From NCBI GenBank assembly GCA_021286765.1, contig JAJTBS010000004.1, positions 153,427-217,426 on the forward strand: a stretch of DNA of 64,000 nucleotides, given 5' to 3'. The translations under genes were made by a program, and so were the position numbers. Source of the stretch: Holophagaceae bacterium (GTDB lineage Bacteria > Acidobacteriota > Holophagae > Holophagales > Holophagaceae). Each line of letters starts with the position of its first letter. Positions within the stretch are counted from its first letter, which is position 1. Below the pieces are notes generated by a model, which saw nothing but the letters and a program-made list of their open reading frames with translations, had not been told where the DNA came from and made no database searches. This document shows positions 1-64,000 of this stretch, piece after piece.

Positions 1-1283
1 CCCAGCACGATGGCCACGAAGCCCAGGCAGATGGTGGCGATCTTGGAGACCCTGATCTCGGTGGCCTCCGAGGCCTGCCCCTTCTTCAGCACCCGGGCGT
101 AGAGATCGTGGGAGATGGCGGAGGCGCCCGCCAGGGCCAGGCCCGACACCACGGCCAGGATGGTGGCGAAGGCCACTGCCGCCAGGAAGCCCAGCAGCAT
201 GTTGCCGCCCACGGCCTTGGCCAGGTGCATGGCGACCATGTTGCCACCGCCGATGAGCTTGCCGCCGATCTTGCCGCCCTCGAAGAAGGCCCCGTTCTGG
301 CCCACGATGAGGATGCCGCAGAGGCCCATGAGGAAGATGACGTTGAAGAAGTAGGACACGAAGCCGGAAGCGTACAGCACCGACTTGCGCGCTTCCTTCG
401 CGTTGGTGACAGTGAAGAACCGCATGAGGATGTGGGGCAGGCCGGCGGTGCCGAACATGAGGCCGAGGCCCAGGGAGATGGCGGTCACGGGATCGGCGAG
501 CAGGCTGCCGGGATACATGAGCTTGGGTCCGAGCTTGTGCACGGCGGTGGCCTTCTCCACCAGGGTGTGGTACGAGAAGCCGAACTGGCTCATGGCCAGC
601 ACCATGACCAGCGTGCCGCCCACGAGCAGCATGCAGGCCTTGATGATCTGCACCCAGGTGGTGGCCACCATGCCGCCGAAGATGACGTAGACCATCATCA
701 GCAGCCCCACGACGAAGATGGCGACCTTGTATTCCAGGCCGAAGAGCAGCTTGATGAGCTGCCCGGCGCCCACCATCTGGGCCAGCAGGTAGAAGCAGAC
801 CACGGTCAGCGACGAGATGGCCGCCATGGTGCGCACCTTGCCCTGGTCCAGGCGGTAGGCGGTGATGTCCGAGAAGGTGAAGCGGCCCAGGTTGCGCAGG
901 CGCTCGGCCATGAGGAAGAGGATGATGGGCCAGCCGGCGAAGAAGGCCAGCATGTAGATGTAGCCGTCATAGCCCTGGCCATAGACCATGGCGCTGAGGC
1001 CCAGGAGCGTGGCCGCGGACATGTAGTCGCCGGCGATGGCGAGGCCGTTCTGGAAGCCGGTGATGCCGCCGCCCGCCGTGTAGAAGTCCGCGGTGGACTT
1101 GGTGCGGCTGGCGGCCCAGTAGGTGATCCCCATGGTGAGCGCCACGAAGATGCAGAACATGATGATGGCGTGCCAGTTGGTGGCCTGCTTCTCCTGGATA
1201 CCATCCAGGGCCGGACCCGCGTGGGCCAGGAGGGAAGTGCCGAGCAGGCCCAGGGCCAGGCCGATACGGTTCAGGAGGCGCAT
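1..1283 (-). CDS. actP: Cation/acetate symporter ActP (partial, C-terminus beyond window)
   Basis: Sodium:solute symporter of the ActP type, an inner-membrane cation-coupled importer of acetate and similar small carboxylates. Reading the minus strand from the ATG at 1283 gives a signal-like N-terminus, then many hydrophobic helices with family patterns such as [20 protein letters not shown] and [16 protein letters not shown]. The frame stays open to base 1, so the C-terminal part is missing from this window. The start overlaps the DUF485 stop as ATGA, with AAGGAG eight bases upstream inside that gene, so the two are translationally coupled. The yjcH-actP pairing is standard and supports acetate transport. 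Confidence 0.93.
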
Positions 1284-1603
1284 CACTTGTTCTCCTTCCA
1301 GGCGTCCTTGATCAGGTCCGCGGTCAATTCGTCGTACTCCCCGTTGGCCTTCCGGACATACACCGCCGTGAGCACCCAGAAGAAGATGAACATGAAGAGC
1401 TCGAAGGCCACGCCGAAGGTCACCATGGAGCCCTGGTAGATGGGGCGGCCGAGCAGCGCGGGCCGGAAGGCCACCAGCAGCACGAAACCGTAGAACATCC
1501 CCAGCACGATGAAGGCCAGCGTCCAGGCGAACCGCCCCCGCTTGGCCACGAGTTTCTGGAACTTGGGATTGGCGCGCATGTGCTCGTACATCTCGCTGCT
1601 CAT
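1283..1603 (-). CDS. DUF485 membrane protein (YjcH-like partner of ActP)
   Basis: A 106-residue inner-membrane protein with two hydrophobic helices at about residues 27-48 and 60-82, a basic N-terminal stretch and a charged C-terminal tail. Length and layout match DUF485/YjcH, which is almost always encoded immediately before actP. The ATG at 1603 follows AGGAGGGG at a good distance. Longer upstream starts would run through non-coding-like sequence. The exact role of YjcH proteins is not established; coupling to the symporter by an ATGA overlap suggests an accessory role in acetate uptake. Confidence 0.9.
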
Positions 1604-1820
1604 GGCAGGACCCCTCCTATGGTTTGGAATATGGACCGGCTCCATCCCATGGGGGGAATGGAGACAGGCGGCATGGATGTAGGATGAACTGGGGCCAAGG
1701 CTACTCGGAATGGAGCCACCGCATCCAGCCAACCGGTGAGAATGTGCCTTAAAGCACAGCAGGGCCCAAGCCGGGAGAGGCCAGGAACGGCCCGGGGGCC
1801 CGCTGGCAAGGGGAGGGGAA

Positions 1821-2111
1821 GTGGCGCATTCGAACCAAGATCCGGTCCTCCAGGCCCACCGGGAGCAGATCGCAGAACTCGACCTGAGGATCCTGGAGGC
1901 GCTCAACGCGCGGATCGATCTGGTGAAGCGCCTCAAAGCCCACAAGGAGGCCCGGGGGCTCGGCTTTCTCGATGCCGTCCAGGAGGACCGGCTTCTCGCC
2001 ACGCTGCACCAGGCCAACCGTGGCCCGCTGCCGAATGAGGGGCTGGCGGAGATCTTCCGGCTCATCCTGGACTGGGGCAGGCGTGCGGCATCCAGGGATG
2101 CCGGGGCCTGA
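1821..2111 (+). CDS. Chorismate mutase, AroQ type
   Basis: A 96-residue all-helical protein of the AroQ class, which converts chorismate to prephenate on the route to phenylalanine and tyrosine. The N-terminal pattern REQIAELDLRILEALNARIDLVKRL is interrupted here only by family-typical substitutions, and Arg14, Arg31, Lys42, Glu55 and Arg57 fall where active-site residues lie in the E. coli mutase domain. It is a stand-alone domain with no prephenate dehydratase or dehydrogenase fused. The GTG start at 1821 follows GGGAGGGG. The gene is divergent from DUF485-actP, with about 217 bases of shared upstream sequence. Confidence 0.85.
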   Translation: MAHSNQDPVLQAHREQIAELDLRILEALNARIDLVKRLKAHKEARGLGFLDAVQEDRLLATLHQANRGPLPNEGLAEIFRLILDWGRRAASRDAGA

Positions 2112-2122
2112 GCCGCCGCCCG

Positions 2123-3409
2123 TCAGGGCTTCAGAACTCCAAGGGCCTTGCAGGCCGCCGCCTCCCCGGCCAGCCAGCCTGTGGAGAAGGCGATCTGGAG
2201 GTTGTAGCCGCCGGTGTTGGCATCCAGGTCGAGCACCTCGCCGGCGACATGAAGGCCCTCGACTTTCCGCGACGCCATCGTGCGGGGGTCGATGTCCTTG
2301 AGGGAGACACCGCCCGCCGTGACGATGGCCTCCTCCCAGCCGCCGTGGCCCGTGACCTCGAACCGCAGTTCCTTGAGCAGGGCCAGCAGGGCCTTCCGCT
2401 TCGCGCCCTGGAGCTTGGCCACCGGCGCTGCCGCATCCAGGCCGAGGGCCTCGCCGAACACGCCGATGAGGGAAAGCGGCAGCAATGACCGCAGCAGGGC
2501 CCCGCAGGTTCCCCGGGCATGCGCCTCAAGGTCCCGCTGCAGCCGCGCTTCCAGCTTGGCGGGATCCAGGGCGGGTTTCAGGTCGAGGGTCACCGCCACC
2601 TTCCGGCCCGCGGCCAGGGCATCGACGACCAGGCGGCTGAGGCGGAGGATGCTGGCGCCCGCCAATCCCTTGGCCGTGAACTCGGCCTCGCCGAATTCGG
2701 TGGCGTGCTTCTTCCCATCGATCCAGAGGGTCACCTGGATGTTCCTGAGGGTCAGTCCCTGGGCCGCGGCATGGACGGGCCGCGTCTCGAAACGCACCAG
2801 GGAGGGCCGGAGCGCTTCGATCCGGTGCCCAGTGGCCTCGGCGAAGCGGTGGCCATCGCCCGTGGAACCCGTGCGCGGGTACGAGCATCCGCCTGTGGCG
2901 AGAATGGCGCAGCGGGCCGCGATCAGCTGGGCGCGCTTTTCACCCTTGCGCACCACCTCCAGGCCCGTGAGCACGCCGTCCTGAATCACAAGGCCCTCCA
3001 CCCGGGTGTGGGGCAGGATCTCGGCGCCCTGCGCCTCGGCCCAGGTCACCAATGCATCCGCCACATCCCAGGCCAGGCCGCTGGCGGGGAACACCCGCTC
3101 GCCGCGCTCGATGCGGGTGGGCACCCCCTGCGCCTCCAGCAAGGCGACGATGTCCCGGTTGAAGAAGGCCTGAAAGGCCTGGCGCAGGAAGCGGGGTTCC
3201 GGCTGGATCTCCTGGAGCTGGGCCTCCAGCGGCTTCATGTTCGTGATGTTCGCCCGGCCCTTGCCCGTGATGCGCAGCTTCCGGGCCGGCTTCTCCATCT
3301 TCTCCAGCAGGAGGACGCGGGCGCCCAGCATGGCCGCGCGCCCCGCCGCGAGCAGCCCCGCGGGCCCGGCGCCGACCACCACCACATCCCAGGGTGTTGC
3401 CTCCAGCAT
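2123..3409 (-). CDS. HI0933/YhiN-family NAD(P)/FAD-dependent oxidoreductase
   Basis: A 428-residue flavoprotein of the HI0933 (YhiN, BaiN) family. The N-terminal dinucleotide fold shows VVVVGAGPAGLLAAGRAAML followed by the family motif KLRITGKGRANITN, and the C-terminus has HVAGEVLDLDANTGGYNLQ, the second FAD-binding signature. The substrate is not known for most members. The start is placed at the ATG at 3409, which overlaps the stop of the U32 peptidase gene (ATGA); an upstream in-frame start would invade that gene. Operon position behind the U32 gene suggests co-expression, though no shared pathway is evident. Confidence 0.9.
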   Translation of the reverse strand: MLEATPWDVVVVGAGPAGLLAAGRAAMLGARVLLLEKMEKPARKLRITGKGRANITNMKPLEAQLQEIQPEPRFLRQAFQAFFNRDIVALLEAQGVPTRIERGERVFPASGLAWDVADALVTWAEAQGAEILPHTRVEGLVIQDGVLTGLEVVRKGEKRAQLIAARCAILATGGCSYPRTGSTGDGHRFAEATGHRIEALRPSLVRFETRPVHAAAQGLTLRNIQVTLWIDGKKHATEFGEAEFTAKGLAGASILRLSRLVVDALAAGRKVAVTLDLKPALDPAKLEARLQRDLEAHARGTCGALLRSLLPLSLIGVFGEALGLDAAAPVAKLQGAKRKALLALLKELRFEVTGHGGWEEAIVTAGGVSLKDIDPRTMASRKVEGLHVAGEVLDLDANTGGYNLQIAFSTGWLAGEAAACKALGVLKP

Positions 3410-5253
3410 CACACCCGTTCCCGGGGTCCGCAGAGCACCAGCTCCATGCGGCACCGGGCGCAGTCGAAGTGGCACTCCAGGCGGGTGGTGCCGTTCTCCA
3501 GGAACACGGGCCCCGGCGGCTCGGGCACGCGCGCCCAGGGCTCGGCGTTCTCATGCACATGGCACCAGCCCATCTCGAACTTCACGCAGTGGCGGGTGGT
3601 CATCACCACACGGCCCGAGAGGTCCTCCTGGAGGTCTCCCGCGACCTCCAGCACCTCGGCACCCGCCTTCTCGTAGAAGGCACGGGCGGCCTTGTTCGTG
3701 ATGTTCCAGGAGTAGTCCAGGCCCCGCACCGGAAGGGGATTCAGCTTGAGGGCCCGCGCCCGCCGGGGCTCCCGGGCCCGCGGCTCGCGACGCCGCGCCT
3801 CCAGAGCTGCCGCGGCGTCGCGCCGGAGGGCATTGAGGGCACTGACGGGCACGAAGCGCGCTTCAGCCACGTGCAGATCCGTCAGTTCGAATGGCGTATT
3901 CCCAAGACGACCCAGCGCCTCGCGAATGGCCAGGGCGGCCGCGTCCGCATCCCGGGGCGCCCCGAATTCGCCCGTGGCCTGGGCCTCGGCCACGAAACCC
4001 GCCGGATCCGTCAGGCGGAGCCGAACCGCGCCCTCCGGGAAGTCAAGGGCGGCCGTCACGGGAATGCGGCGCTCGACCTTGGCGCTGCGCAGGGCCTTGA
4101 GCCAGCGGTGGTCCAGGTTGCGGTGGAGCCGCATGCCGGGCCTGATGCGGGAGGGATCCTGCACGAAGACTTGGCGGCCCTCCACGGCGTTCACCACCGT
4201 GCCCGCCACCTCGACGCCATCCAGGAAGGCGAGGCCATCGCCGGGGTTCAGCTCCGGCGCGGCATCCAGCACCAGCCGGTCGCCCTGGATGGAGCGCACC
4301 TCGCCAATAGGCTCGCCCAGGTGCTTGCCGGAATCCAGATTGCCCATGCGCTGGCGCTGGCCGTCGATGCGGTAGGTGGACAGCCCCCGCTGGAAGGTCT
4401 TGGTGGGGTCGGGCGTGAAGGCGTGGGTGACCGTGCCGAGGGAGGCGCGACCCAGTTCCGGGCGGCGATGCAAGAGGGTGTCGAGCTTGCGGCGCACCTC
4501 GCTGACGATGTTTTTCACATAATCCGCATCCTTGAGGCGGCCCTCGATCTTGAAACTCTGGATGCCCGCGTCGGCCAGGTCCTCCAGGTGGTCGGACAGG
4601 TCCAGGTCCCGGATGTTCAACAGGTGCTTCTCCCGCACCACCACACGGTTGGTCGCGTCCACCAGGTTCCAAGGCGCGCGGCAGGGCTGGGCGCACTCCC
4701 CGCGGTTGCCGCTGCGCTCGCAGATGGCGCCGCTCAGGTAGCACTGCCCGCTGTCGCCCACGCAGAGGGCCCCGAAGACGAAGGCCTCCAACTCGATGTC
4801 CGCCGCCGCGTGGATGGCGCGGATGTCATCCAGGCTCACCTCGCGGGCGAGGATGGCCCGGCTGAAGCCGGCGCTGGCAAGGAAGGCCACCTTCTCGGGG
4901 CTGTCGCACACGGCCTGGGTGCTGGCGTGGATGGGGATGGGCGGCAGGTCCATTTCAAGGAACGCCATGTCCTGGAGGATGAGGGCGTTGACGCCTGCTT
5001 CGTACAGCGCCCAGGCCTGGCGCCGCACGGCCTCCAACTCGGCGTCGTAGAGGATGGTGTTGAGGGTCGCGAACACCTGGGCGCCCCAGAGCCGGGCCTC
5101 CCGCGTGACCTGCTCGAAGTCCGCCAGGCTGTTCCCGGCAGCCTGCCGGGCGCCGAATTGGGGCCCGCCCATGTAGAGCGCATCGGCCCCGCAGCGCAGC
5201 GCGAGGATGCCTTGTTCCGCATTCTTGGCAGGGGCGAGGAGTTCAAGGGACAT
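3409..5253 (-). CDS. U32 family peptidase, RlhA-like (23S rRNA hydroxylation type)
   Basis: A 614-residue U32 protein. The family signature is clear at EAFVFGALCVGDSGQCYLS (about residues 153-171), with further conserved cysteines at ECAQPC and a long C-terminal domain like DUF3656. That length fits RlhA, which hydroxylates C2501 of 23S rRNA, better than the shorter TrhP/YegQ proteins that act on tRNA. The ATG at 5253 is preceded by GAGG. It lies six bases after the AAA ATPase stop and overlaps the flavoprotein start, forming a three-gene run. Naming it RlhA is inference; a related RNA-hydroxylation or peptidase role cannot be excluded. Confidence 0.85.
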   Translation of the reverse strand: MSLELLAPAKNAEQGILALRCGADALYMGGPQFGARQAAGNSLADFEQVTREARLWGAQVFATLNTILYDAELEAVRRQAWALYEAGVNALILQDMAFLEMDLPPIPIHASTQAVCDSPEKVAFLASAGFSRAILAREVSLDDIRAIHAAADIELEAFVFGALCVGDSGQCYLSGAICERSGNRGECAQPCRAPWNLVDATNRVVVREKHLLNIRDLDLSDHLEDLADAGIQSFKIEGRLKDADYVKNIVSEVRRKLDTLLHRRPELGRASLGTVTHAFTPDPTKTFQRGLSTYRIDGQRQRMGNLDSGKHLGEPIGEVRSIQGDRLVLDAAPELNPGDGLAFLDGVEVAGTVVNAVEGRQVFVQDPSRIRPGMRLHRNLDHRWLKALRSAKVERRIPVTAALDFPEGAVRLRLTDPAGFVAEAQATGEFGAPRDADAAALAIREALGRLGNTPFELTDLHVAEARFVPVSALNALRRDAAAALEARRREPRAREPRRARALKLNPLPVRGLDYSWNITNKAARAFYEKAGAEVLEVAGDLQEDLSGRVVMTTRHCVKFEMGWCHVHENAEPWARVPEPPGPVFLENGTTRLECHFDCARCRMELVLCGPRERV

Positions 5254-5258
5254 GGGCC

Positions 5259-5831
5259 TCAGGGTACCAGCCGGGGAACCACGGGGACAGCCGACGGAGG
5301 GAAGTCGATGACGAAGCGGAGGCGACGCAGGAAGGCCGGATCGATGGCCTGCTTGCGGTTGGCCGTCAGGATGACCAGGCCGCTGTGGGCCTCCAGCCGC
5401 CGCAGCAGGTAAGCCACTTCAAGATTGGCGTAGCGGTCTTGGCTGTCCTTGACCTCGCTGTGCTGGCCAAACAGGGCGTCGGCTTCCTCGAAGAGCAGGA
5501 CCGCGCTGGCGGCCTCCGCGGCCGCGAACAGCTGGTCCAGGTTCTTCTCCGTCTCCCCGATGTACTTGCCCACCACGGCAGACAGGTCGACCCAGAAGAG
5601 CTCCCGCTTCAAGGCACCCGCGATGGCCCTGGCCGCCGTGGTCTTGCCTGAGCCGGGCCCGCCCGCGAACAGGACGACGAGGCCCTTGGCATCCTGGGCC
5701 TTCTGTTGATGACCCACGTACTCCGTGATCTGGTGCAGCAGCTCCCGCTGCTCCGGGGGCAGGGCCAGCTGATTCCAATGAGGCCTGGGCTTGAGGGCGC
5801 GGTGCAACGGGCCGGATGGCGCTTGGGTCAT
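5259..5831 (-). CDS. AAA-type ATPase, short form lacking the lid domain
   Basis: A 190-residue ATPase. Walker A is GGPGSGKTT (about residues 55-63), Walker B is VLLFEEAD, and LTANRKQAIDPAFLRRLRF supplies sensor and arginine-finger-like residues. Full-length relatives continue through a helical lid of 50-100 residues, but this protein stops 14 residues after the RRLRFVIDFP strand with a Pro/Val-rich tail. It may be a 3'-truncated or frameshifted gene, or a short functional variant. The ATG at 5831 has AGGAG six bases upstream; an earlier in-frame start has no ribosome-binding site. Partner proteins are not evident from the sequence. Confidence 0.75.
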   Translation of the reverse strand: MTQAPSGPLHRALKPRPHWNQLALPPEQRELLHQITEYVGHQQKAQDAKGLVVLFAGGPGSGKTTAARAIAGALKRELFWVDLSAVVGKYIGETEKNLDQLFAAAEAASAVLLFEEADALFGQHSEVKDSQDRYANLEVAYLLRRLEAHSGLVILTANRKQAIDPAFLRRLRFVIDFPPSAVPVVPRLVP

Positions 5832-6143
5832 GGCCAGCTCCTGTGGGTCAAGGCCGCTTCCCGGAGCCCTCCCCGGCCAGCCGCGGCGTGCGGCGAGTGT
5901 AATCGCGAGAGGTCGGCCTCGCCAGGAAGAACCTGTTGTCACAAACAAAAGAAAGCAAGAGGCCTTGGGCGGCGTACACCCAATTTAATCAATAAGTTTA
6001 ATAATTTGAAAACTCACGAATCTTGGGCTCTGGCCACCTCCGACCCTCTCCACGCGTCGCGTTCCTCTCGAATCCTTCAGCCACCGCCCACCTCGGGTCC
6101 CGCTGTCCCGCCCCCACGAGATGGGGGTCAGCCTGGATCCCCA
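5832..6143. other. Intergenic stretch without recognised gene
   Basis: About 310 bases between the AAA ATPase start and a cysA-like remnant. The part from about 5940 to 6030 is clearly AT-rich for this genome and could hold the ATPase promoter (minus strand). No convincing reading frame, tRNA or hairpin terminator was found. Confidence 0.5.
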
Positions 6144-6266
6144 GACGGGGAGCTGGAGGTCCACCTCACGCCGGAGCGCCTCCCGGAACTCCAGGTCATC
6201 GAGGGCACGCGGATCTTCGTGCGGCCAAGCCGCATCCAGGTCTTCGCCGAGGACTACAGCATCTGA
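6144..6266 (+). pseudogene. Remnant of CysA-type sulfate ABC transporter ATPase (C-terminal TOBE end)
   Basis: The plus-strand frame ending at the TGA at 6264-6266 encodes about 40 residues that read like the extreme C-terminus of sulfate/thiosulfate ABC transporter ATPases: DGELEVHLTPERL, then GTRIFVRPSRIQVF and the terminal EDYSI. These resemble the TOBE strand pattern and the (P/E)DYSI ending common in CysA proteins. Upstream in the same frame there is no ATPase sequence, no Walker motif and no plausible start. The best reading is a decayed gene of which only the 3' end survives. The call rests on a short stretch. Confidence 0.5.
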
Positions 6267-6279
6267 AGCCAGGTTCGGG

Positions 6280-7518
6280 TCACTGGGCCGGAATGGTGCT
6301 GAGCTGGTAGGGCCGCGGCCGCTGGCCGCCCTCCAGGAAGAAGGCGGGCACGGCCTTCGCGGCGCGCTCGGCTTCGGCCTTGGAGGCGTAGTCTCCCAGG
6401 AAGAGCTGGTATGCGGTCTTCCCGCCCTTGAGCTTGATGGGGGCGATGAACAGGTCGGGTTCCTTCCCAGGGAATGCAGCAACCGCGTTCTTCAGCGTGG
6501 AGGGCAGGTTCGCGATCTCCAGGCGGATGGTCCACCGCTGGCCAGGCAGCGCGTCGATGTGCTTCTTCCCAAGCTCCAGGGCCTTGGCCATGTCACCCAG
6601 GCGGAGGGCATCCAGACGTCGGGTCACCTCGGATCCATTGGCCTTGACCGGGGCAGACGGCGGCACGGGGGCCGGACGGGGCGGAGGCGGGGGCGCCACC
6701 ACCACAGGAGCCGGGGCGGGCGGCGCGGTCACGGGGACCGGTGGGGGCGGCGGACTGGCCAGGGGCCGGGCCACCGGCGTTTCGACGGGGGCCGGGGCGG
6801 GCTTGGCTGGCGCCGGGGCGGGCGTTGGCAGCGGGCGTGTCTCCGGAACCGTGATCACCACGGGCAGGGGGGCGGGCGGCGCCACGGGTGCCGCTACCGG
6901 TGCCGGTGCCGGTGCCACAGGTGTAGGCTCGGGCTGGACCGGGGCCGGTTCGGGCCGGGGCGCCGCAGCGCGGCGGCCGCCCCAGGTGTAGCCGAGCATC
7001 CCGGCCACCTGCATCTCCTTCAGGTCCGCATTGGCAAAGGTGAAGACGTGGCGGCCTTCCGCCCCCCAGATCAGGCCCAGGCCCGGCCGGTGGTGGAAGC
7101 CCAGCGACATGTGCGCCGTGCCCGCCTTGAGGGTTTTCTGCAGCCCGGTCGCGGCGTCGATCCGCGGGATGGAGACTGCGCCCAGGCCCAGACCGATGTA
7201 GGGCCAGAACCGGCTTGCCGCATTCCCAGAGAGGCCCGTCAGCAGGGTGGCGGAGACCTCCGACTGGCTGAGGCTCTTGCCGGGGGCCAGGTCGCTCTTG
7301 GGGCTGGCCGCCAGGGCCTGGAAGCTGAGGCCATGGCGCTTCTCATCAAAGATCAGCCCCCCCTGGAGGCCGAAGAACGTCGAGGCTTTCAGGTTCGTCT
7401 GGGTATCCGGGGACAGGCTGCCCGCCTGCACGCCCACCCATTTGTACCCCGGCGCGCCCTCCTGCGCGGAGAGGCTCGCGCCGAGCGCGGTGCACAGGAT
7501 GAGCTGCCTGGTTCGCAT
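6280..7518 (-). CDS. Exported SPOR-domain protein with beta-barrel-like N-terminal region and Pro/Ala linker
   Basis: A 412-residue protein with a signal peptide (cleavage near SLSAQ, residue 18). The N-terminal 150 or so residues have alternating glycine/aromatic patterns like small outer-membrane barrels (for example PYIGLGLGAVSI and MLGYTWGG). A linker of well over 100 residues rich in Pro, Ala and Val follows. The C-terminal 75 residues match a SPOR domain (YQLFLGDYASKAEAERAAKAV), which binds denuded peptidoglycan glycan strands. A barrel-linker-SPOR layout suggests a bridge between outer membrane and septal or cell-wall peptidoglycan. The ATG at 7518 follows GGAGAAAG. It is transcribed divergently from the AEC transporter gene. 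Confidence 0.8.
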   Translation of the reverse strand: MRTRQLILCTALGASLSAQEGAPGYKWVGVQAGSLSPDTQTNLKASTFFGLQGGLIFDEKRHGLSFQALAASPKSDLAPGKSLSQSEVSATLLTGLSGNAASRFWPYIGLGLGAVSIPRIDAATGLQKTLKAGTAHMSLGFHHRPGLGLIWGAEGRHVFTFANADLKEMQVAGMLGYTWGGRRAAAPRPEPAPVQPEPTPVAPAPAPVAAPVAPPAPLPVVITVPETRPLPTPAPAPAKPAPAPVETPVARPLASPPPPPVPVTAPPAPAPVVVAPPPPPRPAPVPPSAPVKANGSEVTRRLDALRLGDMAKALELGKKHIDALPGQRWTIRLEIANLPSTLKNAVAAFPGKEPDLFIAPIKLKGGKTAYQLFLGDYASKAEAERAAKAVPAFFLEGGQRPRPYQLSTIPAQ

Positions 7519-7730
7519 GGCTTTCTCCGGGCTGGGAAGGTGATCGAGGTTAACGCGGCGCAGCGCCTTGCGCTTCATAAAATCCGTCGAGGGGCCCTAT
7601 CCGAAAGGTCTAACTGCATGAGATTTGCGCTCAATTTCAACCTCGGATGATCCCCGTCGGACCCTGGACAGGACCTCTTGGCCTGGGGCCGGCCTTGGCG
7701 ACACGTCGAGGTGCCCCTACAGTTCGATCC

Positions 7731-8711
7731 ATGGCTGAGTCCCGCGTCGTCCTCATCAAGATCGCCGGCATGTTCCTCCTCATCCTGGGGGGCTGGGCCG
7801 CCCGGCGGCGCGGCCTGCTGAGGGAGGAGGCCAGCGCCATCCTCAGCCGCATCGTCGTGGACGCCGCCTTCCCCGCCCTGGTCTTCACCCAGATGCTGAG
7901 GACCGTCGATGCCGCCGCGCTGCGCCAGGACTGGCTGCTGCCCATGCTCCCCCTGCCCCTGGTGCTCATCGCCTACCTGGTGGGCCTCGGCACGGTGCCC
8001 CTGTTCGGCGGCAAGGCCCAGCGCAACACCGCGCTGTTCCTCATCACCAGCCCCAACTGGGTGTTCCTGCCGCTGCCCATCGCCGAGGCCCTGTACGGAA
8101 GCGCGGGCGTGCGGGTCGTCCTCCTCTGCAACGTGGGCGCCCAATTGGCCCTCTGGTCCATAGGCGTGTGGATCCTCCACGGCGACGTCGGCCAGGCACT
8201 CCGGAACCTCCGCTCGAACATCGGCCTCTGGGCCACTGGCGGGGGCCTGCTGCTGGCCCTCGCCTTCCCGGGGCTGCGCAACGTGGGCACCCTCCATCCG
8301 ACGCCCGCCACCCTGGGCGGCCTGGCTGGTGCCGCGGCCTTCGATGCCCTGGCCATGCTGGGCAGCCTCACCATTCCCCTGTCACTCCTTGCCATCGGCG
8401 CCCAGCTGGGCGCCCTGCCGGTGGCGCTCCGTCGGCTGCCGCCCTCGCTCTGGGGCGTGGCGGCGGCCCGCTTGATCGTTGCCCCCCTGGCCACCATCGG
8501 CCTGGGCCTGCTCCTCGCCCGGGCCGGATTCCACCTGCCCCTGGTCACGCGCATGGTGGTGGTCCTGGTCTCGGCCATGCCCGTGGCCATCGTCTGCAGC
8601 GTGATGGCCGAGCGCTTCGGAGGCGACGCCACGCTGGCCGCCCAGAGCGTCTTCCTCTCGACGATGCTCAGCCTCGTCACCGTGCCCGCCCTCTTCTTCC
8701 TGGTGGCCTGA
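7731..8711 (+). CDS. AEC family transporter (auxin efflux carrier-like)
   Basis: A 326-residue integral membrane protein with about ten hydrophobic helices in two similar halves. The first half contains LSRIVVDAAFPALVFTQML and the conserved polar break SPNWVFLPLPIAEAL; the second contains ARLIVAPLATIGLGLLL. These fit the AEC family (pfam Mem_trans), whose bacterial members export or import small organic acids such as malate. Substrate cannot be told from sequence. The ATG at 7731 precedes MAESRVVLIKIAGMFLL; the ribosome-binding site is weak. The radical SAM gene starts a few dozen bases after its stop on the same strand. Confidence 0.85.
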   Translation: MAESRVVLIKIAGMFLLILGGWAARRRGLLREEASAILSRIVVDAAFPALVFTQMLRTVDAAALRQDWLLPMLPLPLVLIAYLVGLGTVPLFGGKAQRNTALFLITSPNWVFLPLPIAEALYGSAGVRVVLLCNVGAQLALWSIGVWILHGDVGQALRNLRSNIGLWATGGGLLLALAFPGLRNVGTLHPTPATLGGLAGAAAFDALAMLGSLTIPLSLLAIGAQLGALPVALRRLPPSLWGVAAARLIVAPLATIGLGLLLARAGFHLPLVTRMVVVLVSAMPVAIVCSVMAERFGGDATLAAQSVFLSTMLSLVTVPALFFLVA

Positions 8712-8744
8712 GCGTGAGAGCAAGGGTTGCGGGAGAATGAACCC

Positions 8745-9617
8745 GTGCGCTACGACGAACCCCTCTTCCGCCCGCCCAGCGAAGCCGACTCCTTCATCCT
8801 CCAGGCCACCCTGGGCTGCTCCTGGAACGCCTGCACCTACTGCGCCATGTACCGGCGCAAGCGCCACGCGGTGCGGCCGCTGGACGAGGTGCTGGCCGAT
8901 ATCGCTGAGGCGGGCGCCCGGTTCGCCGAGGAGGTGCGCCACGTCTTCGTGGCGGATGGCGACCCCTTGGGCATGGCCACGGCGCACTGGGAGCCTATCC
9001 TGCGCGCCCTGGCCGTCGCCTTCCCCCGCCTGCGCCGCGTCAGCACCTACGCCACCGCCCGCAACCTGCTGGAGAAGACGCCGGAGGAGCTGCGGCGCTT
9101 GCGGGAGCTGGGCCTCTCCCTGCTCTACATCGGGCCCGAGTCCGGCGACGACGCCACCCTGCGGCGCATCGCCAAGGGGGCCGATGCGGCCGCCCATGTG
9201 GAGGCCGCCCGCAAGGCCCGCGAAGCCGGGATGGAGCAGTCGCTGATCTTCCTGCTGGGCGCAGGCGGCCGCGGCCGCAGCGAGGCCCACGCTCGGGCCT
9301 CGGGCCGCCTGGCCACGGCCATGGATCCCCGCTTTCTCTCCACCCTGACCCTCACGGTCGTCCCCGGCACGCCCCTCGCCCGGTTGGAAGAGGAAGGCCG
9401 CTTCGAGCTGCCGGATGTCCACGGCCTGCTGCAGGAGCTGCGCTGGTTCGTGGAGGAGGCCCGGCCGAGCGCCGCCATCTTCCGCGCCAACCACGCCTCC
9501 AACTACCTGCCTATCGGCGGCCGCCTGCCCCGGGACCGGGACGCCATCCTCGCCGCCATCGACGCCGCCCTGGTCGGCCAGGTGAGGCTGCGGCCGGAGT
9601 GGGCGCGGGGGCTGTAA
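8745..9617 (+). CDS. Radical SAM protein
   Basis: A 290-residue radical SAM enzyme. The cluster motif appears near the N-terminus as CSWNACTYC (C-x4-C-x2-C spacing, as in COG1032-like proteins without a cobalamin domain), followed by a TIM-barrel pattern including LLYIGPESGDD and SLIFLLGAGGRG, the region that contacts the methionine part of SAM. The substrate is unknown. The start is set at the GTG at 8745, which has GGGAG nine bases upstream; a TTG at 8727 is possible but poorly spaced. Glycine-rich and HASNYLPIGGRLP stretches at the C-terminus are typical of this family. Confidence 0.85.
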   Translation: MRYDEPLFRPPSEADSFILQATLGCSWNACTYCAMYRRKRHAVRPLDEVLADIAEAGARFAEEVRHVFVADGDPLGMATAHWEPILRALAVAFPRLRRVSTYATARNLLEKTPEELRRLRELGLSLLYIGPESGDDATLRRIAKGADAAAHVEAARKAREAGMEQSLIFLLGAGGRGRSEAHARASGRLATAMDPRFLSTLTLTVVPGTPLARLEEEGRFELPDVHGLLQELRWFVEEARPSAAIFRANHASNYLPIGGRLPRDRDAILAAIDAALVGQVRLRPEWARGL

Positions 9618-9687
9618 TGGAAGCTGCTAATCGAGCGGGCCTGCAAGCATTTCACGAATTGAGGCAAGAACCACGCTGGAGGGATGG

Positions 9688-10383
9688 TTAGGGTATGAAG
9701 GGAACGCTCTTTGAGAGAGTGAATTCAAAGACCTCATCGGTGTACGGCGAATACTTGAAGAACCCATGCGATTCCCTAAATAGCAAAATGGCAATGTCTT
9801 TTCCAATCCCTCGTGTAACACCCCAGATGTCGATCACACCCTTAGGTAGCTGAATTTTGTAAATTTTCGAACCACCCTCTTCGCGCCAGAACACATGGTT
9901 CGGATTGAAGTCATTCCAGTAAAAGATTCGATGATCAATGCAACCGAGGAACGCTGCCCCAGTGGGAAGCTGATAAGCCAATGCAGCCTCCTTTTGTACA
10001 TCCTGGAATATGGAGATTTTGCCATCTATCAAGCGGTATCCAATATGTGAGCGAGCCTTGTAGTTCCAGCTTCGATCAGAATTCCAGGAGCCGACTCGGG
10101 TAGTGAAGGCCGTGTTCGGTCCAAACGGGAATAGCTGAGATGAATGCAGCATCAGTTCAATCCCGAAGTCGTAGCCTTGATCCATTACCACCTTGATCTG
10201 CCGGTTCTTCATTCCACCCTGGAGTGAAGCCCCCATTGTTTGTGGTCCGTCTTCAAATATGACAATCCAATCTTGCCCCCTTGTATCGATCCTTAAACCT
10301 GGATTACCTGAACCAATCCCCTGCCCCAATAGCAGTGAACACGCGGTCGCTTGTACAAGGTAAGTAACTCTGAGACGCCCCAC
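9688..10383 (-). CDS. Uncharacterised exported protein, AT-rich compared with neighbours
   Basis: A 231-residue protein of unknown function. The N-terminus (VTYLVQATACSLLLGQG) looks like a short secretion signal. The rest is rich in aromatic and small residues in a beta-strand-like rhythm, without a motif I recognise. The GTG at 10383 has GGAGG nine bases upstream, and that site touches the stop codon of the NTF2-like gene, implying coupled translation. Codon use and base composition are visibly AT-richer than in flanking genes (many A/T third positions), a sign of recent acquisition. No mobile element is seen beside it. Confidence 0.65.
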   Translation of the reverse strand: MGRLRVTYLVQATACSLLLGQGIGSGNPGLRIDTRGQDWIVIFEDGPQTMGASLQGGMKNRQIKVVMDQGYDFGIELMLHSSQLFPFGPNTAFTTRVGSWNSDRSWNYKARSHIGYRLIDGKISIFQDVQKEAALAYQLPTGAAFLGCIDHRIFYWNDFNPNHVFWREEGGSKIYKIQLPKGVIDIWGVTRGIGKDIAILLFRESHGFFKYSPYTDEVFEFTLSKSVPFIP

Positions 10384-10397
10384 GGGTGGTGTCCTCC

Positions 10398-10793
10398 CTA
10401 CCCCTCGATGAACCAGACCCGAACAATCTTCCCCCCCGAGACCTCGTAGATCGCCGTCACGGTGATGGGCTTGGGCCCCATGCCTTCGGCCTGTTCCTGG
10501 TCGATGACGAAGGCGCCCTGGGTGATGCGTTTGAGGATCTTCACGCGCAGGGCGGGGTAGGCCTTGAACAGCTCGCCGTAGCCCTTCTTCAGGGCGGCCA
10601 GGCCCTTCTCGGGATTCACGGTGCCGGCCATGGTGCGGAACTCGATGTCCGGGGCGTAGCAGGCGGCGAAGGCGTCCAGGTCGTGGGCGTTGTAGGCCTC
10701 CACCTGCTTCTGGACCACGGCTTCCGGCGCGACCGGGGCGGGCGGCGCCCCCGCAAGGACAACGCAAACAGCCAGAGCAGACCAGCGGATCAT
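10398..10793 (-). CDS. SnoaL/NTF2-like exported protein
   Basis: A 131-residue protein with a signal peptide (hydrophobic stretch LAVCVVLAGAPPAP) followed by a single NTF2/SnoaL-like cone domain: the helix VVQKQVEAYNAHDLDAFAACYAPDIEF and the strand pattern ending KIVRVWFIEG are typical. Such domains bind small hydrophobic ligands or act as isomerase-like folds; the substrate is unknown. The ATG at 10793 has AGGGAG five bases upstream, whereas a GTG six bases earlier sits too close to it. It precedes the AT-rich orphan gene by 14 bases on the same strand and is divergent from the rhodanese gene. Confidence 0.8.
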   Translation of the reverse strand: MIRWSALAVCVVLAGAPPAPVAPEAVVQKQVEAYNAHDLDAFAACYAPDIEFRTMAGTVNPEKGLAALKKGYGELFKAYPALRVKILKRITQGAFVIDQEQAEGMGPKPITVTAIYEVSGGKIVRVWFIEG

Positions 10794-10926
10794 GGGCACT
10801 CCCTAAGGAAATCTCCCCCGATTGGACCACAAACACGGGAACGGCCCCATGGATCCCACCGTTCACCCCAGGCCCTGCCCTTCCGGCGGGCAGCGGCGTA
10901 TGGTGGAACACCCGCCGGAGGCCCCC

Positions 10927-11826
10927 ATGCCGATGCGTCCCCACCTCCTCATCCCCTTTCTCGGCTGCGCGCTCCTGGCCCAGGCGCCGGCGCGGAAGCT
11001 CCACCCCGAGCTGCTCGTCAGCACCGCCTGGCTCGCCGATCACCTCAAGGATCCCGACCTGGTCCTGCTGCACGTGGCGGACACGTTCGCGGACTACAAG
11101 CGGGGCCACATCCCCGGCGCGCGGTACCTCGCCACGGCGAAGTTCATCGACAACAGCGGCGCCCTGGGTTCAGAGCTGCCGCCCGTCGAGACGCTGGTGA
11201 AGACCTTCTCGGAGCTGGGCGTCACCGAGAAGAGCCGCGTCGTCATCTACGCCACGGCCTGGATGCCCAACGCGGCGCGGGCCTTCTTCACCCTGGACTA
11301 CCTGGGCCGCGGCGACCGCGCGGCCCTGCTGGACGGCGGCATCGAGCAGTGGCTGGCGGAGGACCGCCCTGTCACGGGGGCCGTGCCCGCCCATGCGACG
11401 GCGACCTTCGTGCCAAAGGTGAGGCCAGGGGTGAGGGCCACGCTGGAAGAAGTGAAATCCGTCGTCGAGGCCTCCGAACCGCAAGCCACCTGCCAGGTGC
11501 TGGATTCCCGCCCCGACCGGCGCTACCAGGCGGGCCATCTCCGCGGCGCCAATCATGTCTACTGGCAGGAGACCCTGGTGGACGAGGAGCACCCGGTGTT
11601 CCAGCCCGTGGCCAAGCTGGAGGCCCTCTTGGCCGCCCGTGGGTTCCAGCCGGGCCGGAAGGTGCTCACTTACTGCGAAGTGGGCCTGCAGGCCTCCCAC
11701 GGCTACTTCCTGTGCCGCTACCTGGGCTATGACGCCGCCCTGTTCGACGGCTCCTACCAGGCCTGGACCGCGGCCAAGCTCCCAACCGTGAGCGGCGGCG
11801 AGAAGCCCGCTCCACCGGCAAACTGA
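10927..11826 (+). CDS. Exported two-domain thiosulfate sulfurtransferase (rhodanese)
   Basis: A 299-residue tandem rhodanese with a signal peptide (cleavage near LLAQAPA). The N-terminal domain (HIPGARYL) carries ATAWMPNAAR at the loop position and lacks the cysteine, as is usual for the inactive half. The C-terminal domain has RYQAGHLRGANHVYW and the active-site loop YCEVGLQASHG, with the catalytic cysteine. It likely transfers sulfane sulfur from thiosulfate or related donors in the periplasm. The ATG at 10927 follows GGAGG. It converges with the large membrane protein gene, only six bases separating the stops. Confidence 0.88.
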   Translation: MPMRPHLLIPFLGCALLAQAPARKLHPELLVSTAWLADHLKDPDLVLLHVADTFADYKRGHIPGARYLATAKFIDNSGALGSELPPVETLVKTFSELGVTEKSRVVIYATAWMPNAARAFFTLDYLGRGDRAALLDGGIEQWLAEDRPVTGAVPAHATATFVPKVRPGVRATLEEVKSVVEASEPQATCQVLDSRPDRRYQAGHLRGANHVYWQETLVDEEHPVFQPVAKLEALLAARGFQPGRKVLTYCEVGLQASHGYFLCRYLGYDAALFDGSYQAWTAAKLPTVSGGEKPAPPAN

Positions 11827-11832
11827 GCGGAC

Positions 11833-14800
11833 CTATTTGAGCAGGTGCATGAGCGGGTTGAAGACCTGGGTCAGCAGGCCGCCGAAGCTCGGATTCAACG
11901 TCGCCAGGAGCAGGAGCAGGGGCACCACCACGAAGCGGAAGCCATTCTCCACCAGCCCCAAGCTGAACTGCACCTCCCCGGGCTGGCTGCCTTCCATGAG
12001 GCAGAGCAGGGGGTCGCGCTCCATGCTGAGGATCACCAGGGTCACCCACAGGGCCATGCCCGTCAGGGCCCCGCTGAGGATGAGGAGCACATCGCTCTTG
12101 GGCTGGAAGTCGAAGGCCGCCACGCCCAGGATCACCAGGATCATGGTGCCCAGCGAGCCGATGAGCTGGGCCCGCAGCACGAGGAAGGCCTGCCGGATGA
12201 AGTGGACGGCGCGCAGGGCGAAGAAGAGATCCACCTCCGCCTGGTGGGCCGCCGCGGCGGCGGGGTCCTTGGCGCAGGCCACGGCCAGGGTGTCGCCGCA
12301 GGCGGTCATCTGGCGGGCGATGGCCAGGCGGTTGCGCCAGTTCTCGTACTCGCCCAAGCTCCGCCGGCTACGCGAGATCTTCTCGTCCAGATCCGTGAGG
12401 GCGCCGAGGCAGGCCTGGAACCCGGGGACGGCCCGGGCGATCCAGTCCTTCTGGGTCTGCAGGATCTCCCGTCCCCGGAGGCTGGAGCGGTGCGTGGACA
12501 GGCCACGACCCAGGGCCGTCATGGCCTTCCACTCGATGAGGGCCCCGACTTCGGCGAAGGCCGCCCGGTACGAGGCCAGATTCAGCACTTCCAATAGGCC
12601 GCGGCATTCCTTCCACCCCTGGTGGAACTGCCAGAAGAGGAAGGCGGACGACGTGAACAGCGCCGCGGCGATGGCGACCACCACCAGGGTGACGCCCTGC
12701 ACCTCCATGAGGGGCCGGATCAGGCCTCCGGGCATGATGAGCTGGAAGCCCACGAGGGCCGCCACGATGCCGAAGGTCCAGGGCTGGAAGTGGAGCCCCC
12801 GGAGGTGGCGCATGACCAGCACCTTCGGTTCGGTGATCCCGATGGGCTCGGGCCAGAAGGTGTCCTGGTTCTGCCGGCGGACATCGAACCAGGTGCGGAG
12901 CAGCAGGGCCACGCCGGCCGCCAGCAACAGCATCGAGGGAATGAGGGACACCCCCCGGCCCGGCGAGGAGAATCGCAGGTAGGCCGGCATGAAGACCAGG
13001 AAATGGGTCGGGCCCCAGATGAGGATGGCCACCGCCGGCAGCAGGGCGATCAGGAGCAAGAGGATGGCCAGCCAGCCGCCGACCAGGCCCCGGAGGCACC
13101 AGCCGGTCGCCAGGAAGACGCTCCCCCAGATCAGCACGCTCATCCACAGGTAGGGATCATGGCCGGGGTTCCCCCTCAGGATCGCCAGGGGCAGCAGGTA
13201 CCCCATGGCCAGGAAGGTCAGGACGGCCAGCGCCAGCACCGCGCCGGAGGCAAGGTAGCGGTAGGCCCGCAGGCCCGGCTCCCCCGCCGGAAGGCCCGCC
13301 ACCTGGCGCAGCGGCCGCAGGAAGACCAGCACCGAGGCGAGGCCCAGGCCGAACACCAGCATGGCCAGCTGGCGCAGCCTGGAGTACACGTACTGGACGA
13401 GGTCCCTGCTTTGGGTGGCGACCTCCCGGTAGCGCGCCTCCACCCCCTGATCCCAGACCAGGGTCCCGTCCCGGTTGGCCTCCGCCTCCAAGCCGCCGTG
13501 GCGCAGGGGCCAGATGCTGCCCCCCTTCACGATGGACACCAGCCCCTGCTTGCCCCAGTAGCGGCGCTCGGGATCATCCGCCTTGGCGGGATCCAAAAGC
13601 AGCAGCGTTGCGTAGTAGGTGGCGTACTCGCCTTCGGAGGTGAAGCGAACCGGCGATTCCAGGTCACCCTTCTTCAGCGAGAGCACCCGGACCGCGTCGG
13701 TCACGGCATAGCCGCCGAACAGCACCATGCCATCCATGGCTTGGCTGTGGTTCGGATGCGCGAAGAGGGCGTGATTGCCACTGGTGGTGAAGAGCGTGCA
13801 GCTGGGGTGATAGGCCCGGATCCGCTCCGCCAGGAAGAGCAGATCCTGCGGATCGCTGGCGGAGATCCCCACATGCGTGTAGCCCCGCCGGGCCAGGCTG
13901 AGAATGGTGCCTGCCAGGGTGAGTTCGGTGTTGCGCACGGTGTCTGGAGAATATTGGGGCACGGTGTCAAGCACCCGCAGCGCATCGTCCTCGGCCGGTC
14001 CCAGAAGGGTGGAGGGGAGCACCAGCTCCTGCGAATCCGCCCCCTTGGCCAGGTTCTGCTCCATGGCCCGCCGCTCCAAGCGCAGCCGCGACAGCCCCAT
14101 GGGAAACAGGATCTGGGTCATGGGCATCCCCCCGGCGCCCCGGTCTCGGCTGTAGACGGTGTTCGATTCCGTGAAGATGGCGATTTTCGAGGGATCCCGG
14201 GGCCACCCGGCCTGGGTGACATACCAGTCCAGGAGGCGGTCTTTCGAGGGGCCCGAGAGGTTGCAGATCCAGCCGGAGAGGCTGAGGCGCTTGAGATCGA
14301 CGGGCCCGACGGCTTCGCGCAGGGTCCTGGAGCCGGCCGCATCCAGCGTGGTCGTGCCCTGGACGCGGATGTCCGGGGCCGCCGGATCCCTGAAGTGGGC
14401 CTCCAGGCCAGCGCCCAGGGAGCTGAGGCTGCCGGAGAACTGGGGCCCGAGGATCCCGATGCGCCGACCGGTGGCCGGGGCCGGCAGCCGCGCGGCCAGG
14501 TGCAGCGCCTGCCGCAGGGCCTCGCGATTCACGCCCAGGGACTGGCTCTCGCCCACGATGAAGAGCGCGTGATAGGCGGGCGTGGAGCCCCCCCGGGCGA
14601 ACCAGATGAGCCCGGGTCCGCTCTCGGCGAACTCAGAGGAGATGCCGGCCCCGGAATCCTCCCGGCCCTTGGCTTCCCAGGGCAGGTAGAAGGCCCGGGG
14701 GAGGAACTCCGAGGCCTTGAAGGCCCGCTGCACCGCGTTCAGCCGCAGGTCGAACCAGAGCCCCATGTTCGTGCGCTGGGGGTCCGGCAGGGTGAGGATG

Positions 14801-15027
14801 GTGGCGGTGACTGTGGAGGCGGCCGCCTGGGGCCGGTCCCTGAGGCATTGCTCCAGCAGGGCGCCCACGGCCTCGACCTTGCGATCCTTTTTCGGCGCCT
14901 CCGCGGCCTTGGCCGCAGTGGGGGCCTCCCGCTTGAGCGTTTTCGAGCCAAGGCCCAGGCCCGGCACCAGGGCCAGGAGCGCCGTGAAGCCGACGCCCAG
15001 GGAGAGGGGGGAGAAGGCCTTGCTCAA
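11833..15027 (-). CDS. Large receptor-like membrane protein of unknown function (1064 aa)
   Basis: Not a family I can name. Visible layout: signal peptide at 1-27; a soluble, presumably periplasmic region at about 31-550; roughly ten transmembrane helices between 553 and 1050, with a cytoplasmic-looking helical stretch of about 150 residues (800-950) in the middle. The soluble region has alternating strand-helix units resembling a type I periplasmic-binding fold: RRIGILGPQFSGSLSSL (188-204), KIAIFTESNTVYSRD (282-296) and RRGYTHVGISASDPQDLLFL (380-399). That fold call is inference. The start is 16 bases after the papain-like protease stop, so the two form an operon behind a sigma-54-like promoter at 15791-15808. 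A sensor or transporter role is possible. Confidence 0.7.
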   Translation of the reverse strand: MSKAFSPLSLGVGFTALLALVPGLGLGSKTLKREAPTAAKAAEAPKKDRKVEAVGALLEQCLRDRPQAAASTVTATILTLPDPQRTNMGLWFDLRLNAVQRAFKASEFLPRAFYLPWEAKGREDSGAGISSEFAESGPGLIWFARGGSTPAYHALFIVGESQSLGVNREALRQALHLAARLPAPATGRRIGILGPQFSGSLSSLGAGLEAHFRDPAAPDIRVQGTTTLDAAGSRTLREAVGPVDLKRLSLSGWICNLSGPSKDRLLDWYVTQAGWPRDPSKIAIFTESNTVYSRDRGAGGMPMTQILFPMGLSRLRLERRAMEQNLAKGADSQELVLPSTLLGPAEDDALRVLDTVPQYSPDTVRNTELTLAGTILSLARRGYTHVGISASDPQDLLFLAERIRAYHPSCTLFTTSGNHALFAHPNHSQAMDGMVLFGGYAVTDAVRVLSLKKGDLESPVRFTSEGEYATYYATLLLLDPAKADDPERRYWGKQGLVSIVKGGSIWPLRHGGLEAEANRDGTLVWDQGVEARYREVATQSRDLVQYVYSRLRQLAMLVFGLGLASVLVFLRPLRQVAGLPAGEPGLRAYRYLASGAVLALAVLTFLAMGYLLPLAILRGNPGHDPYLWMSVLIWGSVFLATGWCLRGLVGGWLAILLLLIALLPAVAILIWGPTHFLVFMPAYLRFSSPGRGVSLIPSMLLLAAGVALLLRTWFDVRRQNQDTFWPEPIGITEPKVLVMRHLRGLHFQPWTFGIVAALVGFQLIMPGGLIRPLMEVQGVTLVVVAIAAALFTSSAFLFWQFHQGWKECRGLLEVLNLASYRAAFAEVGALIEWKAMTALGRGLSTHRSSLRGREILQTQKDWIARAVPGFQACLGALTDLDEKISRSRRSLGEYENWRNRLAIARQMTACGDTLAVACAKDPAAAAAHQAEVDLFFALRAVHFIRQAFLVLRAQLIGSLGTMILVILGVAAFDFQPKSDVLLILSGALTGMALWVTLVILSMERDPLLCLMEGSQPGEVQFSLGLVENGFRFVVVPLLLLLATLNPSFGGLLTQVFNPLMHLLK

Positions 15028-15043
15028 GGGATCCGCATCCGGT

Positions 15044-15751
15044 TCAGAGGGTCACCGTGGAGGCCTCGCCGTCCTCGTGGAGCAGGCGGTCCAGGTCTTT
15101 CCAGGAGAAGGCGAAGCGGCCCTGCAGCCCCCAGTCCGGGCCCCAGGAGTTGATGGCCCAGACCAGCTTCCGCTCGGCGTCCACGCCCAGCAGCTCGAAG
15201 GCATGACCGCCGCGCATGGCGCCCCGGACCTTCACGAGGCCCTTCGCATCGGGCTTGTCGAAACCTTCGTACCAGTTCAGTCCCACTTCCACGGGACCGA
15301 GGGTGGAGAGGGCCTTCAGGACGTCATCCAGGCCGAAGCACCACCGGTAGCCTTTCGTCAGACCAAGCGCCTTGAGGGCCTTCATGGCCGCCAGCACCGT
15401 CGACCCTGTGTCCCTGGGCGGCCAGGCGCCCACGATGGTGTCGTGGTGGGAGGCCTGGGTGTAGACCTTGCGGGCCAGGGCCTCGTTGTACCGGACTCCG
15501 GCTTGGCGGTAGGGCTCGGTGCAGATCACTCCGACGGCCCCATTGCCGGTGCAGGAGCCGAGCTCGCCCTGGTTGAAGGCTTTCAGGGTGCGATTCCAGA
15601 TGCGCGTCTGGATGGCGGCCCCCTTCTTCAGCAGGACCGGGAAGTTCCGGCTGCGCTCATCGAAGTGCAGGTGGCGCCCGAGGCGCCCGCCGTGCTGGGA
15701 CACATGCTCGGTGATCAGGCCGATGCGGTGGGGATGGGGCGCGTTCGCCAC
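15044..15751 (-). CDS. Papain-like (C1 family) cysteine peptidase
   Basis: A 235-residue protein without a signal peptide. Catalytic residues are visible in order: Gln61 and Cys67 in QGELGSCTGNG, His183 in GGHAFELLGVD, and Asn201 in INSWGPDWGLQGRF. The compact length and LGSCTGNG motif resemble C1 peptidases found in phages and in bacterial accessory loci. The GTG at 15751 has GGAGG five bases upstream. About 30 bases further up lies the predicted start of a transcript from the sigma-54-like element at 15791-15808. The large membrane protein gene follows after 16 bases. No propeptide is seen, so activity may be controlled by expression or partner binding. Confidence 0.88.
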   Translation of the reverse strand: MANAPHPHRIGLITEHVSQHGGRLGRHLHFDERSRNFPVLLKKGAAIQTRIWNRTLKAFNQGELGSCTGNGAVGVICTEPYRQAGVRYNEALARKVYTQASHHDTIVGAWPPRDTGSTVLAAMKALKALGLTKGYRWCFGLDDVLKALSTLGPVEVGLNWYEGFDKPDAKGLVKVRGAMRGGHAFELLGVDAERKLVWAINSWGPDWGLQGRFAFSWKDLDRLLHEDGEASTVTL

Positions 15752-15790
15752 GGGGACCTCCGTCCTGGAATGGGGTTGGGTCCCGATCCG

Positions 15791-15808
15791 TGGCAACCTG
15801 CACGCCAA
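15791..15808 (-). promoter_or_regulatory. Sigma-54-type -24/-12 promoter for the peptidase operon
   Basis: Minus-strand reading is TTGGCGTGCAGGTTGCCA. GG and GC are separated by ten bases, and TTGC stands at -12, as required for RpoN. The predicted transcript start is near 15781, about 30 bases before the GTG at 15751. The same TTGG-N10-GCCA framework, including TTGC, recurs at 17341-17358 on the other strand. Confidence 0.65.
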
Positions 15809-15975
15809 GTGCCGCAAATGGAATCTAGAGATCAGAAATGATTCGGGTTGAAAAATACGGCATAGAACCACAGACAATCCAGAATCGGGCAAACAGGCCC
15901 CTGGCTTGGATGCAAGTCGCTAGATCAGCATGAACTTACGGAATTTCACCCACCCCGGGTCCAAAAGCACCCAGG

Positions 15976-16965
15976 TCAGATGGGGACCCGGTCCTCCGGC
16001 GAGAACCGCCCCTGCCTGGGGGCATGGCCCAGGCCGTATTTCTTGAGCAGCTTGCCCAGGCTGCGCCGTTCCTTGCCGGCCAGCTTCGCCGCGAGGCTGA
16101 CGTTGCCTCCGGCCAGCCCCAGCAGGCCCACCAGGTAGGCCCGCTCAAAGGCCTCCACGGCCCGGGCCTTGGCCCGATGGAAGGTCAGCTCGCCCACCGG
16201 GGGTTCGGGGCTTCCCTGGGGCAGCGGGTGCATGGCCTTGGGTGGGTCGATGCGGATGACGGCTCCCTCCGCGAGGAGGTATTCCCGGTAGAGGAGGTTC
16301 TCCAGCTCACGGATGTTGCCGGGCCAGTGGTAGTGGCCCATCCAGGCCAGGGAGTCCGGGTGAATGGTCCTGGGACCCAGGCCGAAGCGCTTGTCGCAGG
16401 CCTCCAGGAACCAGGCGGCCAAATCCTCGATGTCCCCGCTCCGCTCCCGGAGGGGGGCCAGCTCGAGGCAGAGGATCTTCAGCCGGTACAGCAGGTCGGA
16501 ACGAAAGGCTCCGCGCTCGGCCAGCTGTGCGAGGTTGCTGTTGCTGGCGGCCAGGATGCGCACATTCCCCTGCTGGACCTGGCGCGCCCCCAGGGGACGG
16601 AACTCCTGATCCTGAAGGAATCGCAGGAGCGTCACCTGTCCCTTGGTGGAGAGGGCATCCACTTCATCCAGGAAGAGGGTCCCGCCCTCTGCCAGCGTCA
16701 CCAGGCCCGGCTGGTTGTCCTTGGCATCCGTGAAGGCCCCCTTGCGGTGCCCGAACAACTCGCTTTCGATGAGCGAATCGGGGATCGCGCCGCAGTTGAC
16801 GGCGATGAAGGGGCCCTCCTTCCGCACGCTCTGGTAGTGGATGGCCCGGGCGGCCAGCTCCTTCCCCGTGCCGGTCTCGCCCTCGATGAGCACCGGCGCA
16901 TCGCAGGCCGCCATGCGCGCAACGAGTCGCAGGGTCTCCCGCAGGGCTGGTGAATGACCGATCAA
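15976..16965 (-). CDS. Sigma-54-dependent transcriptional activator (AAA+ plus Fis-type HTH)
   Basis: A 329-residue enhancer-binding protein with no N-terminal sensory domain. The AAA+ core shows Walker A GETGTGKE (29-36), the sigma-54-contacting loop GAFTDA (76-81), Walker B GTLFLDEVDAL and the R-finger region; the C-terminus (FERAYLVGLLGLAGGNVSLAAKLAG) is a Fis-type helix-turn-helix. It should drive RpoN promoters such as the two flanking ones. The start is set at the TTG at 16965, preceded by AGAGGAG five bases away; an ATG at 17034 adds 23 residues but lacks a ribosome-binding site and has codon use unlike the gene. Lack of a receiver or GAF domain implies control by its own level or by a partner protein. 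Confidence 0.9.
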   Translation of the reverse strand: MIGHSPALRETLRLVARMAACDAPVLIEGETGTGKELAARAIHYQSVRKEGPFIAVNCGAIPDSLIESELFGHRKGAFTDAKDNQPGLVTLAEGGTLFLDEVDALSTKGQVTLLRFLQDQEFRPLGARQVQQGNVRILAASNSNLAQLAERGAFRSDLLYRLKILCLELAPLRERSGDIEDLAAWFLEACDKRFGLGPRTIHPDSLAWMGHYHWPGNIRELENLLYREYLLAEGAVIRIDPPKAMHPLPQGSPEPPVGELTFHRAKARAVEAFERAYLVGLLGLAGGNVSLAAKLAGKERRSLGKLLKKYGLGHAPRQGRFSPEDRVPI

Positions 16966-17141
16966 CTGGACTCCTCTGAGGATGTCGGAGACGCCTTCCT
17001 TCCATGGAAGTTCAGAAAGGCAATATAGACCCATTCAATTGTCATGCAAGACATCAACAATGCCTGTTTTTGTCAATCGAACATAAGAAGCGCATGGACA
17101 AAACTTGAATCAGCATGGCTACAGATGGCGGAAGAACCGTC

Positions 17142-17214
17142 GTTGAATGCTTGCTGGGCTCGGGGTGAAACCCCTTGGGTCAAAACGAACCCACCTGGGA
17201 TTTAGGCATTCAAC
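17142..17214. promoter_or_regulatory. Candidate enhancer: paired inverted 9-bp sites
   Basis: GTTGAATGC at 17142-17150 and its exact reverse complement GCATTCAAC at 17206-17214 lie about 64 bases apart centre to centre, close to six helical turns. They sit some 130-200 bases upstream of the -24 element at 17343, the usual range for binding sites of sigma-54 activators. A one-mismatch half-site, TTGGATGC, occurs at 15906-15913 upstream of the other promoter. A small hairpin (GGGG-TGAAA-CCCC) lies between the two sites. Confidence 0.4.
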
Positions 17215-17340
17215 CACTTATAAAAAAACAGCTTAAAGACAATTAAATTTCAGAAATCCGGGGCAATGATCTGACCGCAGTCACCATTGCTGCTTTTTTA
17301 CATGTTTCACAATGACAGCCACTTGGCTCGAACGGAGGTC

Positions 17341-17358
17341 TTGGCCCGGTGATTGCCA
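17341..17358 (+). promoter_or_regulatory. Sigma-54-type -24/-12 promoter for the holin-muramidase operon
   Basis: The sequence TTGGCCCGGTGATTGCCA places GG (17343-17344) and GC (17355-17356) ten bases apart, with TTGC at the -12 site. The expected transcript start is near 17367, about 20 bases before the ATG at 17388. The element shares TTGGC and TTGCCA with the promoter at 15791-15808. The divergent activator gene lies directly upstream. Confidence 0.65.
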
Positions 17359-17387
17359 TCCTTCCGCATCGCCACCCCTGGTGCCGA

Positions 17388-17681
17388 ATGAACGCATCCC
17401 CCACATCCGACCCGAGCGTCCTGTGCCAAGGCATCCTGCATTACCTCCAGGACCATCCGGCTGCCGCCGACAGCCTGGAGGGCATCGCCTCCTGGTGGCT
17501 TTCCCCGGCGCAGTACTCCGTCACCACCGAGGCGGTCCAGGCGGCCCTGGACCTGTTGGTGGCCGAGCGCCGCATCGCCCGCATCGAGCTGGCGGATGGA
17601 CGCGTCCTGTACCAGAGCGCCGACAAGGTCTCCGGCTCGCACCCGGCCTGGCCCCCCACCGACCCTAGGAGACGACCATGA
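17388..17681 (+). CDS. Small winged-helix-like protein, first gene of the lysis-type operon
   Basis: A 97-residue soluble protein not assigned to a named family. Its core (ILHYLQDHPAAADSLEGIA, then TTEAVQAALDLLVAERRIARI and a short strand pair ending GRVLYQ) follows the helix-helix-recognition helix-wing order of a winged helix. The C-terminus is Pro/Arg-rich. The ATG at 17388 lies about 20 bases after the predicted sigma-54 transcript start; a GTG at 17349 would lie within the promoter element. Its last codons overlap the muramidase start (ATGA at 17678). It may regulate the cassette or bind a partner; no function is established. Confidence 0.7.
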   Translation: MNASPTSDPSVLCQGILHYLQDHPAAADSLEGIASWWLSPAQYSVTTEAVQAALDLLVAERRIARIELADGRVLYQSADKVSGSHPAWPPTDPRRRP

Positions 17682-18217
17682 GCAGCGTCCTGGACGAAGC
17701 CCTCGCCTTCACCCTCGGCAACGAGGGTGGCTACGTCAACCACCCGGCCGATCCGGGCGGTGCCACCAACTTCGGCATCATCCAGAAGAACCTCACCAAG
17801 TGGAATGCCGCCCATCCCGAGCTGGGGTTCCCCCCCAGCGTCCGGGATCTCACCATGGATCAGGCGAGGACGATCTATCGCACCGAATACTGGCGCTGGG
17901 ATGCCATCGCGGACCCCGCCATCGCCATCAAGCTCTTCGACATCGGCGTGAACTGCGGCACGGGCACCTCCATCCGGCTGCTGCAACGAGCCGTCAATCT
18001 CCTGGTGAATCCCCCCATCGACACCGACGGGAAGCTCGGCCCAGGAACCCTCGGCGCGGCGAACGCCCAGGCCCCGGAAGCCCTCATGCAGGCGCTCTGC
18101 CGGATCCAGAAGGAGCACTATCAGTCGCTGGTCGCCAGCGATCCCAGCCAGTCCGTCTTCCTGAAGGGCTGGCTCAACCGTGCGGCACGCATCCCGGAGG
18201 TCGTCCATGGCGTTTGA
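17678..18217 (+). CDS. GH108 family muramidase (endolysin-like) with peptidoglycan-binding domain
   Basis: A 179-residue peptidoglycan hydrolase. The GH108 signature is at residues 15-34 (NEGGYVNHPADPGGATNFGI), with the catalytic Glu in NEGGY. The C-terminal half (SIRLLQRAVNLL and DGKLGPGTLGAANA) fits the PG_binding_3 domain that normally accompanies it. The size is that of a complete phage endolysin, and no signal peptide is present, so a holin would be needed to reach the cell wall. It overlaps the winged-helix gene by 4 bases and the holin gene by 11 bases. Family function is cleavage of the MurNAc-GlcNAc bond. Confidence 0.93.
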   Translation: MSSVLDEALAFTLGNEGGYVNHPADPGGATNFGIIQKNLTKWNAAHPELGFPPSVRDLTMDQARTIYRTEYWRWDAIADPAIAIKLFDIGVNCGTGTSIRLLQRAVNLLVNPPIDTDGKLGPGTLGAANAQAPEALMQALCRIQKEHYQSLVASDPSQSVFLKGWLNRAARIPEVVHGV

Positions 18218-18749
18218 CTGGAAAGCGCTCGTCAAGAGCATCGCCCCCACCATCGGCACGGCGCTGGGAGGCCCCCTGGGCGGCATGGCCGGCGTGGCCC
18301 TGACCAAGGCCCTGGGCATGGGTGATGACGCGCCCAAGGACGAGACGGCCCTGGCCGCCGCGGTCCAGGGGGCCAATCCCGACCAGCTGCTCGCTCTGAA
18401 GAAGGCCGACCAGGACTTCGCGGTCCAGATGCAGAAGCTGGGCTTCGAGAACATCGAAGCCCTGGAGGCCATCGCCGCCGGCGACCGCGCCAACGCCCGG
18501 GACCGGGAGATCAAGACCCAGGACTGGACCCCCAAGGCCCTGGGCATCGCCATCACCCTGGGCTTCTTCGGGCTCCTGGGCTTCCTGATGAAGCGGGAGC
18601 CGCCCTCGGGATCCCGGGACATCCTCAACATTATGCTGGGCAGCCTGGGTTCCGCCTGGATCGGGGTCGTGTCCTACTACTTCGGCTCCAGCGCGGGGTC
18701 CGCCCGCAAGACCGAGATGATGGCAAAGCAACAGACCCCAACATCGTAA
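18207..18749 (+). CDS. Holin of the three-TM superfamily
   Basis: A 180-residue protein matching 3TM-type holins: a glycine-rich hydrophobic N-terminal segment (IGTALGGPLGGMAGVALT), a central amphipathic charged helix with the typical GDRANARDREIKTQDW pattern, then two membrane helices (ALGIAITLGFFGLLGFLM and a segment ending AWIGVVSYYFGSSAGS). The protein should open the inner membrane for the upstream muramidase. The ATG at 18207 has GGAGG five bases upstream, inside the muramidase gene. No spanin gene follows; the next gene is transhydrogenase pntAA with its own spacing. No capsid, tail or integrase genes flank the cassette. Confidence 0.88.
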   Translation: MAFDWKALVKSIAPTIGTALGGPLGGMAGVALTKALGMGDDAPKDETALAAAVQGANPDQLLALKKADQDFAVQMQKLGFENIEALEAIAAGDRANARDREIKTQDWTPKALGIAITLGFFGLLGFLMKREPPSGSRDILNIMLGSLGSAWIGVVSYYFGSSAGSARKTEMMAKQQTPTS

Positions 18750-18826
18750 AAAAACCACATTAAGCCATGGATGCCAATCAATGGTAAGGTTTCCGGACCC
18801 CATCGGAATTCCTGCCTGAGGCCCCC

Positions 18827-19995
<1,169 letters not shown>

Positions 19996-19996
<1 letters not shown>

Positions 19997-20352
19997 TGCT
20001 GCTGATGACTCTTACGCAACACGCGGCCCCGGCCACGGGCGGCGGCGGACACGGGGAACTCGACGTCATGGGCGCCGTGTTCGTGTTCATGCTGGCCACC
20101 TTCATCGGCCTCATGGTCATCCAGCGCGTCTCGCGCCTGCTGCACACGCCCCTCATGAGCCTCACCAACGCGATCTCCGCCATCGCCGTGGTGGGCGCCA
20201 TCATCGTGTCAGCGGGCAAGGACTATCCGGGCTACATCACCATGCTCGGCCTGGTGGCCATCTTCTGCTCCACCACCAACATCGTCAGCGGCTTCCTCAT
20301 CACGGACCGCATGCTGAAGATGTTCAAGAAGCAGGGCGGAGGTGCCAAGTGA
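19996..20352 (+). CDS. pntAB: NAD(P) transhydrogenase subunit alpha, membrane part
   Basis: A 118-residue membrane subunit with three to four hydrophobic helices (VFVFMLATFIGLMVI, ISAIAVVGAIIVSAG and YITMLGLVAIFCSTTNIVSG), the last ending in FLITDRMLKMFK, which is typical of PntAB. It forms part of the proton channel with PntB. The ATG at 19996 shares its A with the pntAA stop; a GTG three bases earlier is an alternative. The gene stop overlaps the pntB start (GTGA). Its N-terminus has a short His/Gly-rich segment that is not conserved in the family. Confidence 0.93.
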
Positions 20353-21770
20353 GCGCCGAAACCCTCGTCCAGGTTCTCTACCTCGTCTCCACGGCCCTCT
20401 TCATCCTTTCGCTGAAGTGGATGAGCGATCCCGAGACGGCCCGCAAGGGCGTGTTCTCCGGCGTGGGCGCCATGACCCTGGCAATCGCGGGCACCCTCAC
20501 TGGTGTCCTCGCCACCGGCGGCACCCACTACTGGTGGATCCTCGGGGCCTTCGCCCTGGGTGCGGCGGTGGGCTATCCCTTGGCCCAGGTGCCCCTCACG
20601 GCGGTGCCCCAGCGAACCGCCCTCTCCCATGCCTTCGGCGGCCTGGCGGCGGGCCTGGTGGGCACGGCCAAGTTCTTCCTCTACTACGGCCAGAAGAACG
20701 AGGCGGCCCTGGCCCCCTTCATCGTCGTGGCCCTGGTGGCGGAGATCCTCCTGGGCTTCCTCACCTTCACGGGGTCGATCCTGGCCGCGGGCAAGCTGCA
20801 GGAGGTGAAATGGATCCCCCAGCGGCCTGTCACCTACCCCCTGCAGAACGTGAGCAACCTCGCCCTCTTCGCCCTGGCCCTGGCCCTGGGCGTGGCCCTG
20901 GTGCTGCATCCCCTGGCCCCCTGGGCCCCCTGGGCCTTCGGAGGCATCATCATCTTGTCCCTGGCCTTCGGCGTGCTGCTGATCATCCCCATTGGCGGCG
21001 CCGACATGCCCACCGTGATCTCCATCCTCAACGCCTACGCGGGCCTTTCCGCCGTGGCCATGGGCTTCGTGCTGAACAACAAGCTGCTCATCACGGCGGG
21101 CGCCCTGGATGGCAGCTCGGGCCTGATCCTCTCCGTGATCATGTGCAAGGCCATGAACCGATCCTTCTTCAATGTGCTCTTCGGCGCCTTCGGCCAGACC
21201 TCCACCGCCGGAGCGGAAGGCGAGGCCAAGGCCTACAAGGCGGACACCACCGAAAGCGCCGCCCAAGTCATGGAGCAGGCCGACCTCGTGGTGATCGTGC
21301 CGGGCTATGGCATGGCCGTGGCCCAGGCCCAGCACAAGGTCCGCGAGGTTTACGACCTGCTGAAGAAGAAGGGCGTCACCGTGAAGTTCGCCATCCATCC
21401 CGTGGCAGGCCGCATGCCGGGCCACATGAATGTGCTGCTGGCGGAAGCGGAGATCCCCTACGACGACCTGGTGGAGATGGACGAGATCAACGGCGACATG
21501 CCCCAGGCCGACGTGGTGCTGGTCATCGGCGCCAACGATGTGGTGAACCCTGCCGCGCGCTCCGACAAGAGCAGCCCCATCTACGGCATGCCCATCATCG
21601 ACGCGGACAAGGCCCGCGCCGTCTACGCCATCAAGCGCTCCAAGGCCCCCGGTTTCGCGGGCATCGACAACGAGCTCTACTTCCTGGACAAGACCTTCAT
21701 GCTCTTCGGCGACGCCAAGGGCGTGGTGGGTGAACTGGCCCGGAAGCTGGCGGGCGAGAGCGGACACTGA
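20349..21770 (+). CDS. pntB: NAD(P) transhydrogenase subunit beta
   Basis: A 473-residue subunit: about eight or nine membrane helices in the first 280 residues (domain II), then the NADP(H)-binding domain III with VVIVPGYGMAVAQAQHKVREV (a GYGMAVAQAQ fingerprint), HPVAGRMPGHMNVLLAEA and GANDVVNPAA. All landmark motifs of PntB are intact. The GTG at 20349 overlaps the pntAB stop. Together the three subunits make a complete Re/Si-specific transhydrogenase of the inner membrane. Confidence 0.95.
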   Translation: MSAETLVQVLYLVSTALFILSLKWMSDPETARKGVFSGVGAMTLAIAGTLTGVLATGGTHYWWILGAFALGAAVGYPLAQVPLTAVPQRTALSHAFGGLAAGLVGTAKFFLYYGQKNEAALAPFIVVALVAEILLGFLTFTGSILAAGKLQEVKWIPQRPVTYPLQNVSNLALFALALALGVALVLHPLAPWAPWAFGGIIILSLAFGVLLIIPIGGADMPTVISILNAYAGLSAVAMGFVLNNKLLITAGALDGSSGLILSVIMCKAMNRSFFNVLFGAFGQTSTAGAEGEAKAYKADTTESAAQVMEQADLVVIVPGYGMAVAQAQHKVREVYDLLKKKGVTVKFAIHPVAGRMPGHMNVLLAEAEIPYDDLVEMDEINGDMPQADVVLVIGANDVVNPAARSDKSSPIYGMPIIDADKARAVYAIKRSKAPGFAGIDNELYFLDKTFMLFGDAKGVVGELARKLAGESGH

Positions 21771-21797
21771 TCCCGGAACGGCCCGCCCAGAGGCGGT

Positions 21798-22511
21798 CTA
21801 GTCCTCCAGAAAGGTCGCGAACTCCGAGACCGGCGCCCGCTCGGTCACCAGGCTGTTCTCCACCGCCGCGGGATCGGCGTAGCCCAGGGCCATGCCGCAC
21901 ACCAGCATCTGCTCTGGCCTGAAGGCGAGTTCCTCGGCGATGAGGCGGTGGAACTGGGTGAAGGCGGCCTGGGGGCAGGTGTGCAGGCCCCGGGCCCGGG
22001 CCGCCACCATGATGCTCTGCAGGAACATGCCGTAGTCCAGCCAGCTGCCCTGCTGCATCACCCGGTCGATGCTGAAGATCAACCCCACCGGCGCGTCGAA
22101 GAAGCGGTAGTTGCGGCCATGCTGGCGGTGCATGCCCGCCTTATCGGTTTTGGCAAGCCCCAGCAGCGCATAGAGATCCCAGCCGACCTTGCGGCGACGG
22201 TCGAGGTAGGGCGGGGCCCACTCTTTCGGGTAGTAGTCGTACTCCTGCTGGTGCGTGGCCAGTTCGGCAGGGTTTTCATAGGCCGCGCTGATGCGGTCGC
22301 ACAAGCGCTGGCGGGCGGCGCCCATCAGCACATGGACCTGCCAGGGCTGGGTGTTGGTGCCGGAGGGCGCCCGCGAGGCCACGCACAGGATGTCCTCGAC
22401 GGTCTCCCGGGGCACCGGCGTGGGCAGGAAGGCGCGCACGGAACGGCGGCTCGTGATGGCGGCATCCACGGCGGCGGCATCCGCCTCTGAAGGTCGGTCG
22501 AACGGGGTCAT
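21798..22511 (-). CDS. Nitroreductase family protein
   Basis: A 237-residue FMN-dependent nitroreductase-family enzyme. The N-terminal ITSRRSVRAFLPTPVP and the PSGTNTQPWQVHVL motif are the conserved FMN-contacting regions; the central LDYGMFLQSIMVAARARGL and the C-terminal ALGYADPAAVEN also fit. Members reduce nitro compounds, quinones or flavins with NAD(P)H; the natural substrate is unclear. Its ATG (22511, AGGAT upstream) is nine bases after the glgC stop, so the pair is probably one operon. A Tyr-rich insertion near residue 90 (EYDYYPKEW) is seen in a common subgroup of this family. Confidence 0.9.
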   Translation of the reverse strand: MTPFDRPSEADAAAVDAAITSRRSVRAFLPTPVPRETVEDILCVASRAPSGTNTQPWQVHVLMGAARQRLCDRISAAYENPAELATHQQEYDYYPKEWAPPYLDRRRKVGWDLYALLGLAKTDKAGMHRQHGRNYRFFDAPVGLIFSIDRVMQQGSWLDYGMFLQSIMVAARARGLHTCPQAAFTQFHRLIAEELAFRPEQMLVCGMALGYADPAAVENSLVTERAPVSEFATFLED

Positions 22512-22520
22512 CGTTTCATC

Positions 22521-23756
22521 CTATTGGGCGGGGTCTCGGTCAAACCGGTAGTCCTCAGGCACCACGACGATGCCCTTGTCGGAGAGGGTGAAGCGCCTCC
22601 GGTCCTTATCGGCATCGAAGCCGATGGTCTCCCCTGGCGGTATGACCACGTGTTTGTCGATGATGCAGCGGCGCAGCCGGGCTCCCTGTCCCACCGTGAC
22701 GTGGTCGAAGAGGATCGCGTCCTCCACCTCCGCCCCTTCGTGGATGTGGACCCGGGAAGCCAGGACGGAATGGCGCACGGCGCCGCCGATGATCACGGTG
22801 CCGGCACCCATGATGGAGTTGGTCATCAGGCCGTCCTTGCCGTTGCCGCCCGGCACCATGCGGGCCGGGGGGTTCTGGCCGTGGTAGGTGCGGATGGCCC
22901 AGTCGTTCTGGTAGAGATCGAGGGGCGGCACGGGCTTGAGGAGATCCATGTTCGCCTCGTAGTAGGCGTCGAGGCTGCCCACGTCACGCCAATAGCGGTC
23001 CGGCGTGACCCGGCCCCGGGTGCCGCCGAACTCGTAGGCATGGACGCGGTGTGAGTGGATCATGCCGGGAATGAGATCCTTGCCGAAATCATGGCTGGAA
23101 TCCTCCCGCAGGCTGTCGGCCCGCAGCTGCTCGATGAGCAGATCCTTGGTGAAGACATAGATGCCCATGGAAACCAGCGCCGTCGCCGGATCACCGGGCA
23201 TGGACTTCGGCTGATCCGGTTTCTCCTGGAACTCGATGATCCGACCGCCCCCATCGACGGCCATGACGCCAAAGGCGCTGGCCTCGCCAACGGGCACCTT
23301 CATGCAGGCCACGGTCAGGTCCGCGCCGCTCTCGGAATGGGCCTGGATGAGGGCGGCATAGTCCATGCGGTAGATGTGATCGGCAGCCAGGATCAGCACC
23401 TTCCCGGCCTCGTTGCGCTCCAGCAGGAACAGGTTCTGGTTGATGGCGTCCGCCGTGCCTGCGTACCAGGAGGCGCCCGTGCGCATCTGCGGAGGGACCA
23501 CCGTGATGTACTCGCCACACTCGGGGTTGAAGATGGACCAGCCGTCCCGCAGGTGCTTGTGCAGGGAATGCGATTTGTACTGAGTCAGCACCAGGATCCG
23601 GCGCAGGCCGGAATGCAGGCAGTTGGAGAGGGTGAAGTCGATGACCCGGTACTTGCCGCCGAAGGGCACGGCGGGCTTGGCGCGGTCTGCGGTCAGTGGC
23701 TGCAGGCGCGAACCGCTGCCGCCAGCAAGGAGGATGGTCAACGTCTGGTCCGCCAT
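22521..23756 (-). CDS. glgC: Glucose-1-phosphate adenylyltransferase
   Basis: A 411-residue ADP-glucose pyrophosphorylase, the committing enzyme of bacterial glycogen synthesis. The N-terminal nucleotidyltransferase signature GGSGSRLQPLTADRAKPAVP is followed by FGGKYRVIDFTLSNCLHSG, and GTADAINQNL and VSMGIYVFTKDLL lie in the substrate site. The C-terminus is a left-handed beta-helix repeat, consistent with the allosteric domain. The ATG at 23756 follows GGAAGG; a longer frame upstream lacks coding character. Other glycogen genes are not in this window. A 9-bp inverted repeat lies about 80-110 bases upstream. Confidence 0.95.
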   Translation of the reverse strand: MADQTLTILLAGGSGSRLQPLTADRAKPAVPFGGKYRVIDFTLSNCLHSGLRRILVLTQYKSHSLHKHLRDGWSIFNPECGEYITVVPPQMRTGASWYAGTADAINQNLFLLERNEAGKVLILAADHIYRMDYAALIQAHSESGADLTVACMKVPVGEASAFGVMAVDGGGRIIEFQEKPDQPKSMPGDPATALVSMGIYVFTKDLLIEQLRADSLREDSSHDFGKDLIPGMIHSHRVHAYEFGGTRGRVTPDRYWRDVGSLDAYYEANMDLLKPVPPLDLYQNDWAIRTYHGQNPPARMVPGGNGKDGLMTNSIMGAGTVIIGGAVRHSVLASRVHIHEGAEVEDAILFDHVTVGQGARLRRCIIDKHVVIPPGETIGFDADKDRRRFTLSDKGIVVVPEDYRFDRDPAQ

Positions 23757-23837
23757 GTGGACACCTTCCATTCCTGAGTCATGGGCCACGGCAGCGAAGA
23801 CTCCCGGCTGGGAGGCGACGCGGCAGACCGGCACCGG

Positions 23838-23864
23838 CTTGTTTCAGGCTCAACATGAAACAAG
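23838..23864. promoter_or_regulatory. Perfect 9-bp inverted repeat upstream of glgC
   Basis: CTTGTTTCA and TGAAACAAG are separated by nine bases between the napB stop and the glgC start. There is no T-run after it, so it is more like an operator for glgC than a terminator of napB, although RNA hairpin formation remains possible. Confidence 0.4.
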
Positions 23865-23893
23865 TTCGGCGGCAGATCAATCAGAAATGGCGG

Positions 23894-24349
23894 CTAGCCG
23901 CGGTATCGGCTCCCCACCAAGGGCGGCGCGTCGGTCCTGGGGACATGGCAGGAGATGCAGACGAAGCGGGTGCCGGCGACCTGGGTGCCCTTGGCCTCGG
24001 GGGCCCGGCGGAGGTCCAGGTAGTGGCTCGCCGGGACGGGCGTGGCCTCCCCCTTCTTCTTGGGGCCGGGTACCGCATGGCAGTCCAGGCAGAGGTTGGT
24101 GCTCCGGGTGATGGGCAGGCTGTCCGCCACGCTGTGGGGAATGATGGGTGGGTATTCCCGGTTGATGCGCTTGGGCAGCGCCTTCTCACCGGGTTCCGAG
24201 GCCTCGTCCCGGTAGGCCGGAGGCGCGGGCGCGTCAAACACGGAGGTGCGCGACAGGCCCAGACTGCGATCCGGGATGGGCTTGGCTTGCGGCTTGGCGG
24301 CCGTCAGAGAAAGGCTGCAGAGGGTCAGGGAAAGGATGAGTCGGCTCAT
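23894..24349 (-). CDS. napB: Periplasmic nitrate reductase cytochrome c subunit
   Basis: A 151-residue exported diheme cytochrome c. The signal peptide ends near LSLTAAKPQA. Two heme-binding motifs are present, CLDCH (residues 87-91) and CISCH (131-135), with additional histidines between them (PHS, SHY) suitable as distal ligands, as in NapB. It passes electrons to the molybdenum subunit NapA. The ATG at 24349 follows AGGAG and is ten bases after the napA stop, so napA and napB are one operon in the order A then B. No napC, napD, napF, napG or napH is present in this window. Confidence 0.92.
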   Translation of the reverse strand: MSRLILSLTLCSLSLTAAKPQAKPIPDRSLGLSRTSVFDAPAPPAYRDEASEPGEKALPKRINREYPPIIPHSVADSLPITRSTNLCLDCHAVPGPKKKGEATPVPASHYLDLRRAPEAKGTQVAGTRFVCISCHVPRTDAPPLVGSRYRG

Positions 24350-24359
24350 GGGGGCTCTC

Positions 24360-27101
24360 CTAGACGACTTTCGAGATGCGGACGGCGCACTTCTTGAAGT
24401 CGGTTTCCTTGGAGATCGGACAGGTCGCATCGAGGGTCACCTTATTGATGAACACGCCCTCATCGAACCAGGGCACATAGGCCATCCCGCGGGGCATCTT
24501 GTTGCGGCCCCCCAGGGTGACGCGGGCCTGGATCTTGCCGCGCCTGGACTCGATCCACGCGAGGTCGCCCGCCTTGAGCCCGCGCTTCTCTGCATCCTTG
24601 GCATGAAGGAAGAGCAGCGCCTCCGGAACGGCCGCGTGGAGCTGGGGGACGCGCCGGGTCATGGACCCCGAATGCCAGTGCTCCAGGACCCGCCCCGTGC
24701 AGAGCCAGAGGTCATAGGTGGCGTCCGGGGATTCTGGCGGTTCCTGCCAGGGCCGGAAGAAGATCTTGGCCTTGCCGGGCAGGGCCACGGGGTCACCGGG
24801 CTTGGGGCCGTTCAGATCACCCGCCGGAACCTTCTTCATGGCGGTGCCGTAGAAATCAATGCCGCTGCCCTTCTTCGCGTAGGGATCGTACTCATCATTG
24901 AAACGCCAGCGCGTTTCCTTGCCGTCCACCACGGGCCAGCGCAGGCCGGAGACATCGCGCTTGAAGTAGACATCGAAAGGGGCGAGGTCGTGGCCATGGC
25001 CCAGGCCGAACTGCCGGTATTCCTCGAACAGGGCCTTTTCCGGAAACCACGTGATGCCGGCATGGGCCACCGTGGAATTCGGCTTGCCGAAGGCCACGGG
25101 ATCCGGCCAGGCGAACGCCTTCGCGGAAGGCGTGGCGAAGAGCACCTCGTAGAGGGTGCTGCCCGGCTTGTAGCCGAGGGCTTCGGCGGCTGGAAGCACC
25201 GAGGGGAGTTTGCCCTTCTCGTAGCCCGGCGCCTCCAGTCCCGGCACGGACTGCTCACCCCAGACCTCCGCCAGCGTGAACCGCTTCGAGAACTCCATCA
25301 TCTGCCACACGTCGCTGCGGGCCTCGCCCGGGGGCAGCACCACCTGCCGCCAGAGCTGGGTGCGCCGCTCGGCATTGCCGTAGCCGCCCCACTTCTCGTA
25401 GATCATGGCCGAAGGCAGGATGAGGTCCGCCACCTTGGAGGAGAGGGTCGGGTACACGTCCGATACCACGATGAAGTTGTCGAGCTTGCGGGCGGCCTCG
25501 ATCCAGTGGTTCGCATTGGCCGAGGACTGGAAGGGATTGGTCACCTGCACCCACAGCCATTTGACCTTGCCATCCTCCAGATCGCGCATCATCTGCACGA
25601 TATGGCTGCCGATCTTCGGGTTGAGGGTATTGGCCGGCAGCTTCCAGATCTCCTCGGAGTGCTTGCGGTGGGCGGGATCGTCCACGCTCATGTCCGCCGG
25701 GAGGCGGTGGGCGAAGGTGCCCACCTCGCGGGCAGTGCCACAGGCCGAGGGCTGGCCCGTGAGCGAGAAGGCGCCAGCACCGGGCCTGGCCTGCTTGCCG
25801 GTGAGCAGGTGCAGCATGTAGGCCTGCTCGTTCACCCAGGTGCCACGGGTGTGCTGGTTGAAGCCCATGGTCCAGAAGGAGACCTGCTTGCGGGCCGGGT
25901 TGGCGTATTCGTCGGCCAACTGCACCAGCTTGGCCTTGAAGGCTTCCATGGATTCATCGGGATCGCCCTTCGCCAGGGCCGCTACGAAGTCCAGCGTGTA
26001 GGGCTCCAAGCCTTTCTGGAATTCTTCGAAGGAGATGACCCAGTGCCGCTGGGGGCTGCCGGAGGAGGCCTGGGCCTTCTCGTGCTTCACTGCGGGATCC
26101 AGCCCCCGCGCGATGGCCTCCTCCCGCGTCAGCACCACGGTCTTCTGCCTGGCCTGGGTATCCTTCTCGGGCGCGTAGGCCTTGACGGAGTCCTCGCGCA
26201 GGCCGAACCCGATATCTGTGGGGCCCGCGGCGAAGACGCAGTGCCTGGCCACGTAGTCCTTGTCCACGGCGCCGCGCTTCACCACTTCCCGGGCCAGGTA
26301 GTTCCAGATGGCCAGGTCGGTGTTGGGCTTGAAGACGATCTCCACGTCCGCGCCTTCGGAGGTGGCGTTGGCATAGGTGGTGAGGTTGAAGATCCGGTAG
26401 CTTTCGCGCCGCAGCCGCTCGTCGATGATGCGGGCCCAGAGCATGGGGTGCATCTCGGCCATGTTCGCGCCCCAGGTCACCACCGTGTCCGTCAATTCGA
26501 TGTCGTCGTAGCAGCCCGAGGGCTCGTCGATGCCGAAGGTCTGCATGAAGGCGGCCACCGCAGAGGCCATGCAGTGGCGCGCGTTGGGATCGAGGTTGTT
26601 GGAGCGCCAGCCCGCCTTCACGAGCTTCACGGCGGCGTAGCCCTCCATGATGGTGTACTGGCCGGAGCCCATGACCGCCACGCCCGTGGGCCCCAGGGCC
26701 TTGTGGGCCTTGCTCCACTGGGCCTTCATCACATCGAAGGCCTCCTTCCAGGACACCTCTTCGAAATCGCCCTGTTTGTCGAACTTGCCGTCCTTCTTCC
26801 GAAGGAGCGGTTTCGTCAGCCGATCCTCGCCGTAGAGGATCTGGGCGCAGGCATAACCCTTCGCGCAGAGCAGGCCGCGGTTCACGGGGTTCTGGAGGTC
26901 GCCCTTCACGGCCACCACGCGGCCCTCCTTCGAGGCGACGCGAATCCCGCAGCCGGTACCGCAGAAGCGGCAGACGCTGCGCTCCCAGTTCCAGCCCTTG
27001 GCTTCCGCAGGAAGGGCCTCCAGGGGCAACCCCGTGGCGCCGATGGTGGCGGTGGTGAAGCCGGCCTTCAGAAAGGTTCGACGGTTGAGCATCAAGGCCA
27101 T
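24360..27101 (-). CDS. napA: Periplasmic nitrate reductase catalytic subunit
   Basis: A 913-residue molybdopterin oxidoreductase. The Tat signal is NRRTFLKAG at residues 6-14. The [4Fe-4S] ligands are Cys44, Cys47, Cys51 and Cys79, and NARHCMAS supplies the molybdenum ligand Cys177, as in NapA rather than formate dehydrogenase (Sec). The C-terminal MGD-binding domain is complete ([20 protein letters not shown]). It reduces nitrate to nitrite in the periplasm with electrons from NapB. The ATG at 27101 has a perfect GGAGGT six bases upstream. Length fits the family (about 830-930), with modest insertions. Confidence 0.95.
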
Positions 27102-27232
27102 GGTGACCTCCGGGGGTAATCTAGGATAGATTGGTCCTAAATATTCAACCGGATATTTTAATCTCAAATATTAAATTCATTGTTTTCATTTAAATAAAAT
27201 CGATACATCATCATGCATACGCCGTACAGAAT

Positions 27233-27257
27233 CAGCCTCCGCGAGATGCGGAGGCTG
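27233..27257. terminator. Strong hairpin between the small membrane protein gene and napA
   Basis: CAGCCTCCGC and GCGGAGGCTG form a perfect 10-bp stem with a 5-base loop. No T-run follows on either strand, so it may be an RNA processing or attenuation element rather than a full terminator. It lies downstream of the stop at 27290 and upstream of napA on the same strand. Confidence 0.45.
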
Positions 27258-27289
27258 GATCCTCCCCGGGCTTCACCCGCGGGAGGTGC

Positions 27290-27460
27290 TCAAATGGTCT
27301 TCGCGGAGAGCCTGGATTCGCGCCACCAGCCGATCCCCATGCCCAGGAGTGTGACGAAGGCAATGCCAAGCTGGGCGACGATGGCCCGTTCCGGGTTGTC
27401 GATGCCCAGGTAGGCCGTGGCCACGATGGCGATGGCAGAGAAGACGGGGAGCAGGTTCAT
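27290..27460 (-). CDS. Small two-helix membrane protein upstream of napA
   Basis: A 56-residue protein read on the minus strand from the ATG at 27460 with an excellent site, AAAGGAG, six bases upstream. It has two hydrophobic helices (LLPVFSAIAIVATAYLG and IVAQLGIAFVTLLGMGIGW) joined by a short polar turn DNPER, and a basic C-terminal tail WWRESRLSAKTI. I cannot match it to a family with certainty; small membrane proteins such as NapE accompany some nap operons, but the sequence is not clearly NapE. Its position ahead of napAB suggests a role linked to nitrate respiration, which is inference. Confidence 0.7.
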   Translation of the reverse strand: MNLLPVFSAIAIVATAYLGIDNPERAIVAQLGIAFVTLLGMGIGWWRESRLSAKTI

Positions 27461-27555
27461 CGGGATCTCCTTTATGGGTTCCGGTGAATCAGAATAGGTC
27501 GAGATGTGGGTGTCGCAACCATAATTTTTTGCCTAAAACCAATTAAATCTTTATA

Positions 27556-27571
27556 TAGATCTTTAGATCTA
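27556..27571. promoter_or_regulatory. 16-base palindromic operator candidate upstream of the nap cluster
   Basis: TAGATCT and AGATCTA separated by two T bases form a near-perfect palindrome in an AT-rich stretch about 100 bases upstream of the small membrane protein gene. It is a candidate regulator-binding site for the small gene and napAB; the regulator is not known. Confidence 0.4.
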
Positions 27572-27656
27572 AGGCCAAATCCGTCGATTGGCACCCTGGC
27601 AGCAAACCAAAGAGGGCGCCATCCCGCCGCTCACCGAAAGTGCCGGGGCGGGTCCT

Positions 27657-28310
27657 TCAGCGCAGCCCGTGTCTGGCTTTGAATCCCGCCCAAGACTGCT
27701 TCGCCTCCAGGAAGGCCTCCACATCCGCACACAGGAGGAAGGGGTTGTTGCGGCGCTCCCAGGCCACGGTGGAACTGGGGCGGGCGCCGTAGTCGTGGCC
27801 CGGCCAGATCGTCGTGTGATCCGACCAGTCCCGCAGCAGGCGCTGGAGGCTGGCCCATTCCGCGCGGCCATCGGCCTCGGTCTGGGTGCCGCCCACCTTC
27901 CCCACGAAGAGCAGGTCACCCGTGAAGGCGGCATCCTGCCCCTCCACCAGGAAGGCGAGGTGATCGCGATGATGGCCTGGCACATGCCAGGTACGGATCG
28001 AGAAGGCTCCGAAAGCAACCCTGTCTCCATCCCGCAGCGTCAAGTCCACAGGGCCCGGGTGGCCCGGCCCTCCTGCCACCGAGGCACCCGTGAGGGCTTT
28101 GGCCACCTCATTGCCATTGGTGTGGTCGGGATGGCCGTGGGTGTTGAGGATGTGGTTGATTCTCAGCCCCTGGGCCAGGGCCCGTTCCAACAAAGCCTCT
28201 GGCGTGTACGACGGGTCGATGACGACACCGGCACCAGCTTCCCGGTCGCCCAGCAGATACCCGAAGTTGCGATCCCCACCGACCCGGAGCTGTTCAAAAA
28301 TGAAGCGCAT
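27657..28310 (-). CDS. MBL-fold hydrolase, glyoxalase II/persulfide dioxygenase-like
   Basis: A 217-residue metallo-beta-lactamase-fold enzyme. Metal ligands are seen as THGHPDH (His58, His60, Asp62, His63), a further histidine in WHVPGHHRDH, the bridging Asp in TGDLLFVGKVGGT and a terminal His in IWPGHDYG. The motif GDLLFVGKVGGT and PGHDYG are shared by hydroxyacylglutathione hydrolases and ETHE1-type persulfide dioxygenases; the present sequence cannot separate them. It begins at the ATG at 28310. The gene lies between a beta-barrel gene and the nap cluster upstream region. Confidence 0.85.
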   Translation of the reverse strand: MRFIFEQLRVGGDRNFGYLLGDREAGAGVVIDPSYTPEALLERALAQGLRINHILNTHGHPDHTNGNEVAKALTGASVAGGPGHPGPVDLTLRDGDRVAFGAFSIRTWHVPGHHRDHLAFLVEGQDAAFTGDLLFVGKVGGTQTEADGRAEWASLQRLLRDWSDHTTIWPGHDYGARPSSTVAWERRNNPFLLCADVEAFLEAKQSWAGFKARHGLR

Positions 28311-28333
28311 CAGGCCGGCCCCGGGGCGCCTGC

Positions 28334-28924
28334 TCAGAAGCGGAAGCCGCCGTAGAGGCCGACCTGGTACTTCGGCGCCAGGGAGCGGATCTGGTCCTCC
28401 ATGCTGCTGGAGGCGCCCGCGCTCTTGTTCACAAGGGGAACCGCCACCTCCAGTCCGACGAAGGGCTTCATCACGGGAGTCGGGAAGGCCATGCCCAGGT
28501 TGGCCCGAACCCAGGGACGGTTGAAGGTCACATCATTCCCGTGACTGACCCCAGAATTCTGAACATCCAGCCGTTCAAATCGGTATTCGACCCCTGCCCC
28601 GAAGGCCACCAGCGCCTTGACATTGAACATGGCCCCAAGACTGACATGGGTATGAGAGTGGAAGGTCTTATCTCCGGCACCCGTTCCAACGATCGTATCA
28701 GTGGCTGTGTGCAGCCCCGTTGTGACCTGCAGGAGGACCGGTCCAAGATCTACCGCGCTAAAACCCATGCGGCCGATGAACGCGGGTTTGCTTTTCGGTT
28801 CATCGACACCGGGGATCTGGCTGCTCCGATAGCCCTGCTGACCAGCAAAAATGCCGAGTTCCCAATCCTGGGCTGCAAGCGGCCCCGCGAGAAGGAGGAC
28901 GGCAGCGAACACGGTCTTCTTCAT
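28334..28924 (-). CDS. Outer-membrane beta-barrel protein
   Basis: A 196-residue protein with a signal peptide (VFAAVLLLAGPLAAQ) followed by alternating amphipathic strands and a C-terminal phenylalanine (YGGFRF), the usual signal for insertion into the outer membrane by the BAM complex. About eight strands can be drawn, so the size is like OmpA-barrel or OmpW-type proteins. No ligand motif is seen. The ATG at 28924 has GGAGATC upstream. A similar barrel, also ending in GFxF, is encoded at 52846-53517, but the sequences are not clearly homologous by eye. Confidence 0.75.
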   Translation of the reverse strand: MKKTVFAAVLLLAGPLAAQDWELGIFAGQQGYRSSQIPGVDEPKSKPAFIGRMGFSAVDLGPVLLQVTTGLHTATDTIVGTGAGDKTFHSHTHVSLGAMFNVKALVAFGAGVEYRFERLDVQNSGVSHGNDVTFNRPWVRANLGMAFPTPVMKPFVGLEVAVPLVNKSAGASSSMEDQIRSLAPKYQVGLYGGFRF

Positions 28925-29083
28925 GGAGATCTCCCACAAGGCTTGGGGTGGTAGGACGCTGACTCCTAAACTGCATCTCTGAACGATCGATGACCTGGAT
29001 CCAGACTATTGATTCATGTTGGCCTTACCATGCGCCAAAGCAGCATTAGGGTCAAGTGCTCGGACCAGCCCTTTGATTCTCGA

Positions 29084-29239
29084 TCAATCATGCCGGGCGG
29101 CCGGACATCGATTTGGGTTGCACCCGTGGCAGGAGCCACCGGCCGCCTTCTTTCCAAGGCCCAGTTCCCCGAGGGTCTGCTTGATGAAATACAGGGCCGA
29201 CAGGCCCGCAGCGGATGCGACGAGGAGTGTCTGGATCAT
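29084..29239 (-). CDS. FeoB-associated Cys-rich membrane protein
   Basis: A 51-residue protein with one membrane helix (LLVASAAGLSALYFIKQTL) and a C-terminal CHGCNPNRC cluster. This matches the small FeoB-associated Cys-rich family found directly after feoB in many bacteria. The cysteines could hold ferrous iron or sense redox state as iron leaves FeoB; the family role is not proven. The ATG at 29239 has GAGGC upstream and is seven bases after the feoB stop, so feoA, feoB and this gene form one unit. Confidence 0.85.
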   Translation of the reverse strand: MIQTLLVASAAGLSALYFIKQTLGELGLGKKAAGGSCHGCNPNRCPAARHD

Positions 29240-29246
29240 GGTTGCC

Positions 29247-31418
29247 TCACGCGAAACCCATGGCCCGACCCACGGCCACGGTGACCCAGGCCAGGCTCCA
29301 ACCCAGCGCCAGGCCATAGCCCACCGTGAAGGCTGCCCAGCGCCAGCTGCCCGCCTCGCGGCGGATCATGGCGATGGTGCCAAGGCAGGGTGTGTAGATG
29401 AGGGTGAACACCATGAAGGCCAGGGCCGTGAGCGGGGTCAGACCGGAACCGTCCCGCAGGGCCACCTGGAGCGGGCTGAGACGCTCGCCCTCCTTCGGCT
29501 CCTCGCTGGCCTGATGGATGACGGCCATGGTGGAGACGACAATCTCCTTGGCGACGAAGCCAGCGGTGAGGGCGATGACGTCCTTCCAGGCCTCGGCACG
29601 CTTGTGGTCCGGATCCAGGATGGGGCGCAGGATCGGTTCCACCTTCTGCCCCAGCTTCGCCGCGAGGCTTGTGTTGACGATGCGGCTTTCGTGGGCCAGC
29701 TGCAGGGCTCTCAGCCGATCCTCGGCTTCGGCGGCAGGCAGGTTCAAGGCGGCCACGGCCTGGCGCTTCTGCTGGTATTCAATGGTCCATTCCCGGTTGG
29801 CAATGCCCGGATAGCGCGACAGGAACCACACCAGGGTGGCGCCAGCGAAGATGGTGGTACCGGCGCGGGTGAGGAAGATGGAACCCTTCTCCCACATGTG
29901 GATGAGCGTGGCCTTCAGCATGGGCAGCCGATAGGGCGGCAGCTCCATCACAAAGGGCGAGCTGGGCCCGCTGAACAGGGCGCTGCGCAGGAGACGGCCC
30001 ATGAGCACCGCAAGGCCAAGCCCCAGAAAGTGCATGGCGATGATGGAGAGGGCCGCCTTGAACGGTGTGAAGAAGGTGCCGGCGATGACGATGTAGACCT
30101 GCAGCCGGGCTGAGCAGCTCACCAGGGGCGTCACCAGCATGGTGATGAGACGGTCCTGGGGGCTCTCGATGGTGCGGGCGGCCTGAATGGCCGGCACGTT
30201 GCAGCCGCTGCCCATGATGAGGGGGATGAAGCTCTTCCCGTGCAGGCCCATGACGTGCATGAGGCGGTCCATGATGAAGGCCGCCCGGGCCATGTAGCCC
30301 GTGTCCTCCAGGAAGGCGATGCAGCCCATGAGGATCATGATCACGGGCACGAAGACGATGACCGCGCTGACCCCCGGGATGACGCCATCCACCAGCAGAC
30401 TGGTCAACTCGCCAGCCGGAAGGCGGTTCGCCGCGAAAGTGGAGAGGGCCTTGAAGCCGTCCGCGATCCAGTCCTGGGGGATTTTCCCGAGGATGAAAGA
30501 AAGGGAGTACACCAGGGCCAGCACGCCGACAAAGATGGGAATGCCCAGCAGGCGGTGGGTGAGGAGCGCGTCCAGCTTGGCCGTGGGTGACTTCCGGTCG
30601 TCCGGCGTCGTGGCCACTTCCTTGACCAGGCCGTGGGCAAAACCGTAGCGGCGTTCGGCCACCAGGGTTGCACCATCGGCGCCGAGGTGCGGCTCCAGAA
30701 AGGCGAAGCTCCGCGCCAGCTGCTGCCGGATCGCCTCGGCCGCATGGCTCTCGCCGACCACGCGCTTGGCCTCGACGTTGTTCTCGAGCAGCTGCAGGGC
30801 CAGCCAGCGGGGGGGCATGGCGGCTTCCAACTGCTCGTCCCTGCAGATCTCCCTCTGCAGCTTTGCCAGCTCCCCTTCGATGTCGTGCCCGTAGTCCACG
30901 GTGATGCTGCGGCACCGGTTGGACTCGCCCCGCGCCATGGTCGCCAGCAAGGCCTTGAGCTCCGTGATGCCCTGCTCGCGGTTCCCCACCGTGGGAATCA
31001 CAGGGCCGCCGAGCAGAAGCTCCAAGGCCGACACGTCGATGCGGACGCCGCGCGCCTCCGCGTCATCCACCATGTTGAGGACGAAGGCCACGGGCTTGCC
31101 CAGCTCAAGGAGCTGGGTGCTCAGGTAGAGGTTGCGCTCCAGGTTGGAGGCGTCCAGCACGTTCAGAACCAGGTCGACCTCGGGCGAGGCCAGAAACTGA
31201 ACTGCCACACGCTCGTCTTCGCTGCGAGCCGCGAGGGAGTAAGTCCCGGGAAGGTCCACCACCTCCATGTGCGTGCCCTCATGCTCGAAGGTACCGCTGC
31301 GGCGTTCAACCGTAACGCCCGGCCAGTTGCCGACATGGTGCCGCGCCCCGGTGAGCGCATTGAAGAGGGTGGTCTTCCCGCAGTTGGGATTGCCCGCGAG
31401 GGCGACGGTCAGAGTCAT
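29247..31418 (-). CDS. feoB: Ferrous iron transporter FeoB
   Basis: A 723-residue inner-membrane Fe2+ transporter. The N-terminal G domain shows G1 GNPNCGKTT, G2 region NWPGVTVE, G3 DLPGTYSL and G4 LNMVDDAE. It is followed by the helical GDP-dissociation-inhibitor domain and the permease part with two Gate motifs, including a conserved MGSGCNVPA and LVSCSARLQVY. Complete length fits FeoB. The start overlaps the feoA stop by ATGA. This is a typical route for iron uptake under anoxic conditions. Confidence 0.96.
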   Translation of the reverse strand: MTLTVALAGNPNCGKTTLFNALTGARHHVGNWPGVTVERRSGTFEHEGTHMEVVDLPGTYSLAARSEDERVAVQFLASPEVDLVLNVLDASNLERNLYLSTQLLELGKPVAFVLNMVDDAEARGVRIDVSALELLLGGPVIPTVGNREQGITELKALLATMARGESNRCRSITVDYGHDIEGELAKLQREICRDEQLEAAMPPRWLALQLLENNVEAKRVVGESHAAEAIRQQLARSFAFLEPHLGADGATLVAERRYGFAHGLVKEVATTPDDRKSPTAKLDALLTHRLLGIPIFVGVLALVYSLSFILGKIPQDWIADGFKALSTFAANRLPAGELTSLLVDGVIPGVSAVIVFVPVIMILMGCIAFLEDTGYMARAAFIMDRLMHVMGLHGKSFIPLIMGSGCNVPAIQAARTIESPQDRLITMLVTPLVSCSARLQVYIVIAGTFFTPFKAALSIIAMHFLGLGLAVLMGRLLRSALFSGPSSPFVMELPPYRLPMLKATLIHMWEKGSIFLTRAGTTIFAGATLVWFLSRYPGIANREWTIEYQQKRQAVAALNLPAAEAEDRLRALQLAHESRIVNTSLAAKLGQKVEPILRPILDPDHKRAEAWKDVIALTAGFVAKEIVVSTMAVIHQASEEPKEGERLSPLQVALRDGSGLTPLTALAFMVFTLIYTPCLGTIAMIRREAGSWRWAAFTVGYGLALGWSLAWVTVAVGRAMGFA

Positions 31419-31663
31419 CAGGACACCGGCTGGACGAGGATGCAGGAACTCTCCTCCCGCCTCAGGGACAGGTGGTACCCCTTGATCACGAGCTCCATGG
31501 GATCACCCAGAGGCGCTAGCTTCTCGACGCGCAGCTGCGCCCCGCGGATGAAGCCCATCTCCAGGAGTCGCTGGCGAACCGGTCCCTGTGCTTGCACCAG
31601 GACAACCTCTCCCTGATCCCCAGGCTGGAGAAGACTTAAAGGAATCGGAAGATTTTGAGTCAT
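31418..31663 (-). CDS. feoA: Ferrous iron transport protein A
   Basis: An 81-residue SH3-like protein. The typical FeoA pattern is VRQRLLEMGFIRGAQLRVEKLAPLGDPMELVIKGYHLSLRREE, shown here in two parts around the central loop, and the length is standard. FeoA stimulates FeoB activity at the cytoplasmic face. It is the first gene of the feo operon. The ATG at 31663 has GGAG eight bases upstream. The inverted repeat TTGAG-N7-CTCAA overlaps its start, and a 16-bp palindrome lies about 75 bases upstream. Confidence 0.93.
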   Translation of the reverse strand: MTQNLPIPLSLLQPGDQGEVVLVQAQGPVRQRLLEMGFIRGAQLRVEKLAPLGDPMELVIKGYHLSLRREESSCILVQPVS

Positions 31664-31737
31664 AGTCTCAACTCCACCAACCAGTGTAGCTCAGCCATAG
31701 CGTGGAACAAGGTGGGAACCCTTGGATGTGATCTCCG

Positions 31738-31753
31738 TCTAAACTAGTTTAGA
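31738..31753. promoter_or_regulatory. Perfect 16-base palindrome between feoA and pgsA
   Basis: TCTAAACTAGTTTAGA is self-complementary over all 16 bases. It lies about 75 bases upstream of feoA and reaches the A of the pgsA start codon. Position upstream of an iron-uptake operon makes an iron-responsive (DtxR or Fur-type) regulator plausible; it does not match the classic Fur box. Confidence 0.55.
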
Positions 31754-32322
31754 TGAATCCATCCAGTTCACTGACCCTCCCCAACGCGCTGACTCTGCTG
31801 CGGATCCTGGCGATCCCCTTTTTCGCCATCGCGGTCTGGTACGGCCACCACTGGCAGGCCTTCGGCCTGTTCGCCGCCGCTGGGTTCACCGATCTGCTGG
31901 ATGGCTTCATTGCCCGGACCTTCAACCAGCGCTCGGACCTGGGCGCCCTGATGGATCCCGCCGCAGACAAGCTCCTGATGACCACCGCCTTCATCCTCAT
32001 GGCCTGGCGGACCCATGGCATGACCGCGCCCATTCCAGTCTGGGTCGCCATCCTCGCGATCACCCGCGACCTGGTGATCTCGTTCTACGCCTTTGCCTCC
32101 GTGGACCGGCTCAGCGACAGCAAGTTCCATCCGAGCCTCCTGGGCAAGCTCAGCACCGCCATCCAGCTGTGCGCCGTCTCCCTGGGCCTGCTGTTCAACG
32201 CCTTGGGCTACCGCGCCTGGATGGACCCCCTGCTGCCGGAGATGTACTGGCTTGTGGCCGCCCTGGTGCTGGCTTCGGGCATCCACTACTTCATGCGGGC
32301 GACCCGGACCCCGGTGGCCTGA
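31753..32322 (+). CDS. pgsA: CDP-diacylglycerol-glycerol-3-phosphate 3-phosphatidyltransferase-like protein
   Basis: A 189-residue CDP-alcohol phosphatidyltransferase of the inner membrane. The catalytic motif D-G-x2-A-R-x8-G-x3-D-x3-D is present as DGFIAR, then G and DPAADK (about residues 49-73). The N-terminus LTLPNALTLLRILAIPFFA is typical of PgsA, which makes phosphatidylglycerophosphate. Five or six membrane helices follow. No ribosome-binding site is seen before the ATG at 31753, and the palindrome reaches into the start, so a leaderless transcript is likely. A related CDP-alcohol transferase cannot be ruled out. Confidence 0.82.
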   Translation: MNPSSSLTLPNALTLLRILAIPFFAIAVWYGHHWQAFGLFAAAGFTDLLDGFIARTFNQRSDLGALMDPAADKLLMTTAFILMAWRTHGMTAPIPVWVAILAITRDLVISFYAFASVDRLSDSKFHPSLLGKLSTAIQLCAVSLGLLFNALGYRAWMDPLLPEMYWLVAALVLASGIHYFMRATRTPVA

Positions 32323-32364
32323 TAGACTGATGCTTCCGCGTCGGGAGACGCCGAAGGAGCCGCC

Positions 32365-33312
32365 ATGAGAAAGCCCGCCCCGAAGGGGCCGCGAACCGCG
32401 CCCACCAAGACCAGAAGCGCCGCTGAGCGCTCTGCGGCCCGTTCAACCGAGCGGCCCGCCGCCCGCGCCGCCAGCCGCGCCGGTGCCGCCGGACCAGCGG
32501 ACCGCCCCGCCCGCCGTCCCGCCACGCGGCGCCCTGCCCCGGCCCCCGTGAAGGCCCCAACCAAGCCCGCCGCCCGCCCCACCGCACCGCGCCCCAAGGC
32601 CGCCGGGCAGGAGCGCCTGCAGAAGATCCTTGCCGCAGCCGGCATCGACAGTCGCCGGGCCTGCGAGCAGATCATCCTCGATGGTCGTGTCCAAGTGAAC
32701 GGGCGGACCGTCAGCGAACTCGGCACCCTCGCCAACCCGCGTCGCGATGAGATCACGGTGGACCTGATCCCCATCCACCGGGAGGACCCGGTCTACATCC
32801 TCATGAACAAGCCCAAGGGCTATGTCACCACCGTGAAGGACGACCAGGGCCGGCCGACGGTGATGGCCCTGCTGAAGGGGGTGCCCGGTCGCCTCTACCC
32901 GGTGGGCCGCCTCGATTTCAACTCCGAGGGCCTCCTGCTCATGACCAATGATGGCGCCCTGGCCCAGGTGCTCACGGGCCCTGAGCATGAAATCCCCAAG
33001 GTGTACCTCGTGAAGGTGCACCGCCAGCCGCGGCCCGAGCTGCTGAAGGAATTCCAGGAGGGCTTCCTTCTCAGCGGGCGCCGCCTGAAGCCCTGCCACA
33101 TCGAGGTCGCCGAAAAGGGTGACAACCCCTGGCTGAAGGTGACCCTGACCGAGGGCAAGAACCAGCAGATCCGCCGCATGTTCGCCGCCGTGGGCCACCC
33201 GGTCAGCAAGCTGCGCCGCGTGCAGTTCGGCCCCCTGGCCGACCCCCTCCTTAAGCCCGGAGCATGGCGCCACCTGAACCCCCAGGAGATCGCGGCCATC
33301 AAGAGCCTGTAG
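32365..33312 (+). CDS. rRNA pseudouridine synthase, RsuA/RluB family
   Basis: A 315-residue protein with an S4 RNA-binding domain (QERLQKILAAAGIDSRRA) and a catalytic domain in which the active Asp lies in GRLDFNSEGLLLMTNDG; KNQQIRRMF and GHPVSKLRR are also conserved. It isomerises a uridine in rRNA; RluB (23S U2605) is more likely than RsuA, but this is inference. The first 75 or so residues form an Ala/Arg/Pro-rich basic extension that could increase RNA binding. It starts with ATG at 32365 after GAAGGAG, 42 bases past the pgsA stop. Confidence 0.9.
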   Translation: MRKPAPKGPRTAPTKTRSAAERSAARSTERPAARAASRAGAAGPADRPARRPATRRPAPAPVKAPTKPAARPTAPRPKAAGQERLQKILAAAGIDSRRACEQIILDGRVQVNGRTVSELGTLANPRRDEITVDLIPIHREDPVYILMNKPKGYVTTVKDDQGRPTVMALLKGVPGRLYPVGRLDFNSEGLLLMTNDGALAQVLTGPEHEIPKVYLVKVHRQPRPELLKEFQEGFLLSGRRLKPCHIEVAEKGDNPWLKVTLTEGKNQQIRRMFAAVGHPVSKLRRVQFGPLADPLLKPGAWRHLNPQEIAAIKSL

Positions 33313-33321
33313 GCCCGGGCC

Positions 33322-33765
33322 TCAGGCCAGCACGAGGCTCCTCACGGCGAGGAGCACTTCGCGCAGGAAGCAGACCAGGGCCGCCACGAAGGCGGCCATG
33401 GCCAGGATGAACAGCAGGGCCACGGGCACGGCCACGTTGGCCTTCAGCACCGCGCCCAGGAACACGGTGGCGATGCTGACACAGACCAGCAGCGCCGCAC
33501 TGGTGCCGAAGGTGATGCCGAGGTTCACCAAGTGGCGGCGCCGGGCCAGGGTTCGCATCTCGTCGTGGATCGGCTTCGCCCGCTCTTCGGCGGCGGTCTC
33601 GAGCCGCTCATTCAGCTGGCGGGCCCGATCCACGATGCGGGCGAGCCTCGCGGACATCACGCCAAGGATGGTGCCGATGGACGTGAGCAGGAAGACGGGA
33701 GCCACTGAGAGCTGGATGACATGGGAGATGTCATAGATGGTCTGGTCGGAGACAGGAGCGGGCAT
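33322..33765 (-). CDS. DUF2721 family membrane protein
   Basis: A 147-residue protein with an N-terminal hydrophobic helix (VIQLSVAPVFLLTSIGTILGVM), a charged coiled middle (RLARIVDRARQLNERLETAAEE) and two C-terminal helices (FGTSAALLVCVSIATVFLGAVL and ALLFILAMAAFVAALVCFLREVL). This architecture is that of DUF2721, whose function is not known. The ATG at 33765 is preferred; a GTG five codons earlier is possible. It converges with the pseudouridine synthase gene, with nine bases between stops. Confidence 0.8.
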   Translation of the reverse strand: MPAPVSDQTIYDISHVIQLSVAPVFLLTSIGTILGVMSARLARIVDRARQLNERLETAAEERAKPIHDEMRTLARRRHLVNLGITFGTSAALLVCVSIATVFLGAVLKANVAVPVALLFILAMAAFVAALVCFLREVLLAVRSLVLA

Positions 33766-33813
33766 ACCTATAGCTAGCACCTGACCGACCCATTCCGCGA
33801 GGGGAAACCGTGC

Positions 33814-34473
33814 CTAGAGCGCCTCTTCCTTGAAATCCAGCATGTGGCCGCTCTTGCGGGCCTTGGTCTTCAGGTAGCGCAGGTTGTGGGGATTCGAGGC
33901 CAGCTGGTGGCGCTCCCGCTCCACCTCGATGCCGGCGGATTCCAGCGCGCCGATTTTGCGGGGATTGTTCGTGAGGAGCTTCACCTTGGTGATGCCGAAG
34001 AACTTCAGCATCTCCACGGCGCAGTCGTAGGTGCGCAGGTCATCGGGGAAGCCCAATGAGTGGTTCGCCTCCACCGTGTCGAGTCCCTGCTCCTGCAAGG
34101 CGTAGGCCTTGAGCTTGTTCAGGAGCCCGATCCCGCGCCCTTCTTGCCGCAGGTAGAGCACCATGCCTCCGTGCTCACCGATGTGCCGCAGGGCCTCTTC
34201 GAGTTGCTGGCGGCAATCGCACTTGAGGCTGCCGAGCACATCCCCGGTCCAGCACTCCGAGTGGACCCGCACCGGAATGCGCCGACGCGCATCGATCTCC
34301 CCTGCCACGATGGCGAGGTGCTCCTTGCCCGTGGCATGCTCCAGAAACCCGTAGACCGTGAACTTGCCGAAGATCGAAGGCACGTTGGCCTTGGCGATGA
34401 ACGGCACCTTCTCGGCTTGGAGCTTGCAAAAGAGCTCGAGCTTCGGGGCACTGCTGGGTTCTTTGGGCGACAT
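33814..34473 (-). CDS. ribA: GTP cyclohydrolase II
   Basis: A 219-residue enzyme that opens GTP to start riboflavin synthesis. Zinc ligands Cys74, Cys85 and Cys87 sit in HSECWTGDVLGSLKCDC, and LYLRQEGRGIGLLNKLKAY and LLTNNPRKI are the nucleotide and product-site motifs. The length matches stand-alone RibA; no DHBP synthase domain is fused. The ATG at 34473 is taken. The gene is downstream of the nrnA-like gene on the same strand by about 100 bases. Other rib genes are not in the window. Confidence 0.95.
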   Translation of the reverse strand: MSPKEPSSAPKLELFCKLQAEKVPFIAKANVPSIFGKFTVYGFLEHATGKEHLAIVAGEIDARRRIPVRVHSECWTGDVLGSLKCDCRQQLEEALRHIGEHGGMVLYLRQEGRGIGLLNKLKAYALQEQGLDTVEANHSLGFPDDLRTYDCAVEMLKFFGITKVKLLTNNPRKIGALESAGIEVERERHQLASNPHNLRYLKTKARKSGHMLDFKEEAL

Positions 34474-34579
34474 GGAGATCCGGGGAAAGTGCGGTCATCG
34501 GTTTGGATGCCGCTCGGGGCAATAAGAAGTCTGAGGTGTGGATCCCGTTAGGGCAACCCTGCGTTGTCTTTATTTTTAT

Positions 34580-35575
34580 CTAGACAATATCGTTCTCGAT
34601 CTGGTTGACCACGGCTGCCTCCACCTGGGCGATAAAGGCCTCCAGGGGCAAATCCAGCTTGGCACCGGAGGCCAGGCGATGGCCGCCTCCCCCAAACTGG
34701 CGGCAGACCGCGTTGACATCCACCCGCTCACGGGAACGCAGGCTGACTTTCGCGCGGCCGTCCGCCGCCTCGGAAAACAAGGCCGCCACCTCGACACCCT
34801 TCAGCTTGCGGGGCTCCTCCACCAGCTCGTCGAGATCCTCGTGGGTGGCCCCGCAGGCGTCCAAATCCCGCTTTGTGACCGCCACATAGGCGAAGCGCCC
34901 GTCCATCCGCAGCTGCAGCCCCCCCATGGCGCGGCCGAAGAGCCGGAGCTTGGCTGGCGTGGCGGTCTGGTAGAGGGCATTGAAGGTCCGAGCCGGATGC
35001 ACCCCCTGGGCGATGAGGTCGGCGGCAGCCTGGTGGATCTTCGGCGTGCTGTTGGAGTGCCGGAAATTGCCCGTGTCGCTGACCAATCCCGCATAGAGGG
35101 CCTGGGCCATCAGGGGCGACAGGTTCCCGCCGATGCGCGGACGCACCAGGTCGTAGACCAGTTCCGCGCTGGCACTGGCACTGGAGTCGGTGAACTCGGC
35201 ATCGAAGCCCTTCGGCGCATCCTTCAAGTGGTGGTCGAGGCAGGCCCGATCCGCCTTGGTGCTTTCGAAAGCGCTGAACAGTGCGCCCATGCGGTGCGGC
35301 TCCGAGGCATCGATGAGCAGCCAGGCATCGGGCCAGGCGGCCAGATCACGGTGGATCCCATCGGGTTCAAAGGCCTCGATCCAGCCTTCGGGATCCAGGA
35401 AGCGCAGGTTTTCGGGCAACGCAGGCGTCGCCACGATGCGGGCGTCCTTCCCCAGCGCCTTCAGATGGCAGGCCAGGGCCACGGCCGCGCCCACGCCATC
35501 CCCATCGGGATTCTCATGGGTGGTGAGCAGAACCCGGGCGTGGCGGTCGAGAAAGGCGGCGAAACGGTCCAGCAT
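34580..35575 (-). CDS. DHH-family phosphoesterase, NrnA-like
   Basis: A 331-residue DHH/DHHA1 protein. Metal-binding motifs are TTHENPDGDGVG, LIDASEP, CLDHHL and SDTGNFRHSN; the C-terminal DHHA1 domain ends with the substrate motif FGGGGHRLASG. The combination is that of NrnA, which degrades nano-RNA and can remove the 3'-phosphate of pAp. The ATG at 35575 follows AGGA. It lies 28 bases after the adenosine deaminase stop on the same strand, so the two may be co-transcribed. Confidence 0.9.
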   Translation of the reverse strand: MLDRFAAFLDRHARVLLTTHENPDGDGVGAAVALACHLKALGKDARIVATPALPENLRFLDPEGWIEAFEPDGIHRDLAAWPDAWLLIDASEPHRMGALFSAFESTKADRACLDHHLKDAPKGFDAEFTDSSASASAELVYDLVRPRIGGNLSPLMAQALYAGLVSDTGNFRHSNSTPKIHQAAADLIAQGVHPARTFNALYQTATPAKLRLFGRAMGGLQLRMDGRFAYVAVTKRDLDACGATHEDLDELVEEPRKLKGVEVAALFSEAADGRAKVSLRSRERVDVNAVCRQFGGGGHRLASGAKLDLPLEAFIAQVEAAVVNQIENDIV

Positions 35576-35603
35576 GAAGATCCTGACCTCCGCAGTCAGG
35601 GTA

Positions 35604-36671
35604 TCAGAGCTGTTCCTTCCGGCTCTCCAGGCTGCCGGGCTTGAAGGCCTTCAGCTCGTGCACGACCTCCGCCAGCAGCGCGCGCTTGAGCGCGTAGGGC
35701 AGGAAGGCGCTCTTGAAGCCCATGATGATGACTTCCTTGATCTCCTCGAGGTTGAAGCCCAGCTCCTCGTGGATGACCTGGAACTCCCTGCTGACGGTGG
35801 TGTTGGTCACCATGCGGTTGTCCGTATTCACGGTGACCCGCAGGCCCAGGTCGTAGAAAAGCCGGATGGGGTGGTCGGCCATCTTCTTCACGGCCTTGGT
35901 CTGCACGTTGCTGGAAGGGCAGCACTCCAGCGGGATGCGGTGGTCGTTCACGTAGTTGAGCAGATCACCATCCTCGATCAGCCGCACGCCGTGGCCGATG
36001 CGGTGCGCCCCACAGAGGTGGATGGCCTGATGGATGCTCTCGGGGCCATAGGCCTCGCCCGCATGCAGGGTGCAGTTGATATTGTTCTGCAGCACGCGGC
36101 CGAAGGCATCCTTGTGGCGTTTCGCCGGGAAGTTCTCTTCGGCACCCGCCAGATCGAAGCCCACCACGCCCTTGTTCTTGAAGGCCACGGTGAGGTCCGC
36201 CAGGCGCAGCGAGATGTCCGGCGAGATGTGGCGCATGCCGCAGAGGATGACGCCGGTCTTGATGTTGTACTTCCGCTCGGCCTGCCCGAGCCCCTCCAGC
36301 ACGGCCTGGACGATGGCGTGCAGCGTCAGCCCCTTCTGCTGGTGGAGGATGGGGCTGTAGCGCACCTCCAGATAGCGGACATTCTCCAACGCAGCGTCCT
36401 CGGCCAGCTCGAAGGAGGTGCGGACCAGGCTCTCGTAGGTCTGCATGACCGAGAGCGTCACATCGAAGGCGCGGAGGTATTCGACCAGCGACTTGCAGTC
36501 GTCCCCCACCTCCACAAAAGGACGCAACCCCTCCATGGAATCCGCGGGCAGCTTCACCTTCTGCTGTTCCGCCAGGTCGAGGATGGTCGGGATGCGGAGG
36601 CTACCGTCCAGGTGAACGTGCAGATCCGTTTTGGGAAGTCGCTGGAGGTCCTGGAGCGTCAGTTTGGCCAT
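35604..36671 (-). CDS. add: Adenosine deaminase
   Basis: A 355-residue amidohydrolase. Zinc ligands are in DLHVHLDGS near the N-terminus; HAGE, HRIGHGVRL and NTDNRMV follow in the order expected for adenosine deaminase, with the catalytic Glu in HAGEA and the last metal Asp in NTDN. It converts adenosine or deoxyadenosine to inosine forms in purine salvage. The length is standard. The ATG at 36671 is preceded by AGGC. A role in adenine or N6-modified nucleoside deamination is possible but less supported. Confidence 0.92.
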   Translation of the reverse strand: MAKLTLQDLQRLPKTDLHVHLDGSLRIPTILDLAEQQKVKLPADSMEGLRPFVEVGDDCKSLVEYLRAFDVTLSVMQTYESLVRTSFELAEDAALENVRYLEVRYSPILHQQKGLTLHAIVQAVLEGLGQAERKYNIKTGVILCGMRHISPDISLRLADLTVAFKNKGVVGFDLAGAEENFPAKRHKDAFGRVLQNNINCTLHAGEAYGPESIHQAIHLCGAHRIGHGVRLIEDGDLLNYVNDHRIPLECCPSSNVQTKAVKKMADHPIRLFYDLGLRVTVNTDNRMVTNTTVSREFQVIHEELGFNLEEIKEVIIMGFKSAFLPYALKRALLAEVVHELKAFKPGSLESRKEQL

Positions 36672-36737
36672 GGCCCAGCCTAGCGCTTTACCTGGTTATC
36701 GGCTATGGAGAAGCCGCAGGCTGGCTCCCCGACACCA

Positions 36738-37238
36738 TCAAGTACTGAGCTGGCTCAAACGGTGGGCGAGAACCGTGTCGTCCGTGGCCTTGCCCTGGCA
36801 GGCCTTGCAGAGGCCGAAGATCTGGTGACTGTGGTGCATGGGCTTGAAGGAGAACTCCCGGCAGATCTGCTCCTGGAGGGCCTCCAGGTCGGGGCGGAAG
36901 AACTCGATGATGGCATCGCAGTTCAGGCAGATGAGGTGATCGTGGTGCTCGTCGCTGCGCACGGCTTCGTAGTGCGCGTGCTGGTCGCCGAAGCTGCTCT
37001 TGCGCACCAGCCCGCACTGCACAAGCAGATCGAGCGTTCGGTATACCGTGGCCCGGCTGATGGCCTTGCCCTTCTGCTTGAGGGCCATGTGCAACTGGTC
37101 TGCGTCGAAATGGTGCGGCTGGCCGAAAACCTCCTCGACCAGTTCCAGGCGCTCGCCCGTCAGCTTGAGCTGGCGGGATCGCAGGAAGGATTCGAACCGT
37201 TGCTGTTCTTCAGGCCGTTCGATTTTGAGCTTGCGCAT
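36738..37238 (-). CDS. Fur family transcriptional regulator
   Basis: A 166-residue Fur-like repressor. The winged-helix region contains ISRATVYRTLDLLVQCGLV, and HHDHLICLNCDAIIEF gives the regulatory metal ligands plus one half of the structural zinc site (CxxC); the second CxxC is CKAC near the C-terminus. Both sites are intact. The family includes iron (Fur), zinc (Zur) and peroxide (PerR) sensors and the sequence alone does not decide, though the HHDH pattern is most common in Fur. The ATG at 37238 has GAGGAT upstream. It is divergent from the tautomerase-like gene across an AT-rich region. Confidence 0.9.
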   Translation of the reverse strand: MRKLKIERPEEQQRFESFLRSRQLKLTGERLELVEEVFGQPHHFDADQLHMALKQKGKAISRATVYRTLDLLVQCGLVRKSSFGDQHAHYEAVRSDEHHDHLICLNCDAIIEFFRPDLEALQEQICREFSFKPMHHSHQIFGLCKACQGKATDDTVLAHRLSQLST

Positions 37239-37345
37239 GGGATCCTCGGCCGAAGTCTAACCGATTTGATTGATTCGATTTTCGCATTTTACAAAGGTAA
37301 TTTCCAAAAGTATAATGATGGTTCTGTAAACATAATGGAGCTTTC

Positions 37346-37900
37346 ATGGCCTTCGTCATTATCGAGTCCCCCAGCCTGAATTCCGACCAGAAAGCCCGCA
37401 TCGGGGAGCGGATCATCACCGCCCTCCAGCATGAGGGTCTGGCCCCGGGTTCCGTGGTGGTGCTCTTCCAGCCGGAGCGGGGGGACATCTACCTGGACGG
37501 GCTGCTGGTGAAGGCCGAGGTCGCCACGCCCGCTGCGCTCCAGGCCCCCCTGCCACCCAAGCCCGCCGCGGCCCCCCCCACCCCCAACCCTGTTCCTGAC
37601 TTCAAGGCCAAGGCCCGGCGGTCCAAGCCCGAGCTCCAGGATATGAAGGCCCGGCTCATGAAGGAGCTGCAGGACAAGGGCTCCCTCAGCAGCTTCGAGG
37701 CCCAGGTGGCCCTGGACCTCAAGGAGTGCGACTGGGCCCCCGCCACCCTGCGCCGCCTGTTCACGGACCTGGAAGAGGCCCAGCTCATCGCCAAGAGCGG
37801 CCAGAAGCGGGGCACCCGGTATGTCTGGAAGGGCATCGTCAACGCACCCCAGACCACGCCGCCGGTGAAGCTCGTGAAGGCCGACACAGAAGAGGAATGA
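37346..37900 (+). CDS. Unusual fusion: tautomerase-like N-terminus plus winged-helix-like C-terminus
   Basis: A 184-residue protein. The first 55 residues (FVIIESPSLNSDQKARIGERI and HEGLAPGSVVVLFQP) look like one beta-alpha-beta unit of the 4-oxalocrotonate tautomerase fold, but the position after Met is Ala instead of the catalytic Pro1. A Pro/Ala linker follows, then a charged helical segment and a winged-helix-like C-terminal part (ATLRRLFTDLEEAQLIAKSG and a wing GTRYVWKG). No named family fits the whole. The ATG at 37346 follows GGAG. Divergence from the fur-like gene suggests shared control; both functional calls are inference. Confidence 0.6.
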   Translation: MAFVIIESPSLNSDQKARIGERIITALQHEGLAPGSVVVLFQPERGDIYLDGLLVKAEVATPAALQAPLPPKPAAAPPTPNPVPDFKAKARRSKPELQDMKARLMKELQDKGSLSSFEAQVALDLKECDWAPATLRRLFTDLEEAQLIAKSGQKRGTRYVWKGIVNAPQTTPPVKLVKADTEEE

Positions 37901-37952
37901 CGTCCGCCCTTGGGTTGATTCCCGTTCAGCGGGACTCTGCCACACTCGGCCC

Positions 37953-38669
37953 ATGGACTGGTTCGTCCGGGATTTCAACCATCCCGCCTACTTCACCATC
38001 TACGCCGACAAGGCTGCAGATGCGGCCGAGGAGGGCCCAGCCCTGGCCGCGCTGCTGGACCTGCCCCGGGGCAGCCGCGTCCTGGACCTGCCCTGCGGCT
38101 GGGGGCGTTTGAATCCCCACCTCCGCGCCCGAGGGCTCCAGGTCATCGGCGGGGATCTCAGCCCCCTGAACCTGGCGAAGCACCGCGCCAGCCATCCGGT
38201 CCCTCTGGTGTGCCTGGATTTCCGTGCCCTGCCCTTCCATCCGGGAAGCGCGGACGGGGTGTTCTGCGCCTTCACGAGCTGGGGCTATTTTGCGACGGAG
38301 GCGGAGAACCTCCGCCAGCTATCGGAATTCGCGCGGGTGCTCCGCCCCTCGGGTGTCCTGCTGCTGGACCTTGCCGGGCGTTCCTTCCTCCAGGCGGCGC
38401 TGGCCGGCGTGGAGTCCGAATGGCTGGCCTTCCCCGAGGAGGGCTACGAGGAGCGTGCCCGATGGAGCCGGGACGGGCGCCGCATCCTGACGGAGCGCCT
38501 GTGCCAGGGTGAGTCCTTCTGCCATGACATCTGGATTCCGACGGATGCCGAAGTCCGCGACGCCCTCGACCAGGCCGGCTTCACCCTGGACCGGGCCTAC
38601 GGGGGCCTGGATGGCCGTCCCTGGGAGGAGGGTGCCGAGCGCTGGATCTACCGGGCCATCAAACCGTGA
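37953..38669 (+). CDS. Class I SAM-dependent methyltransferase
   Basis: A 238-residue methyltransferase with the Rossmann-type SAM-binding motif VLDLPCGWGRLNPHL (motif I, with Pro instead of the more usual Gly in the second place), acidic loop GGDLSPLNL (motif II) and motif-IV-like DGVFCAFTSWGYF. The substrate is not recognisable. The C-terminal end overlaps the convergent MFS gene by 11 bases. The start is the ATG at 37953, with a weak ribosome-binding site. Confidence 0.85.
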   Translation: MDWFVRDFNHPAYFTIYADKAADAAEEGPALAALLDLPRGSRVLDLPCGWGRLNPHLRARGLQVIGGDLSPLNLAKHRASHPVPLVCLDFRALPFHPGSADGVFCAFTSWGYFATEAENLRQLSEFARVLRPSGVLLLDLAGRSFLQAALAGVESEWLAFPEEGYEERARWSRDGRRILTERLCQGESFCHDIWIPTDAEVRDALDQAGFTLDRAYGGLDGRPWEEGAERWIYRAIKP

Positions 38670-39828
38670 ACCGTCGCGTCGCCGTCAGGTAGAGGCCGAA
38701 GGCAAGCCCACAGAGGGAGAGGGCCACGGGTAGGCCAAGCCCCTGGACCAGTACGCCACCGATCAGCGGGCCGATCATGAGCCCCACGGAGTAGGCGAGG
38801 TTCAGGATCGAGAAGGCCGAGGCGAAGCTGGAGCTCCCCTGCCGTTCCACCTGATCCGCCACCGCCGGACTGCAGGGGCTCATGATGAAGCTGGCCGTGC
38901 TGCCCAGCCCCATCATGGCCAGCACCACCATCCAGGGCCTGGGCACCAGGACCGGCAGGGGCAGGAGGACCAGGGCCAGCACGAGACCCATGCGCAGCAC
39001 CTTGACCCGCCCGATGCGGTCCGACAGGCGGCCCATCAGCGGCGACGTGAACGTGTGTGCCAGCGCTGAGGCGGCAAAGCAGAGGCCGATTTTCGAGGCA
39101 TTGAGGCCGAGCCGCTGGTCCATGTCCAGGGGCAGGGTCGACTCGAGCAGGGCCCAGAGGCCCGAGCCCAGTGCCATGGCGCCCGCGAACAACCGGATCA
39201 CCGGATTCGCCAGCAACTCCCGGAAGGGCAGCCGGGGGCCCCGCTCCGCCTCAACCTCGGGCAGGAGGAAGGCCCGACCGGCGGCATCCAGCGCGACCAG
39301 GGCGGCGCCGAACATGAACGGGGCCGCCGGTCCGGCATGCTGGTCGAGGAGGCCGGAGAGGGGTGGGCCAATGAGCACGCCGAGGTTCGCGGCGGCAAAC
39401 GCAGTGCCCATGGCGCGCCCCCGGGATTCCGACGGGAAGTGATCCGCCAGCAGGGCCATGCCCGGCAACCAGGTGGCTGCCCCGGCAGCCCCCTGGAGGA
39501 AGCGGGCCAACACCAGCAGCCAGTACTGCTTCGACACGGCGAAGACCAGGGTGGTCGCCGCGAGGCCGGCCAGACCCCAGAGCATGGGCGCCCGACGGCC
39601 ATGCTTGTCGGTGAGGATCGCCACCGGGAAGGTCGCCAGGAGCAGGGCCACCGCATAGCTGCCGAAGAGGATCCCCACCTTCATCGGATTCAGGTCCAGC
39701 TCCCGCGCGTACCTTGGCAGCAGCGGCACCAGCAGGTAGTAGAGGAGCATGTCCACGTGGAAGGCGAGGGCCGTCACCAGCAGGGCGGCAGTCTGGGGCG
39801 AAGGGCGGCGCATGGTCCATGGAACCAC
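38659..39828 (-). CDS. MFS transporter
   Basis: A 389-residue major facilitator with about twelve membrane helices. The loop 2-3 motif is DKHGRRAPML, and RLSDRIGRVKVLRMG is its counterpart in the second half; LARFLQGAAGAATWLPG carries motif B-like residues. These are typical of drug/H+ antiporters (DHA type), but the substrate is unknown. The GTG at 39828 has AGAGG six bases upstream; an ATG 15 bases later is an alternative. The acetyltransferase gene lies just upstream on the same strand with a 15-base gap. Confidence 0.88.
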   Translation of the reverse strand: MVPWTMRRPSPQTAALLVTALAFHVDMLLYYLLVPLLPRYARELDLNPMKVGILFGSYAVALLLATFPVAILTDKHGRRAPMLWGLAGLAATTLVFAVSKQYWLLVLARFLQGAAGAATWLPGMALLADHFPSESRGRAMGTAFAAANLGVLIGPPLSGLLDQHAGPAAPFMFGAALVALDAAGRAFLLPEVEAERGPRLPFRELLANPVIRLFAGAMALGSGLWALLESTLPLDMDQRLGLNASKIGLCFAASALAHTFTSPLMGRLSDRIGRVKVLRMGLVLALVLLPLPVLVPRPWMVVLAMMGLGSTASFIMSPCSPAVADQVERQGSSSFASAFSILNLAYSVGLMIGPLIGGVLVQGLGLPVALSLCGLAFGLYLTATRRFTV

Positions 39829-39843
39829 GCGCCGCCTCTCGAT

Positions 39844-40602
39844 TCACCCTCTGGCCATTTCCACCTTCGGATAGGCAGCGCGGAAACCGCTGGACTCGTA
39901 GGACCTCTGGCTCGCGGTGCCGGGAGCCGTCGAGGCGCAGGCCAAGTCACAGCCCCGGGCCGCCGCAAAAGCGAGGCGAGCCAGGATGAGCGCCTTCTGC
40001 AAGCCATGGCCGCGAAAGCGTGGAATCACACCATCCCCCGACAGGAGCGCCACGCCATCCACGATGCCCAACATCCCGCCCCCGGCAGGTTCCCCCGCCG
40101 CGAAGGCGAGGAAACCCCAGGCCTCCGTGATGCCAAGGGGGGTGTGGAAAGGGGGGTCCAGCTCTCGCCAGTCGTCACGTTCCATGAACCCGGCGCAGAC
40201 CACCCGGTTGTAGAGGTCGGCTTCGGCGGCTTCTGCCACTCGGACGCTGGTGGATGGGATCGCTTCGTCGACGGAAGCCAAAGGCCGGATCCACAGCTGC
40301 TGGAACTGGTGCAGTCGGTAGCCCCGACTTGCAAGCAGGGGCCAGAGGGACGGATCCGCAGCGGGGCTCAGTTCCAGCACCGTGGGTGAGCCCAGGAAGG
40401 CCTCCACCTCGGCCAGGTCTGCTTCCGTCACTGGCTCGATCAGTCCGAGGGCCTGGTTGAGCGGATGGGCCTCGCCCCGGAAGTGGGCGAAGCCACCTCC
40501 AATCGCCCGGCTTTGGCCTGCGGAGGCCTGGTTGAATCGTTCGTTCTGAAGGGCCTGGGCGCGCTCGAGACGGCGGGCCAAGGCTAGGAAATCATGGGAC
40601 AC
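39844..40602 (-). CDS. GNAT-family N-acetyltransferase
   Basis: A 252-residue protein with a C-terminal GNAT domain: the acetyl-CoA-binding loop is IPRFRGHGLQKALILARLAFA, and CDLACASTAPGTASQRSYESSGF is the typical motif ending in a GF strand. The N-terminal half is a second, weakly conserved GNAT-like or linker domain. The GTG at 40602 has GGAG six bases upstream; longer starts lack such a site. The gene is immediately upstream of the MFS transporter, so a modify-and-export pair is possible. Substrate unknown. Confidence 0.82.
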   Translation of the reverse strand: MSHDFLALARRLERAQALQNERFNQASAGQSRAIGGGFAHFRGEAHPLNQALGLIEPVTEADLAEVEAFLGSPTVLELSPAADPSLWPLLASRGYRLHQFQQLWIRPLASVDEAIPSTSVRVAEAAEADLYNRVVCAGFMERDDWRELDPPFHTPLGITEAWGFLAFAAGEPAGGGMLGIVDGVALLSGDGVIPRFRGHGLQKALILARLAFAAARGCDLACASTAPGTASQRSYESSGFRAAYPKVEMARG

Positions 40603-40947
40603 GGGAAACTCCACGCAAGAGATGGCCCAGCCGATCGCAAGATCGCGGCCCATCGGAAAACTGTCGATGGCTCAGGCGAAACGCAAGATCCTCGCGCCAA
40701 TTCCAGGCGCGTCGCAACGGAGATGTCGGTTGCTGGTCAGAGGCCTACTCAGGAATCAGGATCGAGGGTAGCCCAAACCCCGCTCCGTTCAAAGGGCGGC
40801 GGGGATGAGAAGCCCGTGAGAACAAATGCACGTGCCTCGCGGGGGCTGTGGTGGGAGGCTCCATCTTCGCGAGCCGCAGGCGAGTTCGAGCCATGCGTGA
40901 GCATGGCGATGGATGGAGGGTAAGCCGGAGGCTTGCCGAGGCAGCGC
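40603..40947. other. Non-coding stretch between GNAT gene and RNase P RNA
   Basis: About 345 bases without a credible gene. It includes a perfect hairpin GCCATGC-GTGA-GCATGGC at 40890-40907 and a small one, AAGCC-GGA-GGCTT, at 40922-40934. GCGGGGGCTGTGGTGG at 40839 repeats, with one mismatch, the sequence at the 3' end of the RNase P RNA region (GCGGGGGCCGTGGTGG near 40957). The upstream promoter of the GNAT gene may also be here. Confidence 0.5.
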
Positions 40948-40965
40948 GGCCCCCTTGCGGGGGCC
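40948..40965 (-). terminator. GC hairpin at the 3' end of RNase P RNA
   Basis: GGCCCCC and GGGGGCC make a 7-bp stem with a four-base loop (GCAA on the minus strand, a GNRA loop). It partly overlaps the 3' end of the RNA. No T-run follows, so it may be a 3'-end stabiliser or weak terminator. Confidence 0.4.
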
Positions 40966-41330
40966 GTGGTGGACCGGTAAGCCGGGTTCTGTCGTGGAGC
41001 GTCATTCCTCTGGGATGGATGTCACCACCCACCTCATGCGACCTACCCGCCGGCTCGGTCGGGTCAACCCTCGCCGCTTGCGCGGTGCGCCGGCCTATTT
41101 GGTCTTGCTCCCTGGGGGGTTTGCCATGCCCGTCCTGTTGCCAGTCCGGCGGTGGGCTCTTACCCCACCGTTTCACCCTTGCCTGTGATCCGAGGATCCA
41201 TCGGCGGTTTGTTCTCTGTTGCACTTTCCGTCGGGTCGCCCCGCCCTGGTGTTACCAGGCCCAGCACCCTGCGGAGCCCGGACTTTCCTCTGCCCTCGCG
41301 GACAGCGACGCCCTGATCCACGGGGCCAGC
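40963..41330 (-). ncRNA. rnpB: RNase P RNA, bacterial type A
   Basis: The RNA component of RNase P, which removes 5' leaders from tRNA precursors. On the minus strand the conserved order is present: GAGGAAAGTCCGGGCTCC near the 5' end, ACAGAGAACA, GGTAAGAGCCCACCG in the core, AGAGGAATGACGCT, and GACAGAACCCGGCTTACC near the 3' end. P1 can form between CCGTGG at the 5' end and CCACGG at the 3' end. The ends are estimated to about ten bases. It begins only about a dozen bases after the exbD stop on the same strand, so its promoter may lie within exbD or it may be cut from a longer transcript. Confidence 0.95.
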
Positions 41331-41341
41331 CTAGCATGCCG

Positions 41342-41704
41342 TCAGCCGGACCACGCCACCAGGGACACCTTCGTGCCGGGGCGGAGTCCTTCGATCTCAT
41401 CCAGCACACGGGTGGGGGCACTGAACGGCAGTTCGGGATGGACCCGCAGGAGAATCCGGTCCGGGCGGCCTCCCAGGGCTGCGCCCAGAGAGGCGCCCGG
41501 CTGTCCAATCACCTCCAGGGTCCCATCCCTGCCGAGCGTGAGGCGAAGCAGGGAGGGCACGGAGGCACCGGAACCGCGGTCGGGGAGGCCGGCCTTGAGC
41601 ACGCGCGGAAGGGCCGGAACCAGCGTCATGAAGATGATGAGCAGCACCAGGACGATGTCCACGAGCGGGGTGACGTTGATGTCGCTGCGAAGGCGGGTGG
41701 CCAT
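41342..41704 (-). CDS. ExbD/TolR family protein
   Basis: A 120-residue biopolymer-transport protein with a short cytoplasmic N-terminus (MATRLRSDINVTPLVDIVLVL), in which the conserved Asp of the single membrane helix (PLVDIVLVLLIIF) conducts protons, and a periplasmic domain. ExbD works with ExbB and TonB to energise outer-membrane transport; TolR is the parallel Tol-system protein. The gene is seven bases after the tonB-like stop, and no exbB/tolQ gene lies nearby. RNase P RNA follows immediately. Confidence 0.88.
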   Translation of the reverse strand: MATRLRSDINVTPLVDIVLVLLIIFMTLVPALPRVLKAGLPDRGSGASVPSLLRLTLGRDGTLEVIGQPGASLGAALGGRPDRILLRVHPELPFSAPTRVLDEIEGLRPGTKVSLVAWSG

Positions 41705-41711
41705 GGGGTCC

Positions 41712-42473
41712 TCACCGCAACGAGAACTTGAGGGTGAGGCGGAAGGCCGCGGACACGGGTTGGCCGTTCATGCGGGCCGGCTCGAAGCGCCACTGCCGCG
41801 CCGCCTGCTTCGCCGCCTCGTGGAACACGGGATGTCCTTCGAGCACCTGGACCTGGATCGGCCGGCCCTGCTCGTCCACGGTCATCATGAGCACCACCGG
41901 CCCCTGGATGCGGGCATGGCGGGCGAAGTCCGGGTAGATCGGATCCACTTGCCGCAGCACGGCGAGCCCCGCCGAGGTGAAGTCGTGGATCACCGGGCCG
42001 GCGGGGATCCCCGTGGGCGTGCCCGCGGGTGCCGCGGCGCCGGGCGCAACGGCTCCTGGGCCACTTCCCACCGGAGGGACCAGCCGCCGATCCTCGGTGG
42101 GCAGCCCCGCCGGAGCCTCGGTGGGCGGCGCCTCACTGGGAGGTGTTGGCTGGGCCGTTGGAACCGACTCGTTGCCGCGGGGCGTGCCGGCAGGTAGGGT
42201 CGGCTGTGGCAAAACCACCCGGTAGCTGGGTGGATCGTAGACATACGTTGGGCCCTGCGATGGCGGTGGTGGGGGAGCCAGGATGGCGGGCGGCGCGAGG
42301 CTGGATAGCGCCACGGCCGCAGCCACGAGAGAGGCGTAGATCAGGCCCGAGAGCAGGGCCGTCCTCAAGTGGTCCGCGGGCGGCGCGGAGGCTGCAATGG
42401 CATGGGGCTGGAGGGTGGGCGGCAGGTCTGCGTAGGCAGGCCCCTGGCCGCGCGGGAACGCGACATGGAACAT
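41712..42473 (-). CDS. TonB-like energy transducer
   Basis: A 253-residue protein with an N-terminal membrane anchor (LLSGLIYASLVAAAVALSSL), a long Pro/Ala/Gly linker and a C-terminal TonB domain: YPDFARHARIQGPVVLMMTVD, ..GHPVFHEAAKQAARQWRFEPARMNGQPV and a final beta strand. It should carry proton-motive energy across the periplasm to TonB-dependent outer-membrane receptors, none of which lie in this window. The ATG at 42473 follows AGGAG. ExbD follows directly. Confidence 0.87.
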   Translation of the reverse strand: MFHVAFPRGQGPAYADLPPTLQPHAIAASAPPADHLRTALLSGLIYASLVAAAVALSSLAPPAILAPPPPPSQGPTYVYDPPSYRVVLPQPTLPAGTPRGNESVPTAQPTPPSEAPPTEAPAGLPTEDRRLVPPVGSGPGAVAPGAAAPAGTPTGIPAGPVIHDFTSAGLAVLRQVDPIYPDFARHARIQGPVVLMMTVDEQGRPIQVQVLEGHPVFHEAAKQAARQWRFEPARMNGQPVSAAFRLTLKFSLR

Positions 42474-42640
42474 GGGATCTCCTGTGGGTGGCGGCTGAGG
42501 CTCCCGCAGGTCCGGCCAGCCCGCATGGGATGGCTGGTTGGTGGCGGTCCCGGGCCCTGGATCACACACCGTCTGGGGAGGTCCAAAGATCGCTTGGATC
42601 AGGTATCGGCACGATAAAGGGCCTGTCAAGCCCACTGGAA

Positions 42641-42652
42641 TGAATTAATTCA
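42641..42652. promoter_or_regulatory. 12-base palindrome upstream of tonB-exbD
   Basis: TGAATTAATTCA is fully self-complementary and stands in the gap between the large chemoreceptor-like gene and the tonB-like gene, about 170 bases upstream of the latter. It could be a regulator site, but could also be chance in a short AT-rich run. Confidence 0.3.
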
Positions 42653-42682
42653 GAAAATATGTCACAGATTTATCACGCCACC

Positions 42683-45268
42683 TTAAGAGAGGGGGAGAGG
42701 CAACAGCCAGCCTGCCTGCTGGAGGTCCTGCAGAAGGGACCAGGCCGCCCGGTAGGGATCCCCTGTGGTACCGCCCAGGACCTCTTCCCTCAGCCGGATT
42801 TGGAAGGGAACAAGGTCCGGATGAAAAGCCCCGGCCATGCCCGCATCCGGCTGGAACAGCCTCAGCAGCAGCGCTTCTGGATGGGGGTGGCCGATACCGA
42901 TGGCGCAGAGCGTCGCGCCCCCGGCTCCTTCCACGGCCCCGGCCTCGATCAACCGATCCTGAATCGGGTTCAGCACAGCGGGATCGGCATCCAAGCCCAG
43001 GCAGCGCACGGGCAGCAGCGCCGCCAGCGGCTCGCCCTCTACCGTATCCCCCAGCCATGGACAGGGTGGGCGATGTCCGTCATGCGGCAACCAGGGCAGG
43101 AAGGCCTCGTGGCGATGGTCGTCGCGCACCCAGGCGTGGACCAGCCTCATGCAGGCATTCTGCACCCCACCGCCCTGCCCGGGTCCGATCCAGAGCAGTC
43201 CCTGGGTATCGGGGAGATCCCGCCCATCCTCGCGGAAGCGGTGATCCTGCAGTTCCGGGGACACCGGCAGCTCAAGCCGCAGCCCGGCCAGAAAGGCTGG
43301 CAATCCAGGGTAGGGATGGGGCAGCCGGATCTGGACGCCCAGCGTGGCAATGTGGATGTCCACGCCCGGGAAACAGGAGACAAGTTGGCTTTCCTTGAGC
43401 AGCGCCAGCAGCCCCAGGCGGTGGCTCTCCGTCCGAAGGGAACCCAGCAGATGGAGATCCCAGGCACGGCCCGTGGCATCGCATTCCCAGGCCTCCAGAG
43501 CTGAAGGCTCGGAACGCTGGAGCGCATCCTGGCCGAAAAGCTGAAGGAGGAGGCCACCTTCGGCATCCCTGCGGCCGACCGGCGTTGATTCGGCGGTGTC
43601 GCGATCCATGAGCCTGGGGCGGCGTTCGGCCCGAGCCCAGGCGATTCCGTTCCAGGCAGCCTCGGAGCCTACGGGCAGCTCCACCAGTTGGGGCAGCTCG
43701 CCAGAAGTGACTTGCCGATAGACCCCTGTGCGCCGGAACTCCTGGTGCCGGGCGAGAATGTCCCAGATCTCGTCGATGTTCTGCTGGCTGATGCGGGCCA
43801 GTTCGCCTCCGACCTCGGTGAGCCGCAGCCCCACCCTGGTCACGCGCTCACGCTGGGGCGTGATCTTCGCCTCCACGCCCCATTGCCGGACGTGAGCGGC
43901 TTCCATGGCCATGGACCGGGCGCCAACTTCGAGGAGGGACAGCTCGGCCCGTTCAGAGGATTGCCGCACCTGATCCACCAAGCCCATGTGCGTCTCCAGG
44001 GCTCGCTCAAGGTCGTGGCCCTGGTGGTCCATGTTCCCCACGGTCCTCAGGAGTTCATGCACATCGGCCATGAGCTTCTGGGTGACCTCCTGGAGATCCC
44101 ACAAGTTCGAGGTCTCGCGCTCCAGGCCCCGCTGGTATTCGGACAGGGTCCGCTCCATGCCGGAGGCCCCGTCGGCGGTCTGATCGGCCAGAAAGCGCAA
44201 CCGACCGCCGATGGCCGCCATTCCGGCGCTGCCTCCTTCCTGCTGGGCAAGGATCGCGGCGTTCACTGCCAGCAGGCCCGTCTGTTGGGCCACATGATCC
44301 AGTTCCTTCAAGGTGCCCTGGGCCCCGCCGAAGGTGCGGATGCGCGCCTGCGCCTCCTCCCGGAAGCTCTCGATCCGCCTGGCCAGGGCCTCGGTCTGAT
44401 CCCTCACGCCATCGGCGGAGTGGCGCAGGCGGCGCAGGCCCTCGGTGCGCGCCTGGGTCTCGTCCACGAGCCGAGGCGTGTGGGAGACGAGCCCCTTCAC
44501 GGACAGGGAGAGACGCGCGCCCTGCCTGAGTCCGGCATCCGCCAGCCGCCCCAGGGCGTCCTCCTCCCGCCGCAACCGCGGGAAGGTGTCCTGGAGTTCC
44601 TCCAACAGGTTCTCGAACTGGTCCAAGCCCTCCCGGAGCTGGTCCAGCGCGCCCTTGAACGCCTGTCCTTGAAGGCGGAACTGGTCGGCCCTCAGGCGGT
44701 AGTTCAGTTCGATCTGATCCAGGCGCAGGGTGTCCTCGATGGCCGTCTTCAGGTCGCGCCCCAGGGAGGCCAGTTTCTCGGCACCCTGGCTCCGGCGCTC
44801 CACGTCCAGCCCGTGGAGCCGCTGGAGAGCGGCCAGGGCCGCGTCCAGTTCACCCCAGTCGCGTCTCAGGGCCTTCCGCAGGTCATGCAGTTCCCCCTGG
44901 CCAGCCTGGACATCCTCCAGGGCCGCGTTCAGGGCAATGGCCATCCGCTCATCCGGCTCGCTGAGGCCCTCAGGCACGGCCATGGGCTTCCGTTCGCCCC
45001 CCAGGGTCCGCTGGACCCAATCCATGAGAGCGCCATCGCTGGCCAGTCCCCGCTGCCAGTCCCACCATCGGAGCACGGCCCGGATGAGTCCGGCCGTCGC
45101 CACGATCAGGAGGGCACCCTCCGCCGGAGCCAGGGCCGAAGCATGGCGGAACAAGAGGTAGGCCACGACGCCTAGGAAGGGGAGTCCCATCAGGTCCATG
45201 GGAATTTTGGACCCCGACGCCCATCTCCATAAGGACCTGCCCAGCCCCATGCCCTTTTCCTCAGCCAT
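42683..45268 (-). CDS. Degenerate chemoreceptor-like membrane protein with long coiled coil
   Basis: An 861-residue protein of uncertain function. Two membrane helices at about 27-43 and 50-66 are followed by coiled coil from about 100 to 480. Within it, QTGLLAVNAAILAQQEGGSAG and GGRLRFLADQTADGASGM (about 329-369) resemble the signalling hairpin of methyl-accepting chemotaxis proteins, where QTNLLALNAAIEAARAGE and VRxLA are usual. Key charged residues are changed, so CheA/CheW coupling is doubtful. The C-terminal 380 residues are globular with no known motif. The ATG at 45268 is taken; the ATG at 45250 has a better ribosome-binding site. No che genes are nearby. Confidence 0.65.
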   Translation of the reverse strand: MAEEKGMGLGRSLWRWASGSKIPMDLMGLPFLGVVAYLLFRHASALAPAEGALLIVATAGLIRAVLRWWDWQRGLASDGALMDWVQRTLGGERKPMAVPEGLSEPDERMAIALNAALEDVQAGQGELHDLRKALRRDWGELDAALAALQRLHGLDVERRSQGAEKLASLGRDLKTAIEDTLRLDQIELNYRLRADQFRLQGQAFKGALDQLREGLDQFENLLEELQDTFPRLRREEDALGRLADAGLRQGARLSLSVKGLVSHTPRLVDETQARTEGLRRLRHSADGVRDQTEALARRIESFREEAQARIRTFGGAQGTLKELDHVAQQTGLLAVNAAILAQQEGGSAGMAAIGGRLRFLADQTADGASGMERTLSEYQRGLERETSNLWDLQEVTQKLMADVHELLRTVGNMDHQGHDLERALETHMGLVDQVRQSSERAELSLLEVGARSMAMEAAHVRQWGVEAKITPQRERVTRVGLRLTEVGGELARISQQNIDEIWDILARHQEFRRTGVYRQVTSGELPQLVELPVGSEAAWNGIAWARAERRPRLMDRDTAESTPVGRRDAEGGLLLQLFGQDALQRSEPSALEAWECDATGRAWDLHLLGSLRTESHRLGLLALLKESQLVSCFPGVDIHIATLGVQIRLPHPYPGLPAFLAGLRLELPVSPELQDHRFREDGRDLPDTQGLLWIGPGQGGGVQNACMRLVHAWVRDDHRHEAFLPWLPHDGHRPPCPWLGDTVEGEPLAALLPVRCLGLDADPAVLNPIQDRLIEAGAVEGAGGATLCAIGIGHPHPEALLLRLFQPDAGMAGAFHPDLVPFQIRLREEVLGGTTGDPYRAAWSLLQDLQQAGWLLPLPLS

Positions 45269-45324
45269 GGGGTTCCATCGGCCGGTCCCGCCCCAGAGGC
45301 AAGAAATAGACTCAGGTCAACCGG

Positions 45325-46062
45325 TCAGACCGTTCGCCAGAGCACGTCGTAGCTCCGCAGCCCCCCGCCCAGCTCCTGGAGCAACCGGGCCCGGAGCAGG
45401 GCCGTGACCGCCGCCTGCGCCCCATTGCCAGGGTCCGGAGGCGGCGCGAGTTCCGCGCCTCCGGTCCTCAGGCGGCGGAGAAACTCCCGCGTCCCTGGGG
45501 GCAGAGCCTCCCCGGGGTCCACGGGCGTGCAGGCCGCGCAGCACCATCCTGACTCGGGGCTGAGCAGGACGAGGGGCGCGGATTCATGCCCGCAACGGCC
45601 GCAGCACCTGGGATGGGGCAGCAGCCCCATGCAGTGGAGGAGCCAGTGCTCCGCGTAGGCCAGGATGCCCAGGGCATTGTCCGGATTGGCCTTCAGGGCC
45701 CGCCCGCAGGCGCTGAGCAGGCGGTAGAGCCGATCATCTTCGACCCCCTCCCGCGCCACCCGGTCGAACAGGTCCGCCAGGCAGGCCATCACCAGGCTGG
45801 ACTCCAGGTGCCCCAGCGTCAGGGGGCTGAAGCTCAGCTCGCAGCGGGTGACCCGTTTGAGTTCCGCATGTTCCTTTCCGAACAAGCTCACCCGGACCAT
45901 GCCCAGGGGCTCGAAGGCCGCCACCCATTTGGCCGTGGGTTTCTTCACGCCCTTGGCCACACCTGACAGGCGCTCACCAAGCTCCGACAGGAACGAGACC
46001 ACCGCCCCGCCCTCGGCGTAGGGCACAGCTTTCAGAACGATGGCCGCATGAGTCCGGATCAC
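45325..46062 (-). CDS. recO: DNA repair protein RecO
   Basis: A 245-residue recombination mediator that loads RecA on gaps together with RecR. The N-terminal OB-fold starts THAAIVLKAVPYAEGGAVVSFL; the middle is helical, and the zinc finger is CCGRCG followed by GWCCAAC. The length matches E. coli RecO (242). The GTG at 46062 is the conserved start by comparison with the family; GGAGGA lies very close to it. An in-frame ATG further upstream would add a poorly conserved extension. The chemoreceptor-like gene follows 57 bases downstream. Confidence 0.88.
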   Translation of the reverse strand: MIRTHAAIVLKAVPYAEGGAVVSFLSELGERLSGVAKGVKKPTAKWVAAFEPLGMVRVSLFGKEHAELKRVTRCELSFSPLTLGHLESSLVMACLADLFDRVAREGVEDDRLYRLLSACGRALKANPDNALGILAYAEHWLLHCMGLLPHPRCCGRCGHESAPLVLLSPESGWCCAACTPVDPGEALPPGTREFLRRLRTGGAELAPPPDPGNGAQAAVTALLRARLLQELGGGLRSYDVLWRTV

Positions 46063-46143
46063 TCCTCCAGTCTGCCCCGGATTCAACCCTTGCGTCCGGA
46101 CGGGGTCCATCAGGGTGAAGCCTTTGAACCTCGAGGAGACGCC

Positions 46144-46566
46144 ATGAAACCCCTGCTCTGGTCCGCCCTGGCCCTGACCCTCACGGCGCTTCCCCTGGCG
46201 GCCCAGCCTGGAGCAGGGCGTCCCGGGCGGATCGCCCAGGCGCTGAACCTGAGCGACGCGCAGCGGACGAAGATCCGGACCATCCGGGAGAAGCACCGTC
46301 CGGAGCTGCGCATCAGGCGGGACGCGGCCAGGCAGGCCCAGGCCGCGCTGCGGACCGCCTTGCGGGAGGCGGCCACTCCGGATGCCCAGCTGCGCGCCCT
46401 GCATGACAAGGCCTCCGCCGCCCGGTTCGAATGGATGCTGGCCCGCCGAACGGCCCGGACGGAAGTGCGGGCCGTCCTCACACCCGAACAGCGGGAGAGG
46501 GCCGCTGAACTGCGGGGCATGGCGCGCGGGCAGAGGTGGGAACGGACCGGCAGGCCAGCTCGATAG
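46144..46566 (+). CDS. Spy/CpxP-like periplasmic protein
   Basis: A 140-residue exported helical protein. A signal peptide (LLWSALALTLTALPLAAQ) is followed by an LSDAQRTKIRTIRE segment and, at the C-terminus, the LTPEQRERAAEL motif typical of the LTxxQ/Spy superfamily, which are ATP-independent periplasmic chaperones or envelope-stress modulators. It is very Arg/Ala-rich. The ATG at 46144 has GAGGAG eight bases upstream. The transglutaminase-like gene follows after nine bases, so they form one operon. Confidence 0.78.
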   Translation: MKPLLWSALALTLTALPLAAQPGAGRPGRIAQALNLSDAQRTKIRTIREKHRPELRIRRDAARQAQAALRTALREAATPDAQLRALHDKASAARFEWMLARRTARTEVRAVLTPEQRERAAELRGMARGQRWERTGRPAR

Positions 46567-46575
46567 ACTGGAGGC

Positions 46576-48336
46576 ATGCCCGCATCCCCTTTTTTGCCGC
46601 TGCTCCTCTCAAGCCTGTGCCTGCTTGGCCAGGAAGCGCCCCCGAGGACCTACCGCCTGTGGATGGGCGGGCAGGAGGTCGGGGGCGCCACCCAGACGGC
46701 GAGGCGGGACGGTGCCACCGAGGAAGCGCTCGACCGGCAGTGGATCATGCTGTCCCGCCTCGGGCAGGAGATCCGCCAGGAAATCTTGCAGACGGTCCGC
46801 AAGGAGCCAGGGGGGGCGCTGACGTTCTCCTGGCGACTGCAGCTATCCGCTGAGCCCTTTGAGGGCCGGGCCGAGTGGTCCCCCCAGACCCCGGGTCTGC
46901 TGTCCATCCGGCCCGCCCACGGGCCCAGCGTCCAGAAGGAGATCCCGGAGGGGGCCCTGCTCTGGCCGGGAGACCTGGAGACGCGCCTCAAGGAGGCGGC
47001 CCGGCTGGGGCGCCCCGTCCGGGCCACCACTTTCGCCTTCCCCATCCAGCAATGGAACACCCTGCAGCTGGAGCACCGGGGGCCCGCCCCGCTGCCGGGA
47101 TTCCCGGATGCGGTGCGCTTTCAAGGACTGGAAAGCGAGGGCCCCACCACCACCTCCGTGGAGGTGTGGATCTCCCCCACCGCCGGGGAAGTTCGACACC
47201 TCAGCAAACTGGGCGGCGTGGACACGCTCATCCAGCGTTCTGAACTGCCCCCCCCCCTTCCGATCCAACCGGCCACGCAAGGAATCTTCGAGTGGACCCT
47301 CCAGAAACTTCCGCCCCATCCCTTCCAGCCCTGGGTCCCCGAGTGGACCCTGCGCGCCGAGGGAGCCCCGCTGGACCTGCCCGAGGACGGACAGCAGTCC
47401 AGGCAGTCCGGAGGGCGGTGGCACTTGCGCCGCGCGCCGCTGCCCACCCCGGAGGAAGCCACCCAGCCGCCGGTCAAGGGCGGCCCCGCCCCAGAGGAGG
47501 CCCGCTACCTGGCCTCCACCCCCCTCGTGCCCTTCCAGGACCAGGCATTCGATGGCCTGATCCGCCGCATGGCACTGCCGGCCGGCCTGTCCCGCTGGGA
47601 GCTGGCCCGTCGCGTGAACACCTTCGTCTTCGACTGGATCACCGACAAGGATTTCTCCGTGGGGTTCGCCTCCGCCCTAGAAGTCTGCCGCCGCCCGCGC
47701 GGAGACTGCACGGAGCATGGCGTCCTGGCCGTCGCCCTGCTGCGGCGCCTCGGCGTGCCGGCCCGGGGCGCCACCGGCTGGGTGGGACTCGGGGAGATGC
47801 TCGGCCTGCATTTCTGGGTGGAGGTTCGCCTGGGGGATCGCTGGGTTCCCATCGATCCCACCTTCGACCAGGCGCCCGCCTCAGCCCTGCGCATCAAGCT
47901 GGGGGATACGGATCTGGCGGACCTGGGGAGCGTTGGCTGGGACACGGCCGCCACCGCGCTCACTGGAGTGCGCTGGATCCCCGAGAAGGACGCACCTGTT
48001 TCCATCCGGGGAGAGGTGGTCTCCGGTCCGTCGGGAACGCAGCTCCGTCTTCCGAAAGGCCTTTGGGAGATGGAGGGGGGAGTGCTTCGCCTGCGGCGGT
48101 CCGGCGCGTCAGGGTCCTGGAGACTCCAGGCTGTCATCCGCCCCGGCGAAGCCCTATTGAAGGGCGCTGTCCGCATGGCCGGAGCCCGGAGCCACCGGCA
48201 GGGGTGGTGGCTCCCAGAAGGCCGCCTGCTCTATGTAGACCTCGGCGAAGGTCGCTGGCTGCAGCTGGAGGGCGTGGCTGAACCCGAAGCCTATGACCTG
48301 CTGGATCAGTTGACGGCGCTGACCAGTTCTTCCTGA
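46576..48336 (+). CDS. Exported transglutaminase-like protein
   Basis: A 586-residue protein with a signal peptide (LPLLLSSLCLLGQEA) and a C-terminal transglutaminase-like domain. The triad is seen as Cys in RGDCTEHGVLAVALLRRLG, His in GLHFWVEVRLGDRW and Asp in PIDPTFDQAP. The first 330 residues are beta-rich without a known motif. Bacterial members are often peptidases or peptide-bond-modifying enzymes in the envelope; the substrate is unknown. The ATG at 46576 begins MPASPF. The end overlaps the convergent MarR gene by 31 bases. Confidence 0.83.
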   Translation: MPASPFLPLLLSSLCLLGQEAPPRTYRLWMGGQEVGGATQTARRDGATEEALDRQWIMLSRLGQEIRQEILQTVRKEPGGALTFSWRLQLSAEPFEGRAEWSPQTPGLLSIRPAHGPSVQKEIPEGALLWPGDLETRLKEAARLGRPVRATTFAFPIQQWNTLQLEHRGPAPLPGFPDAVRFQGLESEGPTTTSVEVWISPTAGEVRHLSKLGGVDTLIQRSELPPPLPIQPATQGIFEWTLQKLPPHPFQPWVPEWTLRAEGAPLDLPEDGQQSRQSGGRWHLRRAPLPTPEEATQPPVKGGPAPEEARYLASTPLVPFQDQAFDGLIRRMALPAGLSRWELARRVNTFVFDWITDKDFSVGFASALEVCRRPRGDCTEHGVLAVALLRRLGVPARGATGWVGLGEMLGLHFWVEVRLGDRWVPIDPTFDQAPASALRIKLGDTDLADLGSVGWDTAATALTGVRWIPEKDAPVSIRGEVVSGPSGTQLRLPKGLWEMEGGVLRLRRSGASGSWRLQAVIRPGEALLKGAVRMAGARSHRQGWWLPEGRLLYVDLGEGRWLQLEGVAEPEAYDLLDQLTALTSSS

Positions 48337-48809
48337 ACCCCCTCCTGCAGGGCGCAGTGCTCGCGAAGGCGCTCCAGGCGGTTGGCCATGTTCAGGCATT
48401 CCGCCTCGTCGCAGCAGCTGGTGAGGCGGATCGCCATCTCATGAACCGGCTCGTCGAGCCGTTCCATGAGGCGCCGTCCCTTCGGGGTGATGACCACGCG
48501 GCTGACCCGCCGGTCCTTGGGGTCCGCCACCCGCTTCAGCAGGCCCTGCAGCTCGAGCCGGTCGACGAGGCGCGTGACATTGGCGAAGCGGTAGATCATG
48601 CGCCGTTCGATCTCATAGATCGGATGGCCCTTGGCGGGACCGCCGCGCACGATGCGCAGGACGTTGTACTGCTGGATGGTCAACCCATGCGCCTCGAAGA
48701 GGCGTTCCTGCACCCGGACCACCGCCTCGCGGGTCAGCATCAGCTGGAGCATCAGCTGCACTCCCGGGGCGGGGAGCTTGGACATCTGGAGTTCTTCCTG
48801 TAGGGACAT
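48306..48809 (-). CDS. MarR-family transcriptional regulator
   Basis: A 167-residue winged-helix regulator. HGLTIQQYNVLRIVRG, then the recognition region YRFANVTRLVDRLELQGLLKR and the wing KDRRVSRVVITPKGRRL are characteristic. MarR proteins usually repress nearby or antibiotic/oxidative-stress genes in response to small ligands. The ATG at 48809 has GAGGC upstream. It is divergent from the uup-like gene at 48882, across about 70 bases, so that gene is a possible target. Two adjacent cysteines in the C-terminal helix (TSCCDEAECLN) could give redox sensing, which is inference. Confidence 0.88.
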   Translation of the reverse strand: MSLQEELQMSKLPAPGVQLMLQLMLTREAVVRVQERLFEAHGLTIQQYNVLRIVRGGPAKGHPIYEIERRMIYRFANVTRLVDRLELQGLLKRVADPKDRRVSRVVITPKGRRLMERLDEPVHEMAIRLTSCCDEAECLNMANRLERLREHCALQEGVQEELVSAVN

Positions 48810-48881
48810 GGGCGCCTCGGAATACTTTGGGGGCAAGGATCAACCCATCCATGGGATTCTGGAAGGTCCGAGGAGCCATTC

Positions 48882-50813
48882 TTGCCGTCCATCGCCCTGA
48901 GTTTGATCAATGTCACGAAACGATATGGCGCGACAGCCATTTTGGACGGATTGAGTTTCGGTCTCTTTCGGGGCGAGAAGGTTGGCCTCATCGGCCGCAA
49001 TGGCGCGGGAAAGAGCACGCTGTTCCGGCTGCTGACCGGGGACGAGACCGCCGATGCCGGCGAGGTGGTCATCACGCAAGGACTGCGCGTCGCCCGCCTC
49101 AGCCAGGAGCCCCACTTCGCGCCGGGAGCCAGCATCCGGCAAGCATTGGAAGCGGCTCTGACGGATCATGCCGCCCTGCTGGCCCGGCACCAGGAGATCC
49201 ACGACCAGCTCCACGGAGCGGATGCTGCGGCCGAAGTCCGGCTTTTTGACGAACTGCAAACCATCGAGCACCTCCTCGATCACTGGGGCTGGGACCTGAC
49301 GCCAAGGTTGAAGGCCGCGGCCACGGTCTGGGGGCTCACGGACCTGGACGCAGAGGTGGAATCCCTGTCCGGCGGCTGGCGCAAGCGCGTGGCCCTGGCC
49401 CAGGCCTGGCTCAAAGAGCCGGATGTGCTCGTCCTGGACGAGCCCACCAACCACCTCGACCCGGAGCAGGTGGAGCGCCTCGAAGCCTGGCTGCAAGCCT
49501 ACGAGGGCGCCCTGCTCCTCATCACCCACGACCGCCATCTGCTGGATGCCGTGGTGACCCGGATGCTGGAGCTGGAGGACGGCGGGCTGCGCAGCTATGA
49601 AGGGGGCTACAGCGACTACCTGCTGGAGAAGTCCGACCGGGAGTTCCGCGAGGCCAGGCTGACCGAACACATGCAGAACCGCCTGCGCCGCGAGATGGCC
49701 TGGCTGCGCCGAGGCGCCAAGGCCCGGACCCGCAAATCGAAGCTCCGCATTCAGGAGGTGCTTGATCTCAAGGGCACCGTGGAGGACCGGACCCGCGTGG
49801 ACATCCGGCAGGGCCTGGCCTTCGCGAAGGGCGACAACCGCAGCGACGCCCTGATCCGCGCCGAGGGCCTCCAGTTCGCCTACCCCGGCGGCGCAGAGCT
49901 GCTCGGCGGCCTGGATCTCGGCCTGCAGCGGGGCATGCGCATCGCCCTGCTCGGTCCGAACGGGTGCGGCAAATCCACGCTCCTGAAGCTGATGCTGGGC
50001 GAGCTCATGCCCACCGCCGGTGAGGTGGTCTGCCATCCGAAGGTCGCTGTCACCGCCATCTCCCAAGGGCGCGGCGAACTGGATGGCGCCCGCAGCATTC
50101 TCGACAACCTCGCCGACCGCGCCGCCATCGTGGACACCGGCAACGGCACCGTGCTGGCCCATGTCTACCTCACGCGCTTCGGCTTTCCCGTCGACCAGCA
50201 GTCGCGCCCTGCCTCCAGCCTCAGCGGTGGCGAGCGGAACCGGCTCCTGCTCGCCAAGGCCATGCTGAATCCGGCGGATCTGCTGGTGCTGGACGAGCCC
50301 ACCAACGACCTGGACATCCCCACGCTCCAGAACCTGGAAGAAGCGCTCGTCGGCTATGGCGGAACCCTCATCCTCGTGAGCCACGACCGTTTCTTCCTGG
50401 ATCAGGTGGCCACCCACACCCTGGCCTGGAACGAGACGGGCTCCCCCCGCTGGGAACTCTATGAGGGGCCCCCCACGACCGTGCGCAGCCTGCGGGAGGC
50501 GCGGCGGATCGCGGCCCAGCCCCCGGAGAGAGGCGAACCGTCCCGTGCCACCCCCCGTGCCGAAGGGACCAGGCCAAAGAAGCCCGGCCTCTCCCAGAAG
50601 GAGCAGCGCCGGCTAACCGAGGTCGAGGCGGCCCTGGAGGTCCTCCACGCCCGCCTCGCCGGCTTGGACCGCATCCTGGCCGATTCCATGGCTTTCCTCC
50701 GCCTCGACAGCCCCGGCCACCAGGCCCTGAAGGATCGCGAAGCGGCCCAGGTGGAATTGGGCGCACTGGAACTGGAGTGGCTGGAACTCGAAGAGAAGCG
50801 GACTGAACCCTGA
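48882..50813 (+). CDS. ABC-F ATPase, Uup-like
   Basis: A 643-residue soluble tandem ABC ATPase. Cassette 1 has Walker [10 protein letters not shown], signature LSGGWRKR and Walker [13 protein letters not shown]; cassette 2 has [17 protein letters not shown] and [13 protein letters not shown] linker with the charged [14 protein letters not shown] motif and a C-terminal coiled coil (about 560-640) mark the Uup subgroup, linked to transposon excision, ribosome assembly or translation. The TTG at 48882 has AGGAG six bases upstream. It is divergent from the MarR gene. ABC-F proteins can also give antibiotic protection; nothing here decides that. Confidence 0.9.
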
Positions 50814-50892
50814 CCCGTCACAAGTTGACGATGAACAGCACCCGGCGGCGAGCTTTTCGCTACCCTGGGACCTGGACTTTCCTGGAGTGCCC

Positions 50893-51900
50893 ATGCGCCC
50901 GATGCCCTTCCTGCTTCTTCCCGCGGTGGCCCTGGTCGCCCAGGCCCCTGCGAACCTCGACTTGGCCCAGCGGTTCAATGCTGAACTCCCCCTCGTCAAC
51001 CAGATGCTCAAGGAGCTCAAGACCCAGGAGGCCCTGACCAAGGTCCAGGCTCTGGTGCCCACCGAACGCCCGGCCTTCGATGCGTCAACCTCCAAGGCGC
51101 TGGGGCAGAGCCTGGACAACGCCCAGGGGCTGATGTCGCTCTACCGGCTCCACGCCAATGTCGCCTCCGAGGCTGGCCAGTGGGAGCAGGCTGTGGCGAT
51201 CCAGGAGAAGCGGGCCCAGGTCGCCCGGGCCATCCTCGCAGATCTTGAGAAGGCCCAGGCCCCCATCGCGGCCCAGTGGAAGAAGGTGAGCCAGGAATCC
51301 GGCGACTATGTCACCAAGAACGAGGCGCGCAAGAAGGAGCTGGAGGCCAAGGTCGCCGCCTTCAAGGCCGAGCTCGAAGAGATCAAGACCAGCAAGAAGA
51401 AGCTCTCCAAGAAGGAGGCTGACGAGTTCAACGCGAGGGGCGCGCAGACCCAGCTCGATGACCAGGAACTGGCCCAGATCGCGGCCGCCCTGCCGGTCCA
51501 CAAGCAGAACCTGGCGAACGTCCCCAAGGTCACCAAGACCCTGAACGACAACCGCAAGGAAGTCGAAGGCATGGTCAAGGCCGCCGACGAGGCGATCGCC
51601 AAGGCCAAGAAGGCCGTGGCCGACCAGAACGATGAGATCACCTCTTTCAACACCAAGCAGGTGATGCAGAAGGTGAAGATCGTCGGCAGGAAGAACTGGG
51701 TGGACGCCGTTCTGCGTGCGCCTGAGAACGTCACCAAACTGGGCACGTCCCAGAGTCAGGCCGCTTTCCTGAACCGGCTCCTGGTGCTCGATCCCGGCAA
51801 TGCGGGTGCCCAGAAGGCCCTCGACAACCTGAAGGCAGGCAAGGAGGCCTTCGCGAAGGAAGCGAAGCCCGCGAAGAAGAGCGGCGCGAAGAAGAAGTAG
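50893..51900 (+). CDS. Exported coiled-coil protein with Lys-rich tail (first of two)
   Basis: A 335-residue protein with a signal peptide (PFLLLPAVALVAQAPA) and long helices dense in Lys, Glu and Ala (for example ARKKELEAKVAAFKAELEE). A short block NRLLVLDPGNAGAQKALDNL near the end looks TPR-like. The C-terminus is KKSGAKKK. No family is recognised. A neighbour at 51934 has the same order of parts. The ATG at 50893 has GGAG six bases upstream; a GTG two codons earlier is possible. It may scaffold envelope or cell-wall components, which is speculation. Confidence 0.72.
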   Translation: MRPMPFLLLPAVALVAQAPANLDLAQRFNAELPLVNQMLKELKTQEALTKVQALVPTERPAFDASTSKALGQSLDNAQGLMSLYRLHANVASEAGQWEQAVAIQEKRAQVARAILADLEKAQAPIAAQWKKVSQESGDYVTKNEARKKELEAKVAAFKAELEEIKTSKKKLSKKEADEFNARGAQTQLDDQELAQIAAALPVHKQNLANVPKVTKTLNDNRKEVEGMVKAADEAIAKAKKAVADQNDEITSFNTKQVMQKVKIVGRKNWVDAVLRAPENVTKLGTSQSQAAFLNRLLVLDPGNAGAQKALDNLKAGKEAFAKEAKPAKKSGAKKK

Positions 51901-51933
51901 CCCATCCTGGCCCGTGATCTTTGGGGAGCGACC

Positions 51934-52788
51934 ATGACCCGCTTCGGATTCCTGCTTGCCTGCGCCCTGGCCACGAACCTGGGTGCCCAGAGCCTCACAG
52001 ACCGTTTCAAGGAAGTCCGCGGCCCCTGGGAAATCCAGCTAGAACGCGGCGAAGCCGCCGCGGTGAGGAAGGGCGTCGAGGCCCTGCTCGGCCGTGAAGG
52101 CCTCACGGTGAATCCCTCCGACTACAACGACATGCATGCCCTGGTGGCCCTCCGGGGTCTGGCCGCCCGGGCCTGCCTCTCCGAAGGCAGCTGGGAGGAC
52201 GCCGTTGTCCACTTCCAGAAGGCGCAGTCGGCGGCCGAGGAGAACCTCGCCACCGCTGAGCCCTTCTTGGCCAAGACTCGGATGGAGCATGAGCTGAAGC
52301 TGACGGAATGCCGCAGCGCCATGGCCAAGCAGGCCCCCCGCCTCAAGGAGCTCGACGAGGCCCCCGGCCTGTCCCAGGAGCAGATGAAGCTCCGGCAGCA
52401 GCTGAAGATCTTCATGGACGAACAGCAGGCTGCCATCAGCCACAGTGAGCGGGCCCTGAAGGACATCGAGGGGATCCTGGCCAGGCTCCGCCAAGCCAAG
52501 GAGACCACCGCCAAGACAGCCTCGGAGTGGCAGGCCTTCCTGGCAGCCGAGAAGACCGAAATGGCCGAGGCGGGGGGCGTGGCGCCCTTCGTGGCCGGCA
52601 AGCTGGAACAGGTGAAGGGCGACGATGCCCGCCCCAGGCAGGAGCGCCTCACCTACGCCCGGCGGCTCCAGAAGCTCGATCCCACCAACAAGGATGTGGC
52701 TCGGCTCGTGAACGGGCTCCTCGGCAAGGAGGAAGAGCCTGAGCCTGTGAAGCCGAAGAAGAAGAAATCCTCTGCCAAGAAGGCCTGA
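51934..52788 (+). CDS. Exported coiled-coil protein with Lys-rich tail (second of two)
   Basis: A 284-residue helical protein with a signal peptide (GFLLACALATNLGAQ). The middle is an extended amphipathic helix set; ARRLQKLDPTNKDVARLVNGL near the end parallels the block in the gene before it, and the C-terminus PKKKKSSAKKA is again basic. The pair seem to be diverged tandem paralogues. It follows its neighbour by 33 bases, in the same operon, and ends before a strong bidirectional terminator. The ATG at 51934 follows GGGGAGCG. No function is known. Confidence 0.72.
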   Translation: MTRFGFLLACALATNLGAQSLTDRFKEVRGPWEIQLERGEAAAVRKGVEALLGREGLTVNPSDYNDMHALVALRGLAARACLSEGSWEDAVVHFQKAQSAAEENLATAEPFLAKTRMEHELKLTECRSAMAKQAPRLKELDEAPGLSQEQMKLRQQLKIFMDEQQAAISHSERALKDIEGILARLRQAKETTAKTASEWQAFLAAEKTEMAEAGGVAPFVAGKLEQVKGDDARPRQERLTYARRLQKLDPTNKDVARLVNGLLGKEEEPEPVKPKKKKSSAKKA

Positions 52789-52805
52789 TCGCCTTCTCCA
52801 CATGG

Positions 52806-52829
52806 AAACGGCCCCTTTCGGGGCCGTTT
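52806..52829. terminator. Bidirectional hairpin terminator
   Basis: AAACGGCCCC and GGGGCCGTTT form a perfect 10-bp stem with a four-base loop. A-tract and T-tract flanks serve both directions. It separates the convergent coiled-coil (plus) and barrel (minus) genes. Confidence 0.85.
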
Positions 52830-52845
52830 ACGTCGAAGGCCAGAA

Positions 52846-53517
52846 TTAGAAGACGAAGCCGAAGCCCACCTTCACGAAATCGGTGCTGGGGGGATCGCCG
52901 GCCTCAACATCGTGGCTGGTAAGGGTCTTGTGGAAGGTCGCTTCCATGGTGAAGCGCATTCCGGCGTCGTAGCCGAAGCTGTGGCCGATGCCCAGGGAGC
53001 CGCCCAGGCGGCTCTTGCGGGTCGTATCGACGCTGTAGTTGTTGTAGTAGTAGTCCGAGTTCAGGTCGCCGAAACTCCGGTCGAACTGCTCGAAGTCAGC
53101 TGAAAGCCCAGCCACGAAGTAGAGGCCGCGGTGACGGAAGGCGGTTCCCTGAGGGAAAATCTGCAGATCGCCCCCAAGGTTGAACTGGGAGTGGCGGAGG
53201 TTGATCGTGGTTTCCCCGGGCGCGCGGTTGTGGCCATTCTCAGCTGAGCCGCTCAGGTTCAGCCGGATGGCCAGCGTGCGGTCCACAGGGAAGCTGACGG
53301 TGAAGCTTCCCCCGAGCCCCACGTCGTAGGTCTCTTTCTGGTCGGGGATGATCCTCCCGGCGCTGGTGCTGTAGTACGCGGGGTAGGTATTGCTCGCAAA
53401 ATCCCCGGTGGGGAACAGCAGGTTGAGGCTGAACCCGACATGCGGGCTCTGGGCCTTGAGGGCGGATCCGGATGCCAGGATCAGCGGGAGCATGAGCAGA
53501 GATGCGGCGCGGCGCAT
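52846..53517 (-). CDS. Outer-membrane beta-barrel protein
   Basis: A 223-residue protein with a signal peptide (SLLMLPLILASGSALKAQ) and about eight to ten amphipathic strands. A Tyr-rich loop (DYYYNNYSVD) and the C-terminal phenylalanine (VKVGFGFVF) are outer-membrane features. There are no ligand motifs. The ATG at 53517 lies a few bases after a purine-rich stretch. It has its own promoter region, divergent from the Smr-like gene. Confidence 0.75.
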   Translation of the reverse strand: MRRAASLLMLPLILASGSALKAQSPHVGFSLNLLFPTGDFASNTYPAYYSTSAGRIIPDQKETYDVGLGGSFTVSFPVDRTLAIRLNLSGSAENGHNRAPGETTINLRHSQFNLGGDLQIFPQGTAFRHRGLYFVAGLSADFEQFDRSFGDLNSDYYYNNYSVDTTRKSRLGGSLGIGHSFGYDAGMRFTMEATFHKTLTSHDVEAGDPPSTDFVKVGFGFVF

Positions 53518-53723
53518 GGGGCCTCCAAGAGGGACAGGAAAGATACGAGCGAAGGATGTGCCAGGTTACGCCGAAGGGCGTCAATGCTTGGATGTAACCA
53601 GGGGAGCCATGGTTGAAGCCCGCCGCTTCTCGCGGCGTTTTGCCTCGGACGGTGGCGGGATTGCAACGGCGGGCTTTGGGCAAGCTGCCGGATGGCCTAC
53701 TCTGGTCTGGACGAGGACGGTTC

Positions 53724-54470
53724 ATGGCCTGGAAGCAGGATCTGGCGAAATTGAAACAGCAACTTGGTCCGGAGGCGCTTCCCGCGGCTCCGAAGACCCA
53801 GCCGAAGGCGGCTCCCCGCCCCCAGGGGCCGGCCGCCCTGGACGACGAGGATGCCGTCTTCCTCTCGGCCATGGGCTTGAAGCCTGCCGCTTCCCGCCCA
53901 GCTAGGCCGCAGGCCCCGGAGGTGGCTCCGACCCCGGGCGTCCAGCCCCCCCCCCCCGAGACCTTCCAGGATGCCCTCAAGGATCTGAAGGGTCTCAAGC
54001 CACTCGAGAAAAACCGCCTGGCCCCGCCGCCGGCCCCGTCCTCCATCCAAGCCCCGGCCACAACCAAGCCCGTGGAGCCCCCACCGTCCACGCCCGCCAT
54101 CGAAGCGGAAAAGCTCTCGCCCACGGTGATGCCGGTGACGCCTGAGTCTCCCTTGCCGCCGGTCATGCCCCTGCGTTTCCAATTGGCCGCGGGGATGGCC
54201 ATCGAGGTCGACGGTTCGCTGGACCTCCGGGGCCACTCCGTCTCCGACGCCATGGAACGGCTCAAGGACCGCCTCGGTGATGGCCTGGTTCTTGGCTGGC
54301 GGAGCCTTCAGGTCACCCTCGGCACAGAGCCCGCCCTGCACGAAGGGCTCCTGGAACTCCTCGCCTCGGGTGAGACGCCCATGGTCCTCCGCTACGCCCA
54401 GGCGCCCGTCCCCATGGGCGGCACCCAAGCCTGGCTCCTGTACCTCGGGCCCCCACCGGCCCAGATCTGA
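53724..54470 (+). CDS. Protein with a degenerate Smr-like C-terminal domain
   Basis: A 248-residue cytoplasmic protein. An N-terminal charged helix (AWKQDLAKLKQQL) is followed by a long Pro/Ala-rich spacer. The last 85 residues resemble an Smr domain: SLDLRGHSVSDAMERLKDRL carries the DLRG signature and the end GGTQAWLLYL parallels the GGxGAxxVxL strand. The usual HGxG catalytic loop is replaced by TLGTEP, so nuclease activity is uncertain. The ATG at 53724 follows GAGGAC. A PfkB-kinase gene follows after 21 bases. Confidence 0.65.
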   Translation: MAWKQDLAKLKQQLGPEALPAAPKTQPKAAPRPQGPAALDDEDAVFLSAMGLKPAASRPARPQAPEVAPTPGVQPPPPETFQDALKDLKGLKPLEKNRLAPPPAPSSIQAPATTKPVEPPPSTPAIEAEKLSPTVMPVTPESPLPPVMPLRFQLAAGMAIEVDGSLDLRGHSVSDAMERLKDRLGDGLVLGWRSLQVTLGTEPALHEGLLELLASGETPMVLRYAQAPVPMGGTQAWLLYLGPPPAQI

Positions 54471-54491
54471 ACTTCGCATGGAGCTTTGAAG

Positions 54492-55403
54492 ATGAGTCTA
54501 TTGGTGGTTGGAAGCGTGGCCTTCGATGACCTGGAAACCCCCTTCGGGCGGCGGGAGCACGCCCTGGGTGGATCTGCCACGTACTTCTCTCTTAGCGCCA
54601 GCCGCTTCCACCCCGTCCGGATCGTGGCCGTGGTGGGCGAGGACTTCGGGCCGGATCAGATGCGCGTTTTCGACCGGCGCCCCATCGACCTCGCCGGCCT
54701 TTCTCGCGTGAATGGGCTCAGCTTCCACTGGAAGGGAGCCTACGGTTACGACCTCAACGAGGCCAAGACGATTGCCACCGACCTGAACGTCTTCGCCGAT
54801 TTCCGACCCGACCTCCCACCCAGCTACCGGGAGTCCAATTATCTGTTTCTGGGCAACATCGACCCCGTGCTTCAGCTGGACGTGGTCCGCCAGATGAGCA
54901 CCCGGCCCAAGTGGATCGCCCTGGACACCATGAACTACTGGATCCGGGGAGCCCGACCCGCCCTGGAAGCGGTCCTCAAGGAGGTGGACATCCTCCTGGT
55001 GAACGACGCCGAGGTCCGGGAGCTGACCCAAGAGCACAGCCTCATCAAGGCCTACCGGAAGATCCAGACCCTGGGCCCCAAGATCCTCGTCGTCAAACGC
55101 GGCGAATACGGGGTGGCCCTGTTCACGCCCACTGGCATCTTCGCGGCGCCTGCCTATCCCCTGGAGAACGTCTTCGACCCCACCGGAGCCGGTGACACCT
55201 TCGCGGGTGGATTCCTGGGCTACCTCGCCTGGATCGAACGGACCGATGTCACCGCCCTGAAACATGCCGCCCTGGTCGGTTCGGTGATGGCCAGTTTCAC
55301 CGTGGAGCAGTTCTCCACCGAACGCCTTGAGCAGATCAGCCAGGACGAAGTTCGCAACCGACTGTCATTATTTTCAGATATGATCCGCGTCGAGGACCTA
55401 TAA
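54492..55403 (+). CDS. PfkB-family sugar kinase
   Basis: A 303-residue ribokinase-like enzyme. The N-terminus SLLVVGSVAFDDLETPFG and GGSATYFSLSA (PfkB motif 1 region) and the C-terminal DPTGAGDTFAGGFLGYLAW (motif 2, with catalytic Asp in GAGD) are intact. It phosphorylates a sugar or nucleoside with ATP; related proteins in this group often act on unusual sugars. The ATG at 54492 is preferred with GGAG nine bases upstream. The LysM gene follows after 33 bases. Confidence 0.88.
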   Translation: MSLLVVGSVAFDDLETPFGRREHALGGSATYFSLSASRFHPVRIVAVVGEDFGPDQMRVFDRRPIDLAGLSRVNGLSFHWKGAYGYDLNEAKTIATDLNVFADFRPDLPPSYRESNYLFLGNIDPVLQLDVVRQMSTRPKWIALDTMNYWIRGARPALEAVLKEVDILLVNDAEVRELTQEHSLIKAYRKIQTLGPKILVVKRGEYGVALFTPTGIFAAPAYPLENVFDPTGAGDTFAGGFLGYLAWIERTDVTALKHAALVGSVMASFTVEQFSTERLEQISQDEVRNRLSLFSDMIRVEDL

Positions 55404-55436
55404 TCAGCGCTGTCCAATCCTAACTGGGGGTTCCTG

Positions 55437-56609
55437 ATGCACCAGCCCACTTGCCTGCATGCCGGCCGGATGCGTTCCCTTGCGGCGACATCTTGCCTTC
55501 TGGCGGCCCTCGCGCTCGCCGCCCCCGGCCTGAGCGCCCAGGAGGCGGGACCCGGAGATGCCGTCAAGGTCGAGACCCACGCTTCGAAATGGGACTACCC
55601 CAAGGAACTCAAGGTCCCGGAGGGCTCCAGGACCCACATCGTCCAGAAAGGCGACACCCTCTGGGATCTCGCCGGAAAATACCTGGGCAACCCCTACGCC
55701 TGGCCGCAGATTTGGGAGCTGAACCAGTGGATCAAGGATCCCCACTGGATCTACCCTGGCGACCCCCTAATCATCGACTTGGCCCGGGCCGTGGCCACCG
55801 CCGGCTCGGTGCCGGATGCCGTCGCCAACCTGCAGCCAGACCAGCGGCGCGCCGATCCCGGCGCGGTCCGTCGTCCGGAGCTGGGATTCTCCTTCCAGGA
55901 CTTCATCCAGCTCCCCTTCGTGGCCGCCGAAGGCGCCGAAGCCTATTTCAAGGGCCAGGGGGCCTACACCATCACCGCCAACAAGCGCCAGGACCGGCAG
56001 TTCCTGGGTGAGGGCGAGGTGGTCTACGTGAATGGCGGAGTCGACCAGGGACTCAAGGTCGGGGACCGTTTCCTGGTCCTCAAGACCGTGGCCCGGAAGC
56101 TGATGCATCCCATCTCCGCCAAGAAGAACCTGGGGGATGTCATCAAGCAGGTCGGCGTGCTCCGGGTGATCACCACCCAGTCGAAGGGGTCCGTTGCCGT
56201 GATTGAACGTTGCCTGGACACCGTCGAAATCGGCGATCGCCTGGTGAAGTTCGTGGAACCCGCCAACATTCCCCTTCAGCTGCGGACCGATACCGGAGAG
56301 CCGGCCAAGGTTGCCCCCAATGCCGGCATCGTTGTCTATGCCCGGGATGCCAAGCTGCACGCTGCCGGCGGGGACATGATCATCGTCGACAAGGGCGCCA
56401 ACGATGGCCTCAAGGTCGGGGATGTGCTGCTCGCCATCCGGGTGCGGACCTTCCCGGTCGGTTCCGGAACAGAGAAGAAGCCCCCCACGGAAACCACCAA
56501 CCACTACCTCGGACAGGTCCTGGTGGTCCGGGCGGATGCCCAGACTGCGACCTGCAGGGTGCTCCGCTCGGCGGAGGAGATTCTCACCGGGGATACGGTC
56601 ACCCCCTGA
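55437..56609 (+). CDS. Exported LysM-domain protein
   Basis: A 390-residue protein with a signal peptide (SCLLAALALAAPGLSAQ) and one LysM at about residues 65-112 (THIVQKGDTLWDLAGKYLGN, then WPQIWELNQWIKDP and WIYPGD), which binds GlcNAc-containing glycans. The remaining 250 residues are repeated beta-rich blocks (such as VYVNGGVDQGLKVGDRFLV and IIVDKGANDGLKVGDVLL) resembling small SH3-like or SAF-like modules. No catalytic residues are seen; an envelope or cell-division role is possible. The start is the ATG at 55437, preceded by GGGGG. Confidence 0.83.
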   Translation: MHQPTCLHAGRMRSLAATSCLLAALALAAPGLSAQEAGPGDAVKVETHASKWDYPKELKVPEGSRTHIVQKGDTLWDLAGKYLGNPYAWPQIWELNQWIKDPHWIYPGDPLIIDLARAVATAGSVPDAVANLQPDQRRADPGAVRRPELGFSFQDFIQLPFVAAEGAEAYFKGQGAYTITANKRQDRQFLGEGEVVYVNGGVDQGLKVGDRFLVLKTVARKLMHPISAKKNLGDVIKQVGVLRVITTQSKGSVAVIERCLDTVEIGDRLVKFVEPANIPLQLRTDTGEPAKVAPNAGIVVYARDAKLHAAGGDMIIVDKGANDGLKVGDVLLAIRVRTFPVGSGTEKKPPTETTNHYLGQVLVVRADAQTATCRVLRSAEEILTGDTVTP

Positions 56610-56624
56610 ATCGCCCTTCCCGCA

Positions 56625-56655
56625 CAAAAAGGCCCCCATTCCGGGGGCCTTTTTG
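56625..56655. terminator. Bidirectional hairpin terminator
   Basis: CAAAAAGGCCCCC and GGGGGCCTTTTTG form a 13-bp stem with a 5-base loop, ideal as a terminator in both directions. It separates the LysM gene (plus) from rsmG (minus). Confidence 0.9.
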
Positions 56656-56657
56656 CG

Positions 56658-57293
56658 CTACCCCGCGCTCCGATCCCGGCGAAGTTCAACCATGACCCGC
56701 TTCCCGCGAGTGGGCAGAGCATAGGGATGGGGGATGGCGATCCACCCAGGAGGGAGGGACTCGGTCTCCCAGTCCGGTCCCTTCAGGGCAAAGAAGGGGG
56801 CCTCCGGCTTCCCGTGCCGCTCCCACCACCCCAGGAGCGATGGCAGGGGGGCAAGAGCCTTGGCGGTGCCCCAATCGGCGCCGAGGGCCGGCAGATCCTC
56901 CAGGCGGCCGTGGACTGCCTTCAAGTTGGGTACCGGCAGTTCCAGGGCCACCTGCCGCAGGAAGGCCAGCTTCTTGGTCGAAGCATCCACGCCCATGACT
57001 TGCAGGTCCGGCCGGGCCAGGGCCAGCACCACTGCAGGACACCCCATGCCAGTACCGAGGTCGGCCACCTTGGCGCCCGCCGGCAGAAGCGCCAGGGAAG
57101 GCAGCAGCGCCGCCGCGTCCAGAAGGAGTTCCTCCCGCCGATCCCCAGGGGGCAGCGCCGTCAGGGCGTGGGTACGGTTCCATTTGTCCAGCAGAACCAG
57201 AAATCGGCCCAGGGGGGGATTGAGTTCGGAAGGCAGGCGTGGATCCATCCCCAAAAGGATGCCAGGGGTGGGTCCGGAAAACTTGTATTTCAT
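56658..57293 (-). CDS. rsmG: 16S rRNA (guanine-527-N7) methyltransferase
   Basis: A 211-residue SAM-dependent methyltransferase (GidB family). Visible features: LVLLDKWNRTHALTA near the N-terminus, motif I VADLGTGMGCPAVVLALARP and motif II MGVDASTKKLAFL, then VPNLKAVHGRLEDL. It methylates N7 of G527 in 16S rRNA. The ATG at 57293 is tentative because no good ribosome-binding site is seen; ATG 57248 is an alternative that would give 196 residues. It is divergent from ybeY across an AT-rich, repeat-bearing promoter region. Confidence 0.88.
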   Translation of the reverse strand: MKYKFSGPTPGILLGMDPRLPSELNPPLGRFLVLLDKWNRTHALTALPPGDRREELLLDAAALLPSLALLPAGAKVADLGTGMGCPAVVLALARPDLQVMGVDASTKKLAFLRQVALELPVPNLKAVHGRLEDLPALGADWGTAKALAPLPSLLGWWERHGKPEAPFFALKGPDWETESLPPGWIAIPHPYALPTRGKRVMVELRRDRSAG

Positions 57294-57361
57294 TGGTGAT
57301 GGGCACTTGTCTTTTGTATGCAATATTTTGATGTTCTTTTAAATGGAAATGTTCGTTGGCA

Positions 57362-57422
57362 ATTTCTAGAATATTGACAATCAACATCGACCTAATTCCT
57401 GCATCTAGAAATCAGATGTTGA
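57362..57422. promoter_or_regulatory. Interleaved inverted repeats between rsmG and ybeY
   Basis: ATTTCTAGA at 57362-57370 is the reverse complement of TCTAGAAAT at 57404-57412, and TCAACATC at 57381-57388 is that of GATGTTGA at 57415-57422. The two pairs interleave in an AT-rich divergent promoter region. It may bind a regulator or form alternative structures. Confidence 0.4.
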
Positions 57423-57484
57423 CGAAAGCTTCAAATCCTTGCAGAATGAATGCCCTTTGATTGATCTTACGAAAGGATAAGGCC

Positions 57485-58219
57485 ATGACTCAGACCCGCC
57501 CCCCTTTCATGATCGACTGGTCGAGCCGCAGCAAAATGCGCGGGCCAGGGGAACAGTCTCTCGGCAAACTGCTCCACGACCTGCGTGATCGTCTCGCCCC
57601 GGAAGCCCAGGGAATCTCCCTGACTTATGTCGACGATCGTGGCATGAGAAAACTCAATCGTGAACATCGCGGGAAAAACATGACGACGGATGTCCTCAGT
57701 TTCCCGTCCAGCGCGGAAAAGGGTGCCTTCCCGCACCTTGGCGACATCGTCATCAGCCTGCCCACCGCGGAGAAGATGGCCAAGAAATTCGGCGTCAGCC
57801 GCAGGCGCGAAGTCGAGACATTGGTCATCCACGGATTTCTTCACCTCTGCGGCCACGATCACGAGATGGATCGTGGCGAGATGATGACCCTGCAGGCGCA
57901 ACTGGAACGCGAGCTCCTCGATGAGGAGCCGCTGGCCATGAGCCTGAAGCGGGGCCGGAAACCCGGCAGCAAGGTAAAGAAGCTCAAGGACGGCTCCCGG
58001 GTCGTGGTGACCGGCCGGGCCGCAGCCGCCCTGGTCCGCCGGGAGCGCGTCAAGAAGGACAAGAAGGTCAAGGTCAAGAAGGCCATCAAGCCTGTCAAAG
58101 AGCCGATGCCCAAGCGGGGACCGGGCCGCCCCCGGAAGGAGGCCATGGTCCCCACTCCGGCCAAGCGCCTGGTTCGCCGGCGTCGCCCGAGTCCCACCCG
58201 GAGCGGCGTGATCTCCTGA
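57485..58219 (+). CDS. ybeY: Endoribonuclease YbeY with AT-hook-like C-terminal extension
   Basis: A 244-residue protein; normal YbeY is about 150. The YbeY domain (residues 1-150) has RGKNMTTDVLSFP and the zinc site HGFLHLCGHDH (His116, His120, His126). YbeY matures 16S rRNA 3' ends and helps quality control of 70S ribosomes. The extra 90 residues are Lys/Arg-rich and include RGRKPG (156-161) and RGPGRPRK (211-218), which look like AT-hook DNA-binding motifs. The ATG at 57485 follows AAGGATAAGG. Association with DNA or rRNA through the tail is inference. Confidence 0.9.
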   Translation: MTQTRPPFMIDWSSRSKMRGPGEQSLGKLLHDLRDRLAPEAQGISLTYVDDRGMRKLNREHRGKNMTTDVLSFPSSAEKGAFPHLGDIVISLPTAEKMAKKFGVSRRREVETLVIHGFLHLCGHDHEMDRGEMMTLQAQLERELLDEEPLAMSLKRGRKPGSKVKKLKDGSRVVVTGRAAAALVRRERVKKDKKVKVKKAIKPVKEPMPKRGPGRPRKEAMVPTPAKRLVRRRRPSPTRSGVIS

Positions 58220-58299
58220 ACCTCCGCATGGCAAAGTGGCCCGAAGGCCGATAAAATGGCCCTTTGGCCCGGCGACGGGCCGTGCCATCCGGAGTCTCC

Positions 58300-59019
58300 G
58301 TGATCAACCTCCTGCTCGGCCTGGGCGCTGCCCTTGCCGTGATTGTGCTCACCAAGCTGCTGGGCATGCCCCTGTGGGTGGGCATTCCCATGGGCCTCCT
58401 CGCCGGCGCCGGCCTCTTCATCTGGCAGGGCCGAAAGGTCCAGCAGGAGCTAGAGCAGATCTTCACACGGGCTGGTGACCTGCTGAAGAAGCAGCAGTTC
58501 GAGAAGGCCATCGAGGCCATGCAGGAAGGCTACAAGTTCTCCTCGCGGCAGTTCCTGGTCAAGGGCAGCATCGACGGCCAAATCGGCGTGGTCCAGTACC
58601 TCCGCAAGAAGAACGACCAGGCCGAGCCCCTGCTTGCGTCCGCGTCCATGCAGCACTACATCGCCAAGGCCATGCTGGGCATCCTCCAGTGGAAGCGCGG
58701 CGAGAAGAAGAAGGCCAAGGAGACCTTCGATCTGGCCCTCAAGACCGGCAAGAAGGAGAGCCTCCTCTATGCCGTCTATGCCTATGTGCTGGTGGAAATG
58801 GGCGAGCGCGACAAGGCCATCGAGACCCTGAACCGGGGCCTCGGCATCTGCAAGGGCGACGAGCGCCTCATCACCAACCGCAACCTGCTGCAGAACGGCA
58901 AGGCCCTCAAGATGAAGGTCTACGGTGAGCAGTGGTACCAGTTCCTCCTGGAGCGCCCCATGATCCGCCAGGAGGCACCGCCCTTTGCCAGGGTGTCGCG
59001 GCGGGCGCTGCGGGGTTGA
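58300..59019 (+). CDS. Membrane-anchored TPR-like protein
   Basis: A 239-residue protein. Two hydrophobic stretches near the N-terminus (LLLGLGAALAVIVLTKLLG and LWVGIPMGLLAGAGLFIW) anchor it, and three or four TPR-like helix pairs follow (AGDLLKKQQFEKAIEAMQEGY, AKAMLGILQWKRGEKKKAKE, AVYAYVLVEMGERDKAIETLNRGL). TPR proteins are scaffolds; the partner is unknown. The GTG at 58300 has GGAG five bases upstream; an earlier TTG in frame is less likely. Confidence 0.75.
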   Translation: MINLLLGLGAALAVIVLTKLLGMPLWVGIPMGLLAGAGLFIWQGRKVQQELEQIFTRAGDLLKKQQFEKAIEAMQEGYKFSSRQFLVKGSIDGQIGVVQYLRKKNDQAEPLLASASMQHYIAKAMLGILQWKRGEKKKAKETFDLALKTGKKESLLYAVYAYVLVEMGERDKAIETLNRGLGICKGDERLITNRNLLQNGKALKMKVYGEQWYQFLLERPMIRQEAPPFARVSRRALRG

Positions 59020-59141
59020 ACCTGCCTGCGGGATCGCCGCTTCGCCCCGGCTCTGCAGCATTGACATGACGCTTTCAACTTTCGGCAAGCGCGGAGCGGT
59101 TGCTGCACGGGATACAACGAACGACTGAAGGAGTACAACCC

Positions 59142-59873
59142 ATGTCCGGCCACAGCAAATGGTCCACCATCAAGCACAAGAAGGGCGCCGCAGATGCCAA
59201 GCGCGGCAAGGTCTTCACCAAGATCCTCAAAGAGATCACCGTGGCCGCCCGCCTCGGCGGTGGTGATGTGGCCAGCAACCCCCGCCTCCGCCTTGCCGTG
59301 GACCAGGCCAAGGGCAGCAACATGCCCAAGGACAACTGGGAACGCGCCATCAAGAAGGGCACCGGCGAGTTGGAAGGCGTGACCTACGAGGAAGTCATCT
59401 ACGAGGCCTACGGCCCGGGCGGCGTGGCCATCCTGGTCGAAGCCATGACCGACAACAAGAACCGCACCACGCCTGAAATCCGTAGCTACTTCACCAAGTT
59501 CGGCGGAGAGCTGGGCGCCATGGGTTCCGTGGCCTACCTGTTCAGCAAGCAGGGCCAGATCGTGGTGGAGCCCGAGGTGTCCGAGGACCAGATCATGGAA
59601 GTGGCCCTGGAGGCGGGGGCCGACGACGTGATCAACGAGGGCGAAGCCTGGATCATCAAGACCAGCCCCGAGGCCTACCAGGCCGTCAAGGATGCCGTGG
59701 ACGCCGCCAAGCTGCCCGTCCTCGAAGCAAAGATCATCATGGAACCCAGCACCAGCACCGCCCTGGAGGGCAGCAAGCTCGCCAGCTTCCTCAAGCTGGT
59801 GGACCTGCTCGAGGACAACGACGATGTGCAGAACGTGTGGCACAACGGCGACTACGAGGAGCCCGAGGACTGA
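59142..59873 (+). CDS. yebC: YebC/PmpR family regulatory protein
   Basis: A 243-residue protein of the YebC/TACO1 family. Its hallmark start is [22 protein letters not shown], followed by [18 protein letters not shown] and [13 protein letters not shown]. The family has been described as transcription regulators and as ribosome-associated translation factors for poly-Pro stalls. The ATG at 59142 has AAGGAG eight bases upstream. A strong hairpin follows the gene. No neighbouring ruvC/ruvAB is present, although they often accompany yebC. Confidence 0.95.
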
Positions 59874-59896
59874 GGCCAGGCCTCGATTGTCGAGAA

Positions 59897-59924
59897 AAGA
59901 AGGGCGCCATCCGGCGCCCTTCTT
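59897..59924. terminator. Bidirectional hairpin terminator after yebC
   Basis: AAGAAGGGCGCC and GGCGCCCTTCTT form a 12-bp stem with a four-base loop, flanked by AAAAG and TTC. Its right arm reaches the M14 peptidase stop codon. Confidence 0.85.
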
Positions 59925-61573
59925 CATTCCTGGGTCTTCGGCGCTGCCATCGGGGTGGGCGAAACCATGGTGGCCTCGCCGTGGCCCACGGCCAGGATGG
60001 GGAACCGGGGCGGTTCACCCCACATGCCATCCCCGCGCACGAGGGCAGTGTGGAAGACCCCCCAGAAGACCAGGCTGTCGCTGCTCCGCGGGTCCAGCAG
60101 ATAGAAAGCCAAGCGGCCCAGCGGCTGGTCCAGGGGGATGTAGAGGGCCCGATCCAGATCCGCCGAGGTCCAGGCTGCCTGCTGTTTCTTTAATGGCGGC
60201 TCGGTCTTCCAAGCGCCCTGAAGCTCCAGCGTGAACACGCCCTGGTAGGCCCCCGGGGACAGCTTGCGGCCGGTTTCCAGGAAGTGAAGCACCTTGAGGT
60301 CCTTCGGTCGGGAGTTCCCCAGTTGCACCTTCAGCCCGTGGGCCTGCAGGGTGGGCAACACCTTCGGGATGAAGGCCGGATCAATGAGGTAGCCCGCTGG
60401 TGCCTCGACAAAGTCCTGCCCCTCGAAACCCACAAAGCTCGGCAGCTCGAGGCGCGTCCGCCCCTTCTCGCCCGTGAGGCGGCCCTTGTCGTCCCGGAGG
60501 GGCTCCACCCAGTCGAAGGTGTAGCGCTCCACCTGCTTGAGCTTGGCGGAGAGCGGCAGGGAGACGGCTCCTTTGGCGGTAGCCGACTGCCAGCGCCGCT
60601 GTGCCCCCCGGACCTGGTCGCGGATCTCGCTGCGATGCTCCGTCATCCAGGTCAGGCAGGCCAGGACGAACGTCCGGGTGTCCGAGATGCGGTCGGGCCA
60701 GCTGCGGTAGACGTAGTTCTCTGACAGCACCGCCAGGCGGTTGCGCAGGGCCGGGTAGTTGGTGAGCAGCCGGGGGTGGGCGTCGTAGGTTTCCCAGGCC
60801 GTGGGCGGTTTCTCCGCCGTGGGCCGGTAGGGCACGAAGTTGCCGTAGTCGTAGGTGGGCATGCCCACGGTTTTCAGCTGCTCACGCACCTCCACCAGCA
60901 TCTTCCGGTTGAAGGCCAGCAGCGCCTCGTCCGCGCCCATGGTGCAGGCGGGTCCATGGGTGAGATGGAAGCCATGGGTGCTGCCGTTCGTGGTGTGCAG
61001 GTCCAGCACCGCCACGGGATCGAAATCGTTCAGCATGGCCAGCAGCCAGCGGGTGTTCGGCGTCGCCGCCTTCATGAGGTCGCGGTTGAGGTCCAGCCCC
61101 TGGGCGTTCTCCCGGCGACCCACGCCGCTTTCGGTGGGGTTGGGCTGCCAGGGCCGGATGGCGGGATCGAGCGCGTCCGTGCCGTCAGCGTTGTAGGCCG
61201 GCATGACCACCAGGTCCAGATCGCGCCGCAGCGCCGGATGCTTTCCCTGCAGCAGCTCGCGCACGACCTGCTGGATGGCCTCCTTGCCCTCGACCTCGCC
61301 TGCATGGATGTTGGCATTCACGTAGACCCGCAGGGGGTCCTTCCCGGCCCCCTTCAAGCGCCAGGCGAGCAGGGGCTTCCCGGTTTCCGTGGCACGGGGT
61401 GCGCCTTTGGGCTGGTAGGGTTCCAGGCCAGGCGCCAGCTTCCGGAGGGCCTCCATGAACCCCCGGACCTCAGCCACGCTTGAGGTTCGCCGGTACTCAG
61501 TCCGCTCAGGGACCGTCTGGGGCCACCCCGCGAGGAGGCCCGTACCCGCCAGCGCCAGCAGCAGGTGGCGCAT
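59924..61573 (-). CDS. Exported M14-family zinc carboxypeptidase
   Basis: A 549-residue peptidase with a signal peptide (LLLALAGTGLLAGWPQTV). The zinc site is His90 and Glu93 in NANIHAGEVEGKEA with the third ligand in LDLHTTNGSTHG; the substrate arginine region GLDLNRDLM and a Glu at LSENYVYRSWP complete an M14 pattern. The C-terminal 220 residues are beta-rich. Such enzymes trim peptides, or peptidoglycan-derived peptides, in the envelope. The start is the ATG at 61573; the membrane protein at 61577 precedes it by three bases, forming an operon. The gene stop lies within the terminator hairpin. Confidence 0.88.
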   Translation of the reverse strand: MRHLLLALAGTGLLAGWPQTVPERTEYRRTSSVAEVRGFMEALRKLAPGLEPYQPKGAPRATETGKPLLAWRLKGAGKDPLRVYVNANIHAGEVEGKEAIQQVVRELLQGKHPALRRDLDLVVMPAYNADGTDALDPAIRPWQPNPTESGVGRRENAQGLDLNRDLMKAATPNTRWLLAMLNDFDPVAVLDLHTTNGSTHGFHLTHGPACTMGADEALLAFNRKMLVEVREQLKTVGMPTYDYGNFVPYRPTAEKPPTAWETYDAHPRLLTNYPALRNRLAVLSENYVYRSWPDRISDTRTFVLACLTWMTEHRSEIRDQVRGAQRRWQSATAKGAVSLPLSAKLKQVERYTFDWVEPLRDDKGRLTGEKGRTRLELPSFVGFEGQDFVEAPAGYLIDPAFIPKVLPTLQAHGLKVQLGNSRPKDLKVLHFLETGRKLSPGAYQGVFTLELQGAWKTEPPLKKQQAAWTSADLDRALYIPLDQPLGRLAFYLLDPRSSDSLVFWGVFHTALVRGDGMWGEPPRFPILAVGHGEATMVSPTPMAAPKTQE

Positions 61574-61576
61574 GGA

Positions 61577-62050
61577 TCAGCGAGCCGCGGGCGTGGTGGC
61601 AGCCGTGGCCGGCAGTTCGGGGCCGGCCTTGGGGGTCTGCTTGAGGAACAGGCCCTTGTTGAAGACGGTGAAGGAGGCGGCGAGGAAGAGGACCACCACC
61701 AGCAGGGCCGAGCCCCGCCGCCCCTTGGCCAGGGCCTTGGGCGTCATCTCGGAGAGGCCCACGAGAATGAGGACCAGGGTCAGCTTGATGTGGAAGTAGG
61801 TGCCGGCCCTGAACGGGTTCTGCCCGTCGCGGATCATCAGCACCAGCAGGACCACCCCGGCGATCAGCCCCAGCCGGAAGGCCGAGGCCACCACCTTGGC
61901 CCAGATGGTCGCGGCCAGGCCCTGGATGTCGTCCCTGCCTTCTTCGAAACCTGAGAGCAGCAGGGCCACGATGGCCGCGCCACCTCCCACCGTCACCGCG
62001 ACGAAGTGCAGCCAGAGGGCAAGGTTGACGGCTTCGAGCTTGAGATTCAT
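61577..62050 (-). CDS. Four-helix inner-membrane protein
   Basis: A 157-residue protein with four hydrophobic helices: VNLALWLHFVAVTVGGGAAIVALLL, VASAFRLGLIAGVVLLVLMI, FHIKLTLVLILVGLSEM and ALLVVVLFLAASFTVF. Histidines in the first and third helices (LHFVAVT, FHIKLT) resemble heme- or quinone-related small membrane proteins of the CopD or DUF2269 type, but the match is not certain. The ATG at 62050 is used. It is three bases from the M14 peptidase start, so co-expression is expected. The Gfo/Idh gene begins divergently at 62117. Confidence 0.7.
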   Translation of the reverse strand: MNLKLEAVNLALWLHFVAVTVGGGAAIVALLLSGFEEGRDDIQGLAATIWAKVVASAFRLGLIAGVVLLVLMIRDGQNPFRAGTYFHIKLTLVLILVGLSEMTPKALAKGRRGSALLVVVLFLAASFTVFNKGLFLKQTPKAGPELPATAATTPAAR

Positions 62051-62116
62051 GGTCGCCTCGTGAGGAAGTCCCCCAGGGTAGCAGCCCTGCTAGGCTCGAT
62101 TGGTCAGGAGGAAGTC

Positions 62117-63082
62117 ATGACCAAGCTCTGTGTCGCCGTCGTCGGTGTGGGCCATCTGGGACAACATCATGCCCGCATCGCAGCTTCGGCACCGGATGCG
62201 GTGCTCACCGCCGTGGTGGATCCCGATCCGCTGCGGGGGCCTGAGATCGCCGCCAAGTTCGGCGCGCCATGGGTCGCCACGCTGGCGGAGGTGCTGGGCG
62301 AGGTGGACGCCGTCCAGATCGCTGCGCCCACGGGCTTCCACCATGCCCTCGGCACCCAGGCGCTGAAGGCCGGCAAGCATGTGCTGATGGAGAAACCCCT
62401 GGCCGCCACCCTCGACGAGGGCGTGGCCCTGCTGAAGGCCCTGGGCGAAGCCCGGGCTTCCCACCCGAGGCTCGTGGCGCAGGTGGGCCACCTGGAGCGC
62501 TTCAACCCCGCCGTCACGGCCCTGCGGGAGCGCGGCTTCAAGCCCCGCTTTCTGGAGGCCGTGCGCGTTTCACCCTTTCCGGCCCGCAGCCTCGAAGTGG
62601 ACGTGGTGATGGATGTGATGATCCATGACCTGGACCTGCTCCGCGCCCTGGTGGGCCGCCCTGTGGTCGATGTGGAGGCCGTCGGCGTCCCGGTGTTGAC
62701 GCCCTATGCCGACCTGGTGAATGCCCGCCTGAAGTTCGAAGGCGGGGCCTTCGCCACGGTCACGGCCAGCCGCGTGGCGCGCAAGAAGGAGCGGACGCTG
62801 CGCGCTTTCGGCGACAAGGAATACGCGAGCCTGGACTTCGCCACCCAGAAGCTCGAACTGCTGCGCCTCGTCATGGGCCCCGAGGGCCCCCAGGTGCAGC
62901 CTGAGACCGCCGACATCGTGGAAGGCGAACCCCTGCGCCTGGAGATCGAGGCCTTTCATGCCGCCTGCCTCGGCCGCAGCGAAGAGGGCGTCACCTGGGC
63001 CGAAGCCCAGGAGGCCATGGGCGTCGCCGACCAGGTTCAGAAAGCCGTGGCCAAGAGCCTGCTGGAGATGAGCCGGGCGTGA
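62117..63082 (+). CDS. Gfo/Idh/MocA family oxidoreductase
   Basis: A 321-residue NAD(P)-dependent dehydrogenase. The Rossmann motif is VAVVGVGHLGQHHARIA, the EKP motif appears in HVLMEKPLAATLDEG, and the C-terminal domain has VMDVMIHDLDLLRALVG with the catalytic-site HDLD. Such enzymes oxidise sugars or UDP-sugars; in some bacteria close relatives lie beside lipid A or polysaccharide genes, but that context is absent here. The ATG at 62117 has AGGAGG. The next gene overlaps its stop (GTGA). Confidence 0.9.
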   Translation: MTKLCVAVVGVGHLGQHHARIAASAPDAVLTAVVDPDPLRGPEIAAKFGAPWVATLAEVLGEVDAVQIAAPTGFHHALGTQALKAGKHVLMEKPLAATLDEGVALLKALGEARASHPRLVAQVGHLERFNPAVTALRERGFKPRFLEAVRVSPFPARSLEVDVVMDVMIHDLDLLRALVGRPVVDVEAVGVPVLTPYADLVNARLKFEGGAFATVTASRVARKKERTLRAFGDKEYASLDFATQKLELLRLVMGPEGPQVQPETADIVEGEPLRLEIEAFHAACLGRSEEGVTWAEAQEAMGVADQVQKAVAKSLLEMSRA

Positions 63083-64000
63083 CCCGCTTCTACGATCTCG
63101 CTTCCCTCGCCAAACCCCTGGTGACGGCGCCCCTGGCGCTGGCCTTCCTGGACCTGGACGCGGACCGGCGATGGGCGTTGGGCTTCCATGACCGGGGGAC
63201 GCCGCTCACCGTGCGACAGCTGCTCTCGCACAGCTCGGGACTTCCGCCCTGGCGGCCCTTCACGGGGGAACCCGTGGCCCAGCAGCTGCGCCGCGAGGTG
63301 GCGGTCCATCCCCTGCTCCGCCCCGCCGCCCCCGGCCTCGCCACCTACTCGGACCTGAACTACCGCCTGCTCGCCGAGCTGCTGGAAGCCGAGACCGGGG
63401 TGCCCTTCGAGAAGCTCGGCGCCGCCTCGGGACTCAGCCCGGCACCCTGGAGCCCATCGCCAACGGAGGTGCCGGATGGTCCCGATGCCACCGCCTGGCC
63501 CCTGGCCACGGACTCCCCCCTGCCCGCCCGGTCCCCGTGGCTGCCCCACGATGCCAACGCCCGAGCCGGGATGCGGGGCCATGCGGGGTTCGGGGCAACC
63601 CCGGCCCAGCTGCACGCCGCCCTGACCCGGTGGTTGGCCTCAGGCTGGCCCCGGCGCATGGCGGTGGAGACCACCCCGGGCGAGAATGGCGCCACCTGGG
63701 GCCTGGGCTTGCAGGTGGTGCACGGGGGTTCTGGGCACTTTGGACAACTGCTGTCGAGAGTTCAACCTGGGATCGGCGTCCACGTCCTGGAAGATCCCAC
63801 TGAAGGGATGCCGCCGTCCGCCCCAAGCATTCAGAACGAGCCGGGCCCGGGCTCTGGCTGGTGGTTCCACCTCGGCTACACCGGCCCGGCCTTGTTCTAT
63901 CGGCCCGCAGACGGCGCCTGCCTCGGGCTGCTCATCCATCGCCGGGGGCCCGACGGCGCGCTGCTCGACGCCGAGTCCCTGCGGGCCCGCCGCTGGGCGG
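63079..64000 (+). CDS. Beta-lactamase-fold serine hydrolase (partial, runs off window; N-terminus short)
   Basis: A class C beta-lactamase or DD-peptidase-like protein. Translation gives SLAK (Ser9-x-x-Lys12), the catalytic SxxK, then SHSSGLPPW and the YSDLNY motif (YxN). The third motif (HxG/KTG) was not clearly seen; the C-terminal end lies outside. The GTG at 63079, overlapping the upstream stop, is the first possible start after the in-frame stop at 62902-62904. It leaves only eight residues before the catalytic serine, where relatives have 40-60. The protein may be N-terminally reduced or may use a non-standard start. Family substrates include esters, amides and peptidoglycan peptides. 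Confidence 0.75.
   Translation, partial: MTRFYDLASLAKPLVTAPLALAFLDLDADRRWALGFHDRGTPLTVRQLLSHSSGLPPWRPFTGEPVAQQLRREVAVHPLLRPAAPGLATYSDLNYRLLAELLEAETGVPFEKLGAASGLSPAPWSPSPTEVPDGPDATAWPLATDSPLPARSPWLPHDANARAGMRGHAGFGATPAQLHAALTRWLASGWPRRMAVETTPGENGATWGLGLQVVHGGSGHFGQLLSRVQPGIGVHVLEDPTEGMPPSAPSIQNEPGPGSGWWFHLGYTGPALFYRPADGACLGLLIHRRGPDGALLDAESLRARRWA

Follow-up and report, generated by a model that had tools for sequence, protein, structure and literature searches.

What is a large membrane protein of no recognisable family sensing or moving, and why is it encoded next to a protease? The question arises from a gene, here called R, in a 64,000-nucleotide stretch of a Holophagaceae genome (the window). 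R runs on the minus strand from a TTG start at 15027 to 11833, as read from the ORF list and translation, and encodes 1064 amino acids. A first-pass annotation had described the product as a fusion of a periplasmic-binding protein (PBP)-like region with about ten membrane helices, linked to the protease and able either to sense a ligand or to transport it. What is new here, beyond that annotation, is the gene context of R, a cassette of two divergent operons, with a sigma-54 activator (EBP), the papain-like protease C1 and R in one direction, and in the other a GH108 endolysin and a holin-like protein, preceded by a protein of 97 aa (Table 1).

Layout and distribution of R

Hydropathy divides R into an N-terminal hydrophobic segment, an outside domain of about 525 residues, seven predicted transmembrane (TM) helices, a loop of 154 residues and three further helices. 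The loop is placed in the cytoplasm and the large domain outside on account of the positive-inside charge pattern. The first-pass annotation had proposed a signal peptide, about ten helices and the two soluble regions, with sizes of 520 and about 150 residues, and the topology prediction that it called for returned the same layout in R and in divergent family members at only about 20-22% identity. The three C-terminal helices carry the family consensus FQP ... RDxxLSRI ... LPLL ... FPxxGG. Of the residues that are invariant across the divergent family, most belong to the outside domain, as in GPxFSGS and the VAxLxExxTxYG stretch.

Table 1. Predicted features of the R cassette, in window coordinates
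Feature	Position	Strand	Basis
R, 1064-aa receptor-like membrane protein, undescribed family	11833..15027	-	ORF, translation, intact Geothrix orthologs, distant Acidobacteriota family
R residues 8-26, N-terminal hydrophobic segment (signal peptide or anchor)	14950..15006	-	hydropathy, family-wide conservation
R residues 70-545, extracytoplasmic alpha/beta domain, type I PBP-like (moderate support)	13393..14820	-	full-length model match 3hut
R residues 555-799, seven predicted TM helices	12631..13365	-	hydropathy, positive-inside pattern
R residues 800-953, predicted cytoplasmic domain, mostly helical in the model, ~154 aa	12169..12630	-	hydropathy/charge, model
R residues 954-1050, three C-terminal TM helices with conserved motif	11878..12168	-	hydropathy, alignment
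C1, papain-like cysteine protease, ~235 aa from conserved GTG start	15044..15751	-	Pfam, PDB, PHROG
Predicted sigma-54 promoter TTGGCGTGCAGGTTGC before C1-R	15793..15808	-	matching position in all 9 cassette C1 genes
EBP, sigma-54 activator, AAA+ and Fis HTH	15976..17034	-	Pfam Sigma54_activat 3e-63
Predicted sigma-54 promoter TTGGCCCGGTGATTGC before lysis operon	17341..17356	+	matching position in cassette loci scanned over that flank
97-aa protein	17388..17681	+	conserved in cassettes; weak PHROG 1578
GH108 N-acetylmuramidase, phage-type endolysin	17678..18217	+	Pfam GH108 4e-23, PG_binding_3, PHROG 315 1.7e-42
Holin-like small membrane protein	18207..18749	+	phage PHROG 1544 (function unknown there); overlaps endolysin gene

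Named records carrying R belong to Geothrix and Holophagaceae; Geothrix and its relatives are bacteria of soil and groundwater. Within a search of 60 genomes, R is intact in 10 of 37 Geothrix genomes, the nine other copies being 58-81% identical to that in the window, and since it is full length and free of stops in all ten, it is not a chance reading frame. A profile search extended the family to distant members (20-22% identity, mostly 1100-1450 aa) in 26 of 392 Acidobacteriota genomes and 14 of 207 genera. No match to R was found in Pfam, NCBIfam, PADLOC, PHROGs or PDB sequences, Pfam was equally empty over 16 family members, and the earlier statement that R belongs to no known family thus holds at the sequence level. 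Searches by tblastn with five family members as queries found none on plasmids.

Several R homologs are interrupted, whether by stop codons, by frame changes or by the end of a contig (L049:9024-12725, L045:5941-9050, L056 and L061), which suggests repeated decay of the gene. In addition, genome G243 encodes a second, longer R-like protein of 1385 aa (L106:8552-12709), and the lysis cassette does not adjoin it.

Fold of the outside domain

The alpha/beta repeat region of the outside domain is real, and a type I PBP-like fold has moderate support and is considered likely. The fold search proposed in the first-pass annotation gave, for a full-length model built from nine sequences and of low confidence (pLDDT 58), a best match to the type I PBP 3hut (Foldseek probability 0.99, E 0.024), followed by other type I PBPs and the GABA-B and AMPA receptors, amid unrelated membrane proteins. 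The domain-only model was no more confident than the full-length one and returned mixed Rossmann-like matches. Comparison of R with LivJ-type PBPs by hhalign gave a non-significant probability of 1.5%, with a score of 24 against a maximum of 18 in 30 shuffles, and neither hhalign nor a Pfam search of 16 members detected sequence or profile homology to Peripla_BP_6 or ANF_receptor. The PBP-like description corresponds to the best fold match of the full-length model; the profile comparison does not confirm it. The conserved GPxFSGS motif is reminiscent of the GPxSS motif of type I PBPs and receptor ligand-binding domains.

Genes of the cassette

C1 carries the catalytic Q, C, H and N and belongs to the papain family, with matches to cathepsin B-like PDB entries (2e-7) and to a phage peptidase (PHROG 16701, 8.6e-47); its score against Pfam Peptidase_C1 (7e-4, 20.1 bits) lies slightly below the cut-off of 20.7. 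No signal peptide was seen in its sequence. The activator has no receiver domain, and would presumably require a partner protein, like PspF. On the opposite strand, the endolysin combines GH108 with PG_binding_3 and matches the PHROG 315 endolysins, and is thus a peptidoglycan hydrolase of the phage type expected in a type 10 cassette, while the protein encoded after it had no match among curated holin models.

The composition of the cassette bears on whether R senses or transports, both of which had been offered for it. R could be an uptake system in which a binding-protein domain is fused to its own permease and imports hydrolase products; a PBP-like outside domain followed by ten TM helices would suit this, and the ligand could come from the adjacent hydrolases. 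We nevertheless judge it quite unlikely, as R matches no known permease domain or other transporter family, no ABC ATPase was seen in the cassette and no ATPase partner was found, and a sigma-54 activator with lysis genes would be atypical of an uptake operon. Sensing fits the regulatory context better.

Predicted sigma-54 promoters

Both operons are preceded by the pattern TTGGC-N7-TTGC, a -24/-12 type element (GG-N10-GC), which is found at three places in the 64-kb window against 0.67 expected from shuffles, with 3 of 100 shuffles reaching three. Upstream of the C1 core, the strict pattern lies at 78-84 nt in eight of nine cassettes; in the ninth (L013), CTGGCGTAGGCATTGC stands 80 nt upstream. 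A predicted sigma-54 site precedes C1 in all nine cassettes and in none of the 14 copies lacking R as a neighbour, one of which (in G031) still adjoins an activator gene; the corresponding p of 1.8e-5 is inflated by kinship within the genus. RpoN is encoded in the window genome. The sequence features of a sigma-54-regulated operon, namely -24/-12 elements, an EBP and RpoN, are found together, and the cassette thus appears to carry both an activator and its target promoters. The sigma-contacting loop of the EBP reads GAFTDA, not GAFTGA, in all nine cassette orthologs read.

The third occurrence of the pattern, TTGGCCACCTCATTGC at 28099-28114 (+), lies inside a predicted gene on the opposite strand (27657-28310) and may be due to chance. 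The start region of the activator gene at 17021-17085 (-), CAGGCATTGTT...TTGCATG...CAAT..AATGGGT.TATATTGCC, is conserved between cassettes whose surrounding sequence has diverged. In the predicted reading frame, some activator orthologs have a hydrophobic N-terminus.

Inheritance and genomic sites of the cassette

The cassette is found as a unit at different chromosomal sites, with its gene order fixed. In the window, L017 and L063 it occupies the pnt site, with the same flanking genes present also in L011 and L062; in L015 and L018 its neighbour is an eCIS cluster, and in L012 it lies elsewhere. Among Geothrix genomes, an endolysin ortholog with at least 69% identity is present in 9 of the 10 that carry R and in none of the 27 that do not (p 8e-8, inflated by kinship within the genus). 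The R-carrying genome in which no close endolysin ortholog was found is G031, where R and the activator-C1 block are on separate contigs.

The link to the protease, which the first-pass annotation had noted, is sound as to position, with C1 kept upstream of R in 9 of 11 Geothrix loci. C1 orthologs also occur in many Geothrix genomes that lack R, where they stand by themselves at the pnt site or next to clpB, and in G009 the cassette is present and C1 is missing; the protease is thus a frequent partner that the cassette can do without, and strict dependence of R on it was rejected. The endolysin is a better marker of the cassette, and the sigma-54 activator and phage-type lysis genes, which the first-pass annotation had not included, are linked to R at least as well as the protease is. 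Beside clpB, C1 has a second conserved home in Geothrix (L130-L139, e.g. L130:7496-8203), where it has no sigma-54 site, and G026 and G035 hold a clpB-side copy in addition to the cassette copy.

Mere co-residence of R and the lysis cassette on a genomic island, with no functional tie between them, would be in keeping with the loci in which C1 and R are apart, and transfer can cluster accessory genes by chance. This explanation is nonetheless improbable, given that each operon has a predicted sigma-54 promoter, that gene order is fixed at different chromosomal sites, and that regulator and muramidase/papain partners recur beside R in another genus, as described below.

R neighbourhoods elsewhere in Acidobacteriota

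In genome G396, an ECF sigma factor, a Ser/Thr kinase, R and an 863-aa muramidase-papain fusion follow one another, an arrangement in which regulator, receptor, muramidase and papain recur, built for the most part from non-homologous proteins. In the fusion protein (L053:6544-9135, +), the N-acetylmuramidase domain is joined to a papain-like domain, recognisable by its Q/C/H/N motifs, and to a C-terminal part with a lipase-like serine motif (HSAGG). In G416, R is preceded by a LytTR regulator and followed by a metallophosphoesterase and a C92 papain-like protein that scores below the Pfam cut-off; in G077, an OmpR-type regulator follows R; and in two further genera (G113 and G277), patatin-like proteins adjoin it. 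Many distant R loci have one such neighbour or none, and for this reason the trend toward regulators and hydrolases across the phylum is suggestive only.

R adjoins true eCIS clusters in only two lineages, and in the genus g119 it is divergent from an eCIS sheath operon; within the window, no eCIS lies next to R. A tail-tube marker is present in 11 of 26 genomes with the R family and 38 of 366 without it (p 7e-5), a co-occurrence that is not taken as proof because the tube-like gene of the window genome is an orphan and the loci in G009 and G243 look alike. Dependence of R on eCIS was not upheld for the same reason. The orphan of the window genome resembles the T4 gp19 tail-tube gene and has a small partner upstream (L154:9253-10128, C6 near 549717), and no other injection-system genes were found near it. 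A similar pair is present in G243, and a similar tube-like gene lies beside R in L013.

These neighbourhoods also bear on the possibility that R is itself part of a lytic or release machinery, as an anchor, gate or immunity component restraining the holin and endolysin or an injection particle. Such a role would account for the tight linkage of R to lysis genes and for its position beside eCIS clusters in two separate lineages. We hold it to be unlikely, as eCIS is absent next to most R loci, a large outside alpha/beta domain with regulator neighbours fits sensing better, and the topology of R is, to our knowledge, unlike that of known holins or spanins.

A possible sensor for controlled lysis

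The reading we favour, tentatively and at slightly short of an even chance, is that R is a ligand-sensing membrane receptor rather than a transporter, and that it controls a hydrolase and lysis programme via the sigma-54 activator. An extracytoplasmic signal would be bound by the outside domain, probably of the type I PBP kind, and the part formed by seven TM helices, the cytoplasmic domain and three TM helices would relay its state inward, most likely to the co-encoded activator. The activator would then turn on the two cassette promoters, the first driving C1 and R itself, as feedback, and the second driving the 97-aa protein, the endolysin and the holin-like protein. The products of the lysis operon would open the envelope, leading to cell lysis or protein release. 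On this view R, acting as a sensor, may set the moment of cell opening or protein release, and the distant R proteins could play a similar role with different regulators and hydrolases. Of this scheme, the cassette, its joint inheritance, the promoter pattern and the predicted topology are observed, whereas ligand binding, contact between R and the activator, and lysis or release as the outcome are inferred.

Phage-type lysis cassettes are already known in bacteria, and how their firing is decided is often open. Few signalling outputs have been characterised in Acidobacteriota; if the receptor reading is correct, R is a candidate for the sensor behind controlled lysis or type 10-like release in this phylum. 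A large undescribed family of membrane proteins would then be tied to a regulatory circuit that can be tested and whose two promoters are defined. With a receptor-like protein, an activator and promoters in one cassette, the decision to lyse becomes testable at a single locus.

Comparison with known systems

The families and literature searched contained no cassette equipped with both a receptor-like protein and a sigma-54 circuit of its own. Bacterial phage-type lysis cassettes that serve release have been termed type 10 secretion (PMC10847046). The R cassette shares with these holin-endolysin cassettes a phage-type endolysin and an adjacent holin-like membrane protein (PMC10847046), and differs from them in its predicted sigma-54 promoters, dedicated activator, papain-like protease and R, while spanins were not identified in it. 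As for eCIS, R stands beside such clusters in two lineages and has no adjacent cluster in the window.

Type I PBPs and receptor ligand-binding domains (LivJ type, GABA-B, AMPA) are the best fold matches of the full-length R model; unlike type I PBPs, R is fused to ten TM helices and has no significant sequence or profile homology to them. By analogy, class C GPCRs and the bacterial 7TMR-DISM receptors also place an outside sensor domain before seven TM helices, whereas R has an additional cytoplasmic domain and three more helices, and it matched none of the 7TM Pfam domains of these two receptor groups. A broader and unlikely proposal is that the whole R family combines a Venus-flytrap-like outer domain with a core of seven helices, convergent with the class C GPCR layout, and gates sigma-54-driven self-lysis or release across the phylum with exchangeable regulators and hydrolases. 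The activator, finally, resembles PspF-type activators in consisting of AAA+ and HTH domains only, without a receiver, and presumably in being controlled by a partner; it scores below the curated PspF cut-off, and its presumed partner would be R.
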